Source of the DNA: a virus
IMG/VR virus record: IMGVR_UViG_3300036668_000241
Location: 1 to 64,000 of that record
Strand: one strand, 5' to 3'
DNA: 64,000 bases
Shown piece after piece: positions 1-64,000 of the stretch. Under the pieces are notes generated by a model. It was not told the DNA's origin. It ran no database searches and was given only the letters and a program-made list of their open reading frames with translations. Position 1 is the stretch's first letter. Each line of letters opens with the position of its first letter. Position numbers and translations under genes: made by a program.

Positions 1-1340
1 TCAGTTCCAACACCCACACGAACAGGGGTACTCGCTGCACTAGCAGACAAAAGATCACCCTTGGTAGTAAACACAGTCTTAGCGACAACATCCGAACTGT
101 TGGCTTTATCGGAAAGGTCAGAAACAACGATAGCCCCTTGCATACTGCTGTGGAATTGGCACGCATAGTAAAGATTTGCAGGTGCATCGAAAGGGACTTC
201 AAAAATAATAGTGCCCACAGCGGCTCCATTATTCGTCACGCCAGTGCTATAGATATTGCCTGAGCTGTATGCTCCAGGAACTGTTTGAATCCAAAATGGA
301 TGGCCAGAGGCATTAATATTAAAAATGTAACGATGACCACGAGTAAGGACAAGTGTTGGGTTGCTTGCACCATTAATAACATAGTTATCAGAGCCACTAT
401 TTGTTATTGTATAGGTAACAGCACCGGCTGGACCTGTAGGTCCTGAAGGACCTAATGCTCCAGTTGGACCGGTTACTCCAGCAGGACCAGTAGCACCCGT
501 TTCGCCGTTTGCTCCTACAGGTCCTGTGGGACCTTCAACACCCGTAGCTCCAGTAGGTCCTGTCGGACCACTTCCTGGGCCAGTCGGACCCAGAGGACCA
601 GTGGGTCCTGTAGAACCAGTACCTACAGGCCCAGTAGGTCCTGTTGAACCAGTGGGTCCAAGTGGTCCAACAAAAGGTCCAACGTCATACCATTCTTGGT
701 TAAGGTCAGACCACACATACAAATCGTTTCCAATAATGTATGCGTCCCCGATATTACCTACAGGAACGTCTCCCTCAAGGAATTCAAGAGTTGCGTAGGA
801 CCCCAAAACAGAGACACCTGATCCCTGAGAACCCGTGGGTCCTGTCGGTCCTACCCCTCCAAGAGGCCCAGTCGGTCCGGTAGGACCATCGCCAACATAA
901 GCAACTTGTTGCCACTCGTTTCCGGTGTAAAACTCAATTTCCCCAGTATCAGTGTCAATCCAAATATCTCCAACTTCAGAGAAGTCGGGGCGAACTTGGC
1001 TGTAAGTAATATTAGAGTTTCCTGCATTCTCGTATGCCAAAGACGCGGAAAAAGCAATATCACTTGTGCTACTAGCTACAATAATTTGATCGCCAACATC
1101 TACAGCAAATCTAAAGGTCTCAAAGACTTGCCCACCAGATACAGTCAAGCTAGACGCCTGATACACCCGAACTGTTTCAGAGCCTCCACCACTTGCTGGG
1201 TCTATGTAAATGGTGACAAAGGCTTCGTTCAGACTTTTGTTTGAGGCGATAACAGAAGCAACTCCTGTTGTATCAACAGTAGTAAGAGTAGTAGCTTGAG
1301 CTGCTAAAGGAGTAACTGCTCCAAGTCTTTTTACAGGCAT
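1..1340 (-). CDS. Collagen-repeat tail fibre with a cupredoxin-like domain (C-terminus cut by window edge)
   Basis: The frame starts at an ATG that shares one base with the stop of the upstream gene (TAATG) and stays open to base 1, so about 446 residues are visible and the C-terminus is missing. Residues 1-120 resemble the neighbouring 174-aa protein (shared FETFRFA...GD and SFSA elements). They are followed by a [11 protein letters not shown] module, GPTGPTG collagen repeats interrupted by a GDAYIIG module, and a beta-rich domain at about 306-408. In that domain GHPFW supplies H347, and CxxHxxM supplies C394, H397 and M400, the ligand set of type I copper (cupredoxin) sites. The visible end has the TTKGDLL motif common in phage tail fibres. 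Role as a host-recognition fibre is inferred; copper binding is a prediction. Confidence 0.85.
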
Positions 1341-1864
1341 TATTCGGTTACCGTTACCCTTCTCCATCCTTGAGATGTGTAGACCTCAAGTGTATCAAAT
1401 TCAGTGTTGAACCGAACATATCCTACCTCAGGTGAGGGATTTCTAAAAGCAGTAAGTCCTTTATCCAAAATTATTGTGTTATCTACTCCCCGAATAATTT
1501 TATTGGTAAAGGTTTGTGGTAGTCCTGCTTGATCTACAACGTCGTCTTGAAGAAGTCCATTGGCGCTAAAAGAAGCTTCTCCATTAGAGCTTCGTATGAT
1601 GAGAGTGTCTCCTGGGTTGGTAGCAAATCTAAATGTTTCGAATGTACCTCCCACGCCAAGTATAATATTTGATGCTAAATACGCATACTGACTGTCTAGT
1701 GTTGCTCCCGATGGGACAAGATATATTGTAGCTTTTGTCACAGGGGTAGCCGTGATTGCTGTGTTTGTAACAATTACTGAAACTAAATAGTGAGCGGTAA
1801 ATGAAACCAGAGGAGTGCTTACGTTTTGCTCTGGTTGACTTACTCCAAGACGTACGATTGCCAT
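1340..1864 (-). CDS. Tail-fibre-associated protein
   Basis: A 174-residue protein. I chose the ATG at 1864 because an AGGAGG lies 4 nt upstream and the preceding gene stops at 1873; a longer frame to 1894 would overlap that gene. The middle part ([10 protein letters not shown]...GDTLII...SFSANG) is paralogous to the N-terminus of the next gene. The C-terminus ([21 protein letters not shown]) is the short phage fibre motif of the form G-x-x-R-F/Y-N-T...E-x-Y-x-x-x-x-W. It lacks collagen repeats. It probably forms a connector or a short head-binding module in the same fibre complex. The function is inferred from motif and position only. Confidence 0.75.
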
Positions 1865-1872
1865 AGTGCCTC

Positions 1873-4800
1873 CTACGCCTGGGCCTCGGACCATGACATC
1901 TTAGCGGAACTGAGCGTCTCGTTTCCTGTGAGACGAGCTACCGCAATAGTGATGATGTCAGGACCATCTGGGAATACTGAGTCGCCGCCAAGAATTGAGT
2001 TTGATAGTTCGAACAGATCACTAACGCTAACCGTAGTGGACTGCTCTTCTCCTTGGTTTCCAGAAGCCTTGAAGTTGTAGACCTGAACACCTCCAGAAAC
2101 AGTGTCGTTAGATGTATGTTCAATTACCTGAACCAATGACGGTGCATCTACTCCAACAAAGTTAAGGTTGTTGAGTCGTCCATTGAGAAGCAACTTAACG
2201 TCAATCAGTTGGTTGCTCTGAACTCCAATTTCGTTCAGTCTCAACTGCATTCGGTTAATAATGTCTCGATCTCCAAGCTTTCCGGTTAAACCTTCTGAAA
2301 CAGAAGGGCTGAGACGGAGAGAAAGAAGCGGCTGGTAGTTGGCACCAGAGGTGTTGTTTAAGGTTCCAGCTGGTGACAATCGATATGTTGACTGTGAGTT
2401 TCCAGAGTTAAGGAAGTCAATAACGTTATTGAGTGCCAGTGATCCTACTCCTGGGTTGTAGCCCGTGAAAGAGAAAGTAAAGTTAAAATTACGATACGTA
2501 AATGTCGTAGCTCCAGTACTGGTAATTTGATGTACACCGTTAACTGCTTGATGCAGAACGTTAGTAGTTGGTACGTAGACAAAAATCCATTGATTAGTGC
2601 TGAATCCGTGAGCAGCTGACGTAGTAACGCTTACTGTAAATCCTGACTTTGAAATACTTGTAATTGTTGGAGCGGATACTTCAGAAGAAGCTTCGGTGTT
2701 AAGCAAAGCAATGTTGTTAGAATCAAGAACTCTTGTAAAGTACAATGCTTCGTTTTGTAGATTGTTAAACGCATTCAATCCAACAGTTCTTGTGACAGGG
2801 TTTTGAGTATTAACCTGTGGAAGACCGTTTGTTCCAATTCCCAGGAATTGAACAGCATCTCCAGTTGCAAATCCGTGAGACGGAATATTGATAACGTCGT
2901 ATCGAGCGTCTAAAGCAGTTGATCCAAACGTCTTTGAAGTAGTTCCACCAATATTCAGAGTCTGGCTAGACTTGGTAAACAAGTACGCCTTGTCATCGTC
3001 AAATCTACCGTCCATGATGACCGATGTTCCCCAGTGGAACAATGATGGAATGTATGACGGATTATCGAATGTCGTGACTTCGTATCGAGCCGGAAGGTTA
3101 CCGGATCGGAAGTAAGACTCGAATTGAATGTTGTTATGAGTAAACTCATGTGTGTACTGGACTTCACCGTTTGTAGTCTTAAAACCAAAGCGAATTTTTC
3201 CAGCGCCGTACCATGAATAGTCCATGTAGATCATTTGAATCTTAGAAAGATCAAGATCGTATCCTGTAGGACCAGTCCCATCACATGGGTCAATAGACCA
3301 GTCTTCTTGAGGAACTTTTGTATCAATTGTCTTTGTTGCAATAATTCCAGTCTTAGCGGGAGTAAACGAGTGAGGAGCACCTGTTCCTGTAGAAGAAATA
3401 CTTACAGTTGTTAGCGTGTTTGGAGACGGCTTTAGCCTAAACGTATTACTACTAATAACGTCAACGTAATACGTACGACCGTTTACCATTCCTCCGATAG
3501 GATTACCGTCAATAGAGTTATATATAACTGGAATATTTTGTGTATATCCATGACTAATAATTGTATATATATTTGTAGACGGATTAACTACCGTTGTAGG
3601 ATTAAACTCTTGCTCATTACCTGAAGCGCCCTTGTACTCAGGCTTAATAGTAAGTCTAGAGTCTGAAAGAATGTTAGCAACCTTGTATGTCATACCTCGC
3701 AGGACGATACTGTCTCCGGCCTCCACCTGCGTAGTAAAACTGGTGTTAGTGCCAAACACAAACTCTGATCCCTTAAGAGCAGCTAAAGTTCCAGCAATCT
3801 GCTGTGTTGAAGAGCGACGAACTGCGTAAAGTTTTTGACCATCAAACTCGTAAAACATTCCGTTTTGAAAGTCAAACATACCTGCTCGGAGGGCTCCATT
3901 TTGCCATGCATCAACATGAAGCCTTGGGAACCCATATGCTTTCGACTCATTGATGTTATTGGTAGCAATAACTGTGAGATTGAATGAGTCAATAACAGAA
4001 ACCTGAAAAGTCCCATTAAAGACCTGAGAAATAACTTCACTAGAATCCAAAGCATCATCAATACGACAAGACAATCCATTTATTAAACCGTGGGGTCTAC
4101 GAGTCCGAATCTGAATAACATTTGATGAACCAACTTGGAAGGCTGCTTCAATGTCGATACTAGGCTTAAAGTTAATAGCCGCAGATGTCTGAATACCTTT
4201 ACCTGACTGGTAACGGAAGTACTTACGAGTCTGGCGAATAATAGAGCCATACCATGTTCCAGATCCTGTGGACATTTCTACGCCGCCGTCAAATGGACGA
4301 TGCAGTGAGTATCCCTGAGGACGGACATACACAAAGGTTGGATATGAATAGGCAATGTCTATGTATTCAGATGTGTATGATCTGTCTACAGTAATTTGAC
4401 TATCCGAACCGATAGCAGCAATAGTTCTCACAATTGGCGGTGCTGCAGTTATTTTTCCTACGTAAAGCTGCAGTCCTGACCCTTGATTAGAAAAGTCTAC
4501 AGCGTTTGTTCCAGCGATAGCCTCTGTTCTTAAGTTGTGAAGTGTTACTTGATTACTACTAGATGTCGTAACAGTTCCCGTTACTACAGCATTACCAATA
4601 TTTCCACCAAAAGACACTACTCTAAATTGGGTAGCGCTGACAATAGATCGAACAACGTGTAGTCCGTTGAATACTTCTGGGTTTACTCCAGTAATGTCAG
4701 CTACGGTTATTACGTTTCCAACTTGATAGTTGTGATTTGCAGACGTAGTAAACGTAATTTGATTGCTTGTTCTATCTCTAGCAGTCAGGTTAAGTACTGT

Positions 4801-7800
4801 TTCATCTGGAAGTCTATTGATGTAGTAGTAGTAACCCTCAACCAGAGGACTTGGAGCAACACCACCACTTCCGGATTGCTCTGCAAGACCAGAGGTCTGT
4901 GGCTCTGTAGAAAGGGTCAAAGATGTAGAGGCAACGTAAGTAAAGGTTGTAGTGTTTGACACGCTTATTGTGTACGTGCCTACAAACTCACTTACGGAAG
5001 AGCTACTAAGACCACTAATAATTACTGTATTTCCAGTAGTAAATCCATGAAGCTCGCCAGTGACAATTGTTCTGGTAGTGCCGGAGCTGGCAATAGTAAA
5101 GATTTCTCTACGACGACCCCCACTTCCAGGATTAAAGATTACTGAATCTCCTGTAATAAATGGGTGATTGTCCAACGATACGATGTCAGTTGACGTGTCT
5201 ACGTCTGTTGACTCAAAGTAAGACTTAGTTTCTGTGTCCTGTGGGAATAATCGGAATCTGTCGCCCACCTTCAGAATCTTGGAAAAGTCTGTACCGTCTC
5301 CAGTCACCAGAACAGAGTCAATTTCAGTAGAAACTGTTCCTGTTCCAGTAATTTGACCGTTAATTTGAAATGAGGTAAAGGTGTGATTAGTACCTGCACC
5401 GTAGCTAATAAGAATTACATCTACACCTGATGCTGCTTCTTCGGCAGTCCCTGCTAGATGAAAATAATCCTTGTTAATAACAATAACAAAATAATCTTCT
5501 GCGTCTGTTAGCCCACCAATATCCGTTCCGCCCTCAGATGAGTACGTAACTTTAGTTCCCGTAAGGAACCCATGTGAAGGAACTTTTATACTATTTTCGG
5601 TGAGATCCACCGTAAATCTTGGGTTAAATGTTTTAACAATTTCTGGAACAGACCCATTTGCTAGTACCTCAAAAGTATTTGCATTTGGAACGTTTGTAAT
5701 TGTGTACGTTCCGTCAGGAGTTCTGATGAGAGACTTTAATATATGACGTCCAGTAGGTATTGTTACTCTGGTCAAATCAATAGCAATACCGTTTGTTGCA
5801 TTATTAGATGTATTAGCAAGTTTTAATGTATTTCCATCTACAGGAATTGTATAGTATGGAGTAGCTGTAGTAAGGCCACCTATTTCTGTTTCTCCACCAG
5901 TGTCGTACTCAACTAGTTCACCTAGCGAGAATCCATGATCAGGGATAGTAATCGTATTGTTGTCATAATCAATTGATGTCGTAATAATTTCTTGACTACC
6001 AATTCCAACATTAGTAATATCAGGGAATACTGTTAAAGCTGAATCAGAAGCAAGTCTGATAATGCTGTCATCTAGTTTTTGTACATAGTACGTGTCTCTG
6101 TTATTAAGGCCACCAATTTTTGTATTGGAGTCTAGGGATGCAATATACCCACCAGATGCAACTTCTACAAGCTCTACAAATCCTGTTTTGATTGTCTTGG
6201 GAACTGTATTGAGCGTAGTAGTTCCAGTAGCAACAGCCGACTGAACTGTCTGTACTTGAATTGTTCCAGTTACTGAGGCACCTGCTACAGTACCTGAATC
6301 CGGAGTAAAGAATTGGACTCGGTTAGCTGCAGGAATTGCAGTAATTACATGAGTTCCATTGAAAACTTCCGGGCTTGCGCCAGATATATTACTAATGGTT
6401 ATGCTGTTACCGACTCGCAGATTATGAGTTGTATTAAAGGTAATATCAGCAACGTTTACTGATCTGCTTCTTGACGTTACAGTGAATGTAGTGACGTTTA
6501 CTTGAGGAATTCTACTGACTGTAAAGGATCTGACAGTGGGAACAGAGGCAACTACGTAAGTTCCGTTAAAAATGTTTGGATTATCTGCAGAAATACTAGA
6601 AATAGTTACAGTACTTCCTACTTCAAATCCGTGATCAAATCTAGTATTGTACAAAGAAACAGTGTGTGATAGGAGTTCTCTTTCAGATATTGCTCTTTGG
6701 TACGTAGGAATAGACATTCTAATCTGACGAGGGGCAATGATAGAACCTGAAGCTCCAACGTTAGTGACAGTTCCTGATGTAGGAGTAGTAAAACGAACTC
6801 GGTTAGTTGCAGGAACTTCGGTAATTGTCCATGTTCCATTAAATATCTGAGGCTGCTGAGAACAGTTTGCAATACGAATTATTTCGCCAACATCAAGCGA
6901 GTGTGTGGTATTAAACGTTACATCTGCAACGTTACCTGATCTATTAACTGCAGATACGCTGAAGCTAGGAACTGTATTGAGAACTCTGGCCCTACGCATC
7001 AAACCTGTAACCGTTTGACGTGAGACAGTTATAGCTGTATCAGCATTATAGGTAAAAGTGGTGGCATTAGGCACACCAGAAACAATTAAATCACCAATAA
7101 ATTGACTACTGTCAGGTCCAGTAAGGTCTAATATACGTACTCTATCACTAGTGCTAAGTTGATGAGGATTATCTGTGTAGACAGTTCTTACAGTTCCAGA
7201 GCTTTCTCTGTCAATAATTCCTGTCTCGGAAGCAAAAAACATATTATCGTTACCAGAAACATTACGGAGATGCGTCCAGTTAGTGACACTTGACTCCATG
7301 TTGTGCTCTTCTGCGGTATTAATCCACAGGTTTGTATTACTGAAAAGTCTAACGTCTTGAAGTGATTTGTTGTTTCCTGCTGCCAAAAAGTTAAATGTAG
7401 TAGAGTTTGGAATAAAATCAACAACATAAGTTCCGTTAAACACATCCCTATTGGGACCAGTCATATTATTTATGTTTACTCGGTCGCCAACCTGAAGATT
7501 GTGACTAGCATTTGTATTGATTTGACCTCGGGTGCGTCTGGTCAAGTTTCTGTTGTTGATGTAGTTTCCGATAAGAGAAGTAAACCCAATAACATCAAAC
7601 TCTTGTGACTGGTTGTAGTTTGATTGAGGTAGTGGGTACCTAAATCTTGTGGAGCTTTCTATGTTATCAATTTGAGCAATCTGATGTACAGTGGCATTAG
7701 AGCTTAAAATATTTTCAGTCGAAATGGTGATCGACTCTTCCAGGTTAACTCCGCCATCAGCTCTTTGAGTTCCAACATATGTGAACTGATTGCTATTCTG

Positions 7801-10404
7801 TACGCCATTGATGTAGTACTCACCATTAAAGTACTGTCCGAACGGAGCGGGAACTCCCTCGACTAGAATAAGATATCCGCTTGGAAGGTTGTGGGGACGA
7901 TCAGTAACAATAGTCCTTGTCGTACCTGAGGATCTAATGCTTCTTAGTGTGAGTTTTCTAGTTTCGGTTACGTAGTCCCACTCGGAGTTTCTTATAGTGG
8001 TTACTCCTGATGGGGCATTTGTCGTACTAACTGTGAAGTTTTCTTCGCCAGTATATGTAAACTCGTTTGAAGTTGGAATACTTGTTACAAGGAATCCGCC
8101 ATTAAATCGTAGATTACTTGCTCCAGTAAAGCCTTCAACTTCAACCCACATGCCTGTTTGTAAGTTGTGAGTTGCTCCGGTGGTAAGGCGACGTGTCTGC
8201 CCCGAACTTGAGAATTGATTTACCGTCAGACTTGGAGTAGATATGGCCGGGCGAGAGAATTGATCAAATGTAACTCTTTGATTAGTGACCAGACCATGTG
8301 GGGTTGTTGTTGTTATATATCTATAAATACCGCTGCTCACAAAAACGCCTGCGATCTCAAGGTCTCTAGACTTTGCGTATACAACGGTCTGGCCTGACAC
8401 ATAGCCGTGGCTTGGCAAGTAGATAGAGTCTTCAAGAAGGTTAACAACAGTAAAGATAAAACTATGACCAGTTCCTGTTCCTGCAGTTTGCAGGTCAATT
8501 TCAGGACCATTAAGAGACTGACTTAGTTTAAATCTATTCTCATCAACAACTTCTTTAATGTAATAAGTAGCATTGTTTTGAAGAAGAACAACGTTAGTTC
8601 CTCCACCATTTGAGTATCTAACAGGCTGATTTGTTAAGAACCCGTGGTTAGGGATAGTTATTGTATTTGTGGAAATGTTTACAACAACACTACGGAATCC
8701 TTCAACACTTGCAGCGGAAGGACCTCTAAGATTTACCGTTGTAAAATCGGGATCAGGAGTAAGGCTTAGTTTGAAAGTGTAACTGTCTACGAGCTCTACA
8801 TAATAGACAGTAGATTGATTTAGATCTGCTACAGGAGTGCCTGTGTGGAAATAAGTAATTGCTTCTCCATTGAACAGACCATGTGGAGATGTTGTGTTAA
8901 TAGTTTCTCCGACGGTGTCTATTGTAAGAGGAACTAAAGCGTGAAAAGAATTTCCATTTTGTGAAACTTCTACTGCAGCCACGTCATTGGCAGCATCTTC
9001 TGCTGTTTCATGAAGTGTAAATCCAAACACAGAAGACTCAACTAGCTCAACAAAAACTTCACCCTCTACAGCACCAGTATTGTAGGCCGAAAGGTTTGTA
9101 ATTGACTGACCAAGAATTGTCGTTGAGTTTTCATAAAATCCACTAGATGTGGCAACGTTTGTTGCGGTTGGGAAAATATACGAACCGCCACCGCCACCAA
9201 CAGTTGACGAAGCTGTAGCGTTTGTTGCTCCACCACCGTACCCTCCAGCACCACCAGAGGATCCCCTGACTTGACCGTCCGACCCACCGCCTCCACCAAA
9301 GCCACCCCACGCGGAAGAAGTTCCTCCAGAAAATCCTCCTAGAAGACCGTTATTGAACCCGCCGCCTCCGCCGCCCACAGATGAGTTTCCTCCAGCCGAG
9401 AAAAAGCCACCGCCACCACCACCAGCGTTAATTCCTCCAGCACCGTTTCCGTTCTGTCCGCCTGTATATCCCTGAGCAGACGTTCCACCAATGGTGGTGA
9501 GTACGCCGTCACGCCCGCTATTAGCAGCTGCAGAAGAAGAACCACCGCCAGCAATAAAAAGTGGGATATTTCCTGCTTTACGAACTACAAAAGTTCCACC
9601 AGAGCTTGCGGCCCAAGCGAGGTTATTTGGAGGCAATTCTCCACGTTGCCCTACGGCAACAGTAATAGTTTCTCCTTTGTTAAGTCTAATACGTCCCTTA
9701 ACAATCGCTCCACCCCCAGGAAGTGATTGTCCTTGACGACCAGGGGATCCTTTGACGGTAAACTCATAAATTCCATCTGTGGGAACAGTCCAGTCCTGAT
9801 AGCCTTGATAAGATCCTTGAGCAAGGTAGTTTGTGGCCCAGGAAGCTCCGCCAGATGTGTAAGAGCTTTTAAGTTGACTAATAGTTGGACCTGTACGTCC
9901 AGTAGACCCAGCAGTGGTAAATGTATGTGACGTAAAAGTGTAGAGAGAAGATCCTCCAAGACCAGTAAGAAGGTTTTTTACGTAGTAAACCTGACCGGAC
10001 TGAATGCCATTTATTGGGTTCCCGGAGGTCAAATACCTGACTGCTTGTTGGTTTTTATAAGAGACAAAAGAGATATTAAACTGATTGTTAAAGACAAAGG
10101 GAAAGTTAAACGTAGAAGAGCCTGGAGAGAAATTAGTAATGTCAATAGGATCACCATCAGGTTCATCAGTAAACTGTATGGAAAATCCATCACTTAAGGT
10201 GTAATAGACCTCTCCTGAAGTGATTCCCGTTAAATCTCCTGTAGTTTCACGGAATACCCACGCAGTGTTGTTCGTAACCTCTGTAGGGTACGCCGTCCCA
10301 GCATCCCTGTTGGGGAAATAGATAAAGTCCTCGTCAAGGTTTACATTCACCTTTTGAAGGCTGTGTGTGCCTGCTCCACCTACGGCAGTAATATTGATTG
10401 CCAT
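1873..10404 (-). CDS. Giant repeat-rich virion adhesin (2843 aa) with a glycine-rich domain
   Basis: One uninterrupted frame of 2843 residues, the largest gene here. Most of it consists of two alternating degenerate beta modules. One has the pattern HGL/F..G..V.Y...GL....YYV......F.L; the other has HNL..G..V.I.N.TG...FNG...V..IP....F.Y. Such arrays are typical of large structural proteins of marine and freshwater phages. At about residues 203-420 there is a glycine-rich domain that opens with a DGIYEFTVKG strand and continues with GGGG-rich runs and hydrophobic strands, like the Gly_rich domain of ALK/LTK receptors. The C-terminus, after about residue 2100, is non-repetitive. It is followed 8 nt later by the 174-aa protein. 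It probably forms an extended fibre or baseplate appendage; no enzymatic motif is seen. Confidence 0.85.
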   Translation of the reverse strand: MAINITAVGGAGTHSLQKVNVNLDEDFIYFPNRDAGTAYPTEVTNNTAWVFRETTGDLTGITSGEVYYTLSDGFSIQFTDEPDGDPIDITNFSPGSSTFNFPFVFNNQFNISFVSYKNQQAVRYLTSGNPINGIQSGQVYYVKNLLTGLGGSSLYTFTSHTFTTAGSTGRTGPTISQLKSSYTSGGASWATNYLAQGSYQGYQDWTVPTDGIYEFTVKGSPGRQGQSLPGGGAIVKGRIRLNKGETITVAVGQRGELPPNNLAWAASSGGTFVVRKAGNIPLFIAGGGSSSAAANSGRDGVLTTIGGTSAQGYTGGQNGNGAGGINAGGGGGGFFSAGGNSSVGGGGGGFNNGLLGGFSGGTSSAWGGFGGGGGSDGQVRGSSGGAGGYGGGATNATASSTVGGGGGSYIFPTATNVATSSGFYENSTTILGQSITNLSAYNTGAVEGEVFVELVESSVFGFTLHETAEDAANDVAAVEVSQNGNSFHALVPLTIDTVGETINTTSPHGLFNGEAITYFHTGTPVADLNQSTVYYVELVDSYTFKLSLTPDPDFTTVNLRGPSAASVEGFRSVVVNISTNTITIPNHGFLTNQPVRYSNGGGTNVVLLQNNATYYIKEVVDENRFKLSQSLNGPEIDLQTAGTGTGHSFIFTVVNLLEDSIYLPSHGYVSGQTVVYAKSRDLEIAGVFVSSGIYRYITTTTPHGLVTNQRVTFDQFSRPAISTPSLTVNQFSSSGQTRRLTTGATHNLQTGMWVEVEGFTGASNLRFNGGFLVTSIPTSNEFTYTGEENFTVSTTNAPSGVTTIRNSEWDYVTETRKLTLRSIRSSGTTRTIVTDRPHNLPSGYLILVEGVPAPFGQYFNGEYYINGVQNSNQFTYVGTQRADGGVNLEESITISTENILSSNATVHQIAQIDNIESSTRFRYPLPQSNYNQSQEFDVIGFTSLIGNYINNRNLTRRTRGQINTNASHNLQVGDRVNINNMTGPNRDVFNGTYVVDFIPNSTTFNFLAAGNNKSLQDVRLFSNTNLWINTAEEHNMESSVTNWTHLRNVSGNDNMFFASETGIIDRESSGTVRTVYTDNPHQLSTSDRVRILDLTGPDSSQFIGDLIVSGVPNATTFTYNADTAITVSRQTVTGLMRRARVLNTVPSFSVSAVNRSGNVADVTFNTTHSLDVGEIIRIANCSQQPQIFNGTWTITEVPATNRVRFTTPTSGTVTNVGASGSIIAPRQIRMSIPTYQRAISERELLSHTVSLYNTRFDHGFEVGSTVTISSISADNPNIFNGTYVVASVPTVRSFTVSRIPQVNVTTFTVTSRSRSVNVADITFNTTHNLRVGNSITISNISGASPEVFNGTHVITAIPAANRVQFFTPDSGTVAGASVTGTIQVQTVQSAVATGTTTLNTVPKTIKTGFVELVEVASGGYIASLDSNTKIGGLNNRDTYYVQKLDDSIIRLASDSALTVFPDITNVGIGSQEIITTSIDYDNNTITIPDHGFSLGELVEYDTGGETEIGGLTTATPYYTIPVDGNTLKLANTSNNATNGIAIDLTRVTIPTGRHILKSLIRTPDGTYTITNVPNANTFEVLANGSVPEIVKTFNPRFTVDLTENSIKVPSHGFLTGTKVTYSSEGGTDIGGLTDAEDYFVIVINKDYFHLAGTAEEAASGVDVILISYGAGTNHTFTSFQINGQITGTGTVSTEIDSVLVTGDGTDFSKILKVGDRFRLFPQDTETKSYFESTDVDTSTDIVSLDNHPFITGDSVIFNPGSGGRRREIFTIASSGTTRTIVTGELHGFTTGNTVIISGLSSSSVSEFVGTYTISVSNTTTFTYVASTSLTLSTEPQTSGLAEQSGSGGVAPSPLVEGYYYYINRLPDETVLNLTARDRTSNQITFTTSANHNYQVGNVITVADITGVNPEVFNGLHVVRSIVSATQFRVVSFGGNIGNAVVTGTVTTSSSNQVTLHNLRTEAIAGTNAVDFSNQGSGLQLYVGKITAAPPIVRTIAAIGSDSQITVDRSYTSEYIDIAYSYPTFVYVRPQGYSLHRPFDGGVEMSTGSGTWYGSIIRQTRKYFRYQSGKGIQTSAAINFKPSIDIEAAFQVGSSNVIQIRTRRPHGLINGLSCRIDDALDSSEVISQVFNGTFQVSVIDSFNLTVIATNNINESKAYGFPRLHVDAWQNGALRAGMFDFQNGMFYEFDGQKLYAVRRSSTQQIAGTLAALKGSEFVFGTNTSFTTQVEAGDSIVLRGMTYKVANILSDSRLTIKPEYKGASGNEQEFNPTTVVNPSTNIYTIISHGYTQNIPVIYNSIDGNPIGGMVNGRTYYVDVISSNTFRLKPSPNTLTTVSISSTGTGAPHSFTPAKTGIIATKTIDTKVPQEDWSIDPCDGTGPTGYDLDLSKIQMIYMDYSWYGAGKIRFGFKTTNGEVQYTHEFTHNNIQFESYFRSGNLPARYEVTTFDNPSYIPSLFHWGTSVIMDGRFDDDKAYLFTKSSQTLNIGGTTSKTFGSTALDARYDVINIPSHGFATGDAVQFLGIGTNGLPQVNTQNPVTRTVGLNAFNNLQNEALYFTRVLDSNNIALLNTEASSEVSAPTITSISKSGFTVSVTTSAAHGFSTNQWIFVYVPTTNVLHQAVNGVHQITSTGATTFTYRNFNFTFSFTGYNPGVGSLALNNVIDFLNSGNSQSTYRLSPAGTLNNTSGANYQPLLSLRLSPSVSEGLTGKLGDRDIINRMQLRLNEIGVQSNQLIDVKLLLNGRLNNLNFVGVDAPSLVQVIEHTSNDTVSGGVQVYNFKASGNQGEEQSTTVSVSDLFELSNSILGGDSVFPDGPDIITIAVARLTGNETLSSAKMSWSEAQA

Positions 10405-10444
10405 CTACAAAAAACTCCTTTTCGACAATTGCATTCTACCGTAG

Positions 10445-12913
10445 TTATCTGACAAAGACTGCTAGACCAGTGAACGTTCTATTGGCTGCGCCATTAGAAG
10501 TAACTCCCTGGTTATACCAATTACCATGTGCCCGCCACTGGTTGTTAGTTGTGTAGCTAAAGCCGATGCCTCCACCCCATCTGCCACCTACAGTACTTGT
10601 TCCACCCATTCCGATCATGGAAACACCGTGGCCAGTTACAAGGTTTGATGTAGAAGTGCTGTAGCCGCCTGTTATGTAGCTATTTATAGCTCCGTAGTTA
10701 TTGGCTCTATCCGAAAGAGTCTTAAATCCAAAAACTGTAGGGACTTGTGACTGAAATTGAGCAACACTAGTTACAGTTTGAAGTCTACGAACCCACGAGT
10801 ACTCTTCTTGGGTCACTGTTGGGAACAGCCACTCATCACCATAGGTACTGAGGTTTGTTCCCCCTGTTACAGATCTCATATTTGGAATGGTTGAGTTATG
10901 ACGCCATCCAAGTCTTCTAGAGGCGTCATTAATTGAAACAACCATTATGTCGTTAAATGGAAGTTTGTAGAACAGCTTGCTGAAAGAGTCTACGTCATTG
11001 AAATTGGCATTACTAGCATCCGTAAATAGTGTTTCAAATGACGCATCTGAGTTCCATGCCCAGCCGTTCCAGTGAGGGGCAAAGGTAAACCCTGCTCCCA
11101 CTCCAGAAACTCCAACACCGAGACCAGCAATACTATTTGTGAGGAGAGTACTACTAGACAGTTTCATAACCTGAGTCCAGCCGCCACTTTCAAGGGAGAA
11201 GTTGCAATAAGTTTGATGTGCAACAGAGCTTCCGACTGGCTTAATCCAGTAAGCACCATCTGGTGCGGTTGGGAATACCTCAAGAATGTCTACCGCACTT
11301 GCAGCTGCTCTAGCTTGTGTAGTTCCATTAAGAACAAATCCTTTTTCATCTGTAAGTCTTACATGTACAGAGTTATATACTCTATCTATGTAATAGTAGT
11401 TAGAAGGAGACTCTACTGTAGTGAATGCCCCACTAACCGGATAATTGTATAGGACCATATCTGATTCTTCAAAATCATGTCCTGGGACCGCAAGTATGTT
11501 TCTATCAAGAGATACCGATACCGAAGCAAATGTCTGGGCACCCGTTCCCCCTGATGCGCTTGTGATTGTCGTTCCACCAGGCTCATCGGAGACGTTAATA
11601 ATGGTTGTTGATGGGTTTGTTGCTGTGACCCAGTAAGTGGTGTTGTTGGTTAGCCCTGTAGCAGCAACACCTGTAGTGCTATAAAAAACCATTTGGCCTT
11701 CAAGCCAGTCTGTTGCAGCACTTAAAGTAATGTTTCCTAGACCTGAAATAGAAGAAACAGTAAATGAATTTGATGCAGAGTTATCTCCATCAAACTCGTA
11801 AGCTGTTCCTCTAGTAAAACTTACGTTTGTTTGATTTTCAGTAGATTCATTATTTCCAGCAAATGAAGCTGCCAAGTCTGCTATTTGAAAAATTCCAGAC
11901 ATATTTGACGTTATATCTATTGCATCACCATCTGGTACTTGACTAACTTGAAAAGTTGAGTTACTCGTCCCGAGAGTGTTATTAGTCTTTAAGAAGACAA
12001 CACCTCTAGGATTTTGTTGAAAGTATCCAGAAGCGGAAGTCAGGTCATAGGAAAGAGCAGATCCAACAGAAAGACCATTAAAGTTTTCAGAAGTGTGAGC
12101 TACGGTAACGCTATCCTCTGACGTATTTACTCCGGCCACAGCGCTTCCCACAGAGGAAGGACTGCTGGATGTTCTGTTTGTAAAGTTGTAGTTTTCCGAA
12201 GCTACGGTATTAGATCCGTCAAAAGTTCTAGCCGTTGAGTTATTTGATGCATCAAAAGTTTTTGCTTCTGTGTTAGTAGCGTCAAACTCTTGTTGAATAG
12301 TAGAGTTTAAGTTCAAGAAATAGAATGGAGTGTTTGGTCCAAAGCCATGTGGACTGTCTGTTCTAACTGTCAAAATGGAAGTTGCTTCAGCGTCTGTAAC
12401 AATTCCGTCAGAGTCAGAAATTCTTACCTGAGAGCCTTGAAAGAATTCTCCAGTAATAATTGCTGTGTAGAGGTCCTCAATGGAAGCTGTAAAAAATTGA
12501 TTTTCTTTGGCTAGATATGTAAAGGTTCTAGCAGTAGGAACCGAATTAATAATATATGAACCGTCTGCCGTTAAAGATTTAGTACCTGAGACGTTAATAG
12601 GAATGCCTACTGATAACCCATGATCCAAGGCGGTGCTAATAGTAATTTCTCTAGACCCTTGAATAGTTACAATAGATACAATATTTGGGATAGTGGTATC
12701 ACCGGACTTTGAAAAGAATGAGGGAGTGTTGTTGATGAGTTCAACTGTTTCCCACTTAGTAGGCTGAAGGCCGTACTCGAAGTCAGTATCAATAAGGTTT
12801 TCGGGAGTAGAAACTCTAAGCTTTGTTACAGGGTCAATAAACTGTTTAGGAAAAGTTATTTCACCGCCTGTGCCCCCGCTGCCTGACGAATTTCCACCAA
12901 GAAAACCTGGCAT
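10445..12913 (-). CDS. Tail adhesin with a C-terminal fibrinogen-like domain
   Basis: An 822-residue protein. A Gly/Ser-rich N-terminus (1-20) is followed by modules of the same HGL..G..I type as the giant downstream protein. Around residues 210-240 an 11-residue unit FDASNxxAKT is repeated three times. From about 548 to the end the sequence looks like a fibrinogen C-terminal or intelectin-like fold: DGAYWIKP, then YCNF...GGWTQVMKL, aromatic-rich segments and a closing FTGLAVFVR. In animals and some bacteria this fold binds sugars or acetylated groups, so a receptor-binding tip is plausible. Only one Cys of the usual disulfide pair is evident. The start is supported by coupling to the tiny upstream frame, whose TAA lies 2 nt away. 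Confidence 0.85.
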   Translation of the reverse strand: MPGFLGGNSSGSGGTGGEITFPKQFIDPVTKLRVSTPENLIDTDFEYGLQPTKWETVELINNTPSFFSKSGDTTIPNIVSIVTIQGSREITISTALDHGLSVGIPINVSGTKSLTADGSYIINSVPTARTFTYLAKENQFFTASIEDLYTAIITGEFFQGSQVRISDSDGIVTDAEATSILTVRTDSPHGFGPNTPFYFLNLNSTIQQEFDATNTEAKTFDASNNSTARTFDGSNTVASENYNFTNRTSSSPSSVGSAVAGVNTSEDSVTVAHTSENFNGLSVGSALSYDLTSASGYFQQNPRGVVFLKTNNTLGTSNSTFQVSQVPDGDAIDITSNMSGIFQIADLAASFAGNNESTENQTNVSFTRGTAYEFDGDNSASNSFTVSSISGLGNITLSAATDWLEGQMVFYSTTGVAATGLTNNTTYWVTATNPSTTIINVSDEPGGTTITSASGGTGAQTFASVSVSLDRNILAVPGHDFEESDMVLYNYPVSGAFTTVESPSNYYYIDRVYNSVHVRLTDEKGFVLNGTTQARAAASAVDILEVFPTAPDGAYWIKPVGSSVAHQTYCNFSLESGGWTQVMKLSSSTLLTNSIAGLGVGVSGVGAGFTFAPHWNGWAWNSDASFETLFTDASNANFNDVDSFSKLFYKLPFNDIMVVSINDASRRLGWRHNSTIPNMRSVTGGTNLSTYGDEWLFPTVTQEEYSWVRRLQTVTSVAQFQSQVPTVFGFKTLSDRANNYGAINSYITGGYSTSTSNLVTGHGVSMIGMGGTSTVGGRWGGGIGFSYTTNNQWRAHGNWYNQGVTSNGAANRTFTGLAVFVR

Positions 12914-12915
12914 TA

Positions 12916-12981
12916 TTAGATACCTCTTTCAGTCAGTGCGTAAACGGTGAAGGCGTCTAGCCAACGCTTGTATATCTTCAT
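12916..12981 (-). CDS. Possible 21-aa leader peptide
   Basis: An ATG frame encoding 21 residues (MKIYKRWLDAFTVYALTERG plus I) fills almost the whole 72-bp space between two fibre genes. It stops 2 nt before the ATG of the 822-aa adhesin, and the adhesin's Shine-Dalgarno lies inside it. This arrangement would suit translational coupling. Its own Shine-Dalgarno is weak (AGGTG about 12 nt upstream). It may be a real micro-gene or just spacer; I do not recognise it. Confidence 0.3.
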   Translation of the reverse strand: MKIYKRWLDAFTVYALTERGI

Positions 12982-12985
12982 TAGA

Positions 12986-13636
12986 TTATACACCTAACCA
13001 CCATGAAGTACTTATCTTATAGTTACCTTGACCGCCTGCTGGCCCCGTTGGACCGGCATTACCTCCAGCAGCTTGAACAAACACTCCTTCAAAGTAAACA
13101 TATGTAATACCAGTACCTGTGTCAAACCAAGCGTCACCGTTAGTTGCAGTATCTAAAGAAGGTTGTGTGGGGCTTGCTGTAAATTTTCCGGGAGGACCCG
13201 TTGGGCCTAAAGGTCCTGGTATGTCAGATGCCGCACCTGTTGGCCCGAGAGGTCCTGTAGCTCCGCGAGGGCCAGTGGGTCCAATCGGTCCAGTCACTCG
13301 AGAATCAGCACCCGTAGGTCCAGTTGAGCCAGTTGGTCCTTGCGCTCCTGTTGGCCCGAGAGGTCCTGTGGAACCTCGCTCACCTTGTGATCCTGTAGCT
13401 CCAGTTGGTCCTGCTACTGTGGAATCGGGTCCAGTAGGTCCTTGAATTCCATCAGGACCTGTTGGACCGGCTCCACCTGTTGCACCAGTAGGTCCAGTAG
13501 CACCTTGTGGGCCGGTAGGACCTAAAGGAGCCTGTCGAAGAACTTGCCAGTAAGTGCCATTATAAACCCATGTGCTGCCACCAGAAGTAAACTCCTCGCC
13601 TAATTCGGCGGGAGATGGAAAGTCAATGGCGGGCAT
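12986..13636 (-). CDS. Short collagen-like tail fibre
   Basis: A 216-residue protein with three parts. The N-terminal cap ([20 protein letters not shown], about 1-35) recurs in three other fibres of this block. A GPTGPQG collagen-like stalk covers about 38-150. The end carries the [18 protein letters not shown] module and a short hydrophobic tail. Compared with its paralogues it lacks a long C-terminal receptor domain. The gene follows a 55-bp leader holding an A/T-rich promoter candidate. The cap is presumed to attach the trimer to the virion; the stalk probably forms a collagen triple helix. Confidence 0.85.
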
Positions 13637-13658
13637 CTACAAGCCTTCCTCTACTTTT

Positions 13659-13676
13659 GGATTATAAATATTGTAC
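13659..13676 (-). promoter_or_regulatory. Candidate late promoter upstream of a collagen fibre gene
   Basis: On the minus strand the sequence GTACAATATTTATAAT lies about 25-40 nt before the ATG at 13636. A near copy (GTACAATACTTATGGT) precedes the 1788-aa fibre gene, and GGTACC lies close to both. The shared word and position suggest a late -10 region, but no convincing -35 box is present. Confidence 0.25.
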
Positions 13677-13691
13677 TATAGGTACCAAATA

Positions 13692-13865
13692 TCAAGTAGG
13701 ATATTCGGGGCTAGCAAATCCCATATTTAATTTATTTGTCCAAGATGTCGCCCAGGTGCTGGCAGCTTCTTCCGACTCCCAGGGGCCGCTTTGATCAATA
13801 AGACTGCCGTCTGAGTATACCTTGCATATAGGTGGATTTCCTGTTATTTGAAAAGAATATACCAT
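13692..13865 (-). CDS. Small phage protein of 57 aa
   Basis: Reverse translation gives a 57-residue protein starting MVYSFQITGNPPICKVYSDG and ending FASPEYPT. An AAGGA Shine-Dalgarno lies 6 nt before the ATG, and the gene begins 9 nt after the stop of the propeller gene. The text 'ITGNPP...VYSDGSLIDQSGPWESEEAA.TWA' resembles small proteins I have seen beside tail-fibre genes of aquatic phages, where DQSGPWE is the conserved heart. The function is unknown. Its placement suggests a virion component or fibre-assembly factor. Confidence 0.7.
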   Translation of the reverse strand: MVYSFQITGNPPICKVYSDGSLIDQSGPWESEEAASTWATSWTNKLNMGFASPEYPT

Positions 13866-13874
13866 ATCATTTCC

Positions 13875-14789
13875 TTAGAGTGAGTACGCCATTTTCCCAG
13901 AGTCACCGACTGCTAGGGCATAAGTATTCGTAAAAAGTAAATCATTTATTTTTGTAGACCCAAATGTAGAAGATCTTAGTGTCCAAGACTCTCCTGTAAA
14001 TGAAGTTCCAAGTTTTCCGCTAAATCCTGCAACAATTGCGGATGAACTTTCATCTATACCTATCTTTACCGTTCGTAGTCCTGACACGTTAAAGGCGGTA
14101 GGAGCAGGTGACTGTACCCATGAGGTTGAGTTGGATGAGTATCCTATTTTTCCTGTATCTCCTACAGCTACATAAAAATTTTCAGAACCATGTATAGAAT
14201 ATATATTTGTTACAGAAAATGAAGAATTCCTTTGAGTCCACAAAATACCGTTAGTTGACGTAGATAACTTTCCTTCATTTCCTACAGCCAATACTGAAGA
14301 ACTTCCAGAGTGTAAAGATCGTATAAAACTTGTTCCAAACGAGGAAAGTCTCATAACCCAGTTCTCTCCATCTTCAGAAGTAGCAAGCTTTCCGCTTCCT
14401 CCTACTGCAACCCATAAATTGTTATTTTCGTAAAAACTAACATCAAGAATAACGCTGGACCCAAAGGAAGAATTTACCTGTATCCAAGTAATTCCATCTT
14501 CAGATATTGCCATTTTTCCTGTACTACCCGCCGCTATGAACTTTCCATCACCAAAAGCAACTGTATATATCGAACTAGTCCCAAAAGATGAAGTTCTTTG
14601 AGTCCATGTATCTAGATTTGCCGCTGTAGCTAGTTTTCCACCAGCTCCAACTGCAACAAAAATGTCATTATTTGTAGCAACTGAGAAGATATTGGACGTG
14701 TCAAAAGTTGTAATAGCTACCTGATTCCAAGAAACAGGGGTGAAAGGAAAAGGAATAGATGCCGATATGGGGTGGGTAGAGATCAGCAT
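13875..14789 (-). CDS. Beta-propeller (Asp-box-like repeat) virion protein
   Basis: A 304-residue protein made almost entirely of six or seven repeats of about 45 residues. Each repeat reads roughly V-A-V-G-x-x-G-K-L-x-x-S-x-D-G-x-x-W-x-x-R-x-S-S-F-G. The S-x-D-G-x-x-W element resembles the Asp-box of sialidase-like propellers and of photosystem II assembly factor-like folds. It therefore probably folds as a six- or seven-bladed propeller. Sialidase catalytic arginines and a Tyr/Glu pair are not apparent, so binding rather than hydrolysis is more likely. The ATG directly follows the TAA of the upstream collagen fibre, which suggests co-translation and a partner role. Confidence 0.8.
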   Translation of the reverse strand: MLISTHPISASIPFPFTPVSWNQVAITTFDTSNIFSVATNNDIFVAVGAGGKLATAANLDTWTQRTSSFGTSSIYTVAFGDGKFIAAGSTGKMAISEDGITWIQVNSSFGSSVILDVSFYENNNLWVAVGGSGKLATSEDGENWVMRLSSFGTSFIRSLHSGSSSVLAVGNEGKLSTSTNGILWTQRNSSFSVTNIYSIHGSENFYVAVGDTGKIGYSSNSTSWVQSPAPTAFNVSGLRTVKIGIDESSSAIVAGFSGKLGTSFTGESWTLRSSTFGSTKINDLLFTNTYALAVGDSGKMAYSL

Positions 14790-16457
14790 TTATACCACCA
14801 AACTACCGGTCAAGATCCACTGATTTGCTCCCAATTTTATCAAAGAAGCAACCGCGTACCGAGCTTTAGTGACTAGCCTTCCGCCTTCAGAGAATACAAA
14901 AACTCCCGATCCTGCAGCTACAGTAATTTGTCCAATACCGAGCTGCAAAATAACAATCTGTGTGCCAATAGGAAAGTTATATCCTGAATCTGGTTGGACT
15001 GTGAGATTCACACCAGAAGAACTATTTATCTTTACTAGTGACGCTGCGTCAGCTTCTCCTAAAGTGTGAGAAGAAAAATATGTATCTCCAAGAAGTTCAT
15101 AGAACGGAGGCCCTGTTGGGCCAGTGACAGTAGACGCCGGTCCGGTAGGTCCGGTTGGCCCTAAAGGACCTGCAAGAGTAGACGCCGGTCCGGTAGGTCC
15201 GGTTGGACCTAATGGACCTTGCGAACCAGTAGGGCCAGTTACAGTACTTGCAGAACCAGTAGCACCTGTTGGACCGGTAGGTCCTCGATCTCCAGCAAGA
15301 GAAAATCTCCAAGCATTATATACCCCAGATCCTGCAAAATTATCAATCGAGACAGTTATATCTGTCCCAGTTATATCTGTAATTACACCTTCCATATAGA
15401 TAGTTGGCGCATCATCATAAGAGACTCGTACTCTATTTGCTTCTGCGTACGCTCCAACAGCTCCAACGGAAAAAAGTTGTAGTCCTACACCAATAGTTCT
15501 GTTTGTTGTTGAGAAAGTTACGTTGTAGTCATTACCTCTAGCACCAGTAGATCCTGTCGGACCTGTAGGTCCCGGTCCTCCTTCAGGTCCAGGTACAGCT
15601 GATGCAGCACCCGTAGGTCCTGTCGGACCTGTAGAACCACGGATACCCGCGTCTCCTTGGGGTCCGGTTGGTCCTAAAGAACCAGTTGGTCCAGTTGGTC
15701 CGGTTGGGCCTCCTGACGGTCCTGTAGCTCCACTAGGACCAGTTGGTCCAGTTACTGATGCACCAGTAGGTCCAGTAGCACCTTGCACGCCAGTAATACC
15801 TACGAAACCTCTAGGCCCTGTTGGTCCTGTAACAGTAGAGTTAGCTCCTGTAGGACCAGTAGAACCTAAGGGTCCTTGTAATCCTTGGTTTCCTTGGTCT
15901 CCCTTATCACCTACTGGACCAGTTGGTCCTCGATCACCCTGCGGTCCAGTGACACCTTCAGATCCAGTAGGTCCAAGATCTCCTAATGGTCCAGTAGGAC
16001 CAATAATTGATGCACCTGCTGGGCCAGTTTGACCTCTAGCACCTATGGGGCCGGTAAATCCTGTAGGACCTGTTGGTCCTGCAACAGTGCTGCTCTCCCC
16101 TGACGGTCCCGTGGGGCCTGTCGCTCCAGGAGGTCCAACGTTACTTGATGCCGACTCGACCCAAGCGGCGCTAGTTCCGTCATCGTAATAAACAAAAATT
16201 TGACCAGTTGCAGAGTTAAACCATGCATCTCCACTGCCTGGATCGGAAGGAGGTACGTCAGATACTATGCTGAAATTTCCTGTTGATCCCGTTGAACCCG
16301 TAGGTCCAGTTACATTTGATCCAGCTCCAGTAGGTCCTGTAGGTCCCACCACTGTAGAAATGACAAGTTGCCACGCAGTTCCATCCCACTGCCAGCTCTG
16401 AGAGCCAGAGGTGAATACATCGTTAAGGTTTGGAGCGTTAGGAAAGTCGATAGCCAT
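14790..16457 (-). CDS. Collagen-like tail fibre
   Basis: 555 residues. The [20 protein letters not shown] cap (1-35) is shared with neighbouring fibres and leads into long GPTGPTG/GPQG stalks. These are interrupted by a [19 protein letters not shown] module (about 75-110) and by a beta insert starting [20 protein letters not shown]. Residues 452-555 form a compact C-terminal domain ([20 protein letters not shown]... to WILTGSLVV). It resembles the domains that close several phage fibres, with a motif about resolving a constant level and an ANQWILTG ending. It is presumably trimeric and receptor-facing. Confidence 0.85.
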
Positions 16458-16469
16458 TTTCTACCTATC

Positions 16470-17141
16470 TTAAAGTTGAGCTTCATATTGAAACTGGACA
16501 AGAATTTTATCATTAGCACCAAAAACAAATGGTGTCTCTGACGCTGCAGGAGCTCCTTCATCAAAAGTAGATGCTTGACTATGCATCCACATTTCTACTC
16601 TAGAATTATTGCTTTGATTAAAAATACATGTGCCAAAATATGAAATTCCAGGTCCTTCATCTCGCATAACAACTTGACCTAAAGGTTGATAGTTATCAAT
16701 CACTGCAAGGGTTGGTATTGAAAGGAAATACGTTCCAGAGCCTCTAGAAAAACCTATAGTTCCAGCAGTTACTCTAATCTCTCCAATAATTAAAGAGCCT
16801 ACAGCAATGTATCTGCCAGTAACTGCAGAGTTTCCTAGAGTTGGATTGGTAGTATTGGCAGTCCATTGGGGTGTGTAGTTCTGCCATGGAGAAGTTGTAA
16901 ATGTTCCGGCGGGTCCAATTGCACCCGTTGGGCCAGTAACCGTTGAAGCTGGTCCTTGAGGACCTAAAGGTCCTGTCGGCCCTCCAACTGTGGAAGCTGG
17001 CCCGGTTGGACCTAAAGGACCTGTTGGCCCTACGGCGCTTGTTCTCACAAGTCTCCATAAAATTCCACTCCACACATATGTTTGTGTGTTGTATACGTAC
17101 TGTTCCCCTATTTCAGGAGAGCTAGGAAAGTCTAATGCCAT
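16470..17141 (-). CDS. Short collagen-like tail fibre with receptor-type C-terminus
   Basis: 223 residues from the ATG at 17141, preferred because AGGAGG lies 9 nt upstream. An in-frame ATG at 17165 would overlap the upstream gene. The cap is ALDFPSSPEIGEQYVYNTQT, followed by a short collagen stalk (about 38-80). The C-terminal domain (about 84-223) opens with NYTPQWTANT and contains GRYIAVGSLIIGEIRVT. This beta domain is a diverged relative of the ends of the 544-aa and 1788-aa fibres. Confidence 0.85.
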   Translation of the reverse strand: MALDFPSSPEIGEQYVYNTQTYVWSGILWRLVRTSAVGPTGPLGPTGPASTVGGPTGPLGPQGPASTVTGPTGAIGPAGTFTTSPWQNYTPQWTANTTNPTLGNSAVTGRYIAVGSLIIGEIRVTAGTIGFSRGSGTYFLSIPTLAVIDNYQPLGQVVMRDEGPGISYFGTCIFNQSNNSRVEMWMHSQASTFDEGAPAASETPFVFGANDKILVQFQYEAQL

Positions 17142-17154
17142 GATTGTCTGCCTC

Positions 17155-18789
17155 CTATCCTGCATCCGCTATAAATGATCCGGAAATATGTAAAGTAGAC
17201 GCAGTAGTAAGAGTTACTGGATTTGTACCTGTTACTGCGGTTTTTATTCCGTTAGTTCCAGCATACCAAAGGGTCATAAAAGCTGACCCAAACTCGATGG
17301 CTCCATAAATAAGGTACTCTTCAGCTCCGTTATCTATACTTCCAAGAATTGTTTCTCGAGTAAATCCATCTGGAAGGAATGGAAGAGTTAAAGAGTACTG
17401 CCCTGTACCAAAATTGGTAACGTTAGTGAACACTATATTTACTCTAAAATGAACTAAATTACCTGTTCTAATCCAAACACCAGATCCTGGAGTTCCTAGG
17501 AATGTAAGACCTGTACCACTCCACTGGGGAGTGTATGTATTTGATGTAGGGCTTCCTGCTGGGCCCGAGGGACCGGTAGGGCCTGTAGGTCCTTGCTTAT
17601 CAATAATGTCAATTACTCCAGCATTAGCTAAGTCGGTCACATCTTGATACAAAACTTGACTGGGAGCGTTTAGAGGAACATCATAGATAATTACTGGATC
17701 AGAGTCAGTAAGATTTCTTCCAAGAGTCGTGCTGTTGTTTGTTGTTCCAGGAATTGAAGAAGTATTTCCTGAGTTAAGTCGTAAGGCTACCGAGTTAGTT
17801 AGCAAGACCGCCGAAGCGTCAAAATAAAGTCTTTCTCCTCTAACTGCAACTAAAGTTGGGTTAGGCTCTGCTACTCCTTGAACGTTAAACTGAGACTCGT
17901 TAGAAGATACTAAATATGACACGCCACCTTTAGGTCCGATTGAACCTGTAGGTCCTGGAACGGTAGAAGGTTGCGTTGAAGTTGGGCCTGTAGGTCCGGT
18001 TGATCCGCTCGGTCCAGTAGGTCCGGGAACAATACTGTCTGCACCGGTAGGTCCGGTTGGCCCTGTAGGTCCGGGAACAGTGGAGGGGGCTGTGGAAGTA
18101 GGTCCTGTTGAACCAGTGGGTCCAGTCGATCCAATAAGAGCTCCGGCTTCAATCCATCCGTTACCTTCTGTAAAAATAAAAATAGTGTTTTCGTCGTAAA
18201 TAACATAAAAATCTCCAACATCTGGAGTTAAAATCCCTAAGTCCTCTTCAAAATCTTGATAAGACTGATAAAAACCTTTTGCAGTACTTCCAAGTCCCTG
18301 AGGTCCTGAAGGTCCGGTTGCACCCGTAGCTCCAGTAGGTCCTATAGGTCCTCCAACCGTTGAGTCTTCCCCAGAATCTCCCTGAGGACCAGTAGGTCCG
18401 GTTGCACCGTCAGTACCATCTATTCCGTCTGGGCCAATTGGACCAGTTGCTCCGCCAAACTCAGTGGACCCCATCTCAATCCAGTATCCATCGTAAAAGG
18501 CATACAAAGCGCCATCTTCTGAGTTAAACCAGACGTCACCTTCAGCTGGGTCTAATGGGGGGATGTTTGCTGCAATAGCAAATTCACCTTGCGGTCCAGT
18601 AGGACCAGTGGGGCCCGTAGGCCCGGTTGGTCCGGTAGATCCTGTGGGCCCTGTAGGTCCAGTAGGACCTGTGGGACCGACCACTTGTGATCTAACTACA
18701 TCCCAAGTTGTTCCGTCCCACGACCAACTTCTACCACTGACGGTAAAAACTTGACCAACTGTAGGAATGTTAGGAAAGTCAATAGCCAT
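17155..18789 (-). CDS. Collagen-like tail fibre with YTPQWSG-type C-terminal domain
   Basis: 544 residues: an [20 protein letters not shown] cap, two collagen stalk stretches, a [20 protein letters not shown] module near 80-105, and a second module ([18 protein letters not shown]). A mixed beta insert follows, starting [17 protein letters not shown]. The C-terminal domain of about 130 residues starts [10 protein letters not shown] and contains [17 protein letters not shown]. The same NFGxGQYxLTLPF signature ends the 1788-aa protein, so the two probably present related receptor-binding tips. Confidence 0.85.
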
Positions 18790-18831
18790 TAGTTTCTACC
18801 TTTCTTTCCTAAATTTATTATTATAGCTCTA

Positions 18832-21800
18832 TTAAGGTGCAGCAATGTAAGTCCCTGAAATAAATATTTTATCTCCTGAGTCTATCGCTATAGGGTTAGA
18901 TCCAGTTACTGTGTTATTAGTAAGAGTTGTTTGTCCTGAGAAGTCCGCTTCTGAGACAAAAAGGTCAATTCTTGAAGTAAAAGAGCCTTTCTTTATAATT
19001 CCATAGATTATGTAGTCTGTGTTTGAACTAGACTCTTCTAAGTACCCAGTAAAAACAAAAGTTTTGTCAATAGGTGCAAATGGAAGAGTTAGACCATATT
19101 GACCGGACCCAAAGTTAGTGACATCTGTAAAATTAACTTCTATAGAGAAAGTAATCATTGCTCCAACTACTACATACACTCCACTTGCTGGGGTCCCTGT
19201 AGATTCAAGAGAAGCTCCTACGTCTGTAAAAGTAGGTGTATAGGTTAGAGCATCTGCTTGAACACTTCCTGAAGGACCTGTAGGACCTAAAGGACCTGTT
19301 GGTCCAGTTACAGAATTTCCCTGATCACCTGTTGGACCAGTAGATCCAGTTGGCCCAGTGGCAGTTGACGGATCTCCTTGAGCACCTGTAGGACCTAAAG
19401 GACCTGTTGGTCCAGTTGGACCAGTAACATTGGATGCGTTTCCTGTAGGTCCTGTCGGACCTGTAGAACCAGTTGGACCCTCTACTGTTGAAGGTTGAGT
19501 AGATACTGGTCCAGTTGGGCCTGTGGGCCCTGTTGGGCCAATATCAGCGGAGGCAGCTTCAACCCAAAAGTTGTCGAAGTAGACATATGTTTTCCCGATT
19601 GAAGTGTCAAACCATGCGTCGCCAACATAAGGATTGATAGGGGGAGTGTCTGATGCAAGAGTAAATGTCCCTATAGGGCCAGTTGATCCTGTCGGGCCTG
19701 TTGGTCCTGGAGCTGTTGAAGGTTCGGTAGAGACCGGGCCAGTTGGTCCAGTTGGTCCAGTTGGTCCAGTTGATCCAGTTGGTCCTCTATAACCCGTTGG
19801 GCCAGTGACCGTTGATGCTGCACCAGTCGAACCTGTTGGCCCGAGAGGTCCTAGTGGACCAGTGGGTCCAATTGGAGCGGCTCCTGTTTCAATCCAATAT
19901 CCGTCATAGTAAACAAATATTTTTCCTGTTGTGCTATTGAACCATGCGTCTCCTATTTGCGGGTCAGCTGGAGGAATATCTGCTGAAATAGTGAACTGTC
20001 CTGAAGGTCCGGTTGGTCCTGCAATGCTTGAGTCAGCACCTGTTGGACCGGTAGGTCCGGTTGGGCCTTCAATATTCCCAACGTTGTCCCACTCTTGATT
20101 TACGTCATCCCAGACGAAAAGATTTCCGTCTATGAGGTACCCATCGCCGGGAGACCCTGTTAAAGGGAGTTCGCTTATGTCAGCAAGACTGCCAAGAATG
20201 GTTATTCCAGTACCTTGAATACCTTGCGAACCTGTGGGACCTGTGGGACCTGTAAGTCCTGTAGGACCAGTTACCGTAGAAGGAGCACCAATGGGACCTG
20301 TAGATCCTGTCGGACCTATATCTCCTGTTGAGCCAGTAGGTCCTGTCTCTCCAATCGAGCCTGTTGGTCCTGTTGAACCCGTTGGGCCTAGAGGTCCTGT
20401 AGGTCCTAAATCTCCAGTAGGTCCTGTAACATTCGAATCTGCTCCAGTTGCACCTGTTGATCCTGTTGGGCCTAAATCCCCCGTTGGCCCAGTTGTCCCA
20501 ACTAATCCTGTTGAGCCAGTAGGTCCTGTCGGACCTATATCTCCTGTTGAGCCAGTAGGTCCTGTCGGACCTATATCTCCTGTTGAGCCAGTAGGTCCTG
20601 TAACAGTTGATGCTGCACCAGTCGAACCTGTTGGCCCGAGAGGTCCTGTAGGTCCTGTAACAGTTGATGCAGCACCAGTCGAACCTATAGGGCCCGTGGG
20701 TCCAATTGAACCCGTAGGACCTGTAACTATGCTGTCTGCGCCCGTTGGACCTAAAGGACCTTGCGAACCAGTAGGACCTGTAGGACCCTGTGAACCTGTA
20801 GGTCCTGTAACACCTTGAATACCTTGTGGACCAACATCTCCTGTACGAGCAAAGGTAATAATAATGTCTTCGTTGTTGTCAAAGCTTGATGCAAGACCAG
20901 ACACCCACGAAACAGGAACTTTAAAATATCCAGCTGCTTCTGTGATACTGCCAGTAATAGAAAAAAGTGCAAAGTCAGCAGTATTAGTTTTATTGCTAAC
21001 TCGAAAGTGTCCTTTTAGTGGACTTGTTGAGTCATCAATTGTTTGAAGGAACGCTTGAATATCAATCGAGTTATCGTCTTCATCATCAATAAAAAGGAAA
21101 TTAGCAAGCGTTACGTTTGCATTATTAAATCTAAGTTTTCCTGTGCCAGGATCTGTATCACTGACAGAAGTATTAAACGTGTAGTCAAAGCTTGCTCCAC
21201 CAAACACACCTGCGGGACCTTGTGTACCTGTTGCTCCAGTAGGTCCCTGTGAGCCTGTAGGTCCTGCAATACCCGTTGGGCCTGTAGGTCCTTGAACAGT
21301 GCTTGCTGCACCTGTTGGACCAGTCGAACCTGTTGGCCCGAGAGGCCCAGTTGGTCCTGTAACAGTAGAGTTAGCACCTGTTAATCCTGTAGAACCAGTT
21401 GGTCCTGTAGCACCTTGTAAACCTGTTGGTCCCTGAATACCTATTGATCCAGTTGCACCAGTTGATCCTGTAGAACCAGTTGATCCTGTAGCACCTGTAG
21501 CACCTTGTGAACCTGTAACGCCTTGCGGACCTATATCTCCTGTTGAGCCGGTAGGTCCTGGAGTAGTAGATATTGCACCAGTTGGTCCTGTTGGTCCTGT
21601 AACAGTTGATGCTGCACCTGTTGATCCAGTTACACCCTGTGGTCCTGTGTTGCCTATAGGACCCTGTGAACCTGTAGGTCCTGTAACACCTTGAATACCT
21701 TGTGGTCCGATATCACCTGTACGAGCAAAGGTAATAATAATGTCTTCGTTATTACTAAACTCTGTTGCTAATCCATTTAAATATGAAATAGGAATTGTAA

Positions 21801-24198
21801 AATATCCAGAATTTTCATTAATACTTCCAGTAATAGCAAACATTGCAAAATCTGAAGTGTTTGTTTTATTGCTAATTCTTATATGACCCTTGATTGGGCT
21901 TGTAGAATCATCAATAGTTCTTAGAAAAACTTGAACATCAATTGCACCATCAGACTCGTCGTCAATAAACATGTTGCTAGACAATTGAAGATCTGCATTA
22001 TTAAATCTAAGTTTTCCTGTGCCAGGATCTGAGTCTGCAGTGCTACTGTTGAATGTATAGTCAAAGCTTGCTCCACCAAACACACCTGCGGGACCTTGTG
22101 TACCTGTTGCTCCAGTAGGTCCCTGTGAGCCTGTAGGTCCTGCAATACCCGTTGGGCCTGTAGGTCCTTGAACAGTGCTTGCTGCACCTGTTGGACCAGT
22201 CGAACCTGTTGGCCCGAGAGGCCCAGTTGGTCCTGTAACAGTAGAGTTAGCACCTGTTAATCCTGTAGAACCAGTTGGTCCTGTAGCACCTGTGGGACCT
22301 GTAAATCCTGTAGTACCTGTTGCGCCTGTCAACCCTGTAGGTCCAGTGACACCAATTAATCCTTGAGCACCTGTAGGTCCGGTTACTGTACTGGCAGCAC
22401 CAGTAGCACCAATTAATCCTTGAGCACCTGTAGGTCCTTGAATTCCATCAGGACCCCTAAGACCTGTCGGACCTGTAACACCCTGACCTCCAGCTACTCC
22501 GGTAGGTCCAGTAGAACCAGTTGCTCCATTAGCTCCAGGTTGACCAACAGCACCAGTAGGTCCAGTCCCGCCTGCAACACCTGTAGGTCCTGCTACACCT
22601 GCGGCACCTGTTGCACCAGCAGACCCAGGTTGGCCAACAGCACCTGTTGATCCTGTAGGACCTGTTACTGTCGAGGCTGCACCTGTTGGACCTGTAGGAC
22701 CAGTAACACCCTGAGTACCCGCTGGACCCGTTACTGTCGAGGCTGCACCTGTTGGACCTTGCAAACCTGTTGCACCTGTTGCGCCTGTTGCACCTATAGA
22801 ACCGTTAGTACCCGCTGGGCCCTGGGATCCGGTAGGCCCTTGAGCCCCTGTTGGGCCAGCAACACCTTGTGCACCAGCAGAACCGGTAGAACCCGTTGGT
22901 CCGGTTACATTAGAGTCAGCACCCTGAGAGCCAGTAGGACCTGTTATACCAATAGATCCGGTTGCACCTGTTGGGCCTTGCGGTCCCATGTCTCCTGTGC
23001 GAGCAAAAGTAATAACGACATCTTCAGCAGAAGAAAAGTTAGCTGCCAGTCCGCTAACGTATGAAACAGGAACTTTGAAGTATCCTGTTGTTTCAGTTAT
23101 AGTTCCAGTAATAGCAAAGAATGCAAAATCATTTGCATCCTGTTTGTTAGCAACACGAAGGTGTCCTTTTATAGGAGAAGTGCTGTCATCAATTGTTCGC
23201 AAGAAAGCTTGAATGTCTATTGATCCATCGGCTTCGTCATCAATAAACATAAATGTTGCGACAGGTAGACTTGCTTGGTTAAATTTTAAAGTTCCTGTTC
23301 CTGGATCAGAATCGTCTGTCTGAGTAGAGAACGTGTAGTCAAATGTTGCTCCGCCAAAAGATCCTGCTGCACCTGTTGCTCCAGTTGGTCCTTGAGTCCC
23401 TACTGCTCCGGTAGGTCCTGCAATACCCGTTGGGCCTGTAGGTCCGGGAGTAGTACTTACTGCTCCAGTAGGGCCAGTGGTCCCTTCAGGTCCTTGAACT
23501 CCCGTAGGACCTAGATTGCCTTGAATTCCCTGAACACCCTGTGGTCCTGTTACACCCTGTGGCCCTGTTACTCCTTGAGCACCTGTTGGACCTGTTAATC
23601 CTTGTGCTCCTATTGAGCCTGTGGGCCCGGTAAAGGGACCAACATTTTCCCAAGAAGATGTCTCTGTACTCCAGATATATAGGTTTAACCCAACAACATA
23701 CGCATCACCAGCAGCACCTGTAGGGTGTGCAGTAGTTAGTGCACTCTCTGTTGCGTACTCTCCTAAAAGTTGAAAAGAATACCCGGCAGGTCCCGTTGGT
23801 CCTTGAGGCCCTAATGGTCCTCGCGCAATGCCTGAACCGGCTGGCGTTACTGTAGATGGATCTGCAGTGTCGAGACGAGTAATGTCAACATCGCTCTCGT
23901 CACCTATAGGTAGATAGAATCTAAACTCGTAGGGCCTAGCACCTCTAATGCGAATTCTGGCGGTGTAGTACCAACCACGAGGACTTAAATCCCGATCGTC
24001 CGTGCAAGGAAGCTCTACCGAAAATTCACCGTTAGCATTGAGTGTTGCTTGAACGGGACCAGAAAGAATTACCGCGTCATCAAGATCTTCAATACGACTA
24101 GACGCATTAAAAGTGATTGTCCCCGAGGCAGCTAGACCGTTCACTTTTGTGAATTGGCCAACAACTACTCTCGTGGATACGTCAACAGGGTAACTCAT
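18832..24198 (-). CDS. Very long modular collagen-like tail fibre (1788 aa)
   Basis: The N-terminal 120 residues form a distinct beta domain ([20 protein letters not shown]...), a probable virion-attachment head. Then come many hundreds of GPTGPTG/GPQG residues. Three homologous inserts of about 120 residues each run from FGGA(T/S)FDYTF to ITFARTGD, at roughly 22987-23360, 21711-22082 and 20834-21206. Further [15 protein letters not shown] and [10 protein letters not shown] modules follow. The C-terminus (from [10 protein letters not shown]) is paralogous to that of the 544-aa fibre. The order suggests growth by tandem duplication. This is probably the longest side or tail fibre; as a collagen helix it would be very long and flexible. 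Confidence 0.85.
21182..21415. repeat. 234-bp direct repeat, copy 1
   Basis: By eye this segment is base-for-base identical to 22058-22291, offset by 876 bp. It covers the [10 protein letters not shown] insert start and the adjoining collagen codons of the 1788-aa fibre. The identity extends to synonymous positions, while flanking homologous parts have diverged. This points to recent duplication or gene conversion. Confidence 0.85.
22058..22291. repeat. 234-bp direct repeat, copy 2
   Basis: Second copy of the repeat at 21182-21415, inside the same fibre gene. Recombination between the two would remove or add an 876-bp in-frame block (292 codons), changing stalk length. Confidence 0.85.
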
Positions 24199-24225
24199 AC
24201 ACTCTCCAGCTCAGGCAGGTTGAAG

Positions 24226-24266
24226 AGACTGAGGTTCTCAGTCTACTGGTACCATAAGTATTGTAC
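24226..24266 (-). promoter_or_regulatory. Candidate promoter and leader hairpin of the 1788-aa fibre gene
   Basis: On the minus strand GTACAATACTTATGGT (24251-24266) is a near copy of the candidate late promoter at 13659-13676. Downstream, 24226-24244 is a perfect 8-bp stem (AGACTGAG/CTCAGTCT) with a 3-nt loop in the expected leader. The rest of the 112-bp gap holds nothing else I can identify. The promoter call is tentative. Confidence 0.3.
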
Positions 24267-24310
24267 GATCTTTTCGAGTATGCGAGATTCAAAAAAGGTC
24301 TAAATATCGC

Positions 24311-25513
24311 TTAAAGATGTGTTGATATGATACTAATGTCTTTCCTTGGGTCGTGCCCGGCACCAATTACTAGGGACAAAATACCTGTAGAAGACTCTAA
24401 ACCTTGACGATCCCTAAACCATGCAGATCCAGGATCTGTAGTCGGGGCTTGTAGCCAGAATCGTTGACCTATATCCATAGTTTTGAAGTTATGAAAGTGT
24501 CCTGAGATCCACAAGTCAGCCATCCCTAAAGAGGTTTGACCGGCTGCTTGGCCAGATAGATATTTAATAACGTCTCTTCCGGCTTGATGCCCATGAAAAA
24601 GACCAAGCATTGTTCCATTAACGTCTACGGTTAATGTCTGATGATCTTTGTCCGGATATCGGAATTCAATATGAGATAGTGATGGATTTTCCGCGCAAGC
24701 GTCTTGACATGCACTGGCAATCTCTACGTTCCAGCCGTCTGAGGGGTCTGCAATTACTTGTCTAGTAACTTCATCGTGATTACCGTTTACGACCGGGATG
24801 ATCATTCTGTCGCACAAAGGAGCAAAGGCCTTAATTTGTGCCATAAGAAGTCTTCGTGCAACCCTTGTCTGCTCTGTTAGTCCTAAATCAGACGCAGCTT
24901 GAGACTGTAGTTTTCCATTTTGAGAGACGTTACCTTCGACATGATCTCCAGGGAGGCCAATAACTATTGTCCCTATGTTTCGTCCAATTTTACGCAAATC
25001 CCTGAGCCGTTCTACGCCACCCTCAGTACCGTTAAGAATCCGCTGAATAGATTGCTCTGTCCCACCGTTTCCGGTTTTTTTACCGATTTGCTGGTCGCTA
25101 GGTGCAAATACATATGCTAGGTCACCGGACTTAAACTTTTCTGACTTTCTTGGACGCCATTTAGATACCTCATCAATTAGCTTCTCTACATCTAAATCGG
25201 TTTCTACATACATTTGCGCCGGTTGTACAGAAACTCTAAAAGCCTCAAGCCATTCTCCTGAGTGACTCTGCCAACGAGATCTACGTAGTCCTACTACTTT
25301 CCACGACTCTGGGTTGAGATCAAACTCTTCTAAAATACCAGCAGCATCTGGCATTTCTCCAGCGTGTCGGGGGGTGGATATTAAAAATCCACCTTCAGCG
25401 TCTATTTCCATACGAGGACGCCACGACTCGGGGGTATTTAATGCTTTTACATCTGAGCCGCGTTTACCGGGGCTGGCTAGACGTTCTAAACGATTTGAAA
25501 GACTTTCATTCAT
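24311..25513 (-). CDS. Calcineurin-like metallophosphoesterase
   Basis: A 400-residue protein. The start at 25513 is fixed by a 4-bp ATGA overlap with the stop of the upstream small gene. Metallophosphoesterase motifs appear in order: APSDQQIG (D-x-Q in place of the usual D-x-H), GDHVEG, GNHDE, HGHQAG and GHFHNF. These coordinate the two metal ions in this superfamily. It resembles the large metallophosphoesterases of actinobacteriophages. The substrate is unknown; nuclease (SbcD/Mre11-like), nucleotide or RNA phosphatase roles are possible. The N-terminal 120 residues are less recognisable and may bind DNA or a partner. Confidence 0.85.
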   Translation of the reverse strand: MNESLSNRLERLASPGKRGSDVKALNTPESWRPRMEIDAEGGFLISTPRHAGEMPDAAGILEEFDLNPESWKVVGLRRSRWQSHSGEWLEAFRVSVQPAQMYVETDLDVEKLIDEVSKWRPRKSEKFKSGDLAYVFAPSDQQIGKKTGNGGTEQSIQRILNGTEGGVERLRDLRKIGRNIGTIVIGLPGDHVEGNVSQNGKLQSQAASDLGLTEQTRVARRLLMAQIKAFAPLCDRMIIPVVNGNHDEVTRQVIADPSDGWNVEIASACQDACAENPSLSHIEFRYPDKDHQTLTVDVNGTMLGLFHGHQAGRDVIKYLSGQAAGQTSLGMADLWISGHFHNFKTMDIGQRFWLQAPTTDPGSAWFRDRQGLESSTGILSLVIGAGHDPRKDISIISTHL

Positions 25514-25782
25514 ACGGATTGACTCTTTCGAACATCTCTGCCGATAAAGCACCGGCAGTTGTTTCTACGATGTAATGCTACAGATGAGTAGGCAATATCA
25601 TAACCTTCATCAAGAAGTACTTGATGAAGTTGAACATTTGAAATGTTTCGTGGTTCGTCGAAAAGCACACTGTTTAAGGCTTTTTGATCACTCTCTGAGA
25701 GTTTTTCGAGGACTCGTGATACACCACAAGGGAGTCCAGACTTTTTTGGCTTTACTTCTGCAAGTCTCTTAGCAAGACTCAT
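25510..25782 (-). CDS. Small HTH-like phage protein
   Basis: 90 residues. It looks like a phage family of the pattern 'SLAKRLAEVKPKK..L..L.E.D..AL...L......S...LH..L...GY.I..S...HRR..C'. In this family a short helical bundle and the spacing of S-S-V-A-L-H-R-R suggest a helix-turn-helix. It overlaps the metallophosphoesterase by 4 bp, so the two are translated together. It might act as a DNA-binding partner of that enzyme. Function is inferred from the fold pattern only. Confidence 0.65.
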   Translation of the reverse strand: MSLAKRLAEVKPKKSGLPCGVSRVLEKLSESDQKALNSVLFDEPRNISNVQLHQVLLDEGYDIAYSSVALHRRNNCRCFIGRDVRKSQSV

Positions 25783-25892
25783 ATCTACCTCTTCTGTAAC
25801 TGCGTTATCTACTCAAGTAGTAAGAGTTGACACGACTTAACGGGTATCAGCAACCCCAACAGTAACAGAAGAATTAAGAAAATTACAGTAGT

Positions 25893-26273
25893 TTACTCAT
25901 CTTTAATAAGATTTTTAAGTAATAGTCCCCAAGTTTCCCTATTGTCTTGATGCAAATCCGTGATCATTCCCTCTGAACGCTTAATATCTTCCTTTAAATC
26001 TGCTAGAGTGTATTCTAGCTTTTCAACTCTTCGAGAGATGTCTGGGAGACTATAGCCACCATTTGCTGTAGGTTGAATAGGCTTTGTGTATTCTATAACT
26101 TCTTCTTTGATAGTCTTTCTAAGCTGCTTTAGCCACCACCGGCCAAGTCCTGTTACAGCACCTATAACGGCAACAATAAATGCAAGAATTACTGCAAGAT
26201 CTCCTACATCAACCTGACCTTGACTATTAGGTTCCCACCACGACTGGGACAGTAGTTCAAACATCACAGACAT
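25893..26273 (-). CDS. Single-pass membrane protein, DUF2746-like (possible holin)
   Basis: 126 residues. One hydrophobic segment at about 25-46 (VILAFIVAVIGAVTGLG) is followed by basic residues, a loop PTANGGYSLPDISRRVEKLE, and a predicted coiled coil to the end. The segment plus 'NGG.SL.D...R.E.L' resembles the DUF2746 family of actinobacteriophages, often found near lysis genes and sometimes called holin-like. Here it sits alone between a metallophosphoesterase operon and the primase control region, away from the endolysin, so its lysis role is uncertain. Confidence 0.6.
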   Translation of the reverse strand: MSVMFELLSQSWWEPNSQGQVDVGDLAVILAFIVAVIGAVTGLGRWWLKQLRKTIKEEVIEYTKPIQPTANGGYSLPDISRRVEKLEYTLADLKEDIKRSEGMITDLHQDNRETWGLLLKNLIKDE

Positions 26274-26370
26274 GTAATTCCAATCTAGATAGGTGTAGAA
26301 GGTTTTAGTCGTTAGCTGGACTTATATCCTTCTTAATGCTAGGGTCTCGACACTAACAATTCAAAATATT

Positions 26371-26398
26371 TTTACCTGAATTATTAATCTCTTATACT
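26371..26398 (+). promoter_or_regulatory. Candidate promoter for the primase-helicase gene
   Basis: TTTACC, 16-nt spacer, TATACT on the plus strand, about 100 nt before the prim-pol ATG, in an A/T-rich 227-bp divergent intergenic region. A GGTGA lies 6 nt before the ATG and could be a weak Shine-Dalgarno. No other gene is seen in this gap. Confidence 0.45.
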
Positions 26399-26500
26399 AT
26401 TTTAACCCGCTTGATAAGATCTAATTTCCAAAGTGACTACTATAGATGGGGACAAAGTGATAAACTGGCAACTTACGAAAAATTTGATTGGTGACAATAT

Positions 26501-29140
26501 ATGAGTGATTGGGAAGAAGCCGATAACGGTAGAGTAGCCGATGGTGCTATGTGGTACGCAAGTCAGGGCTGGAAGGTTCTTCCTTGTTATGGGATTGTTG
26601 GGGGACGTTGTACATGCAACAGCACGCACTCTGAACCGAAAGATGTTGGCAAACACCCAAAGCTTCCTGACTGGAGTACTGCTGCCTCGTCCGATGTAGA
26701 TACTGTTCGTAAGTGGTGGGAAAGCGCCCCTGAATCGAACGTTGGTATCTACTGTAAAGGTTCGGGATTTCTTGTTATTGATATTGATCCAAGAAACGGC
26801 GGACCAGACTCCTTCGATAAATTTGAAGAACTCGTTGACGGGGAGCTTCCTATAACAGTGGAAGCAATTACTGGATCATACAATATTAATGGCCATCAAA
26901 GTAGGGGACGTCATCTTTTCTACAAATGTAATGAAGATGAACAGCTTCTTGGTAATTTAAATAAGTCTGGGCTAAAAGGTATTGATATCAAGCACAATGG
27001 GTATGTACTTGTTGCTCCCTCTAGACATTTCTCAGGAAATTGTTATGAATGGGTTGAAGGTAAGGCTCCGTGGGAGATAGAAATTGCAGACGCTCCTGAG
27101 CAACTTTTAAACTCTTTAAGGAAGAGGTCTAGAAAAGCTACGTCTCTTGGTGAAAGCGATTGGTCTTCTATTTTTGGGGATCTAGATATTGGTAATGACC
27201 GAGTAGATATTGAAAGAATGCTTGAAGAAGGAATTGAAGAGGGCTCTCGAGCAGTAGATGTATACAAGATGACGTGTGCACTATCTAATAAATTTCCCGT
27301 GGCAACAGAAGTTGGTCGCATGGGAGTAGAAACTATGATGATTAGATTTAATGCTGAAAAGATTAGACCTCCGATGGATCTTGAAGGAAGCAACGGACTT
27401 CTTATGCACGTTCGTAACGCTATTAATTTTGTTCTTGATAACCCAAAAAGTGAGCGCATGTGGCCGGGGATTAGTAACTTTCAAAAAGACTGGGCCAATA
27501 AATCTACAAATGAGGCCAAACTTTCCACAGAAAAAATTGAAAGAAAAATGATTCAGCCGATAACTGGTGTAGTTATGCCTAAGGAATACCCTGCTCAATT
27601 AGCGGGAACTGTTGGCGGAAAAGTGATTGAAAATCTCCAAGATATGGACTCGGTAGCTGATGCCGTAACACGCGGGAACATTGATATTCCTAAAGATCCT
27701 GACGCTCTTTTCGAAGAAGACGGTGGTGAGCCGGGCAAAAGAACTCTTTCTGATACTGGAAATGGTCGTAGATTAATTGACACATTCGGAACTGCAGTTC
27801 GATATACCCCCGGTCTTGGGTGGTTTCATTGGTCTCAAGGGTATTGGAAGCCTGACGTAGAAGCACTAGAATTGCAAGAACTTTCTAAAAGACTCTCACC
27901 TATTATTGCTGCCGAAGTAGTTAATTATGAGGATCCTGACAAGCAGGGTGAAGTAGTACGTTGGGCTATGCAATCAAAGTCTAATTCAAGAATAAAAGGA
28001 GCCATCGAAAATGCTAACTCTGACCCTAGAGTCTTAGTTGGTGTTGATCGTTGGGACGCAGATCAAAATTTATTTGGAGTAAGCAATGGCGTTATTGACC
28101 TCAAAACTGGTGAACTACTTCGCGGTCGTCCAGACCTCTACATTACTCGTCGTGCTCCTGTCGCCTACTCTCCTGGGATGCGAAATATCCGTTGGGAACA
28201 ATTCCTAGACTTTGCAACAGACGGCGATAAAGAATATCAAGACTGGCTGCAACGAGCAGCTGGGTACACTCTTACAGGCTCAAGTAAATACGACATCATG
28301 TTTCTAGTTTACGGTCCTCCAGGGTCTGGTAAAAATACTTTTGTTGAAGCTCTTGTAAAGGCTCTTGGTACTCAAGAATACGCATGGCCTCTGGATTCAA
28401 GTATTCTTGCTGCAAATGACGGACAATCAAACAGTTCAGATTTGTATCACTGGGCAATGCTTCGTGGTCGTCGTATGGTATGGGTTGATGAGCTTCCCGA
28501 CTCTGAGCGACTAAAAGAGAACGCAGTAAAGAAGTTAACAGGTTCTTCTGAAATCTCTGCTCGATCACCAGGAGAAAAACCATTTACATTTGCCTCGCAA
28601 GCCAAGTTATGGGTGTCTACAAACCATAGGCCTATTATTACTGATGATGCCATGTGGCGACGTATTAGACCGATTCCGTTTACATGTATCCCCGAGGTCC
28701 CCGATCCAGACTTAAAAGAATATATCTTTGACCCAGAGGGTGCGCTACCTGCGGTACTTTCGTGGGCGGTTGAAGGAGCAATTAAATTACTTGGATCTTC
28801 CGCTAGAGATGGTCTCGGTTGGTGCACTCGGGTAGCAGAAGCTGCTGATATGTATAGAAAAAATGAAGATCGTATTGGAATTTTCTTTGATGAAGAAACT
28901 AATCAATCAGAAGGTGCCTCTGTCCCAGTTAAATCTATCTATACCCTCTACAGAATGTGGTCAGAAGAGCGTGGAGAAAGAGCTATGACTCAGATTGCAT
29001 TCCAAAGAAAACTTGCAGACAGGAATATGAATGTGGTAGGTCTAGGATCTAGAGCAATCATTCATGGATATTCTTTAGCTCCACGATCAGTGGAGACTGA
29101 GACTGTTGACTGGGGAACATTAAGCAGATTTGCAAGATAA
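26501..29140 (+). CDS. Bifunctional primase-polymerase / SF3 helicase
   Basis: 879 residues. The N-terminal prim-pol domain (about 10-205) has the metal-binding VIDIDPRNGG (D94, D96), a GRH motif (H138) and KGIDIKHNGYVLVAPS (D162). It can be assigned to the archaeal/phage primase-polymerase family that makes primers and sometimes extends DNA. After a linker with PriCT-like helices, residues about 420-720 form a P4/D5-type superfamily 3 helicase: Walker A GPPGSGKNT (605-613), Walker B MVWVDE (659-664) and sensor LWVSTNHRP (703-711). The fusion of both activities on one chain is common in phages and plasmids. It is the only plus-strand gene between 1 and 33 kb and is expected to act early in replication. 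Confidence 0.93.
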   Translation: MSDWEEADNGRVADGAMWYASQGWKVLPCYGIVGGRCTCNSTHSEPKDVGKHPKLPDWSTAASSDVDTVRKWWESAPESNVGIYCKGSGFLVIDIDPRNGGPDSFDKFEELVDGELPITVEAITGSYNINGHQSRGRHLFYKCNEDEQLLGNLNKSGLKGIDIKHNGYVLVAPSRHFSGNCYEWVEGKAPWEIEIADAPEQLLNSLRKRSRKATSLGESDWSSIFGDLDIGNDRVDIERMLEEGIEEGSRAVDVYKMTCALSNKFPVATEVGRMGVETMMIRFNAEKIRPPMDLEGSNGLLMHVRNAINFVLDNPKSERMWPGISNFQKDWANKSTNEAKLSTEKIERKMIQPITGVVMPKEYPAQLAGTVGGKVIENLQDMDSVADAVTRGNIDIPKDPDALFEEDGGEPGKRTLSDTGNGRRLIDTFGTAVRYTPGLGWFHWSQGYWKPDVEALELQELSKRLSPIIAAEVVNYEDPDKQGEVVRWAMQSKSNSRIKGAIENANSDPRVLVGVDRWDADQNLFGVSNGVIDLKTGELLRGRPDLYITRRAPVAYSPGMRNIRWEQFLDFATDGDKEYQDWLQRAAGYTLTGSSKYDIMFLVYGPPGSGKNTFVEALVKALGTQEYAWPLDSSILAANDGQSNSSDLYHWAMLRGRRMVWVDELPDSERLKENAVKKLTGSSEISARSPGEKPFTFASQAKLWVSTNHRPIITDDAMWRRIRPIPFTCIPEVPDPDLKEYIFDPEGALPAVLSWAVEGAIKLLGSSARDGLGWCTRVAEAADMYRKNEDRIGIFFDEETNQSEGASVPVKSIYTLYRMWSEERGERAMTQIAFQRKLADRNMNVVGLGSRAIIHGYSLAPRSVETETVDWGTLSRFAR

Positions 29141-29166
29141 GAATCTGATACTAAGCAGCTTGCTAT

Positions 29167-30591
29167 TTATCGAGCAGTAAAAATTTTTCCACCACGGTTA
29201 GGTGGTTTCCCGGAGTCTCTAATGTTTGGGATTCTTCTTGCCGCTGAAGATTTAGCTGTAAGTTTTCCACCAGTAAACCCAGGAGGTGGCTTGATAAGTA
29301 GAGCTGTCATTGCATGGACCAGTGCATCTACTCGGTCAGGAGACTTCTTAGTCTCTTCAGGTATCCACGAAGTCATCTGAGATTCAAGATCTGTAAGATA
29401 TCCAATGTGATGAATTCTTTGTTGTTCGTATGCAAGGACTACAGGTTCTGCTCGTAAAGCTTTTCCATACTTAGAGTGAACTTCTAATACTTTAACTCCA
29501 GGGTCTATTGAGTTAATAGCGTTTCTTACTAATGCTCCACCTTGATTAACTTCAGCAACTACAGGAGCACCCCAACGACGAGCCATCTCTACAACTCTAC
29601 TTGCCCATACTTCAGGGGACCCATGAATAGAAGCATCTTCCATAACCCACGCGTTGCGTTTGTATAAATCTCGATCTGCAGTTGCTGCGCACACAACAAT
29701 TCCACATTCGTCTCGAGGATTCTCTGCTACAGATGGGTCTACTCCAATACATCTAAGAGGTGCGGATGCAGGGAGCATCCCATGACGAGATTCTTCAATC
29801 ATTTCAATTGTCCAGAGTGCTCCTTCAACATCGCTCAGCATTTCTCCATAGAGTTCTTGCTGCGCAAGACGAGTTCCTTCGTAAACACCCATGATTGACT
29901 CAAGGTATGCCTCTGATAGGTTTCCAGCGTTGTCTAGGGTGCTACCTTTTGATATATAAACTTTACCTGTTCTCTCCGACTCTGCTAGTAGTGAATACAG
30001 AATCGGCACACGTTTAGGAGTAGTAGTTGCAATAATTTGCGGGTGTGGGCCAAGACGAGTTGCAACTCGTAAGTTATCCCAAGATGTCATACCTGCTGCG
30101 TCAGGGGACTGTCGCCACGCTGCTAGTTCATCTGCCCATGAATAGTTAGCCTGGACACCACGGAGGCCGTCAGGCTCATCAGCAGTAGCGAGTAGTGCGG
30201 TATTCCCGTTAGGCCATGTAAGACGACGCTTAGAGGGTTCGTAGTGCGGTCTTTCGGAAGGAGGAGATATATCTAATATGCCAGAGTTACCTTCAACGAT
30301 TACATCTCGAACGTCAGCAGCAGTACGAGCAACCAAAAGAAATCTTAATTGACCCTCGTTTGTTAGTTTTGCTCGATCTCGTACCCACTCGGCGGCGGAA
30401 CGTGTTTTTCCGCTTCCACGGCCCGCAAGATAAAGCCATACATTCCAGTCAAATCCGTCAGGAGGACGTTGCTCTGGACGCGCCCATGCAGACCAATCCC
30501 ACATAAGCGCATCCATATCGACACCAGCAAGAATCGCTTCTCGTTCTTCTTTAGGCAGTGAGGCAAGCTGCTCCATCATGCTTTGGGCCAT
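29167..30591 (-). CDS. terL: Terminase large subunit
   Basis: 474 residues. The ATPase domain has Walker A GRGSGKT (57-63) and a Walker B region YSWADE (150-155), with ATTTPK as the coupling motif. The C-terminal RNase H-like nuclease shows D285 (IGVDPS), E347 (VAEVNQGG) and D422 (DRVDALVHA). It belongs to the Terminase_6-like group. The enzyme packages DNA into the prohead and cuts concatemers. It lies 8 nt downstream of a small HTH protein, a possible small subunit. It converges on the primase gene with only 26 bp between them and no obvious terminator. Confidence 0.95.
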   Translation of the reverse strand: MAQSMMEQLASLPKEEREAILAGVDMDALMWDWSAWARPEQRPPDGFDWNVWLYLAGRGSGKTRSAAEWVRDRAKLTNEGQLRFLLVARTAADVRDVIVEGNSGILDISPPSERPHYEPSKRRLTWPNGNTALLATADEPDGLRGVQANYSWADELAAWRQSPDAAGMTSWDNLRVATRLGPHPQIIATTTPKRVPILYSLLAESERTGKVYISKGSTLDNAGNLSEAYLESIMGVYEGTRLAQQELYGEMLSDVEGALWTIEMIEESRHGMLPASAPLRCIGVDPSVAENPRDECGIVVCAATADRDLYKRNAWVMEDASIHGSPEVWASRVVEMARRWGAPVVAEVNQGGALVRNAINSIDPGVKVLEVHSKYGKALRAEPVVLAYEQQRIHHIGYLTDLESQMTSWIPEETKKSPDRVDALVHAMTALLIKPPPGFTGGKLTAKSSAARRIPNIRDSGKPPNRGGKIFTAR

Positions 30592-30599
30592 ATCACCTA

Positions 30600-31070
30600 C
30601 TACTGATCTGCAAAGTCTCTTCTTTGTAGACTTCTCTGTACCCCATAGTATAGCGGAGCAGCGGAGCTGAGGCCCATACCACGAGCGATAGCAGCTAGAG
30701 ATACTCCTGATTCGTACTCATGAGCAATGGAATTATGGTACTCCTCTGCTGTCCCACTTTTTGCTGCCTTAATTCTATTAATTGATTCTTCTATATTTTC
30801 AGTTTTTGATTTACTTTTTGGCTTAACAGAAGATACAACTACATGCTGCATCATAATTCTTCGACGAATCCCAGCGTAAGCAACATTTAATTCTTTAGAA
30901 AGCACTGGGAGACTGCCACCCTTATTATAAAATTCAGTTAAAAGTCTTGTGTACTCCCGGCTAGCTATATGTGCTGGGGTGGTTTGATTTCTTGATCCGT
31001 ATGCTTTTTTTGCTAGAGTTAGTAGTGGCTCTATTTTAGATTTATATTCTTCTACGAGTTCCGTATTCAC
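30600..31070 (-). CDS. HTH protein upstream of terL (candidate terminase small subunit)
   Basis: 156 residues from a GTG start with AAAGGA 6 nt upstream. Two predicted helix-turn-helix units are visible: GGSLPVLSKELNVAYAGIRR near 51-70 and SGVSLAAIARGMGLSSAAPL in the C-terminal third, joined by a Lys/Ser-rich linker. A DNA-binding protein immediately before terL is often the small terminase subunit that recognises pac or cos. A regulator role cannot be excluded. A second TerS-like candidate exists at 56720. Confidence 0.6.
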   Translation of the reverse strand: MNTELVEEYKSKIEPLLTLAKKAYGSRNQTTPAHIASREYTRLLTEFYNKGGSLPVLSKELNVAYAGIRRRIMMQHVVVSSVKPKSKSKTENIEESINRIKAAKSGTAEEYHNSIAHEYESGVSLAAIARGMGLSSAAPLYYGVQRSLQRRDFADQ

Positions 31071-31105
31071 TGTGTATCCTTTCGTCTTTATTAGGTCGAA
31101 TGTGA

Positions 31106-31134
31106 ATCATACCTCAGGGGTGTTAGGCAGTCAA
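31106..31134 (-). promoter_or_regulatory. Promoter for the terminase operon
   Basis: Minus strand TTGACT, 17-nt spacer, TATGAT, located 36 nt before the GTG start of the HTH protein. It lies just downstream of the terminator that ends the thyX operon, as expected for an independent unit. Confidence 0.65.
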
Positions 31135-31142
31135 CTTACATC

Positions 31143-31165
31143 AAAAAACCCCCGTAAAGGGGGGT
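31143..31165 (-). terminator. Rho-independent terminator of the thyX operon
   Basis: Minus strand ACCCCC, 6-nt loop, GGGGGT followed by TTTTTT. It closes the transcription unit running leftward from 33095. The remaining ~115 bp up to 31283 contains no gene I can support. Confidence 0.85.
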
Positions 31166-31282
31166 AAATTGACTAATGAAGGTATGTATCAAGTTAGGAC
31201 CTCTGCGTCAGGCCCACCTTGAAAAATCTAGTGAACCACCTCCTACGACGCGAAAGTAACTAAAGAAATAGTACCATTGGAC

Positions 31283-31732
31283 TCACTCCTCTACCTTTTT
31301 GAAGAGTTCGTATATTCGGTCCAATTCTTCCGTGATCTTTATGGCATGTGGATTTTCTGGTTGATCCCTAAGGAATTTTACGAGTAGGTCTCCAACCGAG
31401 GGCTGAACAAACTGCAAATATTCTCCAGTTTCGCCCCAGAAAGTGATTATACTTCCCTCATCAAGAGAGCCATCTGGCAAGTTTTTATCACGTTTTAGAC
31501 AATAAAAAAACATGAAAATTCTTTCTTTAAAAGACATCTTAAAAATCATACTTTGTTTTTTGGTTCCAGTAAGGAAACTCCACCCCTGTAGAAACCGATA
31601 TTTCAATGTTTGATGTGTGTAATAGTCAGTGCTAAATCTAATACTCTCAATGTGCGTTTTGTTTGTAAAGATCCAGTCTCTATGTACAAAATGATTTGCT
31701 GAGAAATCTAAGTAATCTAAACCCTTGCTCAT
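31283..31732 (-). CDS. Hypothetical protein
   Basis: 149 residues, not recognised. It is rich in aromatic and basic residues (FSANHFVHRDWIF, FKERIFMFFYCLKRD) and ends in a helical acidic tail. Its start overlaps the thyX stop by 4 bp (ATGA type), so it is co-translated with thyX and may serve nucleotide metabolism or host takeover. No metal-binding or catalytic motif is apparent. Confidence 0.7.
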   Translation of the reverse strand: MSKGLDYLDFSANHFVHRDWIFTNKTHIESIRFSTDYYTHQTLKYRFLQGWSFLTGTKKQSMIFKMSFKERIFMFFYCLKRDKNLPDGSLDEGSIITFWGETGEYLQFVQPSVGDLLVKFLRDQPENPHAIKITEELDRIYELFKKVEE

Positions 31733-32442
31733 GGTGCAACCCTTCCATTTGCTGCAAATGCTGCATAAGTTATTGGCATATGCTCTTTTAAAATCTCTTC
31801 GTAACGTTCTGCAACCATTTCGATCTCGCGCTGGGGATAGGACGGAAAGTGTGAGCCCTCCACATGCTGTCGTAAACTAAGAAAATTCATAAGTGCTCGA
31901 GCATTCATAGTTACATACGCACTTGAGTATATATTTAGAGGCAGCGCTATACGAGCCACCTCTTTAGCGATTCCGTTGGCTAAGAGTTGTTCATAGTTTT
32001 GATAGGCATCTATACACTGCTTCTCAAAAAGAACCTTAGTCATTGCGTATTGATCGTTAGTGCCCTCTATAAACTGATAGTGACCCGTTTTACCAATCTG
32101 CTGAAGGTTGCGTTCCCGCGCAGGAATGTAAAACTCTGGCTTTAAGACTGCATATCTACCGGACTCTTCGTTGTAACTTGCAATCCGGTGCCGCATGTGT
32201 TCGCGCCATACGAAAATAGGGGCTTTGACATAAAATGTAAAGTATGAATGCTCAAAGGGGCTTCCGTGGCGATCACGCATTAGGTAGTTGATTAGCCCTG
32301 AAATCTTTGCTTCATCCTGTGTAACATCTTTTGAGGCTTCACCTTTTGTACTTACCCAAGCGGCTCTTGCTACATCTATATCTTGTGCGCTATATTTAAT
32401 GAGCTCTACTATAACTTCCGAGCTATATTGAACGGATTGCAC
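31729..32442 (-). CDS. thyX: Flavin-dependent thymidylate synthase ThyX
   Basis: Methylates dUMP to dTMP using methylene-tetrahydrofolate with FAD and NADPH. The signature R-H-R-x-x-S-x-N-E-x-S-x-R-Y is present (RHRIASYNEESGRY, about 84-97). The end has LRQHVEGSHFPSYPQREIE. I prefer the GTG at 32442 because GGAGG lies 6 nt upstream and the protein then begins QSVQYSSEVIVELIKYSAQD like the family. The ATG at 32505 would add 21 residues and overlap more of the upstream gene. It gives the phage its own thymidine supply, together with the class II ribonucleotide reductase further right. Confidence 0.95.
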   Translation of the reverse strand: MQSVQYSSEVIVELIKYSAQDIDVARAAWVSTKGEASKDVTQDEAKISGLINYLMRDRHGSPFEHSYFTFYVKAPIFVWREHMRHRIASYNEESGRYAVLKPEFYIPARERNLQQIGKTGHYQFIEGTNDQYAMTKVLFEKQCIDAYQNYEQLLANGIAKEVARIALPLNIYSSAYVTMNARALMNFLSLRQHVEGSHFPSYPQREIEMVAERYEEILKEHMPITYAAFAANGRVAP

Positions 32443-32725
32443 TAAGTTCCTCCATAAGTGATTCGTTTTCTTTTTCTGAGCCCTTGTTTCGTTTAGTTTC
32501 TGCACGTTGCGAAGCCTTGGTAATAACTTTTTCTAGTGTTTTTACAGCCTCTACTAACTCAACAGAGTCGTTACTAAAAGTAAAGTATTCGAAAGTAGCT
32601 TGAACCACTACCACTTCATTGCTAACTGAGCCGTCAGGGTACTCTAGAAATTTAACGGAGTCAATACGTTCTAACTTCAACAACTCTGGACTGCCAGGTT
32701 TTGGCTGTCTATATTTAGATCCCAC
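32423..32725 (-). CDS. Hypothetical protein
   Basis: 100 residues. The first half is predicted beta strand and the second half is a charged helix ending in a coiled coil (KASQRAETKRNKGSEKENES). It overlaps both neighbours by about 10-20 nt, so it belongs to the thyX operon. Not recognised. Confidence 0.6.
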   Translation of the reverse strand: MGSKYRQPKPGSPELLKLERIDSVKFLEYPDGSVSNEVVVVQATFEYFTFSNDSVELVEAVKTLEKVITKASQRAETKRNKGSEKENESLMEELSAIRSI

Positions 32726-33095
32726 TGTCTTGTTCCTCTCTTATCGGATACATTTCTGCCATTCTTTTTGCTAGTTCTCGCATTTCTTCTATCGCTTCAG
32801 GAGTGTCTTTACCGTTTGACATTTCTTTCTGATGCCACTCTCTAACTGTTGCTAGGGCTTCAGCAGTAGAGGTCCATTCTTGCGAGCGTCCCTCAGTGCA
32901 GAATACAGAAGAGCAGATAGTGATGCTTTTAAATTTTATCGTACCCCCATCCTCTCTGTCCCAGACGTCCCCGTAGTCTACAGAAATATACCCCTCAGCA
33001 GACTTGCAAAAGGACTCGTACAGAAAGTAATGATTGTAGGACTCGCGCAAAAGTCTTTCAATTTCTTTAATGTCTTCATACTCTTCTGGCGTCAT
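32715..33095 (-). CDS. Hypothetical protein
   Basis: 126 residues, acidic, with a helical start (MTPEEYEDIKEIERLLRESY) and a helical end. It is the first gene of the thyX operon. Its 57-bp upstream region contains a short palindrome (CTACCGTATGGTAG at 33105-33118) shared with the divergent gene at 33152, a possible operator. Not recognised. Confidence 0.6.
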   Translation of the reverse strand: MTPEEYEDIKEIERLLRESYNHYFLYESFCKSAEGYISVDYGDVWDREDGGTIKFKSITICSSVFCTEGRSQEWTSTAEALATVREWHQKEMSNGKDTPEAIEEMRELAKRMAEMYPIREEQDSGI

Positions 33096-33115
33096 GAGGA
33101 TAGACTACCGTATGG

Positions 33116-33145
33116 TAGACAAGAAATACTAGGGCCGTGTATAGT
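33116..33145 (+). promoter_or_regulatory. Leaderless promoter
   Basis: TAGACA, 18-nt spacer, TATAGT, ending 6 nt before the ATG at 33152. Transcription would start at or within a base of the ATG, so no Shine-Dalgarno is needed, and none is present. Confidence 0.65.
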
Positions 33146-33151
33146 TTTTCT

Positions 33152-33403
33152 ATGACATACTTTCAGATTGAAGATACTAAGTGGGCCGATGGTTTACAGT
33201 CTGGCCTTGAAGAATATATGATGACACTGCAAGAAAGTGCTTATGCCGAGGAAGAAAGGGAAGAGATCGAAGAGGTAGAGACAGCCTCTGGAATAGCCTT
33301 CTGTGGGTGCGACACTTGCTACTACCGAGAGATTCTCTGCTATCTAACTCCTCGCATTCTTGAAGGTGGAGCAGAGGGAAAAGTAACTCTTACGGATGGC
33401 TAG
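33152..33403 (+). CDS. Small acidic Cys-containing protein
   Basis: 83 residues from the ATG at 33152. An upstream GTG at 33137 is ignored because it lies inside the -10 region. The middle is strongly acidic (AEEEREEIEEVET) and the end contains CGCDTCYYREIL, a tight C-x-C-x-x-C cluster that may bind zinc. It overlaps the next small Cys/His-rich gene by 8 nt. Function unknown. Confidence 0.65.
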   Translation: MTYFQIEDTKWADGLQSGLEEYMMTLQESAYAEEEREEIEEVETASGIAFCGCDTCYYREILCYLTPRILEGGAEGKVTLTDG

Positions 33404-33587
33404 GCTATTTGGCTGGTGTATGGACAATCATCATGAAGGATGCAGGACTCATTACCGAGACCTGTATGAACCTGAGAAAATTATTGAATGCGAGTGCGAG
33501 TGTCACGTAGGCAAAAAGAAGAGACCACTCCCAGAACCACATATCCCTCCTAAAGAACAAAAACTTCCTAGAAGATCCTCTCGTTGA
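33396..33587 (+). CDS. Cys/His-rich microprotein
   Basis: 63 residues. The pattern C-x-x-x-x-H-x-x-C...C-x-C-x-C-H (CMDNHHEGC, CECECH) is common among tiny actinobacteriophage proteins and probably coordinates zinc. A Lys/Pro-rich tail follows. It is translated with the preceding gene (8-nt overlap) and converges with the minus-strand fibre gene, 9 nt away. Confidence 0.65.
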   Translation: MARLFGWCMDNHHEGCRTHYRDLYEPEKIIECECECHVGKKKRPLPEPHIPPKEQKLPRRSSR

Positions 33588-33596
33588 TATCTACAA

Positions 33597-35324
33597 TTAT
33601 CCCATGTTGTAGTAAGTGATACGGGATACGCCAGTAATAGCGATAATTCCCGCTGCCGTGATAACCGTGAGGTTCTGGTAAGTAGCAACATGCGAACCGG
33701 GGTTTTGTGGAGCGAGAGCAGCCGCACCGATGAGGCTCAATGTTGCGCCAGAATCCGATCCTGCAACCGCAGCGCCGTAAGTGTACGCAGTGGGGATAGC
33801 CGCAATACCAACCTGATTTGCAGTCAGCATAAGAATCTTGGCAGGAACACCGCCACCAAACGGATCAGCAAGACCAACGCGACCAGCAGCGTTCGGCACA
33901 GTCGTACCAGTCGTAATAACAGCGCCGTTGGCTTTCAGCCAAGTGATTGTTGCAGCCGTATCCCTAATCTTGTCTACGGCAACTGTCGAGTTAAATATTG
34001 CTCCCTTCGCAGCCGTAGATCCGAACATGGCAGCACGATCAGCATCCGTAGCAGTAGCGCCAATCAGTCTTGTCATGGCTGCATTAGAACCAGCAAGAGC
34101 ACCGATAGCAACCGGCTCAGAAAGAGCAATAGCGAAGTTCCCAGCGTTACCAATTAGTGAAGTAATCGCGGTCGCGCTGCCAGCGAAGGCACTCATAACA
34201 GCAGCGTTACTTGCAACAAGTGCAAAGTTTGCGTGAGTTGCAAGGCTGTTCAACGCAGCAAGTGAACCACCAATTGCAGTGGCAAGAATCGGATTCGTTA
34301 AGGCAACCGTCAGGTTTCCATGAACAGCGAGTGCTTCAATACTAGCTGGTACAGCAGCAATTGCATTGACAATAGTGTTGCTAGGGAACACCAAAGACAA
34401 GTTCGGGCTTGTTGCTAGATATAGCATTGCGGTTGTGTCCGTTGCCATAAGTTGAGCAGCAGCAGGATTAGCAACAACTTTCCCCAGTTCGCTTGAACTG
34501 TCAATAATTGAGTTGACGCTAGGGAACGCACCAATAAGACCGGCGAGGCTAACAATTGCGGCAGGTCGCACATTTGAAAATTGACCTGAGCCTCTAAAGT
34601 TTGTCCAAGCAGTTCCATCGTTGTAGATTGCAGACATAGCAACCGGGCTGGCACTAATGGCTGACATACCGACAGCGCTTGGAGTTATCTGCCCCATTGC
34701 TATCGTGTTTTGGGCCACGATAGCCATTGCAGAGGATGATCCAGCCACGATAGCAATAGAAGTCGCATCTGCTGCAACGTCACTCATCATACTGCCACTA
34801 TTAGCCATCAAAGCAACGGTTGGTGAACTAGCAACAACTGCCTCCATAGCAGGTCGGGAATTAGAAACGAGGTTGTTAGCAGGCCCGTTAGCAATAAGCA
34901 AAGACATTGATGCGAAAGGCGCGGTTCCCGCTAAAGTTTCAACCACATTTTTCACGTTAGTTTCATAATGAGCGCCCCCAGTAAACTGAAACCACGAAAT
35001 AGGATTTGCTTCAATCACCGTCAACGTTGCAAGGCTAGTCGAAACCGTACCAACAGCAGTACTGTTAGCGATAATTGCCTGCGACGCAATACTGTTTTCA
35101 GTCGAAGCCTCAGCAAAAACTGCTTCACGGGCAATAGGACTAGCGACAATAGCCGTAACCGTATTGCCACTTGCAGCAATGCGTCTAGCTTGACCGCGCA
35201 TAGAAAGCAGAACCTTGAACTCGGCTAGTCGTCCACCATCAGTAAGAGAAGTTTGAAGTTGGGCACCTGAGTGCGTTCCACCTTCAACTGCGTTTAGCAG
35301 TCTAATTGCGCGTAACATTCCCAT
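33597..35324 (-). CDS. Alanine/serine repeat virion protein
   Basis: 575 residues built from degenerate repeats of about 11 residues of the form A-x-x-A-x-x-x-I-x-A-S/N, for example VGMSAISASPVAMSAIYNDG. These are interrupted by three short non-repetitive beta segments with WFQFTGGAHYETN- and GTAWTNFRGSG-like text. It has no collagen repeats. Such Ala/Ser-rich helical or solenoid repeats occur in phage tail fibres; I cannot assign a specific family. It is the last gene of a leftward fibre cluster that starts at 37954, with GGAGA 5 nt before its ATG. Confidence 0.65.
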   Translation of the reverse strand: MGMLRAIRLLNAVEGGTHSGAQLQTSLTDGGRLAEFKVLLSMRGQARRIAASGNTVTAIVASPIAREAVFAEASTENSIASQAIIANSTAVGTVSTSLATLTVIEANPISWFQFTGGAHYETNVKNVVETLAGTAPFASMSLLIANGPANNLVSNSRPAMEAVVASSPTVALMANSGSMMSDVAADATSIAIVAGSSSAMAIVAQNTIAMGQITPSAVGMSAISASPVAMSAIYNDGTAWTNFRGSGQFSNVRPAAIVSLAGLIGAFPSVNSIIDSSSELGKVVANPAAAQLMATDTTAMLYLATSPNLSLVFPSNTIVNAIAAVPASIEALAVHGNLTVALTNPILATAIGGSLAALNSLATHANFALVASNAAVMSAFAGSATAITSLIGNAGNFAIALSEPVAIGALAGSNAAMTRLIGATATDADRAAMFGSTAAKGAIFNSTVAVDKIRDTAATITWLKANGAVITTGTTVPNAAGRVGLADPFGGGVPAKILMLTANQVGIAAIPTAYTYGAAVAGSDSGATLSLIGAAALAPQNPGSHVATYQNLTVITAAGIIAITGVSRITYYNMG

Positions 35325-35336
35325 TTACTTCTCCTA

Positions 35337-35936
35337 TTATTTAGCAACGAAGAAAGCAGACAGCCTGCTCACTTCATCTTCATCTAGTTCATCACGGATA
35401 GAACTTTCAATTAAATCGTTTGCACTCAACCAATCGAAAGCGGGAACGGCAAGCAACCACTGACCTGAATCGTCCGAAGCCGTAAAGCACGTTTCATCGT
35501 CGTCCGGTTCAAGTGTTGAAGCAATGAACTGAAACAATCCTATACCCTCTACAACCGTAGAGTCATCTGCCAGGGGTGCAGGAACACCAATAACTCTCAA
35601 GCTTGATCTGTCTTCATAGGCCAAATATCGCAATGAAGTAGGCGCACTGAGAACAACAATGTCGCCCTCACCCAAAAGGTTAATTGTGTTAATGCTTTTT
35701 AGATTTATTCCTGAAACTAAATTAGCCTGTTTTAAGTTAAGTGCATTTTGTGCAGCAACACTGACCGGCTTATTAGAATCTGTCGTGTTGTCCACAAGGT
35801 TCAATGCATCAACACGGTTCTTCGTCGCCAACGCTGCCGCCTGCGCGTTAGTGGTAATCAGTTGATTAGCAATAACAGCGTTAGTTTGAGCAGTAACTGC
35901 CGTGGTTAGAAGGGCTACTTCTTGCTCGATACTCAT
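35337..35936 (-). CDS. Tail-fibre protein with coiled-coil N-terminus
   Basis: 199 residues. The N-terminal 45 residues form heptads rich in Ala, Thr and Leu. The middle carries LVSGINLKSINTINLLGEGD, which matches the phage tail-fibre motif 'LVSGxNIKTINGxSLLGSGD'. A globular C-terminus with LAYEDRSSLRVIGV follows. It overlaps the preceding gene by 4 bp. Probably a minor fibre or chaperone-like connector. Confidence 0.75.
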   Translation of the reverse strand: MSIEQEVALLTTAVTAQTNAVIANQLITTNAQAAALATKNRVDALNLVDNTTDSNKPVSVAAQNALNLKQANLVSGINLKSINTINLLGEGDIVVLSAPTSLRYLAYEDRSSLRVIGVPAPLADDSTVVEGIGLFQFIASTLEPDDDETCFTASDDSGQWLLAVPAFDWLSANDLIESSIRDELDEDEVSRLSAFFVAK

Positions 35937-36145
35937 GCGTGGCCTCCGGTGAGATGATTAACAAAAAAAGTGTTCGTAGTTATTAGTGATGTTGCCATTT
36001 GAGTCAGTGGAACCTGTGAAGCGTTCTCAGATAACAGTACAGCGGAAGCAATTCTACTTTCAAGGGCCAGTTGAGCAGTAACAACAGTATCAAGCAGCTC
36101 AGTTGTCTGCGTTGTTAGGCTTACGAGGGACGCTTCGATAGTCAT
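35933..36145 (-). CDS. Short coiled-coil fibre subunit
   Basis: 70 residues. The sequence TIEASLVSLTTQTTELLDTV is a paralogue of the start of the following 199-aa protein. It is almost entirely helical, likely trimeric, and lacks a globular tip. It could be an N-terminal remnant or an adaptor. Confidence 0.6.
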   Translation of the reverse strand: MTIEASLVSLTTQTTELLDTVVTAQLALESRIASAVLLSENASQVPLTQMATSLITTNTFFVNHLTGGHA

Positions 36146-36355
36146 TTATGCACCTCTCGATTGTAGGATAAGTCTTTGTGTCTGTATTAGGTTTGATGCC
36201 TGCCATATTCGATACTCGTCTGACAGGTAGGTCCAACCATGTACGCCATACACTCCAGACTTTTGATCTACAGTGTCAAAGTACATCCACCCTTCTTCAG
36301 GACTGGCAGGAGGTTGAGAGACTAAAGCTAGTTTTAATGCGTTAAAGAACCTCAT
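36146..36355 (-). CDS. Small fibre-associated protein
   Basis: 69 residues. The core SQPPASPEEGWMYFDTVDQKSGVYG... is the GW-x-Y-F/N-D/T-x-x-x-x-x-x-x-Y module used by phage fibres, without any stalk. It overlaps the upstream gene by 4 bp (ATGA). Probably a virion protein of the same cluster. Confidence 0.6.
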   Translation of the reverse strand: MRFFNALKLALVSQPPASPEEGWMYFDTVDQKSGVYGVHGWTYLSDEYRIWQASNLIQTQRLILQSRGA

Positions 36356-37152
36356 CCGACCACCGAAACTCTAAATGTGCCTGAAGCCTGAGTTTCGGCT
36401 GCAACGACGGTGACTGTATTAATTCCAGTAACCGTGGCATTTAAATCTACAAGCTCTCCGGTATCTATCAATCGACACATAATAAGTACATCAAGTGAGT
36501 TTAGCCCGTGGGTTACGGTTACTGGTGTTCCTCCAGTAAGCGTTCCTATGTTTATTGCATATTTCCCAGTTGCGCCAATCTGTTGGCGAGTTGTTTTTAT
36601 TCCTAGTTCGCTAACCGTTATAGAGGAATCTTCAGCAAGAACGGAAAATACGTTTGCAGACGAAATAAGTCCGTTTCCGGTGGAGTATGTCTGCCCCGCT
36701 CCAAAACGTACCCATTCTATTGAAGTAACTCCGATAGTAATGTTGACAGACGTTTGCGTAAATGCCTCGTTAGTGCCAATTGTTCCAGAAGTAATCAGAA
36801 CAGTTGCACCTTTAAGCTCAGCAGGAGTATCAGCGTCAACGCTACGAGTGGGAGCTCCAGTGGCATTTACTGTGTAGATACCGTTTTCTACGTTATTAGC
36901 TTGTGTTTTTATGAGAATACGGTCACCCGTTGTTAGACTAACTCCGTCAATAAACTGACCGTCGGTATAGCTAGTTGTCAAATCTCCGTCAGAAGTAGTG
37001 GCTACTCGCACTGAAGTCTTCCACGATAGACCCGCCGCGATATTGTCTACATATTGTTTGTTAGCAGCATCAGTACCAGTAGAAGGGTCAGCGACGTTAA
37101 TACCTTTTTGATTTCTAAGGTCTACTCCATTAAAAAATTTAGATGCAGCCAT
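36352..37152 (-). CDS. Tail-fibre protein
   Basis: 266 residues. The N-terminal FFNGVDLRNQKGINVADPST and DAANKQYVDN are hallmarks of phage tail-fibre shaft proteins. The middle contains TGDRILIKTQANNVENGIY, another repeated fibre element. The C-terminus (GTPVTVTHGLNSLDVLIMCR, ASGTFRVSVVG) is a small beta domain also found at fibre tips. Start and stop overlap the neighbours by 1-4 nt. Confidence 0.85.
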   Translation of the reverse strand: MAASKFFNGVDLRNQKGINVADPSTGTDAANKQYVDNIAAGLSWKTSVRVATTSDGDLTTSYTDGQFIDGVSLTTGDRILIKTQANNVENGIYTVNATGAPTRSVDADTPAELKGATVLITSGTIGTNEAFTQTSVNITIGVTSIEWVRFGAGQTYSTGNGLISSANVFSVLAEDSSITVSELGIKTTRQQIGATGKYAINIGTLTGGTPVTVTHGLNSLDVLIMCRLIDTGELVDLNATVTGINTVTVVAAETQASGTFRVSVVG

Positions 37153-37613
37153 TATGAGAATATAACCTCTCCTACTTGTGGTGTTGCAAATGAAATATAT
37201 GAAGTATTAATGTCAATGTGATTTATTGGGACCCCAATAACTTCTCCCTCTAGGATAACAGAAACGTTAGGTATCTTTCCGAGATTATGCACTATCGTCC
37301 AATCGCCAGATGCCAGCGATTGAATATGTTTGTAGTAAAAAATTGGGCCTGGAATACCCTGTATTCCCTGCTCACCCAAAAGACCTTCAGGCCCTATCGG
37401 ACCATCAAATCCACGTAGCCCTACACCAGCGAATACTTCAATAATATTATTAATTGACTCTACTGTTACCATGCTAATCTCAGTGGGTATCTCTACAAGA
37501 TTTGTTTCAATACTAACCTCAACGGAAGTGTTTGACTCGGGAGTTATCTCTACAAGATTTGTTTCAGTATTGACCTCAACCAAAGGTGTTAAATCGTCAG
37601 TGTTGAATGACAT
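37152..37613 (-). CDS. Tail-fibre protein with a short collagen segment
   Basis: 153 residues. The N-terminal half has a threefold repeat of V-E-V/I-x-T-E-T-N-L-V-E-I, a possible beta-solenoid or coiled region. A short collagen-like stretch (LRGFDGPIGPEGLLGEQG) follows, then the C-terminal domain GDWTIVHNLGKIPNVSVILE, typical of phage receptor or fibre tips. It shares one base with the next gene (TAATG). Confidence 0.8.
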   Translation of the reverse strand: MSFNTDDLTPLVEVNTETNLVEITPESNTSVEVSIETNLVEIPTEISMVTVESINNIIEVFAGVGLRGFDGPIGPEGLLGEQGIQGIPGPIFYYKHIQSLASGDWTIVHNLGKIPNVSVILEGEVIGVPINHIDINTSYISFATPQVGEVIFS

Positions 37614-37615
37614 TT

Positions 37616-37954
37616 TTATGCACTTCTAACTGTAAAATCTCCACGAACAATTCGCTCTTGTATGCCAGAGCTTTCCGTAAACTCCAAAGCGTATGTATAT
37701 TTCCCCTCCGGCAAATTACTCATGACTGATGGCGGAATATTGATAGAAACAGTGCCTCGAGCACCGTCAATATCTATGTAGTCACTTGTCGATATTTCTA
37801 AAAGAATTTGCCCGGATACTTCCTTGATAGCCATATATGCAGTGGTATCTGTGATAACAATGGTACGCCGTTTAGAGTCTTTTCTAACTAGTGCACGAGA
37901 AAAAGTCATGCCAAAATCAGCTATGAAGTTATGTGATCCAGCCAGAGCAGCCAA
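37616..37954 (-). CDS. Phage tail protein (first gene of the second fibre cluster)
   Basis: 112 residues from a TTG start with AAGGAG 6 nt upstream. It is a compact beta protein (RRTIVITDTTAYMAIKEVSG, GKYTYALEFTESSGIQERIV) resembling the small immunoglobulin-like or BppU-like modules that phages place before fibre genes. It starts the leftward unit 37954-33597. Assignment is by pattern only. Confidence 0.65.
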   Translation of the reverse strand: MAALAGSHNFIADFGMTFSRALVRKDSKRRTIVITDTTAYMAIKEVSGQILLEISTSDYIDIDGARGTVSINIPPSVMSNLPEGKYTYALEFTESSGIQERIVRGDFTVRSA

Positions 37955-38010
37955 AGAATTCTCCTTTTTAGAGCTCAGCCTTACATTATGCCATGAAATA
38001 CGTAAACCTA

Positions 38011-38040
38011 TTCACATACAAGAGTGTGTTGGGGTAGGCT
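38011..38040 (+). promoter_or_regulatory. Leaderless promoter
   Basis: TTCACA, 18-nt spacer, TAGGCT, ending 6 nt before the ATG at 38047. Same layout as the promoters before 33152, 53749 and 58134. Confidence 0.65.
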
Positions 38041-38046
38041 AACACT

Positions 38047-38355
38047 ATGACTAGAAAAAAGAAGGTAATGCCAACTCTGGAAGATGTTCACCCAGAGTGG
38101 ATAATTTTTGACGAGATTCAAATAAATGGACGTAATATTATGTCGGGGACTGAAATCTCTATTACATCTGAAAAAGGAAGATTTAGATTTATCAAATACG
38201 TTAAAACCCCTTCCGCTGAATGGATAGATGTTATTGGAGGCCCTAAAGGGTCCAAAATGTTTAGATCATTTAGGCCAGAACAAGTCAAAACAGTTCACTG
38301 GAAAAACAAGCTGCGAGAAAGCTTTAAAGACTCTGAAAAGTCTGTATCCAACTAG
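38047..38355 (+). CDS. Small basic hypothetical protein
   Basis: 102 residues. It reads as a small beta domain (ISGTEISITSEKGRFRFIKYV, WIDVIGGPKGSKMFRSFRPE) with a basic tail. I have seen similar 'G..V..GTE..I.G..GRFRF......W..V.G' proteins in actinobacteriophages (DUF7246-like). The first codon follows the -10 box by 6 nt. The end overlaps the convergent minus-strand gene by 32 bp. Confidence 0.7.
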   Translation: MTRKKKVMPTLEDVHPEWIIFDEIQINGRNIMSGTEISITSEKGRFRFIKYVKTPSAEWIDVIGGPKGSKMFRSFRPEQVKTVHWKNKLRESFKDSEKSVSN

Positions 38356-38581
38356 CTAGCTCTTCAAGGCTAAGATTCATAGATATTTCTTCCCCTAATA
38401 GATTTTGTATCTTTTCTAAATACTCTTCTAGCTCTTCTTGAGTAATTCCTGTTACTTCTTTAAGATGTCTTTCCATCTCAGCGAGGGCATCAATAATAGT
38501 TTGAAGAGGCACAACTTGAAATCCTGACTGAGTTACAAGACTAATTAGCCTGTCTTCTTTTTCTTCGGGCTCTTCAGACAT
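38324..38581 (-). CDS. Hypothetical helical protein
   Basis: 85 residues, acidic and predicted all-helical (EEPEEKEDRLISLVTQSGFQ, TQEELEEYLEKIQNLLGE). Not recognised. It is the last gene of a small leftward group, and its 3' end overlaps the plus-strand gene 38047-38355. Confidence 0.55.
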   Translation of the reverse strand: MSEEPEEKEDRLISLVTQSGFQVVPLQTIIDALAEMERHLKEVTGITQEELEEYLEKIQNLLGEEISMNLSLEELASWIQTFQSL

Positions 38582-38593
38582 AGGATAAATCTA

Positions 38594-38818
38594 TTAAATA
38601 CTGTCGGAGTCCACGACAAGAGTCTTGTCAAGTAAATGTGATTGATCTATCACGTAGTAAGACAGTTCTCGAAGTGTCTCTTCATAACGAAGGAAATGAT
38701 GCCGACAAAAATACAGCTCACCTGAGTCAAGAATAGTAAGAAAATATGCTTGCGAATAACATATATCGCAACGGTCTGATGAGTTGAGGATTTTTTCTTC
38801 TGCTTGTAAGCTGCTCAT
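38594..38818 (-). CDS. Small zinc protein, DUF7455-like
   Basis: 74 residues. The core DRCDICYSQAYFLTILDSGE...YFCRHHF is the C-x-x-C...C-x-x-H pattern of a small actinobacterial/phage zinc-ribbon family (DUF7455-like, with the form 'DRCDRCGAQAYV...G.L.FCGHH'). Likely a zinc-stabilised adaptor; its function is unknown. Confidence 0.7.
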   Translation of the reverse strand: MSSLQAEEKILNSSDRCDICYSQAYFLTILDSGELYFCRHHFLRYEETLRELSYYVIDQSHLLDKTLVVDSDSI

Positions 38819-38830
38819 TTGTAGATTCTA

Positions 38831-39775
38831 CTAGACAATTGCATTCATAATATTTAAAACATGATTTTTAGGGATAATAGCTAGATGTGAAGACACGTCA
38901 TTTTTTCCAAATGATACAACAAAATTATCATTTAGTTCAACCATTCCCCCTACAAACTCTATTCCAGGACCTACAAATTGAAATGCCTGAGAAGATTCTA
39001 TTAATACGCCAAAACGATCAAATCGTACAAAATAATGTCCGTAGTTTTTTACAACAAAATCCATCATGCCAAAATTATTAGGGCTATACCCTCGAGATTT
39101 GCTAACCCATAGTTTGTGCATAACTGCAATATAGGTCCCATCTTTTTGCTCTATAAGATGAGAGTTCCCTCTAAGTCCAGAAATAAGATTATTGTCAGAG
39201 AAGTTGGTAATAATTTTATCGTTTTTAATAATTGCTGTAGGTCCATAAACAAAATCAAAGTACTCAGTAGCTTTGAGATCAGGAACTAACCAGTTTTTTT
39301 CAGGCTTATCTGGACGAACACCAGGATAAATTTTCACATCAATAATCTTTGTGGCTTTGGGGTCAAGCTTACAAACACAAAAACGTGCAACCGGAGTGTG
39401 CTCTTCCATAACTACTCCTGCAATCATCCAACTATTATCTCTCCAGAAGAGTCGTGGATCTTCAATTCCTCGAGTGTACTTTAGGGGCAATTCGGGCATA
39501 GGAATCTGTCTAAAGTTTTTAAACTTGAAATTCTTATCTACTTCAGCAAAATAAATTCTATTACGAATCTTTCCACCGTTTGTCACATGAAGCTCGCCAT
39601 GAGGAAGGACTACATAGTTAGAAGATCTAAAGGCCATTGCGTATCCTTTTTTAGGAGAATACCCAATAGATGGATTAAAACACGACCACTCTTTATTATT
39701 TTCTTCTGCTAGTCTTTTAAGATTTATTATGTTATCGGTGATAGGGAGAAAAGTTGTAGGGTCTTCTTTTAACAT
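38831..39775 (-). CDS. GH130-like five-bladed propeller protein
   Basis: 314 residues from the ATG at 39775 (AAGGA 5 nt upstream; 1 nt after the upstream stop). The sequence has the landmarks of GH130-type mannoside phosphorylase/propeller proteins: RGIEDPRLFW, KNWLVP, GNSHLIEQKDGTYIAVMHKL and GIEFVGGMVEL...VSFGKNDVSSHLA. GH130 enzymes cleave or phosphorolyse beta-mannosides, and related phage or glycan-locus proteins are often of unknown specificity. It is paired with a methyltransferase, so modification of a glycan, lipid or nucleobase sugar is possible. The substrate cannot be told from the sequence. Confidence 0.75.
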   Translation of the reverse strand: MLKEDPTTFLPITDNIINLKRLAEENNKEWSCFNPSIGYSPKKGYAMAFRSSNYVVLPHGELHVTNGGKIRNRIYFAEVDKNFKFKNFRQIPMPELPLKYTRGIEDPRLFWRDNSWMIAGVVMEEHTPVARFCVCKLDPKATKIIDVKIYPGVRPDKPEKNWLVPDLKATEYFDFVYGPTAIIKNDKIITNFSDNNLISGLRGNSHLIEQKDGTYIAVMHKLWVSKSRGYSPNNFGMMDFVVKNYGHYFVRFDRFGVLIESSQAFQFVGPGIEFVGGMVELNDNFVVSFGKNDVSSHLAIIPKNHVLNIMNAIV

Positions 39776-39776
39776 G

Positions 39777-40568
39777 TTAATCCTTCTCATAAATTGCTTG
39801 CGGGTAACGATCTAACACAGGACTTTTCTTTTTAGCAATAGTAAATATGTTGTCTCCTGTATGTGTAATATTAAAACCAGCCGCATTCAGCCTTGCCACA
39901 ACAGAAGGCATAGAATCTTCAAAACAATCTTCTGTCCAGATACTCCCATCAAAACCCGCAGCTTTGACTACTTGCATAAGAGAATGTATAGAGTACTCAT
40001 AGTTATGCCTGTACGGAGACCTATTAGTGTGGTACTGCATATAAAAGTATGGTTCTAGTCCGGACATCATTTTTGTAAGTCCTCGAGAACTAACCACATT
40101 TGGAGTTGTTAATAGCAAGCTTCCTTTAGGCTTTAGTACTCTATTAACTTCAGACATCATAAACATTGGATCAATATCCATGTGCTCAATTACTTCTGAA
40201 CAAATAACCCAATCGTATGTTTTATCTTTTACTGGAATCTCATCAGACTCTAAATCAATAGCAAAAGCCGTAAAACTCCCTGAGTAGCTATGTATTGCTA
40301 TTTCGTAGGTATGCACTGTTTCTTTGTTCATATCAAAATTAGTAACATCTATTGTAACTTTTGGTAAAAGAGCTTGAATTGCAAGAGTAATTACTCCACC
40401 AGTTCCTAATTCCAGGATACGACCTTTAGGTTTTTGATCAAGAAGGACCTGTAAAGTTCTTGCAATTCTCCTTGTGTGAGTTATATGGTAAGTATCTTCG
40501 GGTCTAATAAGTTCTTTCAGAACTTCTGCGACAGCAGGATAGATGTCTGTATACGGTCCGGTAAACAT
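39777..40568 (-). CDS. SAM-dependent methyltransferase
   Basis: 263 residues counted from the ATG at 40568 (MFTGPYTDIYP). An upstream ATG at 40640 would place the gene against the tRNA. Motif I ILELGTGG is at 51-58, the acidic motif II region is TNFDMN, and VICSEVIEHM (121-130) is the class I Methyltransf_11 signature. The C-terminal half contains YMQYHTNRSPYRHNYEYS. It methylates an unknown substrate, perhaps linked with the GH130-like neighbour, 1 nt downstream. A FkbM/UbiG-like small-molecule or sugar methylation is as likely as DNA methylation. Confidence 0.8.
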   Translation of the reverse strand: MFTGPYTDIYPAVAEVLKELIRPEDTYHITHTRRIARTLQVLLDQKPKGRILELGTGGVITLAIQALLPKVTIDVTNFDMNKETVHTYEIAIHSYSGSFTAFAIDLESDEIPVKDKTYDWVICSEVIEHMDIDPMFMMSEVNRVLKPKGSLLLTTPNVVSSRGLTKMMSGLEPYFYMQYHTNRSPYRHNYEYSIHSLMQVVKAAGFDGSIWTEDCFEDSMPSVVARLNAAGFNITHTGDNIFTIAKKKSPVLDRYPQAIYEKD

Positions 40569-40640
40569 AACTGCATTATGCCACAGAAAGGAAATTATCG
40601 GGCCCCCTTGCGGACATGTGATATTATTTATGAGATACAT

Positions 40641-40724
40641 GCCAGAGTCCCCTAGTGGCCGATGGGACCGATTTTGTAAGTCGGTACAAAAACAACGCAG
40701 GTTCGAATCCTGCCTCTGGCTCCA
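40641..40724 (+). tRNA. tRNA-Thr(TGT), unusual long variable loop
   Basis: Acceptor stem GCCAGAG/CTCTGGC, D stem CCC/GGG, anticodon stem CCGAT/GTCGG with loop TTTGTAA (anticodon TGT), T arm GCAGG-TTCGAAT-CCTGC, discriminator T and an encoded CCA. The region between anticodon and T stems is 12 nt (TACAAAAACAAC) and cannot form a stem, which is unusual for a threonine tRNA. It may still work, or it may be a decaying copy. Confidence 0.85.
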
Positions 40725-40795
40725 AGTACATACAAGGCATTAAACAAGAATGGAAAGAGAAAATACAGAGCCGGGGGCTAAGGGGGCATATAAAC

Positions 40796-40817
40796 CAAAA
40801 ACCCCCTTGCGGAGGTT
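40796..40817 (-). terminator. Rho-independent terminator, minus strand
   Basis: Minus strand AACCTCC, GCAA tetraloop, GGGGGTT followed by TTTT. It immediately follows, and overlaps, the stop of the 55-aa frame at 40816. It would end leftward transcription from the 41-51 kb operon before the tRNA-Thr. Confidence 0.8.
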
Positions 40818-40983
40818 AGTGGGGTGAATATCCGGGTTGCTTTTTACCGGAACGGCCTAGCCAGCAATCCATAGGTTTATGTACCGCTGTAGCCGATCTA
40901 CCGTTTACTCCGCTAAGAGAAAGACCGCTAAGTCCCGATAGTGCGTTTCTCGCCCCTACTGGCACAGAGCTTGATTCCGCCAT
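40816..40983 (-). CDS. Possible small protein (55 aa)
   Basis: An open frame of 55 residues begins ATG-GCG-GAA (MAESSSVPVGARNALSGLSG) and ends GKKQPGYSPH, with its TAA inside the terminator stem. It contains a repeated SGLSGLSLSG element and no known motif. Upstream only a weak GAGTGGA precedes the ATG, and a promoter is not certain (TACTAT near 41020). The compact fit between start and terminator makes it credible, but it could be chance. The remaining bases of this intergenic stretch, 40725-40795 and 40984-41064, hold nothing else I can support. Confidence 0.4.
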   Translation of the reverse strand: MAESSSVPVGARNALSGLSGLSLSGVNGRSATAVHKPMDCWLGRSGKKQPGYSPH

Positions 40984-41064
40984 ATTCCACTCGGACCGTC
41001 GCCCTTATGTTGCGAGAATAGTAGCACAGATACTTAATAATTAATACACGGAGGTATATTCTTA

Positions 41065-41092
41065 TTGTCCTTACACGAATTAGGTGTAAAAT
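41065..41092 (+). promoter_or_regulatory. Promoter for the C2H2-like protein gene
   Basis: TTGTCC, 16-nt spacer, TAAAAT on the plus strand. An AAAGGAG Shine-Dalgarno follows before the ATG at 41116, so this gene has a normal leader. The same TTGTCC box occurs in the leftward promoter at 51213-51241. Confidence 0.6.
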
Positions 41093-41115
41093 ACAAGTAA
41101 TCAAAGGAGTTATTA

Positions 41116-41412
41116 ATGAAGTGTGAAATTTGCTATTGGGCCGAAATGCCTGACAGTGTTCCATCTATGTCTAGGCATATTGGTACATATCATCAAGACA
41201 TTGTTCCAGATCAAGTAATTGTATGGAAGAACTCAGAAATGATTCTTGTTGAAAAGTACAATGGAAAAGATCAACTTATTAATGTCTATGTACAAAAAGT
41301 TGTTCCTTCTCCTAAAGAAAAGCCACTTTTTGATTATGTCCCTCTAGAAACGGAAACTGTTAAAGACTTTGAAGACACTCCCACTGTTATTGATCTAGAC
41401 GAATTACCTTAA
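41116..41412 (+). CDS. Small C2H2-type zinc protein
   Basis: 98 residues. It begins KCEICYWAEMPDSVPSMSRH and then IGTYH, giving a C-x-x-C...H-x-x-x-x-H pattern, followed by a basic-to-acidic C-terminus ending TVIDLDELP. An AAAGGAG lies 6 nt before the ATG. A single zinc finger suggests nucleic-acid or protein binding. Not assigned to a named family. Confidence 0.7.
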   Translation: MKCEICYWAEMPDSVPSMSRHIGTYHQDIVPDQVIVWKNSEMILVEKYNGKDQLINVYVQKVVPSPKEKPLFDYVPLETETVKDFEDTPTVIDLDELP

Positions 41413-41440
41413 GCACTACAAAACAACGGTACGACTCAAA

Positions 41441-41489
41441 GGCTGACGCAGAAGGATTCGAACCTTCAACCATCCGATTAACAGTCTGA
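41441..41489 (-). other. 3' half of a tRNA-Asn gene (candidate attachment-site core)
   Basis: The minus strand carries anticodon loop CTGTTAA (GTT, Asn), a partly mismatched anticodon stem (TCAGA/TCGGA), a 5-nt variable loop, a perfect T arm (GAAGG-TTCGAAT-CCTTC), TGCGTCA as the 3' acceptor strand and GCC. The 5' half (acceptor and D arm) is absent; upstream lies the end of a zinc-ribbon gene. Phage attP sites commonly carry the 3' half of the host tRNA gene. No integrase is seen in this window, so this is only a candidate. Confidence 0.5.
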
Positions 41490-41494
41490 TTTTC

Positions 41495-41656
41495 TTACAG
41501 TCTTGTTATTTTTCCGCTTGGAATAGCGTTTAAGTTCTCTAGGTTGCATATCCCGCACCACAGGTTGTTTGTTATTTTGGAATATTTCGCGTTCTCTGTT
41601 TCTCTTTGATCTACTAAAACGCCACAAGAATCGCACAGGTCTTCTGTTATTGACAT
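41495..41656 (-). CDS. Small zinc-ribbon protein (53 aa)
   Basis: A 53-residue frame beginning MSITEDLCDSCGVLVDQRE and containing C-D-S-C and W-C-G-I-C, a typical C-x-x-C...C-x-x-C ribbon. An AAAGGAG lies about 11 nt upstream of the ATG. A longer competing frame on the same strand lacks this motif and is rejected. Its 3' end abuts the tRNA-Asn 3' half. Part of the run of zinc microproteins at the end of the RNR operon. Confidence 0.7.
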   Translation of the reverse strand: MSITEDLCDSCGVLVDQRETENAKYSKITNNLWCGICNLENLNAIPSGKITRL

Positions 41657-41664
41657 ACCCGGAC

Positions 41665-42246
41665 TTACTCCTTTGTTTCATACTTCTCTTCAATATAATC
41701 TACTAAAGATAATTCTTCTTGGTCGGTAGGTTTTAACTGTAGGTACAGCTCATGGAGTATAGGAAATCCATCTACTCCCGTAAATGTTTCGTACCCCGCC
41801 AAAGAGAAATAAAGTTTCTGAATAAGATCTTTACTTGCCTCATTCTGTTCTTGAATAGGAGCTTCTACTTCTTCAAGACCTAGAATATTAAAAGCATACT
41901 CTACAGTCAAAGCAACAGCCGTACTTGCAATTCCTTTATTTCTATGCGACTCGTCAATCCAATAACTAATGTAGCAATGGTTTTTTGTTATATTCCACAA
42001 AGTTACTTCACCTACGGGTGCAGCTTTATGATAGACACCAAAAGGAATCTTAGGTTTTTTAACCGTTTCAATTATTTGATATGGAGATATTGAATCCAAG
42101 TTTTTTTCCCGCAGAGCAGCAAACATCATTGAATCGTTCAGAGATAAAGTATTGACGAATACTGTGCCAAAGTTTAAATGTGCTGGCTCTATCTTATATT
42201 CTTCGTCCAAGTCTCGAATTCTAATGTTAGATGTGGGCATGTCCAT
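41665..42246 (-). CDS. GNAT family N-acetyltransferase
   Basis: About 193 residues. The motif YWIDESHRNKGIASTAVALT has the R-x-x-G-x-A acetyl-CoA pyrophosphate-binding loop of GNAT proteins. GEVTLWNITKNHCYISYWI is the beta4/5 region typical of RimJ/RimL-like members. It probably acetylates a small molecule or a protein N-terminus; antibiotic or host-protein modification is possible. Start is uncertain between 42252 (TTG), 42246 and 42240 (ATG); I use 42246. It overlaps the upstream zinc-protein gene by about 20 nt. Confidence 0.75.
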   Translation of the reverse strand: MDMPTSNIRIRDLDEEYKIEPAHLNFGTVFVNTLSLNDSMMFAALREKNLDSISPYQIIETVKKPKIPFGVYHKAAPVGEVTLWNITKNHCYISYWIDESHRNKGIASTAVALTVEYAFNILGLEEVEAPIQEQNEASKDLIQKLYFSLAGYETFTGVDGFPILHELYLQLKPTDQEELSLVDYIEEKYETKE

Positions 42247-42460
42247 GTTCAATTTCTTTCATCTTTATATATAAACTGTTCAGGCAGTCAAGTGAACATG
42301 CGTGACTATCTATTGAAGATTGTCCTTCTTGCTGACCCTGCCAAGTAGCAACAGATATCCAGTTCTTTCTTGGAAAGTCTTCTAAGTTAGTTCCATCAAC
42401 AGTTGCGTCTGCATCTACGGCTCCGCAACCATCGCAGACAACTCCAACAATATATGTCAT
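42227..42460 (-). CDS. Small zinc protein
   Basis: 77 residues from the ATG at 42460, chosen because AAGGGA lies 5 nt upstream; a longer frame to 42556 overlaps the FmdB-like gene. The core is VVCDGCGAVDADATV...NWISVATW...HACSLDCLNSL, a C-x-x-C...C-x-x-x-C layout like the short 'CDGCG ... C.LDC' proteins of actinobacterial phages. Its last bases overlap the GNAT gene. Confidence 0.7.
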   Translation of the reverse strand: MTYIVGVVCDGCGAVDADATVDGTNLEDFPRKNWISVATWQGQQEGQSSIDSHACSLDCLNSLYIKMKEIEHGHAHI

Positions 42461-42500
42461 TACAGTCCCTTCGTTATGTAGTAGTAGCAAAACTCTACCA

Positions 42501-42680
42501 CTAACCTCCGTTAGAGTAAAACCCTCGGCCTTTAAACATGACAACAGTATTGTCAAACTTTCTTTTTAGTTTCTTAGCGCAGTCAGGTTTCGGGCAAGTA
42601 GTTCTTTGTTGAGGATCTGAGATCCCTCTAGTCTCGATATAAGGATGTCCAATCTCGCATACATATGAATATGTAGGCAT
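42501..42680 (-). CDS. FmdB-type zinc ribbon protein (59 aa)
   Basis: 59 residues. It begins MPTYSYVCEIGHPYIETRGI and contains TCPKPDC, with the tail FKGRGFYSNGG, matching the FmdB/CxxC_CxxC zinc-ribbon family (form 'MPTYEY.C..CG...E....C..C......FKG.GFY'). Note that the first C-x-x-C has only one Cys here (VCEIGHPY), where His may replace the second. It overlaps the preceding 44-aa gene by a TAATG. Members are small regulators of unknown detail. Confidence 0.8.
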   Translation of the reverse strand: MPTYSYVCEIGHPYIETRGISDPQQRTTCPKPDCAKKLKRKFDNTVVMFKGRGFYSNGG

Positions 42681-42814
42681 TAGATATGATGTCCTTCTAT
42701 TTCGTTGGGAGCCTGCTTTAGTGGAGAGGTAGAGTATTCACATCTCATACAGATGTCTATACCTCTCCACACCTCAATGTCGTGACCTTGAGCGCAAGGA
42801 TTTTCTTTAGGCAT
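42680..42814 (-). CDS. Small Cys/His protein (44 aa)
   Basis: 44 residues: MPKENPCAQGHDIEVWRGID...CMRCEYSTSPLKQAPNEIEG. The C-x-x-x-H...C-x-x-C pattern suggests one zinc site. It starts inside the last 8 nt of the ribonucleotide reductase gene, so it is translationally coupled to it. A redox or metallochaperone helper is possible but unproven. Confidence 0.7.
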   Translation of the reverse strand: MPKENPCAQGHDIEVWRGIDICMRCEYSTSPLKQAPNEIEGHHI

Positions 42815-45800
42815 TTTTCTTTTCTTTAGCAATATCCGTAATCATTCTAACCTCGCAACTATCCGTGCTACAGAAAGCTTCTCCGATAGCATCAGATGCC
42901 ATACCTGCGTAGACTCCCGCAAAGTCAATCTGAAAGAGTTTCATTGTGTAGTCGTTATACTCTTCCTCAGTGATTTGACCGTAGGGCATCTGGGGATAAG
43001 TATCGTTTCCTTGGGGTAGGAATGAAACTGTCTTCATCTGACCGTCATACATATGAAGAACAGATCCGACATGCTTGCTTTCTGTCTCTGCATTAAACGA
43101 AATCGTAACACTAACAGAGTTGTCAGACCAGTATCGCTGTGCTTGTGCTGCTAGTGCCATTTTCTCGAAGATGGTAACTTCTTTGTCAGACCTAGATGAG
43201 TTTGAAGCAATTGGAAAGTAAACAACGGAGGTAGTGTCTGGAGATTCGAACGCTGGTTCGACCCGGTAATTAGCCATCTTGAATAGAGGAAGCATCGGAT
43301 CACTGTTAGCGAAGCGAATCGTGCGCAGAAAATACTTACCACCGGGAGTCCAATGTACACCAGGGGACTCACCAGCAAGAATAGAAACTGTTCCCGAAGG
43401 CTTAACGGTTGTTGTTTTAATCGACTCCCGAATCCCAAGCCATTCCGAGTAGATGGTGTCGTAATATTTGATAGTTCCGTATCCTTCATCCATCCATGTT
43501 CTCAGAGTTGGGAGACCCTGATTATCTGCAAAGTCTGCTACGCCCGACATTGACGCTCCAATACGACGGTTACGCTGCATGATTGCGTTGGTCTCTTCCC
43601 AGTGGGTGGGGAGGAGAGTGACAGTCTTAGCGTAGAGATAAGCAAACTTTAAAGTGCGCTTGTAGTCTTCTAGAGTGTCGTGCCGATTTAGGTAAGTCTC
43701 TACAAGGGTGCACATCTCGAAGGACTCAAGAGATTGTTCGGCGCAATTGTGAACGTACAGCCCATTGGCATCAAAAGCGTGAACTTTCTCTACGGTGACA
43801 TCATAAACCGATGCAGTTCCAAAAGGAGTCAATGACTTGAACGTTGCATAAAATGGCTTAGTGTATACGGCCTTGCTTCGGAGACTGTTGATACGAAACC
43901 ACTTATCACTCTTCTCTAAATCACAAAAGCCGATGCGATCCATATACCTATGAGCACTCTGCGCTGAAATCATTAGTCGCCAAGTTGCCTTGGTAGCATA
44001 AATTTGATAGTCGCCTGTGCCATTATTCTTTGGTAGAGACATTTCGCCTGCGGTTCGGTTCATTGCTACGGTTGATTGAATGCCTAACCGCAAGAGCATA
44101 CGCTGGACCCGCTTAAGTTGCTCTTTATCAGACTGATGTAGACGAATACTTACGCCCTTCTCTAGGTTTCCTTCTACTGAACCGTCAGCATCAAATGCGC
44201 CACGGAGGAACCCGACGTAAAACTCTGAAGACATCTGCTCAAGATCGTCTGTAATCTTCTTAGATCCCGGGCTCATACCTACAGAGTCAGCAAGATGTGC
44301 AATAGATGCACTCTTCAATCTATACTCATTCCGTCCCGGAACTTCCATAAATCCCTGCCAGTCAGACCTGTGTGAAAGTGTAGATGCTGCTGTAAAGACT
44401 GCTTCTTTGACCTCTGGGTGGTCGCCCCAGACACTTAGCACAGCACTTTTATTGTTGAAAGTTCCGTCTCCCCAGAGTTGACCAATAAGATATCCCTCTT
44501 GTTCGGAGCCAGCACCTCCCCACACACTTAATGTTCCATGATCGTGCAGGACAATCTTATCTTCGTGAGTAAGATTTCCCGCTTCTACCCACCCACGTTG
44601 GGTCATCACTTGGTGGTTGTCTGTGATCCTAAGTGTGTGTCCCTCTACCGTTGTCAAATCAAAGACCTGACGATCATGGTCTGTAAGGAAGAATCCATCT
44701 GACTCGGTTCGATACTTCTCTCCATCTACAATCGCTACGAACGGGGTGCCAACCAAGTCGCGCACCTGCCTCGGACCATCTTCAGTCAATACCCACGAAT
44801 CATCAGTGATGCAAGGGTTGTAGCCTACGACGCGATGATCTTTGTTATTTGGTGCATCTGCAAGACGACCGTACGCACGCGACACATCCATCCACAAAAC
44901 TCCGGGCTCACCGTTGCGAACTACTCCATCAAGAATTGGAGATAAGTCTTCTCCAACTTTTACATCTACTGAGTTGTTAGACATCCAGCCAAACTCTTGA
45001 CGATCTGCTGCAGGTCCAGGAGTGAACTTACCTTTGTCATCATAGGTTCCATAATTCTTGAGGTTCAAAAACTCTTCGTCATCAATAGAACCAATGAGAA
45101 GTTCGGCTGAGCGACGCACGTTACCTGAGACAACGCAGACGCCAATCATATTTCCAATATTGGCAATGTCTGTTCGAGTTACCATTTCGCCACCTCTACC
45201 ACTAAACAACTTAGTAATATGGTTGTGTAGTTTTTCTAATGGCTGATGTCCCGCTGCGGTCCCACCAAAAATCTTAATTGGTACGCCTGCAGGACGGATT
45301 AATGAGTAGTCAAACTTCACTGATTTTTGATCTGACTTAAGGTAAGAGTTAATTTGCATGGTCAAAGATTCAACCCAACCCTCTCGGGTATCAGGAATCT
45401 CATATACAACTGACTCTTCTAATGGATTGTAGATATTGAAGTTTTTGTCAGCACCCTTATTGTCGAAACCAACGCCAACGCCAAGCATGGAAGCTTCCAT
45501 AAGATATGCAAATGGTTTTGCTGGATTGTTCTTGGTCATTTCCATGCTACTAACAAAGGCACAGTTTTGAAGGGCTGCGCTATTGCGCTGCTCATTTACA
45601 AGACGAGTTCCCATAACCCAAAGACCTCTGCCAGGTGGAGTCCACTTCAGATTAAAGAGACGGTCAAAACCTTCTTTGGCTGATGATTGAGCCTTCTGGT
45701 CATTCCACGGTAAACGATTAGTTTTGCAGTGATCTTTTTGAAGAGAGTACATGCCATTGATGACACGCTCACATACATCTGTCCACGTCTCTTTAGTGCC

Positions 45801-45947
45801 GTCTTCTTTGATCCTTGAGTAAGTTCTTAAGAATGTAATTTCCCCAACAGAGTTGCCTCCTGCGTCTCTATAACCAAACGGTGCTTTCTTATCTGCATAA
45901 GTAGCAACAAAGTCTTCAGAAAGCCGAAAAGAAAATAAAAGTGACAC
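42807..45947 (-). CDS. nrdJ: Adenosylcobalamin-dependent (class II) ribonucleoside-triphosphate reductase with intein
   Basis: 1046 residues from a GTG start; without the intein the enzyme is 690 residues, close to the size of monomeric class II reductases. FRLSEDFVATYADKKAPFGY and GEITFLRTYSR are typical of the family start. N-C-A-F-V (C129), N-P-C-A-E-Q at the intein junction, FEMC and the C-terminal C-x4-C (FCSTDSCEV) match the redox and thiyl-radical cysteines known from the Lactobacillus enzyme. It makes dNTPs using coenzyme B12 without oxygen dependence. A weak Shine-Dalgarno precedes the GTG. Confidence 0.95.
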   Translation of the reverse strand: MSLLFSFRLSEDFVATYADKKAPFGYRDAGGNSVGEITFLRTYSRIKEDGTKETWTDVCERVINGMYSLQKDHCKTNRLPWNDQKAQSSAKEGFDRLFNLKWTPPGRGLWVMGTRLVNEQRNSAALQNCAFVSSMEMTKNNPAKPFAYLMEASMLGVGVGFDNKGADKNFNIYNPLEESVVYEIPDTREGWVESLTMQINSYLKSDQKSVKFDYSLIRPAGVPIKIFGGTAAGHQPLEKLHNHITKLFSGRGGEMVTRTDIANIGNMIGVCVVSGNVRRSAELLIGSIDDEEFLNLKNYGTYDDKGKFTPGPAADRQEFGWMSNNSVDVKVGEDLSPILDGVVRNGEPGVLWMDVSRAYGRLADAPNNKDHRVVGYNPCITDDSWVLTEDGPRQVRDLVGTPFVAIVDGEKYRTESDGFFLTDHDRQVFDLTTVEGHTLRITDNHQVMTQRGWVEAGNLTHEDKIVLHDHGTLSVWGGAGSEQEGYLIGQLWGDGTFNNKSAVLSVWGDHPEVKEAVFTAASTLSHRSDWQGFMEVPGRNEYRLKSASIAHLADSVGMSPGSKKITDDLEQMSSEFYVGFLRGAFDADGSVEGNLEKGVSIRLHQSDKEQLKRVQRMLLRLGIQSTVAMNRTAGEMSLPKNNGTGDYQIYATKATWRLMISAQSAHRYMDRIGFCDLEKSDKWFRINSLRSKAVYTKPFYATFKSLTPFGTASVYDVTVEKVHAFDANGLYVHNCAEQSLESFEMCTLVETYLNRHDTLEDYKRTLKFAYLYAKTVTLLPTHWEETNAIMQRNRRIGASMSGVADFADNQGLPTLRTWMDEGYGTIKYYDTIYSEWLGIRESIKTTTVKPSGTVSILAGESPGVHWTPGGKYFLRTIRFANSDPMLPLFKMANYRVEPAFESPDTTSVVYFPIASNSSRSDKEVTIFEKMALAAQAQRYWSDNSVSVTISFNAETESKHVGSVLHMYDGQMKTVSFLPQGNDTYPQMPYGQITEEEYNDYTMKLFQIDFAGVYAGMASDAIGEAFCSTDSCEVRMITDIAKEKKNA
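43746..44813 (-). other. Intein with LAGLIDADG homing endonuclease (356 aa)
   Basis: The intein begins at C379 (CITDDSWVLTEDGPRQVRDL) and ends VHAFDANGLYVHN, followed by extein C735 (CAEQSLE). The host sequence is thus split at N-P/C-A-E-Q, inside the active site. Block B is GHTLRITDNHQV. Two dodecapeptide motifs, YLIGQLWGDGTF and FLRGAFDADGSV, mark a LAGLIDADG endonuclease. Terminal His-Asn and C+1 fit standard splicing. Confidence 0.93.
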
Positions 45948-45999
45948 AAAGCCTGCCTTAAATAGTTAGTGGTTGTTGGGTTACTAGAGTACTAGAAGC

Positions 46000-46236
46000 C
46001 TAGAACAGTTTGTCTTGAGACGCAGTATCTGTAGTATCGGGAATTACATTATCTCTATAGAGAACTAAAAGTCGAGCTCGTTCCATCCCTTGAATGTACT
46101 CGCTTGAAAAATCATTTTCTCTATATTTTGCAATGTGTTTTTCTAAATCTATTACTACTTTGTTTCTACATTCGCTTTCTAGTTGGTTTTTAGCTAGCTC
46201 ATATTCCGACCAACGTACGGCTGTATTTTCACACAT
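46000..46236 (-). CDS. Hypothetical helical protein
   Basis: 78 residues, mostly helical and charged (LAKNQLESECRNKVVIDLEK, FSSEYIQGMERARLLVLYRD). Not recognised. It sits just upstream of the RNR gene in the leftward operon. Confidence 0.55.
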   Translation of the reverse strand: MCENTAVRWSEYELAKNQLESECRNKVVIDLEKHIAKYRENDFSSEYIQGMERARLLVLYRDNVIPDTTDTASQDKLF

Positions 46237-46264
46237 AAATGCTCCAAATCTTTATTCTATAAGT

Positions 46265-46759
46265 TCATACCGTACGAAACTTTATATAACATTTGTGAGG
46301 TTCAGGAGATATGCAGTAGTCCTCGTAGTTACATTCACCGCATGAAGTTCGTTCTGCATACGACTTGTCCAACTTTACTGCCATAGATAGGTGTCCGTCA
46401 ATAAGAGTATCGTCAGAAGTTTTTAGATCTTCAAGCTGTGCAACAAACTCTTTTAGATCTGCGTAGGTAGACATGTCTCCCAGAGACACATGAATGACAG
46501 TTCTAGAGTTAAAACCGTTAGGTATTGCTTTGACGTCTATAGAAGCTTTAAGACAGTCTTCATAATTGTTTGAGCCAAACGCTCCCATTTCTTCTAACGT
46601 CTCAATAGTAAAAGCTACGTCTTCAAAAACCATAGCAATTTGACTGTCTTTAACATTTATGTCAAGTTCTAGATTGTAACCTTTGGCATCTAGGTCATGA
46701 CCATGCTTCTTCATTGTTTTTCTAGTTACTTCATAGGCATAGTTATTAAAATTCTTCAT
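46265..46759 (-). CDS. Hypothetical protein with C-terminal Cys cluster
   Basis: 164 residues from the ATG at 46759 (an AAGAGA lies 8 nt upstream; an earlier ATG at 46768 lacks one). The body is a mixed alpha/beta domain, and the end has CGECNYEDYCISPEPHKC, four cysteines that could bind zinc. Overlaps the upstream gene by about 14 nt. Not recognised. Confidence 0.6.
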   Translation of the reverse strand: MKNFNNYAYEVTRKTMKKHGHDLDAKGYNLELDINVKDSQIAMVFEDVAFTIETLEEMGAFGSNNYEDCLKASIDVKAIPNGFNSRTVIHVSLGDMSTYADLKEFVAQLEDLKTSDDTLIDGHLSMAVKLDKSYAERTSCGECNYEDYCISPEPHKCYIKFRTV

Positions 46760-47018
46760 TAATATCATCTCTTTTCTGTTTGTTTAAATCTTTTTTATCT
46801 CGATCGGTAATTTCTTGCAGTAATCTATCGTCTACATAATCTGGAACATAGTTTCCTTTTTTTCTATGTGCTTTTATATGTTCAAGCATCTCTTCCTCCG
46901 TATCCGATATAAAAGATTCGAAGAGTTCTTCAGACAAAGAGCACGCGCAACACTCGAATTTATTTTTAAAAGTTCCAAAGATATAAACATCCGCCTCAAC
47001 GAATCTACAGTAGCTCAT
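46746..47018 (-). CDS. Conserved actinophage-type small protein
   Basis: 90 residues. It begins MSYCRFVEADVYIFGTFKNK, and a C-C-A-C pattern follows with TEEEMLEHIKAHRKKGNYVP. This fits a recurrent actinobacteriophage family of the pattern 'MSYxRFxEGDVYVF....CC.C.L.....F.T..EMLEHL..H...G..VP'. Role unknown. It is upstream of and overlapping the previous entry. Confidence 0.65.
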   Translation of the reverse strand: MSYCRFVEADVYIFGTFKNKFECCACSLSEELFESFISDTEEEMLEHIKAHRKKGNYVPDYVDDRLLQEITDRDKKDLNKQKRDDINEEF

Positions 47019-47074
47019 ATCTAACGTTCCTTCTTCCAGGTTAATTAACTAATTAATTATAACTCCAGTTATAC

Positions 47075-47437
47075 TTAATTTGATAGTTGATAGTTCTGCT
47101 CTTTCTCTTTCTCTTTCTCTTTTATCATAGATTTATGGCACGGGGCGCATAGTATTTGTAAATTGTCTTGATGGTTTAGACATGTCATATATAAAGGATT
47201 AAATCCACTAAGTGTTTCGAGGTGTTGAACCACAAGGTTTCTAGTTTTTGTTCTAGTTCTCCTGCAGATATTACATACAGGAACGTCAACAATACGAAAT
47301 TTAGCTTGCCTAGCTTCTTTCGGACTATGGTTGTTGTACCAATCTATTCGACATTTAGGAGAGCAGTACACTCTATTCTTTCCAGGATTATCCTTGCCAC
47401 AGGTTGGACACCCAGTTTCATGATGTTCTTCTACCAT
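47075..47437 (-). CDS. HNH endonuclease-like protein
   Basis: 120 residues from the ATG at 47437 (AAAGGA 6 nt upstream; a farther ATG at 47479 lies in a hairpin). Two zinc pairs, GCPTCGK and YCSPKCR, precede the HNH core VCNICRR...VVQHLETLS...DNLQILCAPCHKSM, where H-x..N-x..H-C supplies the metal site. The end is a Glu/Lys repeat. It may be a free-standing homing endonuclease or a nuclease assisting packaging. Confidence 0.75.
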   Translation of the reverse strand: MVEEHHETGCPTCGKDNPGKNRVYCSPKCRIDWYNNHSPKEARQAKFRIVDVPVCNICRRTRTKTRNLVVQHLETLSGFNPLYMTCLNHQDNLQILCAPCHKSMIKEKEKEKEQNYQLSN

Positions 47438-47465
47438 TTTAAATCCTTTTCTGTAGTGCTCAACG

Positions 47466-47505
47466 GTACGCCACACCATGCCCGATAGGGCATATTCTGG
47501 CGTAC
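47466..47505. promoter_or_regulatory. 40-nt two-stage hairpin upstream of the HNH gene
   Basis: GTACGCCA pairs with TGGCGTAC and inside it ATGCCC pairs with GGGCAT around a 4-nt loop; two 4-nt internal loops separate the stems. No T-tract follows in either direction, so it looks like a leader element, RNA-processing site or operator rather than an intrinsic terminator. Confidence 0.55.
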
Positions 47506-47522
47506 TATTCTAGTTAGGTTTA

Positions 47523-47780
47523 TCATTCCACTTTTACCCATCTAATCGCGGTTTCAATACGAACTCGTCGCACTAAATCACCATCAGGATCTTGTCGTAA
47601 GTTTCCATCTTCATTGACGCAGTAACCCCAAATGTTTTCAACGATGTCTAGGCACCGTACACGCTCAGTCTCAACAGCAGCCTTGATAGCGGCAGCGTGA
47701 TCTTCATGCCTCACCCATAAACCTTTGTTTGAAGACTCGCCCTCGTACAAGTCCATCTTATAACGCGGAATGTCGCTCAT
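47523..47780 (-). CDS. Hypothetical small protein
   Basis: 85 residues from the ATG at 47780, which shares its A with the stop of the RNA ligase gene (TGATG); GGAGG lies 6 nt upstream. It contains KGLWVRHEDHAAAIKAAVET, a helix often seen in phage proteins beginning 'YVRYEDHAAAL'. Not assigned. Confidence 0.6.
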   Translation of the reverse strand: MSDIPRYKMDLYEGESSNKGLWVRHEDHAAAIKAAVETERVRCLDIVENIWGYCVNEDGNLRQDPDGDLVRRVRIETAIRWVKVE

Positions 47781-49204
47781 CACTTCACCTCCGGTGGGTC
47801 GCATCGTTCTATGTGAGTAATGTCTTCGTTTACTCCGTGATCATCACTTATCAGAGAATACATCCCTGCAGCAAGTTCACCTTGTTGATTCGTATTGTAA
47901 ATAGCCCAAGGCCCAAAGGGTGTGTCATACCACTTTCCCTTTACCCATTCATGCTCAACGAGGGTCGGGATTAGTTCGGCGGGGGTCGGTGCGACGTAGA
48001 GGGTGAGTGTTCTAGAATCGCATTGACTCTGCCCACCCTTATCCCACGCCACCCAAAACTCATCAACTTGATCGTCATATGTTTCAATGGAAGTTACTGT
48101 CCCGATGAACATATCATTCCGTACCCGATCCCCAACCTTGAACTTAGGCTCAGGTGTAGGTGGGATGTAGAGGTCAAGACGAGAGGCACTTACGCGTGTT
48201 ACCGGCATCCCTGTCGTTGTGCAGACATCGTATGACCAGTCACTTGCGACGCTGCTGCTACCCAATATTCCGGTGATGACCAAGATTTCGCAGTGCTCAT
48301 CTAGCAGCACCCGATCCCCCAAGTTAAACTTTGGCTTAGATGTCAGTGATTTCTTGACGTAACCACCTGAGCAGCCACACGAGGTAATTTCTGGTAGGAC
48401 GTACAGGGTTAGATCGTCTTCATTTATACGCCAGTTTTCGTTTGAGTAGTACCATTGATCGGATTCATTAACGTATTCGGCTTTAGTAATTTCCCAAAAA
48501 AGATGACCTGAGAATGGGTCTACCACGGGATCTCCAACTTTGAATTTTGGTTTCGGGGACATCTTTACTTCACCTTTAAACTCTCGTTTCGGGTAGATCG
48601 TTACTCCACCTTTTGAGCCGACGTTCGCCAACGTTACTATTGTGTCGTCTAACAGATACGCTTTTGATGTGTGATCATCTTCAACTGTGACCTTGAACAT
48701 CTGATTGGCTGCAGAGTGATAAATAATAATTCCTTCTGGTCTATCAAACCCTCGAGCTGCTACGCTGCCCTGATATTTAAATGACTGGATGCAGTCTTTT
48801 GCAGCGTCTGTGTGAAACGGACCTTCGTACAAAGTAGGAACTACAGTAAGCCCGTATTCAGTGAGACCGACATCCTTCCAACGCTTCACATTAAATAGTG
48901 AAAACCTTCGTTCTCCTTGTAATAGTCCGTATCCTCGTTGGATTCCATGCCCCCACCATTCACCAAAGTGAAGTCCAGGTCCCAGCGTTGAAATGAGTTC
49001 TAGTTTGTTTTTGCTAACCCATGCAGCAAACCCAAAGTTGTCTTCCTCAAGAGTGATAACTTTTTTACGGGATTGAGCGTAGATATCCCCATCTACGGTA
49101 ATTCCGATGGCTGCATTAGTTCCATCAATTTTTTCCGTGATAACTATGTCTCGGTTGAGACGTGGAATCTTTGGGAAAGCGTTAAATTCAATTAAATTTG
49201 TCAT
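47780..49204 (-). CDS. RNA ligase fused to SH3/KOW-like repeats
   Basis: 474 residues. The N-terminal nucleotidyltransferase domain (1-235) has motif I EKIDGTN with the nucleotidyl-lysine K25, motif III FGEWWGHGI, motif IV RPEGIIIY and motif V FKVT, like Rnl2/DRB0094-type RNA ligases that seal nicked RNA. The C-terminal half has three or four copies of a unit starting KPKFK/NVGDRV, separated by 60-80 residues, which look like small beta-barrel (KOW/SH3-like) modules. The fusion is uncommon; the modules might bind RNA, ribosomes or the cell wall. Part of the leftward operon; phage RNA ligases commonly repair tRNAs cut by host defences. Confidence 0.88.
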   Translation of the reverse strand: MTNLIEFNAFPKIPRLNRDIVITEKIDGTNAAIGITVDGDIYAQSRKKVITLEEDNFGFAAWVSKNKLELISTLGPGLHFGEWWGHGIQRGYGLLQGERRFSLFNVKRWKDVGLTEYGLTVVPTLYEGPFHTDAAKDCIQSFKYQGSVAARGFDRPEGIIIYHSAANQMFKVTVEDDHTSKAYLLDDTIVTLANVGSKGGVTIYPKREFKGEVKMSPKPKFKVGDPVVDPFSGHLFWEITKAEYVNESDQWYYSNENWRINEDDLTLYVLPEITSCGCSGGYVKKSLTSKPKFNLGDRVLLDEHCEILVITGILGSSSVASDWSYDVCTTTGMPVTRVSASRLDLYIPPTPEPKFKVGDRVRNDMFIGTVTSIETYDDQVDEFWVAWDKGGQSQCDSRTLTLYVAPTPAELIPTLVEHEWVKGKWYDTPFGPWAIYNTNQQGELAAGMYSLISDDHGVNEDITHIERCDPPEVK

Positions 49205-49261
49205 TGGGTTCCTTTTGTTTTTTTGTCTTTTGTCTTATCTGCTAGGTTCGGTAAAAATATA

Positions 49262-49708
49262 TCATACTAGAATTTTATATTCAAGTGCTTCTTTGATAAC
49301 TTCTGCTATGGCTCTGTCCCTATCTACATATGTGTCAAATGTTTCTAGGACTCTAGTGGCAAAATATACTCCCTGTCTTACTCCAAAGTCGATTGCTTGC
49401 TCTTCAGAATTGAATTGGGTGTCGGTCTGAGTTTTTGAGAACTCATATCCCTGCATGAATCCTTCGTCGTAGTCCACGTTGTTGTCTTTACTCGCGTCTA
49501 AGTCTTCTTTTTTATTTGTTCTACTTATTTTCATGTTTTCTTTTATTCGACGTTCGGTTTCAAGTAGTCCAACGTAGGACGTAGATTCAATAACTACTGC
49601 TATGCCATCGCTGGCAACTCTTTTTAATTCGATTAGCGCGTCTCGAGCGCCGTCTTCATACCCGCCGTAATATCCTTCGTCGTAATCCACGTTGCCATCT
49701 TTAATCAT
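49262..49708 (-). CDS. Hypothetical protein with internal duplication
   Basis: 148 residues. NVDYDEGYYGGYEDG near the start is repeated as NVDYDEGFMQGYEFS at about residue 77, so the protein is two similar halves. Acidic; no known motif. Its ATG overlaps the upstream HTH gene by 4 bp. Confidence 0.6.
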   Translation of the reverse strand: MIKDGNVDYDEGYYGGYEDGARDALIELKRVASDGIAVVIESTSYVGLLETERRIKENMKISRTNKKEDLDASKDNNVDYDEGFMQGYEFSKTQTDTQFNSEEQAIDFGVRQGVYFATRVLETFDTYVDRDRAIAEVIKEALEYKILV

Positions 49709-50133
49709 CTCAAGAAACCTTCTTTACGAGCCTTAGCTACCCAACGGGCAGAGGTACTGTGTGGTGCACCTGTTGCTTTAGAGATTGCTACTAAGGGACG
49801 TTCGTTTCGTGTTAGGGCATCAATATAGAAATGAGACAAGTTCTTAAGAAAGACATCATTAAGAGAGTTAGGACGGTCTAACGATGGACGAGTCTTAGCC
49901 GGTTGTGCGCTGGACCTGTTCTTGATAATTGTCTCTACTGCACCGAGTGGAAACTCTCGCAGATCATATGCAGACATTGACTTATTTACTTGCGTCTTAA
50001 ACTTTACCTCAGAGATTGAGCCTTTATTATCTGTAAGAATAGTAGCGGACCCCGTGAAGTTAGAATATTTAACCGTGTAGATATTCTTTTCTGTCTCTGA
50101 CTTCTTAACAGTTATTGTTTCTTGAAAACTCAT
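49705..50133 (-). CDS. HTH-containing DNA-binding protein
   Basis: 142 residues. The N-terminal half is a beta domain (EKNIYTVKYSNFTGSATILT); the C-terminal 45 residues (PLVAISKATGAPHSTSARWV) form a helix-turn-helix typical of actinobacterial phage and plasmid proteins. It may regulate the leftward operon. Coupled to its downstream gene by ATGA. Confidence 0.7.
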   Translation of the reverse strand: MSFQETITVKKSETEKNIYTVKYSNFTGSATILTDNKGSISEVKFKTQVNKSMSAYDLREFPLGAVETIIKNRSSAQPAKTRPSLDRPNSLNDVFLKNLSHFYIDALTRNERPLVAISKATGAPHSTSARWVAKARKEGFLR

Positions 50134-50212
50134 TGTTTGTGCCCTTCGTCATAGATTAATTATCTTTATTGCTTAAGAGTAAGTCTAAACACATAACCGT
50201 TTACTTGTCAAC

Positions 50213-50869
50213 TTATTCTTCTATTGTTTCTGTGTAGTTAAGATTTTTACCACAGGGAGGACATAAAGTTTTAAGCCAGTGGCTCTGCGTAAGAACCTCT
50301 CCATGTAAACTTGAACAAACTTCACATGTGCGGGATGAAAGTTCTTCGTACTTTTCTACTATATTTGACATCTCTTCATATAGATTGCTTTGACGTAGAC
50401 CCTCTGGTTCATACGCCTTTAGTGTTGCTTCATGTTCTGCGCTATCAAAGTGCGGACAGTATTCTGTGTGAAACCACTCCGACAGTTTGTATTGCATCTC
50501 GATTGTTCTAAGGCTCCTATCCTCTTTAGTAAGATATGCAGGATTAACTGGGCCTCTGGCTGGCGCTAGGTTATCAATATCTTTGCAGCATTGATGCTCA
50601 GGGGATGGTAGTCCGAAATAATAGCGAAGGGTAGCGTATTTTTCCTTGACTTGGTGGATCTCGTAGTCTGGATATATGGCCGAAAGTTTTTTGTCGAGTT
50701 CTATTATTAAAGGGTACCAACCTTTGTTACATGAAATCCATTTTCCCCAGCCGTCGGGAATGCGATTAAGGATTACTAACAAATCCTCTGAGTATTCTCC
50801 TGCATCTTTTGGCAGGTGAACGGTATCTCTAAAAGATTTAACTTTTTCTTCTTCTTGATTATTTATCAT
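50213..50869 (-). CDS. Conserved phage zinc protein
   Basis: 218 residues. It contains GWYPLIIELDKKLSAIYPDY and QVKEKYATLRYYFG, a recurrent actinobacteriophage sequence. The C-terminus is EVCSSLHGEVLTQ...LCPPCGK (C-x-x-C...C-x-x-C), likely one zinc. Overlaps the next gene by 11 nt. Function unknown. Confidence 0.7.
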   Translation of the reverse strand: MINNQEEEKVKSFRDTVHLPKDAGEYSEDLLVILNRIPDGWGKWISCNKGWYPLIIELDKKLSAIYPDYEIHQVKEKYATLRYYFGLPSPEHQCCKDIDNLAPARGPVNPAYLTKEDRSLRTIEMQYKLSEWFHTEYCPHFDSAEHEATLKAYEPEGLRQSNLYEEMSNIVEKYEELSSRTCEVCSSLHGEVLTQSHWLKTLCPPCGKNLNYTETIEE

Positions 50870-51191
50870 TGTTGGTAATCCTTAACTCGGTTTCTATGTC
50901 ATATGGTCTAGCACAACAGCCGTCGCAACCGTGGACGGATTCAAACTCGTCCATAGATTTCTGATCGTCCGGGTCAGGATGACCAATACCGTGTGGGCAG
51001 ATGCGCTCCATTAGGGCTCTGTCGCTACGCCAGTTTTGGGGCCACGAGTCCATGTGGTGGTTGGAATTGTAATGGACCGGGCACCAGTAACCTCTGCAAC
51101 GTCCTATGGCGTGAGCGATAATTTTCTGGCCACCTACCAGTATTGATGGCTCCAGCGCATTCATATCGTAGTAGGTCTCGTCCTTGCTCAT
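50859..51191 (-). CDS. Conserved actinophage-type zinc protein
   Basis: 110 residues. RCRGYWCPVHYNSNHHMDSW, RSDRALMERICPHGIGHPDP and HGCDGCCARP match a widespread actinobacteriophage family 'C.PVH.PS.HHM..WP..WR.DR..MERICPHG.GHPDPDD...H.CDGCC'. Zinc-binding is likely. It is the first gene of the leftward metabolic operon; the ATG has AGGA 5 nt upstream, below a promoter. Confidence 0.7.
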   Translation of the reverse strand: MSKDETYYDMNALEPSILVGGQKIIAHAIGRCRGYWCPVHYNSNHHMDSWPQNWRSDRALMERICPHGIGHPDPDDQKSMDEFESVHGCDGCCARPYDIETELRITNNDK

Positions 51192-51197
51192 TTTAAT

Positions 51198-51241
51198 CCT
51201 ATCTAGTTTAAGTATTTAAACCTTACCACTAGATAGGACAA
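51198..51241 (-). promoter_or_regulatory. Promoter with overlapping inverted repeat (operator) for the leftward operon
   Basis: Minus strand TTGTCC (51241-51236), 17-nt spacer, TAAATA (51218-51213). The site is framed by a perfect 10-bp inverted repeat CCTATCTAGT/ACTAGATAGG at 51198-51207 and 51228-51237, and GTTTAA/TTAAAC lies inside. Such symmetry at a promoter suggests repressor or activator binding. Confidence 0.55.
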
Positions 51242-51248
51242 AACAAAA

Positions 51249-51278
51249 GTCCCTGCATAGAGTAGAAAATGCAGGGAC
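51249..51278 (-). terminator. Terminator of the lysis operon
   Basis: Perfect 10-bp stem GTCCCTGCAT/ATGCAGGGAC with a 10-nt loop; on the minus strand it is followed by TTTTGTTTT. It ends leftward transcription of the endolysin genes before the next operon's promoter. Confidence 0.88.
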
Positions 51279-51295
51279 CTTATAGAGATATTATA

Positions 51296-51910
51296 CTACA
51301 AGTTGCAGGTTCTTCCGGGAACAGTCTCATTCCAGTGGTGCCTGCCAGACCATTTGCTCTCGTAGTTGAGTGCAGTAAAAAATGCTCGGTCCTGGAATTC
51401 ACGAGCCCATTTGTTGATCGGGGTCTTCTGCAGTTTGGTACGGATTTTCTTGGCGACTGGTTTGCCGTAGTCCTTCTTGAGTTCTGGGTAGATCATATGA
51501 GGAAGTCCATTTCTCCAGCTTCGATCCAGGAATTGATATGCGCCAGCAGCAGTTGAGGTTGGGTAATTAGTAGCTCCATATGTGTTGCGGGATTCTCGGT
51601 ACATTACGCATTCGCGGAAATGCTCTTGAGATTTGTTGTAGAACTTGCCGGTGTAGACGCTCTTCTCATATCCATGCATGGACGGATGTTTATACTTCCG
51701 AGTGACCGTTGGCATCTGAACTCGAGCAATCGTAGGGACCGAGGTGACTGCCATAGCGGTAGTGAAAGTTATTCCCCGGGCATCCTTTGGGACTGGCGTA
51801 ACAGCCGTGGAAGTTGCAAGTGAAGATGCTGAAAGCAGAGTGACAACGGATAGTAGAAATAGGAGTACACTAAGCTTGCCTGCTACTTGGGTATATTGAT
51901 GGTTGAACAT
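51296..51910 (-). CDS. Secreted transglycosylase-like cell-wall protein
   Basis: 204 residues from the ATG at 51910 (AAGGA 5 nt upstream). An N-terminal hydrophobic stretch (about 14-35, LSVLLFLLSVVTLLSASSLA) is a signal peptide or membrane anchor. The C-terminal domain begins RECVMYRESRNTYGATNYPT and continues AAGAYQFLDRSWR, as in lysozyme-fold transglycosylase/Rpf-like domains, with E106 as the likely catalytic residue. It cleaves peptidoglycan glycan strands. It sits directly downstream of the amidase, forming a two-enzyme lysis cassette. Confidence 0.8.
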   Translation of the reverse strand: MFNHQYTQVAGKLSVLLFLLSVVTLLSASSLATSTAVTPVPKDARGITFTTAMAVTSVPTIARVQMPTVTRKYKHPSMHGYEKSVYTGKFYNKSQEHFRECVMYRESRNTYGATNYPTSTAAGAYQFLDRSWRNGLPHMIYPELKKDYGKPVAKKIRTKLQKTPINKWAREFQDRAFFTALNYESKWSGRHHWNETVPGRTCNL

Positions 51911-51957
51911 ATCTTTCCTTCCGTGGTGGTCGGTTAGTTGTGATGGTAAAAGGTTGA

Positions 51958-51987
51958 GCCCCTCCTCTTCTGGCGAAGATCGGGGGC
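51958..51987. promoter_or_regulatory. Hairpin between the two lysis genes
   Basis: GCCCC/GGGGC outer stem with TCTTC/GAAGA inner stem around a 4-nt loop. There is no T-tract, so it may be an RNA-stability or processing element rather than a terminator. Confidence 0.4.
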
Positions 51988-51998
51988 CCAATTTTAGT

Positions 51999-53033
51999 TT
52001 AAGTTGCTTTCACGGTAAAACCATTTTTCTTTCCTAGCTTTATAAGTGAAGCTCTACCAGGGATTCCGTCAGCGTCTGCGCCTGTGTAACCCAGCTTTTT
52101 CTGCCACTTGGCGTAGGCTGCCTTAGTAGCAGCATTAAATACGGGAGAGACTTGCTTGGCTAGTCCTACCTCCTTTTGAAGGGCTTCTTGTACCGTGCCG
52201 ACCGAAGCGTTCTTTTGCCGTGGCTTTAGATCGCTAAGCTTTACGACTGGCTTCGGTGCTGGCTTTGGCTTGGCTGGCACCACTTCACACACAACTACTG
52301 CTGGTGGGTCGGACTTTGGGATTTTTCCAACAATAATCTGTTCTGGCTCTGGTGTTGGGGTGGGTTTGACAACCAAGACGCCTTTTGAATTGGCTTTTAC
52401 AAAGGCAGTGACTTCTCTGCGCGTCTTCTCTGAATCTATTACGTTCCTTCGGGCGATTCCTACGACCTGATGCCACCAATCGAGATCCTGCTTGACATCG
52501 GGTTTGCGGGTAGTCCAATCTTGATGACGGATCACTCGATCTACTGGGTACGACAGGTTGAATGGGCGCAGGGCGTTAAGTAACGCAGCGGAGAGCAAAG
52601 CTGTAGATATCACCTGCTCGAGGGTCATGCCACCTTTAGTTCCGTTGATGGCTGCCGTTGTACCAAGAGATTCGATTTCGATTCCGTACAGGTACTCGTT
52701 ACCTTGATCCTTGGGAACGGTAACGTCGGGAAGTGTTTTTCTTTTGAAAGTTACAGGTCCGCCTGAACCAGCATGATAGGCGCTGGTACCTGAAACAACT
52801 TCAACGGTACCGTCGCGGTTTACGAGGAAGTGACATGCGCGCACTGGAGCATAAGGGTTGCCGTTGACAATCCAGTTAAGGGAGTTCGTGCCAGCCGTGT
52901 GGTGGAGAACTACGCCGACACTCGGGGACGTTCCGTAAACGTCAATCTTCTTGGAATCCCAGCCGTCAATGAACTTTGTGGGAACTCCGTACTTCTTGAG
53001 TTTGTACTTGAGCCTTCGTTGTGAAACTCTCAT
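51999..53033 (-). CDS. Endolysin: N-acetylmuramoyl-L-alanine amidase
   Basis: 344 residues. The amidase_2/PGRP-type domain (1-205) has VVLHHTAG (H44/H45), YHAG, GIEIES (E119) and VIRHQDWTTRKPD (H170), the zinc and catalytic residues of this family. After a Pro-rich linker (VVKPTPTPEPEQ..., PAKPKPAPKP) the last 75 residues form a peptidoglycan-binding domain (VGTVQEALQKE...YAKWQKKLGYTG). It hydrolyses the amide bond between MurNAc and the stem peptide at lysis. A promoter lies upstream at 53077-53106; GGAG precedes the ATG. Confidence 0.93.
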   Translation of the reverse strand: MRVSQRRLKYKLKKYGVPTKFIDGWDSKKIDVYGTSPSVGVVLHHTAGTNSLNWIVNGNPYAPVRACHFLVNRDGTVEVVSGTSAYHAGSGGPVTFKRKTLPDVTVPKDQGNEYLYGIEIESLGTTAAINGTKGGMTLEQVISTALLSAALLNALRPFNLSYPVDRVIRHQDWTTRKPDVKQDLDWWHQVVGIARRNVIDSEKTRREVTAFVKANSKGVLVVKPTPTPEPEQIIVGKIPKSDPPAVVVCEVVPAKPKPAPKPVVKLSDLKPRQKNASVGTVQEALQKEVGLAKQVSPVFNAATKAAYAKWQKKLGYTGADADGIPGRASLIKLGKKNGFTVKAT

Positions 53034-53076
53034 TTTACTCCTCTACAATCTGTGTAATGATTTTGGTCATCTTTTA

Positions 53077-53106
53077 ATCATACAGCAGAATGTCTTGGTT
53101 TATCAA
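53077..53106 (-). promoter_or_regulatory. Promoter for the lysis genes
   Basis: Minus strand TTGATA, 18-nt spacer, TATGAT, about 45 nt before the amidase ATG. Transcription would run through amidase and transglycosylase to the terminator at 51249. Confidence 0.6.
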
Positions 53107-53489
53107 GGTAGATCGGATTTTTATTACTTTTTATCGAAAACTTTGAGGTGTCCCTGTTGGCAAAAACATAACACTTTCATTGTGTTTCTGTAGAGAGTCT
53201 CCCCTTCTGCGGTTGCGGCGGCGGAAGAATCCGGGGTTGTTTAGGCCCTTTATTTGTGGCTAGTATTTCTATTATTGATGAAGCTATATGATAGAAAATC
53301 ATCGTTTTTTAGACTTAAGTGGGACCATTCAACTAAAGAATTAGAGGCGGATATGGATGTGTGTAGGGTAAAAAGTTACTTACGTCAAATGATGAGTTTG
53401 CGTGAGATAGGTGTAAGTACAAATTAGTGAGTTACTAGCAGGAAAAAATATATGTAAGTTGTTGTTTGGTGTAAGTGGAAACCATTCAT

Positions 53490-53593
53490 CTATATCAACT
53501 GTATGCAATATGAACTATTTTTACAGTACACGCGTACGCGCGCGCCTATGGGCTCTACTAGAAAATAGTTCATATTAGCGACAGCTGATATAG
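53490..53593. repeat. 104-nt interrupted inverted repeat in the divergent control region
   Basis: Arms of 32 nt flank a 40-nt centre. Inner arms AATATGAACTATTTT/AAAATAGTTCATATT are perfect (15 bp). Outer arms CTATATCAACTGT/ACAGCTGATATAG pair with one mismatch, separated by 4-nt internal loops. The centre has alternating CG (ACGCGTACGCGCGCGC), which can form Z-DNA or melt unusually. It lies in a ~700-bp gene-free region between the leftward lysis genes and the rightward operon. Candidate origin, operator pair or structured RNA. Confidence 0.7.
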
Positions 53594-53713
53594 AAGTATA
53601 GTTTTTGTTATTGTTCGTGGATTTATATAGGTACTAATAGACGACGTAGAAACATAGAGTATTGGTAAGTAAGGTCCACTTTAAATGTCTTTCGCTAAAA
53701 ATAGCTGTTTTAG

Positions 53714-53742
53714 TTGACTTGTTTCTACTTCGGGTGTAGGAT
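53714..53742 (+). promoter_or_regulatory. Leaderless promoter of the rightward arm
   Basis: TTGACT, 17-nt spacer, TAGGAT, ending exactly 6 nt before the ATG at 53749. No Shine-Dalgarno is present. The rest of 53034-53713 holds the large inverted repeat and the endolysin promoter but no gene. Confidence 0.75.
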
Positions 53743-53748
53743 GAGCGC

Positions 53749-54327
53749 ATGATCCTCTTTTACGGGCTGAACGGTGAGACGATTTCTGAGAAAGAGTGGA
53801 GCAAACTATTTGGGAGTCCGGATCGAATTGTGGCGAAGATGAACCTGCCGGACCAAGGAGTTGTAGTTTCAACTATTTGGATAGGACTTTCTTTTTCAGA
53901 TGAGCTAGCGACAGGAGATCGACCGCTGATATATGAGACGATGGTCTTTCCAGAGAATGATTACCTTGAGATAGAGTGTTTCCGTTGGGCTACTCGCTAT
54001 GAGGCAGCGCAGGGCCATGCAGAAGTAGTTGACAAGGTAGTCTCTGGAGAGATATCCTTGGGAGTAGATCTGGCTCGAGGTCTTCAATCTGATATTGATC
54101 TTGAGTACAAAGAGTTAATATCTAGGAAGTCTGCCGAAGTAGATGCTTCAGGAGTTCCTACTGCTGGGTGTCCGATATGCGGAGACCGCTGGATTTTAGT
54201 TCCGATGCTTTTTGATGAAGAGACGTATGATGTTGCTGCGTGGGGCACAGAAGGAACGTGCTACTCATGTGGGACAAAGGTGACTGTCTGTACCCCGCTG
54301 GATGCAGAAGGTCTAGGAGAGGATTAA
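53749..54327 (+). CDS. Conserved phage protein with zinc ribbon
   Basis: 192 residues. The N-terminal part ('FYGLNGETISEKEWSKLFGS...VSTIWIGLS...ETMVF...ECFRWATRYEAAQGH') is a widespread phage domain seen as 'YD..G..I....W........RVA.T..G...VSTVWLG.......ETM.FGG....E..RY.T...A..GH'. The C-terminus adds GCPICGDRW and CYSCGTKV, a C-x-x-C pair of pairs that bind zinc. It is the first gene of the rightward arm, with leaderless transcription. Function unknown. Confidence 0.75.
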   Translation: MILFYGLNGETISEKEWSKLFGSPDRIVAKMNLPDQGVVVSTIWIGLSFSDELATGDRPLIYETMVFPENDYLEIECFRWATRYEAAQGHAEVVDKVVSGEISLGVDLARGLQSDIDLEYKELISRKSAEVDASGVPTAGCPICGDRWILVPMLFDEETYDVAAWGTEGTCYSCGTKVTVCTPLDAEGLGED

Positions 54328-54328
54328 A

Positions 54329-54628
54329 ATGCTTACCAAAGCGATGACCCAACACGGAACCTACTACCTAATTGATCTTGCGCAAGGAAAAGCTAAGAGA
54401 GTTCCTGCACAGAGACGAGGGGCTATGCACGAAGATCTCGAGTGGTTTAATTTCTATGACGTAATGGCTTTTGACTCTGAGTCACTTGAAATACAGGGAC
54501 CGATTATGGTTGGGAAAAGAATGTACTTTCGAGTTACACATGGAAATTTCTATGATTGGCGAGTCTCAACTGAGGTGATGTCTTTGGAGTCGGTTAACGA
54601 AGAAGGGACGGGAAAGACCAATGGATAA
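54329..54628 (+). CDS. Hypothetical protein
   Basis: 99 residues. Mixed alpha/beta, no motif. An AGAGGA lies 6 nt before the ATG. The end overlaps the next gene by 8 nt. Not recognised. Confidence 0.6.
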   Translation: MLTKAMTQHGTYYLIDLAQGKAKRVPAQRRGAMHEDLEWFNFYDVMAFDSESLEIQGPIMVGKRMYFRVTHGNFYDWRVSTEVMSLESVNEEGTGKTNG

Positions 54629-55004
54629 GGTTCACGACAATCTGTGTTCATACAAGGTTCATCACTATCTTGCAGGAAAGTGCAATTGTGATGTAATAGA
54701 GGCAGTCATTGCGCGAGAGGCAGAGAAGACGCAACTGAAGTTACAGCGCGCTTATGAACAGGGACGAATGGTAACGGTGCGCGAACGCAAGAGAAGTCAG
54801 ACCTTTTCGTTAGTTAAAAATATTGATGTCAGTGGCCTCAATGGGATAGGAGTTGTTGCTTTAGGGGTAGAGTTTCCCGACGGTACAGTGGTCCTGCGCT
54901 GGTTAGGAGAGTACCCAACAACAACTATTCATGGCAAGGGAATAATCTCGGTGGAGGCTATTGAAGGTCATGAAGGTACGATTTGGATTGAGTGGGACCT
55001 ATGA
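54621..55004 (+). CDS. Conserved phage protein with Cys-His N-terminus
   Basis: 127 residues. The N-terminus has C-x..H-x..C-N-C (NLCSYKVHHYLAGKCNCDVI), a plausible zinc site. The C-terminal half (NIDVSGLNGIGVVALGVEFP...VVLRWLGEYPTTTIHGKGII) matches a domain common in actinobacteriophages, with signature 'DVSG.SG.G.VA.GVEF.DG...LRWLGE.PS....G'. Function unknown. Confidence 0.65.
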   Translation: MDKVHDNLCSYKVHHYLAGKCNCDVIEAVIAREAEKTQLKLQRAYEQGRMVTVRERKRSQTFSLVKNIDVSGLNGIGVVALGVEFPDGTVVLRWLGEYPTTTIHGKGIISVEAIEGHEGTIWIEWDL

Positions 55005-55267
55005 GCAAAGAGCAGTATATTCAACTAAGATCTTCTGAGATTGTTGATAGGGATTCGGCATTCTTTAATGCCGATGGTCGAAGACGAGCGATGGTCGAAC
55101 AGGTGGCGAATAATTTATTTGCTACATGGTTCCCTGACTATGAAACAGGTGGCGGTCCTAAAGGTGACGACTTCCAAAACTGGCACGATATTGCCTGTCT
55201 AGATGCACAGGTAGCCGTAGAAACTTTAATAAGAAACGCATGGATCGACGATCCGACAATGGACTGA
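55001..55267 (+). CDS. Hypothetical protein
   Basis: 88 residues. The ATG at 55001 forms a 4-bp ATGA overlap with the previous stop, which fixes the start. Helical; contains LFATWFPDYETGGGPKGDDF. Not recognised. Confidence 0.6.
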   Translation: MSKEQYIQLRSSEIVDRDSAFFNADGRRRAMVEQVANNLFATWFPDYETGGGPKGDDFQNWHDIACLDAQVAVETLIRNAWIDDPTMD

Positions 55268-55283
55268 ACTGAGAGGTATGAGG

Positions 55284-55499
55284 ATGGAACTGAGCATATG
55301 GGACACGGCAATGATCGCTGCTTGGATTGTGGTATGGCTATCGGTAGCGATGATCTTTTTTGGCATCATTGGAGCAATGGCAAAGTCACGAAAGCAAAAG
55401 AATCAGGTCTATAATAAACTCCGCAAGGCAGTCAAAACCGAAGCGGAGTTCGATCGGATTGTCAAGACGATGAAAGATGGAGATGGGGACACTAAATGA
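55284..55499 (+). CDS. Small membrane protein
   Basis: 71 residues. One long hydrophobic segment (about 6-31, IWDTAMIAAWIVVWLSVAMI...) followed by a basic, charged helical tail. Start at the second ATG, with GAGAGG 7 nt upstream. Could be a membrane-anchored host-takeover or lysis-timing protein. Confidence 0.65.
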   Translation: MELSIWDTAMIAAWIVVWLSVAMIFFGIIGAMAKSRKQKNQVYNKLRKAVKTEAEFDRIVKTMKDGDGDTK

Positions 55500-55960
55500 A
55501 TACCGCCTCCGCAGCCCTCGCTGCTCTGGGAATGGATCTCGAAGAAGTAGTGGAGATGGATTCGGTGCTTCGGACACGCCCGGCGCAAAGGGACGGACGG
55601 ATCTGTCTTTGTGGTCATGGGGTCATGAAGCACTCAGAGTTTGGTGGTCATGTGAACTGCAAACCTTCAAAGATGGACTGTCCATGCAAACGGATTCGAC
55701 CAGTCATTGATGTCGAAGACACCAGACCGTTCTTGAGAAAGACTCAAGGCGCTGGCCCCATGCACGCATTGTCTAGAGGGCTAGCAGCTTTGGCTGTATC
55801 TGGCAAAGAAGCGGAATGGATCGTGGACTTGGTGTGTGACCGTTGCGAAGAGGAGAGTGCAATTTTGTATCCTGTTCCTGTTACCCAAAGCGGTTTCGCT
55901 TCAACGGAAGCCACTGGCTATGACGCTCTGCTGTGTATAAAATGCCGAGAGCAGATCTGA
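55496..55960 (+). CDS. Conserved actinophage-type Cys-rich protein
   Basis: 154 residues. CLCGHGVMKHSEFGGHVNCKP, DCPCKRIRPV and FLRKTQGAGPMHALSRGLAA are the landmarks of a phage family seen as 'RICVCGH..RH......C.P..M.CPCK..RPV....D.R.FLRKTEGPG..HAL..G'. The C-terminus has DLVCDRCEEES...LLCIKCREQI, a second zinc site. Overlaps the preceding gene by 4 nt. Confidence 0.7.
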   Translation: MNTASAALAALGMDLEEVVEMDSVLRTRPAQRDGRICLCGHGVMKHSEFGGHVNCKPSKMDCPCKRIRPVIDVEDTRPFLRKTQGAGPMHALSRGLAALAVSGKEAEWIVDLVCDRCEEESAILYPVPVTQSGFASTEATGYDALLCIKCREQI

Positions 55961-55964
55961 TCTG

Positions 55965-56234
55965 ATGGAAAGTCGTTATGAGATGTATTCAACTAATTTA
56001 AATAACTATCTAGAAGACTTATTTACTAAAGGTGTAATAACTTCTGACGGATTAGAAGATGTAAAAACTTATTCAAAAAAAGAGATCTTCTCTATGAAGG
56101 GTAATCTTGAGAAGGATATTAAAGATAAGATCATTGAATGGGAAAAGATTGTTTCAACTGGAGATGATCGTTTGTATTCTCTAGGTCTTAGACATGCACT
56201 TGATATAATTTCTGGAGAAAATGCGACCGATTAG
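55965..56234 (+). CDS. Hypothetical protein
   Basis: 89 residues, strongly helical and charged; more A/T-rich than its neighbours. It stands 4 nt after the preceding gene and before a strong hairpin. Not recognised. Confidence 0.55.
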   Translation: MESRYEMYSTNLNNYLEDLFTKGVITSDGLEDVKTYSKKEIFSMKGNLEKDIKDKIIEWEKIVSTGDDRLYSLGLRHALDIISGENATD

Positions 56235-56287
56235 GATGTATAGAATCACTTCTTAAAAATCGGTAAACCATAAATATGCCTTGTTTC

Positions 56288-56324
56288 TATAATAGATCTG
56301 CTACTAAGTAGTGGGTCTATTATA
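56288..56324. terminator. Strong hairpin at the end of the first rightward operon
   Basis: An 18-bp stem (TATAATAGATCTGCTACT pairing with AGTAGTGGGTCTATTATA, using G-T wobbles) with a one-base centre. A/T-rich flanks suit a bidirectional terminator. The upper part contains TGCTACTAA, the reverse complement of the TTAGTAGCA motif repeated further right. Confidence 0.6.
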
Positions 56325-56406
56325 GTTTATGTTTATAAAATCCCCAAAAAGCTGCTCGCTCTCTCTAAACTCGACAAAAAACGTCCTGGAATTGCGCTAC
56401 GATGTA

Positions 56407-56427
56407 CTTTCGTAAACTTTACGAAAG
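56407..56427. promoter_or_regulatory. 21-bp perfect palindrome in the holin leader
   Basis: CTTTCGTAAA and TTTACGAAAG flank a single C. It lies 16 nt before the holin ATG, inside the probable 5' leader, so it could be an operator or an RNA hairpin that restrains holin translation. Confidence 0.6.
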
Positions 56428-56443
56428 AATGGAGCTAGCTGTA

Positions 56444-56704
56444 ATGTTCAACAACAATTTCTGGATCGCAGCTTCCGAACGTGCCATCAAGACTTTTGCA
56501 CAAGCCTTGCTTGCCCTTATCGGAACTGATATGGTAGGGATTACTTCCCTTGACTGGCCTGCACTTCTCGCGGCCTCCGCAACGGCGACTCTGCTCTCCG
56601 TTCTCTCATCCGTAGGTTCCGCTAACTTCGGCAAGAACCCTGGACCGTCTCTTGCAGACGAGACAACCGAGTCGAAAACAACCTTTATTGAAAACGTAAA
56701 ATAA
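56444..56704 (+). CDS. Phage holin, r1t-like family
   Basis: 86 residues from the ATG at 56444; GGAG lies 9 nt upstream, whereas the earlier ATG at 56402 is in the palindrome. The pattern MFNNNFWIAASERAIKTFAQ, then LLALIGTDMVGITSLDWPAL and AATATLLSVLSS..., fits the r1t holin family 'W....ER..KTFAQ.L.A...G........DW..A......A.L.SVL.S...', with two membrane segments (about 17-36 and 42-60) and a charged C-terminus. Holins form holes that release the endolysin. Confidence 0.8.
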   Translation: MFNNNFWIAASERAIKTFAQALLALIGTDMVGITSLDWPALLAASATATLLSVLSSVGSANFGKNPGPSLADETTESKTTFIENVK

Positions 56705-56719
56705 CAAGTAGATAACGAA

Positions 56720-57775
56720 ATGTCTGAACTCTTAAAGAGTATTGAAGTTGGCGATGGCGGCCCGGATAACAACAACAACACGCCCGATGATTACTCCGAG
56801 CCGCTGGAACCTGCTGTTGATGAACCGTTAGACATGCGGCCCGACCTATCCGATATAGGTATTATAGAGATGGAACGGGGTGTTTGTGAGGACACTTTCG
56901 AAAACCGTTCTACTCTACGCCGAGCTAAGCTCAACTGGCAACCGGTCTATGACCAGAGCGGCGTGCCCACCGGACTAATCGCGGCCCGCTCCGCTGAAGC
57001 AATGAAGGAACGACGGATACTATCTCTAGCCGAGAAGAAACCGCTCCTGGTTGACCCAACAAACAGAAACTCTGACTACTGCACCGGTCTCGAGCTCCTC
57101 CTTGAGGACAAAGCTATAAGAATTACTCCACCGTGGGTAATCGGCGCGACTAAGGCCTGGCGTGCCGAGCAAGAAGCTGGCGGCCCGCCAACAAACCGGC
57201 GCGCTCCTAAAGGCTTGCCACACCGCTGCCGTGTGATAAAGAGTGACGGTATCCGCTGTCTCCTGTGGGGTTCAGGACGCCCGAAAGATGACGGCTTGTG
57301 CCGCGTACATTTACGTAATAACCGTAAGCCTGGAGAAGACGTCGAGCGTGCACGTCGAAAGATTATTCAAGCCGCTCCCTATGCCGTTGATGTTCTCGAA
57401 GACCTCATGGAAAACGCTGAGTCTGAACCGGTTCGCCTCAAAGCGAGCACCGAAATCCTTGACCGAGCTGGGATACGAGGAGGACAAGATCTTAATGTTG
57501 AGATCGAAATAACCGAGGCGCGGCCTGCATCTATGGTCGTTGCCGAACGGCTCGCCCGCCTAGCTGAGGGTGCCCTCTCAATGACGGCCCGCCTCCACGC
57601 AATAGCCGAGCAAGCAGAAAACTCAGACATAGTTGACGGTGAAGTAGTTGACGAGGAAGAACCAGGGCCCGCAGCTCAGACAACCGTAAACTTTACCGAA
57701 GTAGTAGCTCCTGGCACGCCATCTGATGAACCGATCGAAAAATTCGAAGACCTAGACGAGGAGTCAATGCAGTGA
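56720..57775 (+). CDS. Phage protein with zinc cluster and TerS-like helical domain
   Basis: 351 residues. After an acidic N-terminus the middle carries HRCRVIKSDGIRCLLWG...GLCRVHLRNNRKP, a C-x..C-x..C-x..H zinc site. Then comes AARRKIIQAAPYAVDVLEDL-type helices with SEPVRLKASTEILDRAGI. This 'zinc site + AA..AV..L..L....SE.VRL.A...ILDRAGI' layout recurs in corynephage and mycobacteriophage proteins, some annotated as terminase small subunit. A DNA-packaging role is therefore possible though it is 27 kb from terL. The end overlaps the next gene by 4 nt. Confidence 0.65.
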   Translation: MSELLKSIEVGDGGPDNNNNTPDDYSEPLEPAVDEPLDMRPDLSDIGIIEMERGVCEDTFENRSTLRRAKLNWQPVYDQSGVPTGLIAARSAEAMKERRILSLAEKKPLLVDPTNRNSDYCTGLELLLEDKAIRITPPWVIGATKAWRAEQEAGGPPTNRRAPKGLPHRCRVIKSDGIRCLLWGSGRPKDDGLCRVHLRNNRKPGEDVERARRKIIQAAPYAVDVLEDLMENAESEPVRLKASTEILDRAGIRGGQDLNVEIEITEARPASMVVAERLARLAEGALSMTARLHAIAEQAENSDIVDGEVVDEEEPGPAAQTTVNFTEVVAPGTPSDEPIEKFEDLDEESMQ

Positions 57776-58023
57776 TTGATGTGACAGCCGAACAACTTCT
57801 CGAAGCGGCCCGGGAGTTAGCTACCAATCTATTCAACGATGTCGATTTGTGCACAACCAGGCAGGAGCACATCCGCGTAACTTCTCGAGCGAATGCTGCC
57901 GCAGCTTTGTACAACGGATTAAGTAGCGAAGATGGACCTTTTGGGTTAACTTTTACGTTTGACTCTGAAGACGGAGATATTATGTTTACTGCTGAGGAAG
58001 ACCCGAGAAACGACGATTTGTAG
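57772..58023 (+). CDS. Hypothetical protein
   Basis: 83 residues from a GTG that overlaps the previous stop (GTGA). Helical N-terminus, acidic C-terminus. It may partner the preceding TerS-like protein. Not recognised. The next 75 bp before the leaderless promoter hold only short palindromes (AGCTGCAGCT). Confidence 0.55.
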   Translation: MIDVTAEQLLEAARELATNLFNDVDLCTTRQEHIRVTSRANAAAALYNGLSSEDGPFGLTFTFDSEDGDIMFTAEEDPRNDDL

Positions 58024-58098
58024 CTTGAGCTGCAGCTGCGGCCCGATCAGAGAAACTTTATCGAAGTTGGTCTCGAGCTCGACCTAAATCTAAAATAC

Positions 58099-58127
58099 TT
58101 GACTTTATAAAAGCGGCGCGCTAAGGT
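58099..58127 (+). promoter_or_regulatory. Leaderless promoter
   Basis: TTGACT, 17-nt spacer, TAAGGT, ending 6 nt before the ATG at 58134. No Shine-Dalgarno. Confidence 0.7.
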
Positions 58128-58133
58128 GCGGAA

Positions 58134-58415
58134 ATGTCTTACCCAATAGAGATACTTCAGTTCACCCGTAGGGGCGATGCTACAAATTCAGAACAGAGGT
58201 ATGTTTTTATTGTCAGCCGAGATCGTCTTTTCATCAGAACAACCTGGACCTTTAAAGATGAACTAGGAAGTACTGTGGGTCCGGACACGGCCACTTTCAC
58301 AGACATTAGACAACTCGAGAAGATTCTCAGGCTCAGAACGGATGCCCTCGTGAGTAAAAACTTTGTGCTCGATGAATACGCCAAAGACATTCTAGAAATG
58401 CAATCCGCCAGGTAA
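58134..58415 (+). CDS. Hypothetical protein
   Basis: 93 residues, mixed alpha/beta (IEILQFTRRGDATNSEQRYV, RTDALVSKNFVLDEYAKDIL). Leaderless. Not recognised. Confidence 0.6.
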   Translation: MSYPIEILQFTRRGDATNSEQRYVFIVSRDRLFIRTTWTFKDELGSTVGPDTATFTDIRQLEKILRLRTDALVSKNFVLDEYAKDILEMQSAR

Positions 58416-58433
58416 TCAATAAGGAGAAACAAT

Positions 58434-58721
58434 ATGGATGTTGAAAGAAGCTACGTAGATATCTCAGTATCAAAAAAGAAAGACGTAAAGTCGGCGGGGT
58501 GGCTCGTCGAGTTTAAATCGGACATTCCCGAAAACCGTGTTGTTGAGGCATTCACCACATCGACGGCTGCTAAGACATACGCCGTCTCGTTTTTCAATTC
58601 GATTTCCGGCGAGGACCGCAAGCGGCTACCCTGGAGCGACTCATCAACAGGATTAGATACAGCGTTCGATACTAGTTATGACATCTCCGCCCGAGGAAAA
58701 GCAATCTTCCGTAAAGATTGA
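58434..58721 (+). CDS. Hypothetical protein
   Basis: 95 residues. AAGGAG lies 8 nt before the ATG. The fold appears to be a small alpha/beta domain (SAGWLVEFKSDIPENRVVEA). Follows the preceding gene by 18 bp. Not recognised. Confidence 0.6.
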   Translation: MDVERSYVDISVSKKKDVKSAGWLVEFKSDIPENRVVEAFTTSTAAKTYAVSFFNSISGEDRKRLPWSDSSTGLDTAFDTSYDISARGKAIFRKD

Positions 58722-58768
58722 CAAACGGCCTGCCGCGTGCAAGACTTCCAGGAGCAGTTATACTGTTA

Positions 58769-58842
58769 GGGGCGGTAGCTCAGCTGGTTAGAGCCCCGAA
58801 CTCATAATTCGGTCGTCGTCGGTTCGAGCCCGACCCGCCCCA
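58769..58842 (+). tRNA. tRNA-Met(CAT)
   Basis: Acceptor GGGGCGG/CCGCCCC, anticodon stem CCGAA/TTCGG with loop CTCATAA (anticodon CAT), T arm GTCGG-TTCGAGC-CCGAC and discriminator A. No encoded CCA. CAT could be elongator Met, initiator Met or lysidine-modified Ile; elongator Met is likely. A TATACT box ends 4 nt before it. Confidence 0.93.
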
Positions 58843-58914
58843 CCCGTGTCTCTTAGTAGCAAAACGAATATACTTAAAAAGACAAAACGACAAACTACGA
58901 TTGGAAATCCAATT

Positions 58915-59241
58915 ATGTTTTTAGAAGCCCTAATTCTTGGAGCCTTATACCGTCAAGAGAGTGACGCAATAGAGTATGCATATGAACAGCCTAAGTCAGA
59001 GAAAGAACGAGACGAACTTATTTTTTCTTATGTCGGTTTAGGATTTCTTATCTGGCCTCTTCTTTCCTGTATCGGCTTGTTTAAGTCTAAATGCAGATGG
59101 TATGTTTCTATACTTCCCGTCGTGTTCGGCGCGATCCTTTTATATGTAGGATATTCAAACGGGGCATGGACTTATTACTTCACTTTCAGTGCTCTCTGGG
59201 CGCTTGTTGCATTTTTTGTACTAGGACTTACAACACCTTAA
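58915..59241 (+). CDS. Membrane protein
   Basis: 108 residues from the ATG at 58915 (a GTG at 58846 lies beside the tRNA and is rejected). There are three hydrophobic segments: near the start (FLEALILGALY), the middle (LIWPLLSCIGLF) and the end (YVSILPVVFGAILLYVG, FSALWALVAFFVLGL). It is probably a small inner-membrane protein. Function unknown. Confidence 0.65.
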   Translation: MFLEALILGALYRQESDAIEYAYEQPKSEKERDELIFSYVGLGFLIWPLLSCIGLFKSKCRWYVSILPVVFGAILLYVGYSNGAWTYYFTFSALWALVAFFVLGLTTP

Positions 59242-59253
59242 GGGAGAATAATA

Positions 59254-59574
59254 ATGTTATTGCGAAACTACATCGGATCCGAGATCCGGCGCGCCCGTGT
59301 TGACAAAGACATGACTTTGCGAAGTATGGCGATTGTATCCAATGTAACTATGAGTTATATTTCCGAAGTTGAGCGCGGCCTGAAGGAACCGAGTTCCGAG
59401 GTACTTCGTTCCCTATGCACCGCACTTGACTATCCGGTTTCCTCCCTACTGACTGAGGTTAGTAGCAAGATGTTGATACATGAGATCGAACTGGAGTTGA
59501 AGCTCGGCAGCTACCCAACGTCAATAAAGTATTCCAAAGTGATCCAGGATGGCGGGTTGACAACCGTCGGATAA
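59254..59574 (+). CDS. ClgR-like XRE-family transcriptional regulator
   Basis: 106 residues. A helix-turn-helix of the ClgR/PspC type is clear: GSEIRRARVDKDMTLRSMAI...SNVTMSYISEVERGLKEPSSEV...LDYPVSSLLTEVS. In actinobacteria ClgR activates clp protease and other stress genes. A phage copy could either control phage genes or redirect host proteolysis. AAGGGAG precedes the ATG. It is the only clear XRE regulator in the window. Confidence 0.85.
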   Translation: MLLRNYIGSEIRRARVDKDMTLRSMAIVSNVTMSYISEVERGLKEPSSEVLRSLCTALDYPVSSLLTEVSSKMLIHEIELELKLGSYPTSIKYSKVIQDGGLTTVG

Positions 59575-59585
59575 AGTTCTATAAT
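59557..59585 (+). promoter_or_regulatory. Consensus promoter for the gp88 gene
   Basis: TTGACA, 17-nt spacer, TATAAT: both boxes match the sigma70 consensus exactly. It overlaps the end of the ClgR-like gene and lies 55 nt before the gp88 ATG. Confidence 0.85.
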
Positions 59586-59639
59586 AAAAGACGGAATGAC
59601 AAAAGACAAACAACACCTATATCTACACAAAGGGACATC

Positions 59640-60377
59640 ATGACAACAGGACTTAAGTTGAGCAAAGATCGCAAGGTTGCCAACATCGTAAATAAAGCAG
59701 GCACGCAAGCCGCTATGCACAACGCATTCGGGTTACCGGCAGGCGATCAATTCTCGTGCGGAGGCATGACAGATGTATGCGGCTCGATTTGCTACGCAAA
59801 CAAACTAGAGAAGTTATTTCCTTCTGTTCGCGTATTGCTGATGCACAACTGGAACCTGCTAAAAGATGCGGATTTCGACACAATGGTCAACCTACTTGAT
59901 GAAGTTATTTGCAAGTTTGAATCAGAGTGCGAGAAACGTTCCGCCAAAAAGATATTCAGAATTCACTGGGACGGCGACTTCTTTAGCATTGACTACGCTC
60001 GAGCATGGATCGAAGTTATCCGTTGTCATCCTGATATACAATTCTGGTCATACACTCGGCAGGCGTTCGCTGCAGTTGAATTACATAAGTCTGGACTTAT
60101 CAACGTAGCAAACTATTTCAGCGCGGATAGTGCAAACTTGCCTATAGCAACAATGCTACGAAAGACCTACGGCATACGCCTAGCAATGCTTGCTGATAAT
60201 TTCCAAGACGGTCAAGCCGTTATGCGTGAGATCACCGGCAAGGTTGGTGCAAAGTGCCCAGAGAATAATAAAGCGCAGGCGTTCGGATTAATCACAACCG
60301 AAGGATCGGCATGTAGTAGGTGCCGCCTATGTGTGTTCGGCAAGGCTGACATAGTATTCAGCGCGACTAAAAAATAG
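59640..60377 (+). CDS. Gp88-family phage protein
   Basis: 245 residues. The gp88 family landmarks are visible: LKLSKDRKVANIVNKAGTQA, NAFGLPAGDQFSCGGMTDVC, CYANKLEK, RIHWDGDFFS, DYARAWIEVIR, QFWSYTRQ and C-terminal ACSRCRLC. Cys at 40, 47 and 51 and the final Cys cluster suggest a metal site. The family is widespread in actinobacteriophages and of unknown function. Preceded by a consensus promoter and AAAGGG. Confidence 0.85.
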   Translation: MTTGLKLSKDRKVANIVNKAGTQAAMHNAFGLPAGDQFSCGGMTDVCGSICYANKLEKLFPSVRVLLMHNWNLLKDADFDTMVNLLDEVICKFESECEKRSAKKIFRIHWDGDFFSIDYARAWIEVIRCHPDIQFWSYTRQAFAAVELHKSGLINVANYFSADSANLPIATMLRKTYGIRLAMLADNFQDGQAVMREITGKVGAKCPENNKAQAFGLITTEGSACSRCRLCVFGKADIVFSATKK

Positions 60378-60417
60378 TTTAGGCAGAGGGACTGCCACCA
60401 AATGACGGGAGTACGGA

Positions 60418-60660
60418 ATGAAAGTAAAAGATCTAATTCAGCAACTTAACGACCACTACAAACCGGAGGACGATATCTTCTTGATTTCTTGGGACAAGAC
60501 CTTCGGAGCCGGTATGACAGAAGACGGCGTGCTAAGCGATGAGCAATGGGAAACCGCTGTTGCACTTATGGAGTTTAGAGAGCACAGAGATATGGAAAAC
60601 GTAAACGGAGAGATGACAGAACTAATCCGTGAGAGAGTAAACGAAGCACTAGAGGACTGA
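60418..60660 (+). CDS. Hypothetical acidic protein
   Basis: 80 residues. MKVKDLIQQLNDHYKPEDDI resembles the small phage family starting 'M...DLI..L..Y.P.D.I'. GGGAG lies 6 nt before the ATG. The stop is 8 nt before a TTAGTAGCA copy. Not assigned. Confidence 0.65.
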   Translation: MKVKDLIQQLNDHYKPEDDIFLISWDKTFGAGMTEDGVLSDEQWETAVALMEFREHRDMENVNGEMTELIRERVNEALED

Positions 60661-60689
60661 GATGTTTCTTAGTAGCACGAGTTAGAAGG

Positions 60690-60718
60690 TTGACAACCGC
60701 CAGAAAAAATGTAATAAT
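60690..60718 (+). promoter_or_regulatory. Promoter upstream of a structured leader
   Basis: TTGACA, 17-nt spacer, AATAAT. The expected start lies 1-6 nt before a strong stem-loop (60724). Confidence 0.75.
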
Positions 60719-60723
60719 AGAAC

Positions 60724-60774
60724 TTGTACGGCGAGGGTATGCGACCCCTAACGACTCGCTCCTTCGCCGTACAA
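60724..60774 (+). ncRNA. Structured 5' leader or small RNA
   Basis: A perfect 11-bp stem, TTGTACGGCGA/TCGCCGTACAA, encloses an inner GGGT/ACCC helix. Transcription from the promoter at 60690 would begin almost exactly at this stem. It precedes the 164-aa gene by 35 nt. It may be a stabilising cap, a regulatory leader or a small RNA. Confidence 0.6.
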
Positions 60775-60809
60775 CCAAATGACAATTACAATACGACGGG
60801 AGCAAGACA

Positions 60810-61304
60810 ATGGGTTTAGATCAGTTCTTGAGAGTAAGTAAGACCTTCGGCTCGTATATCAACGACACCGAATCCGCTTCATACGACGCAATTAAGGCGG
60901 CGGCAGGGCTGGATAAGATCGGTAATTCGAACAGCAAATATGTCACAGTGGAAGTAACCGCACTCTACTGGCGCAAGGCAAACGCGATCCACGGCTGGTT
61001 TGTCAACGAACTGGCAGGCGGCGAGGACGAGTGCCAAGTAATTCCAGTAACCCGTGAAAACATAACTACGTTGCGCGATCTTTGCGTAGACGCTATGAGT
61101 GTTCCAGCAGGTATGTCTCTTGATACTCATGCGCGTACGGTGCTTCCCCCATCCGATGGGTTCTTCTTCGGTGGGTCAGAAATTGACGATTACTATATTC
61201 AAGATCTGAAGGACACAATCGAAGGTATAAACCGTATCCTCGAAGAACTTCCAGAAACCGGCGAGAGCTGGGACTGGAGTTTGACATATCAAGCATCGTG
61301 GTGA
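60810..61304 (+). CDS. Phage protein of the YWRKANAIHGWF type
   Basis: 164 residues. GLDQFLRVSKTFGSYIN and LYWRKANAIHGWFVNELAGG are a motif common in phages and some plasmids ('GLD.Y......YWRKANAIH.WF'). C-terminus IEGINRILEELPETGESWDW. Preceded by GGGAG; unknown role. Confidence 0.7.
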   Translation: MGLDQFLRVSKTFGSYINDTESASYDAIKAAAGLDKIGNSNSKYVTVEVTALYWRKANAIHGWFVNELAGGEDECQVIPVTRENITTLRDLCVDAMSVPAGMSLDTHARTVLPPSDGFFFGGSEIDDYYIQDLKDTIEGINRILEELPETGESWDWSLTYQASW

Positions 61305-61310
61305 CACGGC

Positions 61311-61339
61311 TTGACAACGGGCAACCGATTCGGTAGCCT
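61311..61339 (+). promoter_or_regulatory. Promoter for the 61346 structured RNA
   Basis: TTGACA, 17-nt spacer, TAGCCT; the -10 fits the TA-x-x-x-T form of this phage's other promoters. Start is expected near 61346. Confidence 0.6.
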
Positions 61340-61345
61340 CTAATC

Positions 61346-61418
61346 TTGTTGGTAGAGAACCCCCCTTCTCCCAACAACGAGTCCCGTCAGAGTTCTCCCC
61401 CGTCCTCTGGCGGGACTC
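61346..61418 (+). ncRNA. Two-hairpin small RNA or leader
   Basis: Hairpin 1 (61348-61375): GTTGG/CCAAC and GAGAA/TTCTC with a six-C loop. Hairpin 2 (61379-61418): a 14-bp stem GAGTCCCGTCAGAG/CTCTGGCGGGACTC with one G-T wobble and a 12-nt loop. They start where the promoter at 61311 predicts the RNA 5' end. A 73-nt RNA ending in hairpin 2, or a leader for the 47-aa gene at 61484, are both possible. Confidence 0.65.
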
Positions 61419-61483
61419 ACCTTTCTTAGTAGCACGAAAAAACAAACGACAAAACGACAAAAACTAGAAACCAGGAGTATACA

Positions 61484-61627
61484 ATGCCAATCTTTATCGA
61501 AGTTGAAGACACGGACGGCACGATCTTCGAGTGGGTAACAGACAGCGAAACTTTAGACAAGTTGCGCGGCCATCTTGGAGAACCGCAAAATGTCTACTCT
61601 TTAGTAGCAAGTGATCTCGCGGCTTGA
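61484..61627 (+). CDS. Small protein (47 aa)
   Basis: 47 residues beginning MPIFIEVEDTDGTIFEWVTD. AGGAG lies 8 nt upstream. The stop overlaps the -35 box of the next promoter. Not recognised; similar short acidic proteins occur in phage early regions. Confidence 0.65.
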   Translation: MPIFIEVEDTDGTIFEWVTDSETLDKLRGHLGEPQNVYSLVASDLAA

Positions 61628-61652
61628 CCGCGTGAAAGTAAACCTCTATAAT
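61624..61652 (+). promoter_or_regulatory. Promoter for the DUF1281-like gene
   Basis: TTGACC, 17-nt spacer, TATAAT. The -35 overlaps the stop of the preceding gene. GGAG follows before the ATG at 61684. Confidence 0.8.
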
Positions 61653-61683
61653 AGGTAAACACCTACAAGATATGGAGAACAAG

Positions 61684-62346
61684 ATGCCAAACTGGGTTCA
61701 TAACAGCCTAAACATTACCGGAGACAAAGAGCAGATCACGCGCCTAATCGCGCAGGTTTCTGCCCCCTACACCACAAAAGGTTCTGAGTGGGTAGACGGC
61801 AAGATGATTACGGTAGATGCCGTAGTCACAGATCAAGATTTCTCATTCTGGAATATCTCACGGCCTGAAGGCGAGGACTTGGATAAGTACAACGAGTCTA
61901 TGGGAGGTGGCACACACGCAACCCCTTTCTGGTACGAATGGAATAACACCCACTGGAATACTAAGTGGGAAGCCTGTGATGCCGTGAGTGACCTAATCCA
62001 CGGAGAGAAGGAGAGTCAGGTTTCCTACCACTTCCAAACGGCGTGGAGTCCACCAACTATCGTACTTGTTAAGTTGGCACAGCAATACCCAACGCTAAAC
62101 ATGACATTCTTCTGGGAAGAAGAGCAGGGTTTCGGTGAGGACTTAGAGATTACCGGCGGGGAGATTGTCGTCAATGATTCGTGGGATATCCCAGAGACAC
62201 ATGAGGACACAATGAAACGGCGCGACTACTGCTATTGCGAAGATGCAGAAGATCAAGATGATATTCCGTTTGATGATTGCCCGACTAAGTTTGATCCGAA
62301 TATGATAATTGACAAAAACGAAATAGAAATGGAGGCACTAATATGA
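61684..62346 (+). CDS. DUF1281/YubB ferredoxin-like phage protein
   Basis: 220 residues from the ATG at 61684 (GGAG 8 nt upstream; an earlier ATG at 61672 is less likely). MPNWVHNSLNITGDKEQITR, WGTKW-like NTHWNTKWEACDAV and FQTAWSPPTIVLVKLAQQYP match the DUF1281/Api92-like family (ferredoxin-like fold, 'MPNWC.N.L.V.G......F'). Found on plasmids and phages; function unknown. Stop overlaps the next ATG (ATGA). Confidence 0.8.
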   Translation: MPNWVHNSLNITGDKEQITRLIAQVSAPYTTKGSEWVDGKMITVDAVVTDQDFSFWNISRPEGEDLDKYNESMGGGTHATPFWYEWNNTHWNTKWEACDAVSDLIHGEKESQVSYHFQTAWSPPTIVLVKLAQQYPTLNMTFFWEEEQGFGEDLEITGGEIVVNDSWDIPETHEDTMKRRDYCYCEDAEDQDDIPFDDCPTKFDPNMIIDKNEIEMEALI

Positions 62347-62576
62347 GTAACGTGACATCACTTACTTACTTCGCAACTGACGGGAACTACGGGAACGCAG
62401 GAGGTCTCACCGTTGTAGATACGTCTGCATGGACAGACCTTGACTTCGAGTTGCTAGATGGCGTGACAGATGAGTTGCGCCCTACTGCCGGTCGAACGAT
62501 CTCCGATTGGATTGAGGGTGGTCGAACAGATGACTACAATACTTACTTCCAGAAATTGGGAATAGATATTCCTTAG
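62343..62576 (+). CDS. Hypothetical protein
   Basis: 77 residues, ATGA-coupled to the preceding gene. FATDGNYGNAGGLTVVDTSAW suggests a small beta protein. Its stop TAG is part of a TTAGTAGCA copy. Not recognised. The next 178 bp hold two more motif copies and a promoter. Confidence 0.6.
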   Translation: MSNVTSLTYFATDGNYGNAGGLTVVDTSAWTDLDFELLDGVTDELRPTAGRTISDWIEGGRTDDYNTYFQKLGIDIP

Positions 62577-62680
62577 TAGCACGATTTATATGATCGTCCC
62601 TGCCGTGAGGTGGGGACTTTCGTATTTAGTAGCAAAGTTGCGTATCTACTTAGTAGCAACACGCAAACTTCGATATAGAT

Positions 62681-62709
62681 TTGACAAGTACTCGAATAAC
62701 CTGTAAGTT
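62681..62709 (+). promoter_or_regulatory. Promoter for the 163-aa gene
   Basis: TTGACA, 17-nt spacer, TAAGTT. A 45-nt leader follows, with AGAAGGA 7 nt before the ATG. Confidence 0.7.
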
Positions 62710-62754
62710 TGCTCTTGTAAGGAAAACACCTACTAAACGACAGAAGGAAATAAA

Positions 62755-63246
62755 ATGGACGTTACTAAGTCAGTTCAGGGGATCGCCGTCTATGGTGAGT
62801 TTGTACGCCCCGGTACTACCACGCAGGTTATTGTTACTCCTGACGGACGCAACACATCAGGCGACAAGGTTGAGATGCACATTGTGCGCCGAACAATCAG
62901 CCTATCTACACCACGCAAGCAATGGCGTTTCAGCACACTATCTACCACTGACCCAATTACAACCTACGCAGGGTCAAACGTAGACGCTCTAAAAGAGATC
63001 TACTGCGACAATCGCATGAGGTACGCCTCGTCATTGTTCGAGCAACTGGCACGCGGAGATTGGTTCTTAGTAGCAGATCCAATTCTGGTTGAGGTCTCCA
63101 AAATGGATATGGATCATATCTCCATAAACAAGACACCTACCAAATTGCTTTATCGCATCACGCAATCCCGTCTAATGATTCCGGGATATCCAACTGACGT
63201 TGTAAATGAAGAAATAACCACAACACCTACACTTGCCACTATTTAG
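62755..63246 (+). CDS. Hypothetical protein
   Basis: 163 residues. Beta-rich start (VQGIAVYGEFVRPGTTTQVI) and helical middle. Contains a TTAGTAGCA copy encoding LVA, and its own stop TAG lies in another. It is 25 nt upstream of the ATPase gene. Not recognised. Confidence 0.6.
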   Translation: MDVTKSVQGIAVYGEFVRPGTTTQVIVTPDGRNTSGDKVEMHIVRRTISLSTPRKQWRFSTLSTTDPITTYAGSNVDALKEIYCDNRMRYASSLFEQLARGDWFLVADPILVEVSKMDMDHISINKTPTKLLYRITQSRLMIPGYPTDVVNEEITTTPTLATI

Positions 63247-63271
63247 TAGCAACGAGCCGAAGGATAAAAAA

Positions 63272-64000
63272 ATGTTATCAGAAAAGTTTGCAAATATCGG
63301 ATCAGTCTCAGAGCCAACAAAGTTCTGGAGCATGGTTGTCGAAGTCGCTGCACAAATGGACGTACCAGAGTCTGCTATGAAATTGTCATCAGAGGTATTG
63401 CCACAGGGTCGGTACGTCGAACGTGCTGCAAATGGGACACGCAAGCCAAAGACTCCAAAGGCACTCCCCACCGTTGAGTCATTAGATGCAGATACCGAAT
63501 ATCTGCGACCTAATGGAATGATCTATCACACCCGCGAATGGGGAGAGCATGGAGATGTCGCTGCCCTACGCAAGGCGCGTGAAGTTACGGCGCAAGCCTT
63601 CACAGAAAGTTCCGGCTCTCCAATGTTCTCGCTGCTCTACGGCGCACCCGGCTGCGGAAAGACTGCACTAGTTGAGGCTGCTTTCGGTGAGAATATCTAC
63701 ACGATCTTGGGGACTGGCGATACCGAAGTGGCAGACATGATCGGTGGATATATTCAGACACCTAGTGGTGGCTTCGAGTGGTTGGACGGCGACCTATTAA
63801 AGGCTGCCGAAAATGGTGGAGTCTACTTCATAGATGAGGTCGGACTCATTGACCCGAAGGTTCTCTCCATTGTGTACGGACTCATGGACGGACGGCGCGA
63901 GATCACTGTCACCGCAAACCCAGAGCGAGGCACAGTCAAGGCTCACCCAGAGTTCTATGTAATCGCTGCTACTAACCCAAACGCACCCGGCGTTCGGTTG
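63272..64000 (+). CDS. AAA+ ATPase, MoxR/CobS-like (C-terminus cut by window edge)
   Basis: At least 243 residues. After a 110-residue N-terminal part come Walker A YGAPGCGKT, IGGYIQTPSGGFEWLDGDLL, Walker B VYFIDEVGLIDP, KVLSIVYGLMDGRREI and sensor 1 VIAATNPN, as in the AAA_5/MoxR-McrB-like group. Such ATPases act as chaperones that mature metal enzymes or as remodelers; phage versions have unknown targets. GAAGGA precedes the ATG. The frame continues past the window. Confidence 0.9.
   Translation, partial: MLSEKFANIGSVSEPTKFWSMVVEVAAQMDVPESAMKLSSEVLPQGRYVERAANGTRKPKTPKALPTVESLDADTEYLRPNGMIYHTREWGEHGDVAALRKAREVTAQAFTESSGSPMFSLLYGAPGCGKTALVEAAFGENIYTILGTGDTEVADMIGGYIQTPSGGFEWLDGDLLKAAENGGVYFIDEVGLIDPKVLSIVYGLMDGRREITVTANPERGTVKAHPEFYVIAATNPNAPGVRL

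Follow-up and report, generated by a model that had tools for sequence, protein, structure and literature searches.

Dispersed short repeats have been reported in several actinobacteriophage clusters, and those considered here from outside cluster A have no known function. Cluster A phages such as L5, Bxb1 and TipsytheTRex carry stoperators, 13-bp asymmetric sites present in more than 20 copies per genome. In these temperate phages the sites silence the prophage: an immunity repressor with HTH and stoperator domains binds them and halts elongating RNA polymerase in one direction. Stoperators are oriented with transcription, inactive if reversed and subcluster-specific (PMC9283540; PMC6550527). 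The 17-bp repeats of cluster O (Corndog) number more than 30, with many in short intergenic gaps at the right end and about one third in coding regions; recombination occurs between copies, and neither lysogeny nor a function is known. In Microbacterium phages of cluster EC, 12 copies of an asymmetric 18-bp repeat, similarly oriented and of no known function, occupy small intergenic regions upstream of genes, and none has been reported within genes. The start-associated sequences (SAS) of clusters K and EF lie virtually all 3–7 bp from start codons.

Here we describe an array of the nine-base word TTAGTAGCA in a freshwater actinobacterial virus whose record comprises 72,328 b. The window, the whole stretch of DNA that was analysed, is bases 1–64,000 of that record. 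Like the cluster A stoperators, TTAGTAGCA is short and asymmetric, is present in many copies (40) and occurs intergenically and near promoters. Unlike them, half of its copies are reversed and placed within genes or ahead of start codons, the sequence of the word differs, the copies are confined to one region, and no repressor or integrase was found. A predominant single orientation, a stoperator trait, is seen among the intergenic copies and in the majority of sister lineages, not in the array as a whole. The array may be likened to the cluster A stoperators, and membership is not claimed. Cluster O repeats are palindromes, for which orientation is meaningless, whereas the asymmetric TTAGTAGCA is oriented in step with gene layout. 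The cluster EC repeats are unlike it in sequence and size.

Extent of the array

The whole record holds 40 exact copies of TTAGTAGCA (19 +, 21 −); reversed-word controls over the same 72,328 b gave 0 and 1. All but four, which lie in 0–58 kb, are confined to the 13.5 kb between 58.8 and 72.3 kb, where 36 copies stand against about 0.09 expected under a second-order Markov model. The two strands of the window together contain 15 copies (11 +, 4 −) compared with 0.66 expected from dinucleotide shuffles (n = 100), none of which gave more than three. Clearly, the repeat array is real and is larger than first noted. Equal density elsewhere in the genome, one of two outcomes that the earlier note had named as counting against the array, was not observed. 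The word is non-palindromic and its flanks are little conserved; it forms the core of a slightly wider CTTAGTAGCACGA. Regular spacing of the array copies was looked for and not found.

The earlier note had listed ten copies, and every coordinate was right. Their single orientation holds from 58853 to 63251 (up to 63.3 kb) and breaks down over the whole array, which has 18 + and 18 − copies; the genes assigned there are all +. Past 63.3 kb, − copies are the more numerous. Nor do copies always lie on the transcribed strand, as had been claimed, since those at 45545, 49786, 56299 and 63967 in the window are on the − strand. Copies and neighbouring features are listed below.

56299–56307, − strand: isolated reverse copy of TTAGTAGCA, between genes
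58853–58861, + strand: copy 9 nt 3′ of tRNA-Met (58769–58844)
59254–59574, + strand: HTH_3 regulator gene (Pfam HTH_3), product called ClgR-like in the earlier note
59459–59467, + strand: copy within the HTH_3 gene, read as Val-Ser-Ser-Lys
60669–60677, + strand: copy 8 nt past a stop and 12 nt ahead of a TTGACA promoter-like site
61426–61434, + strand: copy directly 3′ of a strong hairpin and 49 nt ahead of a start codon
61601–61609, + strand: copy at a gene 3′ end, 14 nt ahead of TTGACC-17-TATAAT
62573–62581, + strand: copy containing the stop codon of the 62343–62576 gene
62626–62634, + strand: copy 3′ of a hairpin
62650–62658, + strand: copy 22 nt ahead of a TTGACA-like hexamer
63067–63075, + strand: copy within the 62755–63246 gene, read as Leu-Val-Ala
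63243–63251, + strand: copy containing the stop codon of the 62755–63246 gene, 20 nt ahead of the MoxR start
63272–64000 (to 64312 in the record), + strand: MoxR-like AAA ATPase gene (AAA_5)
63967–63975, − strand: reverse copy within the MoxR gene, at GCT ACT AAC

The two copies said to contain a stop codon (62573 and 63243) do so, as does one outside the window at 68638. An Rfam scan matched the tRNA only.

Orientation and gene layout

The strand of a copy is linked to its location. Of 18 + copies in the array, 15 are noncoding or overlap a stop codon and three lie within genes, while 12 of the 18 − copies lie in coding sequence, mostly as Ala-Thr-Lys, and the others are just upstream of start codons. 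With location classes that were drawn up after looking at the copies, the association gives a Fisher p of 0.006, and of 0.001 beyond 63.2 kb. Copies in the near relative G001 that are absent from the record, and those in the relative L007, follow the same orientation rule.

Six of the 36 array copies are − copies 11–19 nt upstream of start codons, running into the AAGAGAG/AAGGGGAG Shine-Dalgarno region. The suggested likeness to cluster K SAS fits this subset, which sits just before starts as SAS of clusters K and EF do, and not most copies, which are elsewhere. The likeness to L5 stoperators is borne out for the + copies, in small size and asymmetry, in placement between genes or at stops, in alignment with transcription and in having a lineage-specific word. 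The + copies lie about 7–33 nt upstream of promoters, or at the start site; this distance is too variable for a fixed promoter geometry. Scans for promoters and terminators found no excess over shuffles, so promoters, terminators and the probable limits of transcription units were judged by eye.

Selection on the word and its counterparts in relatives

Synonymous-codon shuffling (n = 2000) yielded means of 0.10 (+) and 0.24 (−) coding copies and maxima of 2 and 3, compared with 3 and 12 observed. Ala-Thr-Lys occurs 10 times versus 1.3 expected. In G001 no substitution was found in 298 motif columns, compared with 1.7% in the surroundings. Selection acts at the nucleotide level on the word, also inside genes.

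Relatives were found with the MoxR-like gene as anchor, which gave 80 related loci. The same word is carried on both strands of an 11-kb relative fragment, L007/G005, which has 61% GC, a MoxR protein 77% identical and five copy positions in common with the record. There TAGTAGCA follows a tRNA-like 3′ end at the spot equivalent to the 58853 copy, the homologue of the 62343–62576 gene has the word at the same position, at its stop, and the 63243 copy is likewise in place. The L007 MoxR gene also has a reverse copy, at a different place from 63967. G001 lacks the stretch with the 58853 copy and keeps the 56299 copy despite differing flanks. Loss of the motif in close relatives, the other outcome named beforehand, was thus not seen. 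Among the viral contigs searched, no relatives with exact TTAGTAGCA were found beyond L003–L007, and no close phage by DNA was found in a phage collection. Searches of viral-contig DNA with TCTTAGTAGCACGA and with closely spaced TAGTAGCA pairs were overwhelmed by chance hits. A few word-rich loci outside the family were inspected; among them L294 and L299 resemble repetitive coding sequence, and L290 is an intergenic array of the word in another phage.

More distant sister lineages each have a word of their own in the corresponding region (GGGGTAAAAATT, GCAAAAAGTAAAAA, ATATTTTTTAGGGGAA, TTTGTAAATTTTTTAGG and others). They share the MoxR-VWA neighbourhood, with roughly 13–36 scored copies at gene ends and in gaps between hairpin and promoter. 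These words are also short and asymmetric; they differ in sequence and, unlike the two-way TTAGTAGCA, are mostly in one orientation, with the genes. They may serve the same function as TTAGTAGCA.

Candidate functions of the word

By analogy with stoperators, we put at about even the chance that TTAGTAGCA copies are dispersed sites of a putative, probably phage-encoded, DNA-binding protein that organizes transcription. The + copies appear to mark the borders between transcription units: they sit at stop codons and hairpins or past them, and often a −35 hexamer follows. Protein bound there would stop read-through from the preceding unit, gate the next promoter, or both. The − copies would lie within units, where protein bound in reverse would let polymerase pass. 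Known stoperators do not explain the role of reverse copies inside genes.

The earlier note had suggested that the word may be bound by the ClgR-like protein encoded at 59254. Its gene lies among the array copies and has one within it. The protein is an ordinary HTH_3 protein with homologues in few relatives; none was found in L007/G005 or G002, two fragments in which the word occurs, nor in the fragmentary records of most relatives that have an equivalent word. ClgR sites are palindromes, like those of most dimeric HTH_3 regulators, and TTAGTAGCA is not one. Binding by this protein is unsupported and very improbable. The two-HTH protein hth172 is a doubtful candidate: its recognition helices hardly vary across lineages with different words, and it is present in 12 of 18 records, which bear various words, and in Microbacterium phages, one of which had no word of this kind in the stretch inspected. 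Its paralogue bi191, which by eye resembles sigma region 4, is likewise doubtful, being patchy in occurrence. Two-HTH proteins occur in near relatives, none being found in the incomplete G000, and had no significant match among solved structures. A search for PF00589, covering this integrase type only, had no match in six records (fragments), and hence gave no sign of lysogeny.

A single-stranded RNA-processing element, also proposed earlier, fits poorly with an array in which 18 copies run each way and all assigned genes are +. RNA from + copies, in a 5′ leader or 3′ end, could instead pair with complementary − copies and control translation or decay. Many − copies abut the Shine-Dalgarno region, six of them at the distances given above, + copies 68112 and 69230 are at likely transcription starts, and L007 has both strands. 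Yet the − copies at 65079, 65520 and 63967 lie deep in long genes with no obvious use there, some + copies fall between hairpin and promoter where little RNA is expected, and most relatives, having one orientation only, would lack a pairing partner. Pairing is unlikely, and DNA is the more probable target. We also think it unlikely, and slightly more so, that the copies are bound by a phage protein with a part in coating, condensing, segregating or replicating the DNA, their orientation arising only from avoidance of harm to transcription. Such a role suits the dense copies in one 17-kb block and the in-gene copies at no fixed place, as in the MoxR genes of the record and L007; irregular spacing does not suit it, and confinement to one region, together with the siting of copies at stop codons and unit borders, points to transcription.

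That the words are linkers at gene borders serving gene gain and loss is quite improbable. The record and G001 part at or close to copies 69230, 69973, 70814 and 71116, a G001 gene deleted in the record lay right against the 69973 copy, and similar events are described for cluster O repeats. However, 9 bp is short for recombination, and the selected in-gene copies and the orientation rule are left unexplained; gene exchange at copies more probably results from the repeats. An artefact of chance or composition we give almost no credence. Unrelated L294 and L299 do repeat the word within repetitive coding sequence, but the reading is contradicted by the shuffles, by the synonymous-codon test, by the copies between genes and by conservation.

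The stoperator-like reading can be extended, tentatively, to a polarity code, which we consider possible rather than probable. One asymmetric site would face the blocking way only between units and the passing way inside them, with codon and even amino-acid choice (Ala-Thr-Lys) bent to the inner copies, and the different sister words would imply rapid co-evolution of word and reader. New here are the orientation rule that follows gene layout and nucleotide-level selection inside genes. The many freshwater relatives that bear other words at the corresponding place allow a putative word reader to be compared across lineages.

Abundance and placement of TTAGTAGCA

The nine-base word TTAGTAGCA occurs 15 times in the 64,000-base window, where 0.66 copies are expected, and 40 times (19 +, 21 −) in the whole 72,328-base record. 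The reversed word, used as a control, gave 0 and 1 copies in the same record. The last part of the record, from 58,853 on, has 36/40 copies. They form an array in a + strand region of mostly small, unknown genes, which is preceded by a long block with most genes on the − strand. In the near-identical relative G001 (48,821 bases) most copies of the word are at 9.7–26.8 kb; the remaining 22 kb, which holds a portal-like gene, has none. Given this spread in the two genomes, the motif is the mark of one region of about 17 kb.

The earlier note placed the copies always on one strand, which holds only from 58.8 to 63.3 kb; − copies appear beyond, and the rest of the array has both orientations (++++++++++-+---+--+---+-+-+-+-+-----). 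Among the 18 + array copies, 12 are intergenic, 3 lie on a stop codon (62573, 63243, 68638) and 3 are coding; the 18 − copies comprise 12 coding and 6 intergenic, and 6/18 are 11–19 nt upstream of a start codon. Orientation was associated with location class (Fisher p 0.006 for the array, 0.001 beyond 63.2 kb), the classes being drawn up after looking and based on a hand-curated gene list. Two further data sets obey the same rule. The + copies of G001 that are absent from this record adjoin a TATTCT hexamer (19777), lie on a stop codon (25833) or directly follow one (26825), and the corresponding − copies are in coding sequence or upstream of starts. In L007, a relative fragment, + copies of TAGTAGCA are at stops or in gaps, and − copies are inside MoxR, inside VWA, directly after the VWA stop or upstream of starts. 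The mix of orientations along the array is non-random.

Selection and recombination at the copies

After synonymous codon shuffling of the array genes, coding copies averaged 0.10 (+) and 0.24 (−), with maxima of 2 and 3 in 2000 runs, versus 3 and 12 observed. Ala-Thr-Lys occurs 10 times in these genes versus 1.3 expected, and 8/9 listed tripeptides are written GCT ACT AAR. Together these excesses and this spelling suggest that the element shapes the proteins and not the proteins the element. Between this record and G001, 298 motif columns hold one gap and 0 substitutions, versus substitution rates of 1.66% for coding and 1.71% for intergenic columns around the motif (chance of zero, ~0.007). 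In L007 (61% GC) the VWA-internal copy falls on the same codons of VWA (nt 647/648) and reads ATT GCT ACT AGA, of which ATT and AGA are both rare in that gene.

Copies of the word lie at or close to several of the breakpoints between this record and G001. A paralogue of the 66439 gene is kept in G001 and deleted here; its short remnant (L001:11973-12012, on a later stretch of this record) lies directly against the copy at 69973. Similar recombination events were reported for cluster O repeats (PMC4351075), and those seen here appear to be a side effect of the repetition of words at gene ends.

Other features were observed in this record. Promoter-like sites with the common spacer TTGCA-N2-4-TGTC occur at L001:8082-8110, 8909-8937, 10654-10682, 11197-11225 and elsewhere, and relatives L008, L037 and L072 have similar TTGACA...TGTCAG sites. 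A TTGACA promoter-like site, two strong inverted repeats and then a 47-aa gene (window 61311-61425) suggest a structured leader or a small RNA. Strong GGNCCNAC-type repeats (window 0-58000; e.g. GGACCTACAGG, x22) are probably collagen-like Gly-Pro-Thr coding repeats of virion genes.

Words and candidate readers in relatives

With the MoxR-like gene as query 80 loci were found. Four of them, almost identical to this record, have the word. L007 (77% aa) has the forms TTAGTAGCAGAA and CTAGTAGCAAT. In most others a different word is abundant in this neighbourhood (GGGGTAAAAATT, GAGGTAAAAAAT, GCAAAAAGTAAAAA, ATATTTTTTAGGGGAA, TTTGTAAATTTTTTAGG, TTTTCATTTTTTCTAATAG and others) and is mostly oriented with the genes (e.g. 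15:1, 30:5, 17:2). In L068, L008, L044 and L021 it is often 3′ of a hairpin or stop and 5′ of a TTGACA-like promoter. Some relatives, such as DSL-LC01, repeat the promoter TGTTATAAT instead. In most freshwater relatives with the MoxR-VWA block (L008-L082) this region has a short, abundant word particular to the relative, and the set of words looks like a family-wide phenomenon. In cluster A subclusters words turn over as regulator and sites evolve together (PMC6550527); the turnover with constant placement seen here would be expected of such co-evolution. On another virus contig (L290:200-900), CTTCTTAGTAGCAAATTTTCCC-like units are repeated in an intergenic region and seven hold the same 9-mer; this array is probably unrelated.

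The 59254 protein, which an earlier reader called ClgR-like, is an ordinary HTH_3 regulator. Its homologues occur in a minority of relatives and were not found in L007 or G002, a relative fragment with the word, where absence is weak evidence since both are fragments. A two-HTH protein (G001 30023-30538) is present in 12/18 records, with various words. Its predicted model shows two HTH domains that are separate and linked by a stretch of low confidence, an arrangement similar to that of the cluster A repressor. Since a search for structural matches gave none that were significant, its recognition helices change little between lineages whose words differ, and it also occurs in Microbacterium phages, including Pumpernickel, whose MoxR-VWA region has no such word, this protein is a candidate reader only. 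Its family is widespread in this phage group; a related two-HTH family (G001:C1:23213-23785) has a sigma-region-4-like RERVRQ helix.

A polar site as a possible mechanism

Repression by stoperators is abolished by site reversal, and their orientation follows transcription (PMC9283540). The simplest reading of the orientation pattern would be a polar, protein-bound site, set in the blocking direction between transcription units and in the passing direction within them. Units were judged by eye, using hairpins, promoter-like hexamers and the order of the genes, because mechanical promoter and terminator scans gave no excess over shuffles. Inner copies might act in cooperative binding or in coating, or have a second role at start codons, at the level of RNA.

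Cluster A stoperators have predominantly one orientation, whereas TTAGTAGCA has two. Because of this difference, and because a repressor and lysogeny are only putative here, we do not claim that it is a cluster A stoperator. That TTAGTAGCA works like one is the reading we favour, with about an even chance of being correct. The dispersed two-way repeat is real and strongly selected; it belongs to a known but mostly unexplained kind, of which the two-way variant is new.
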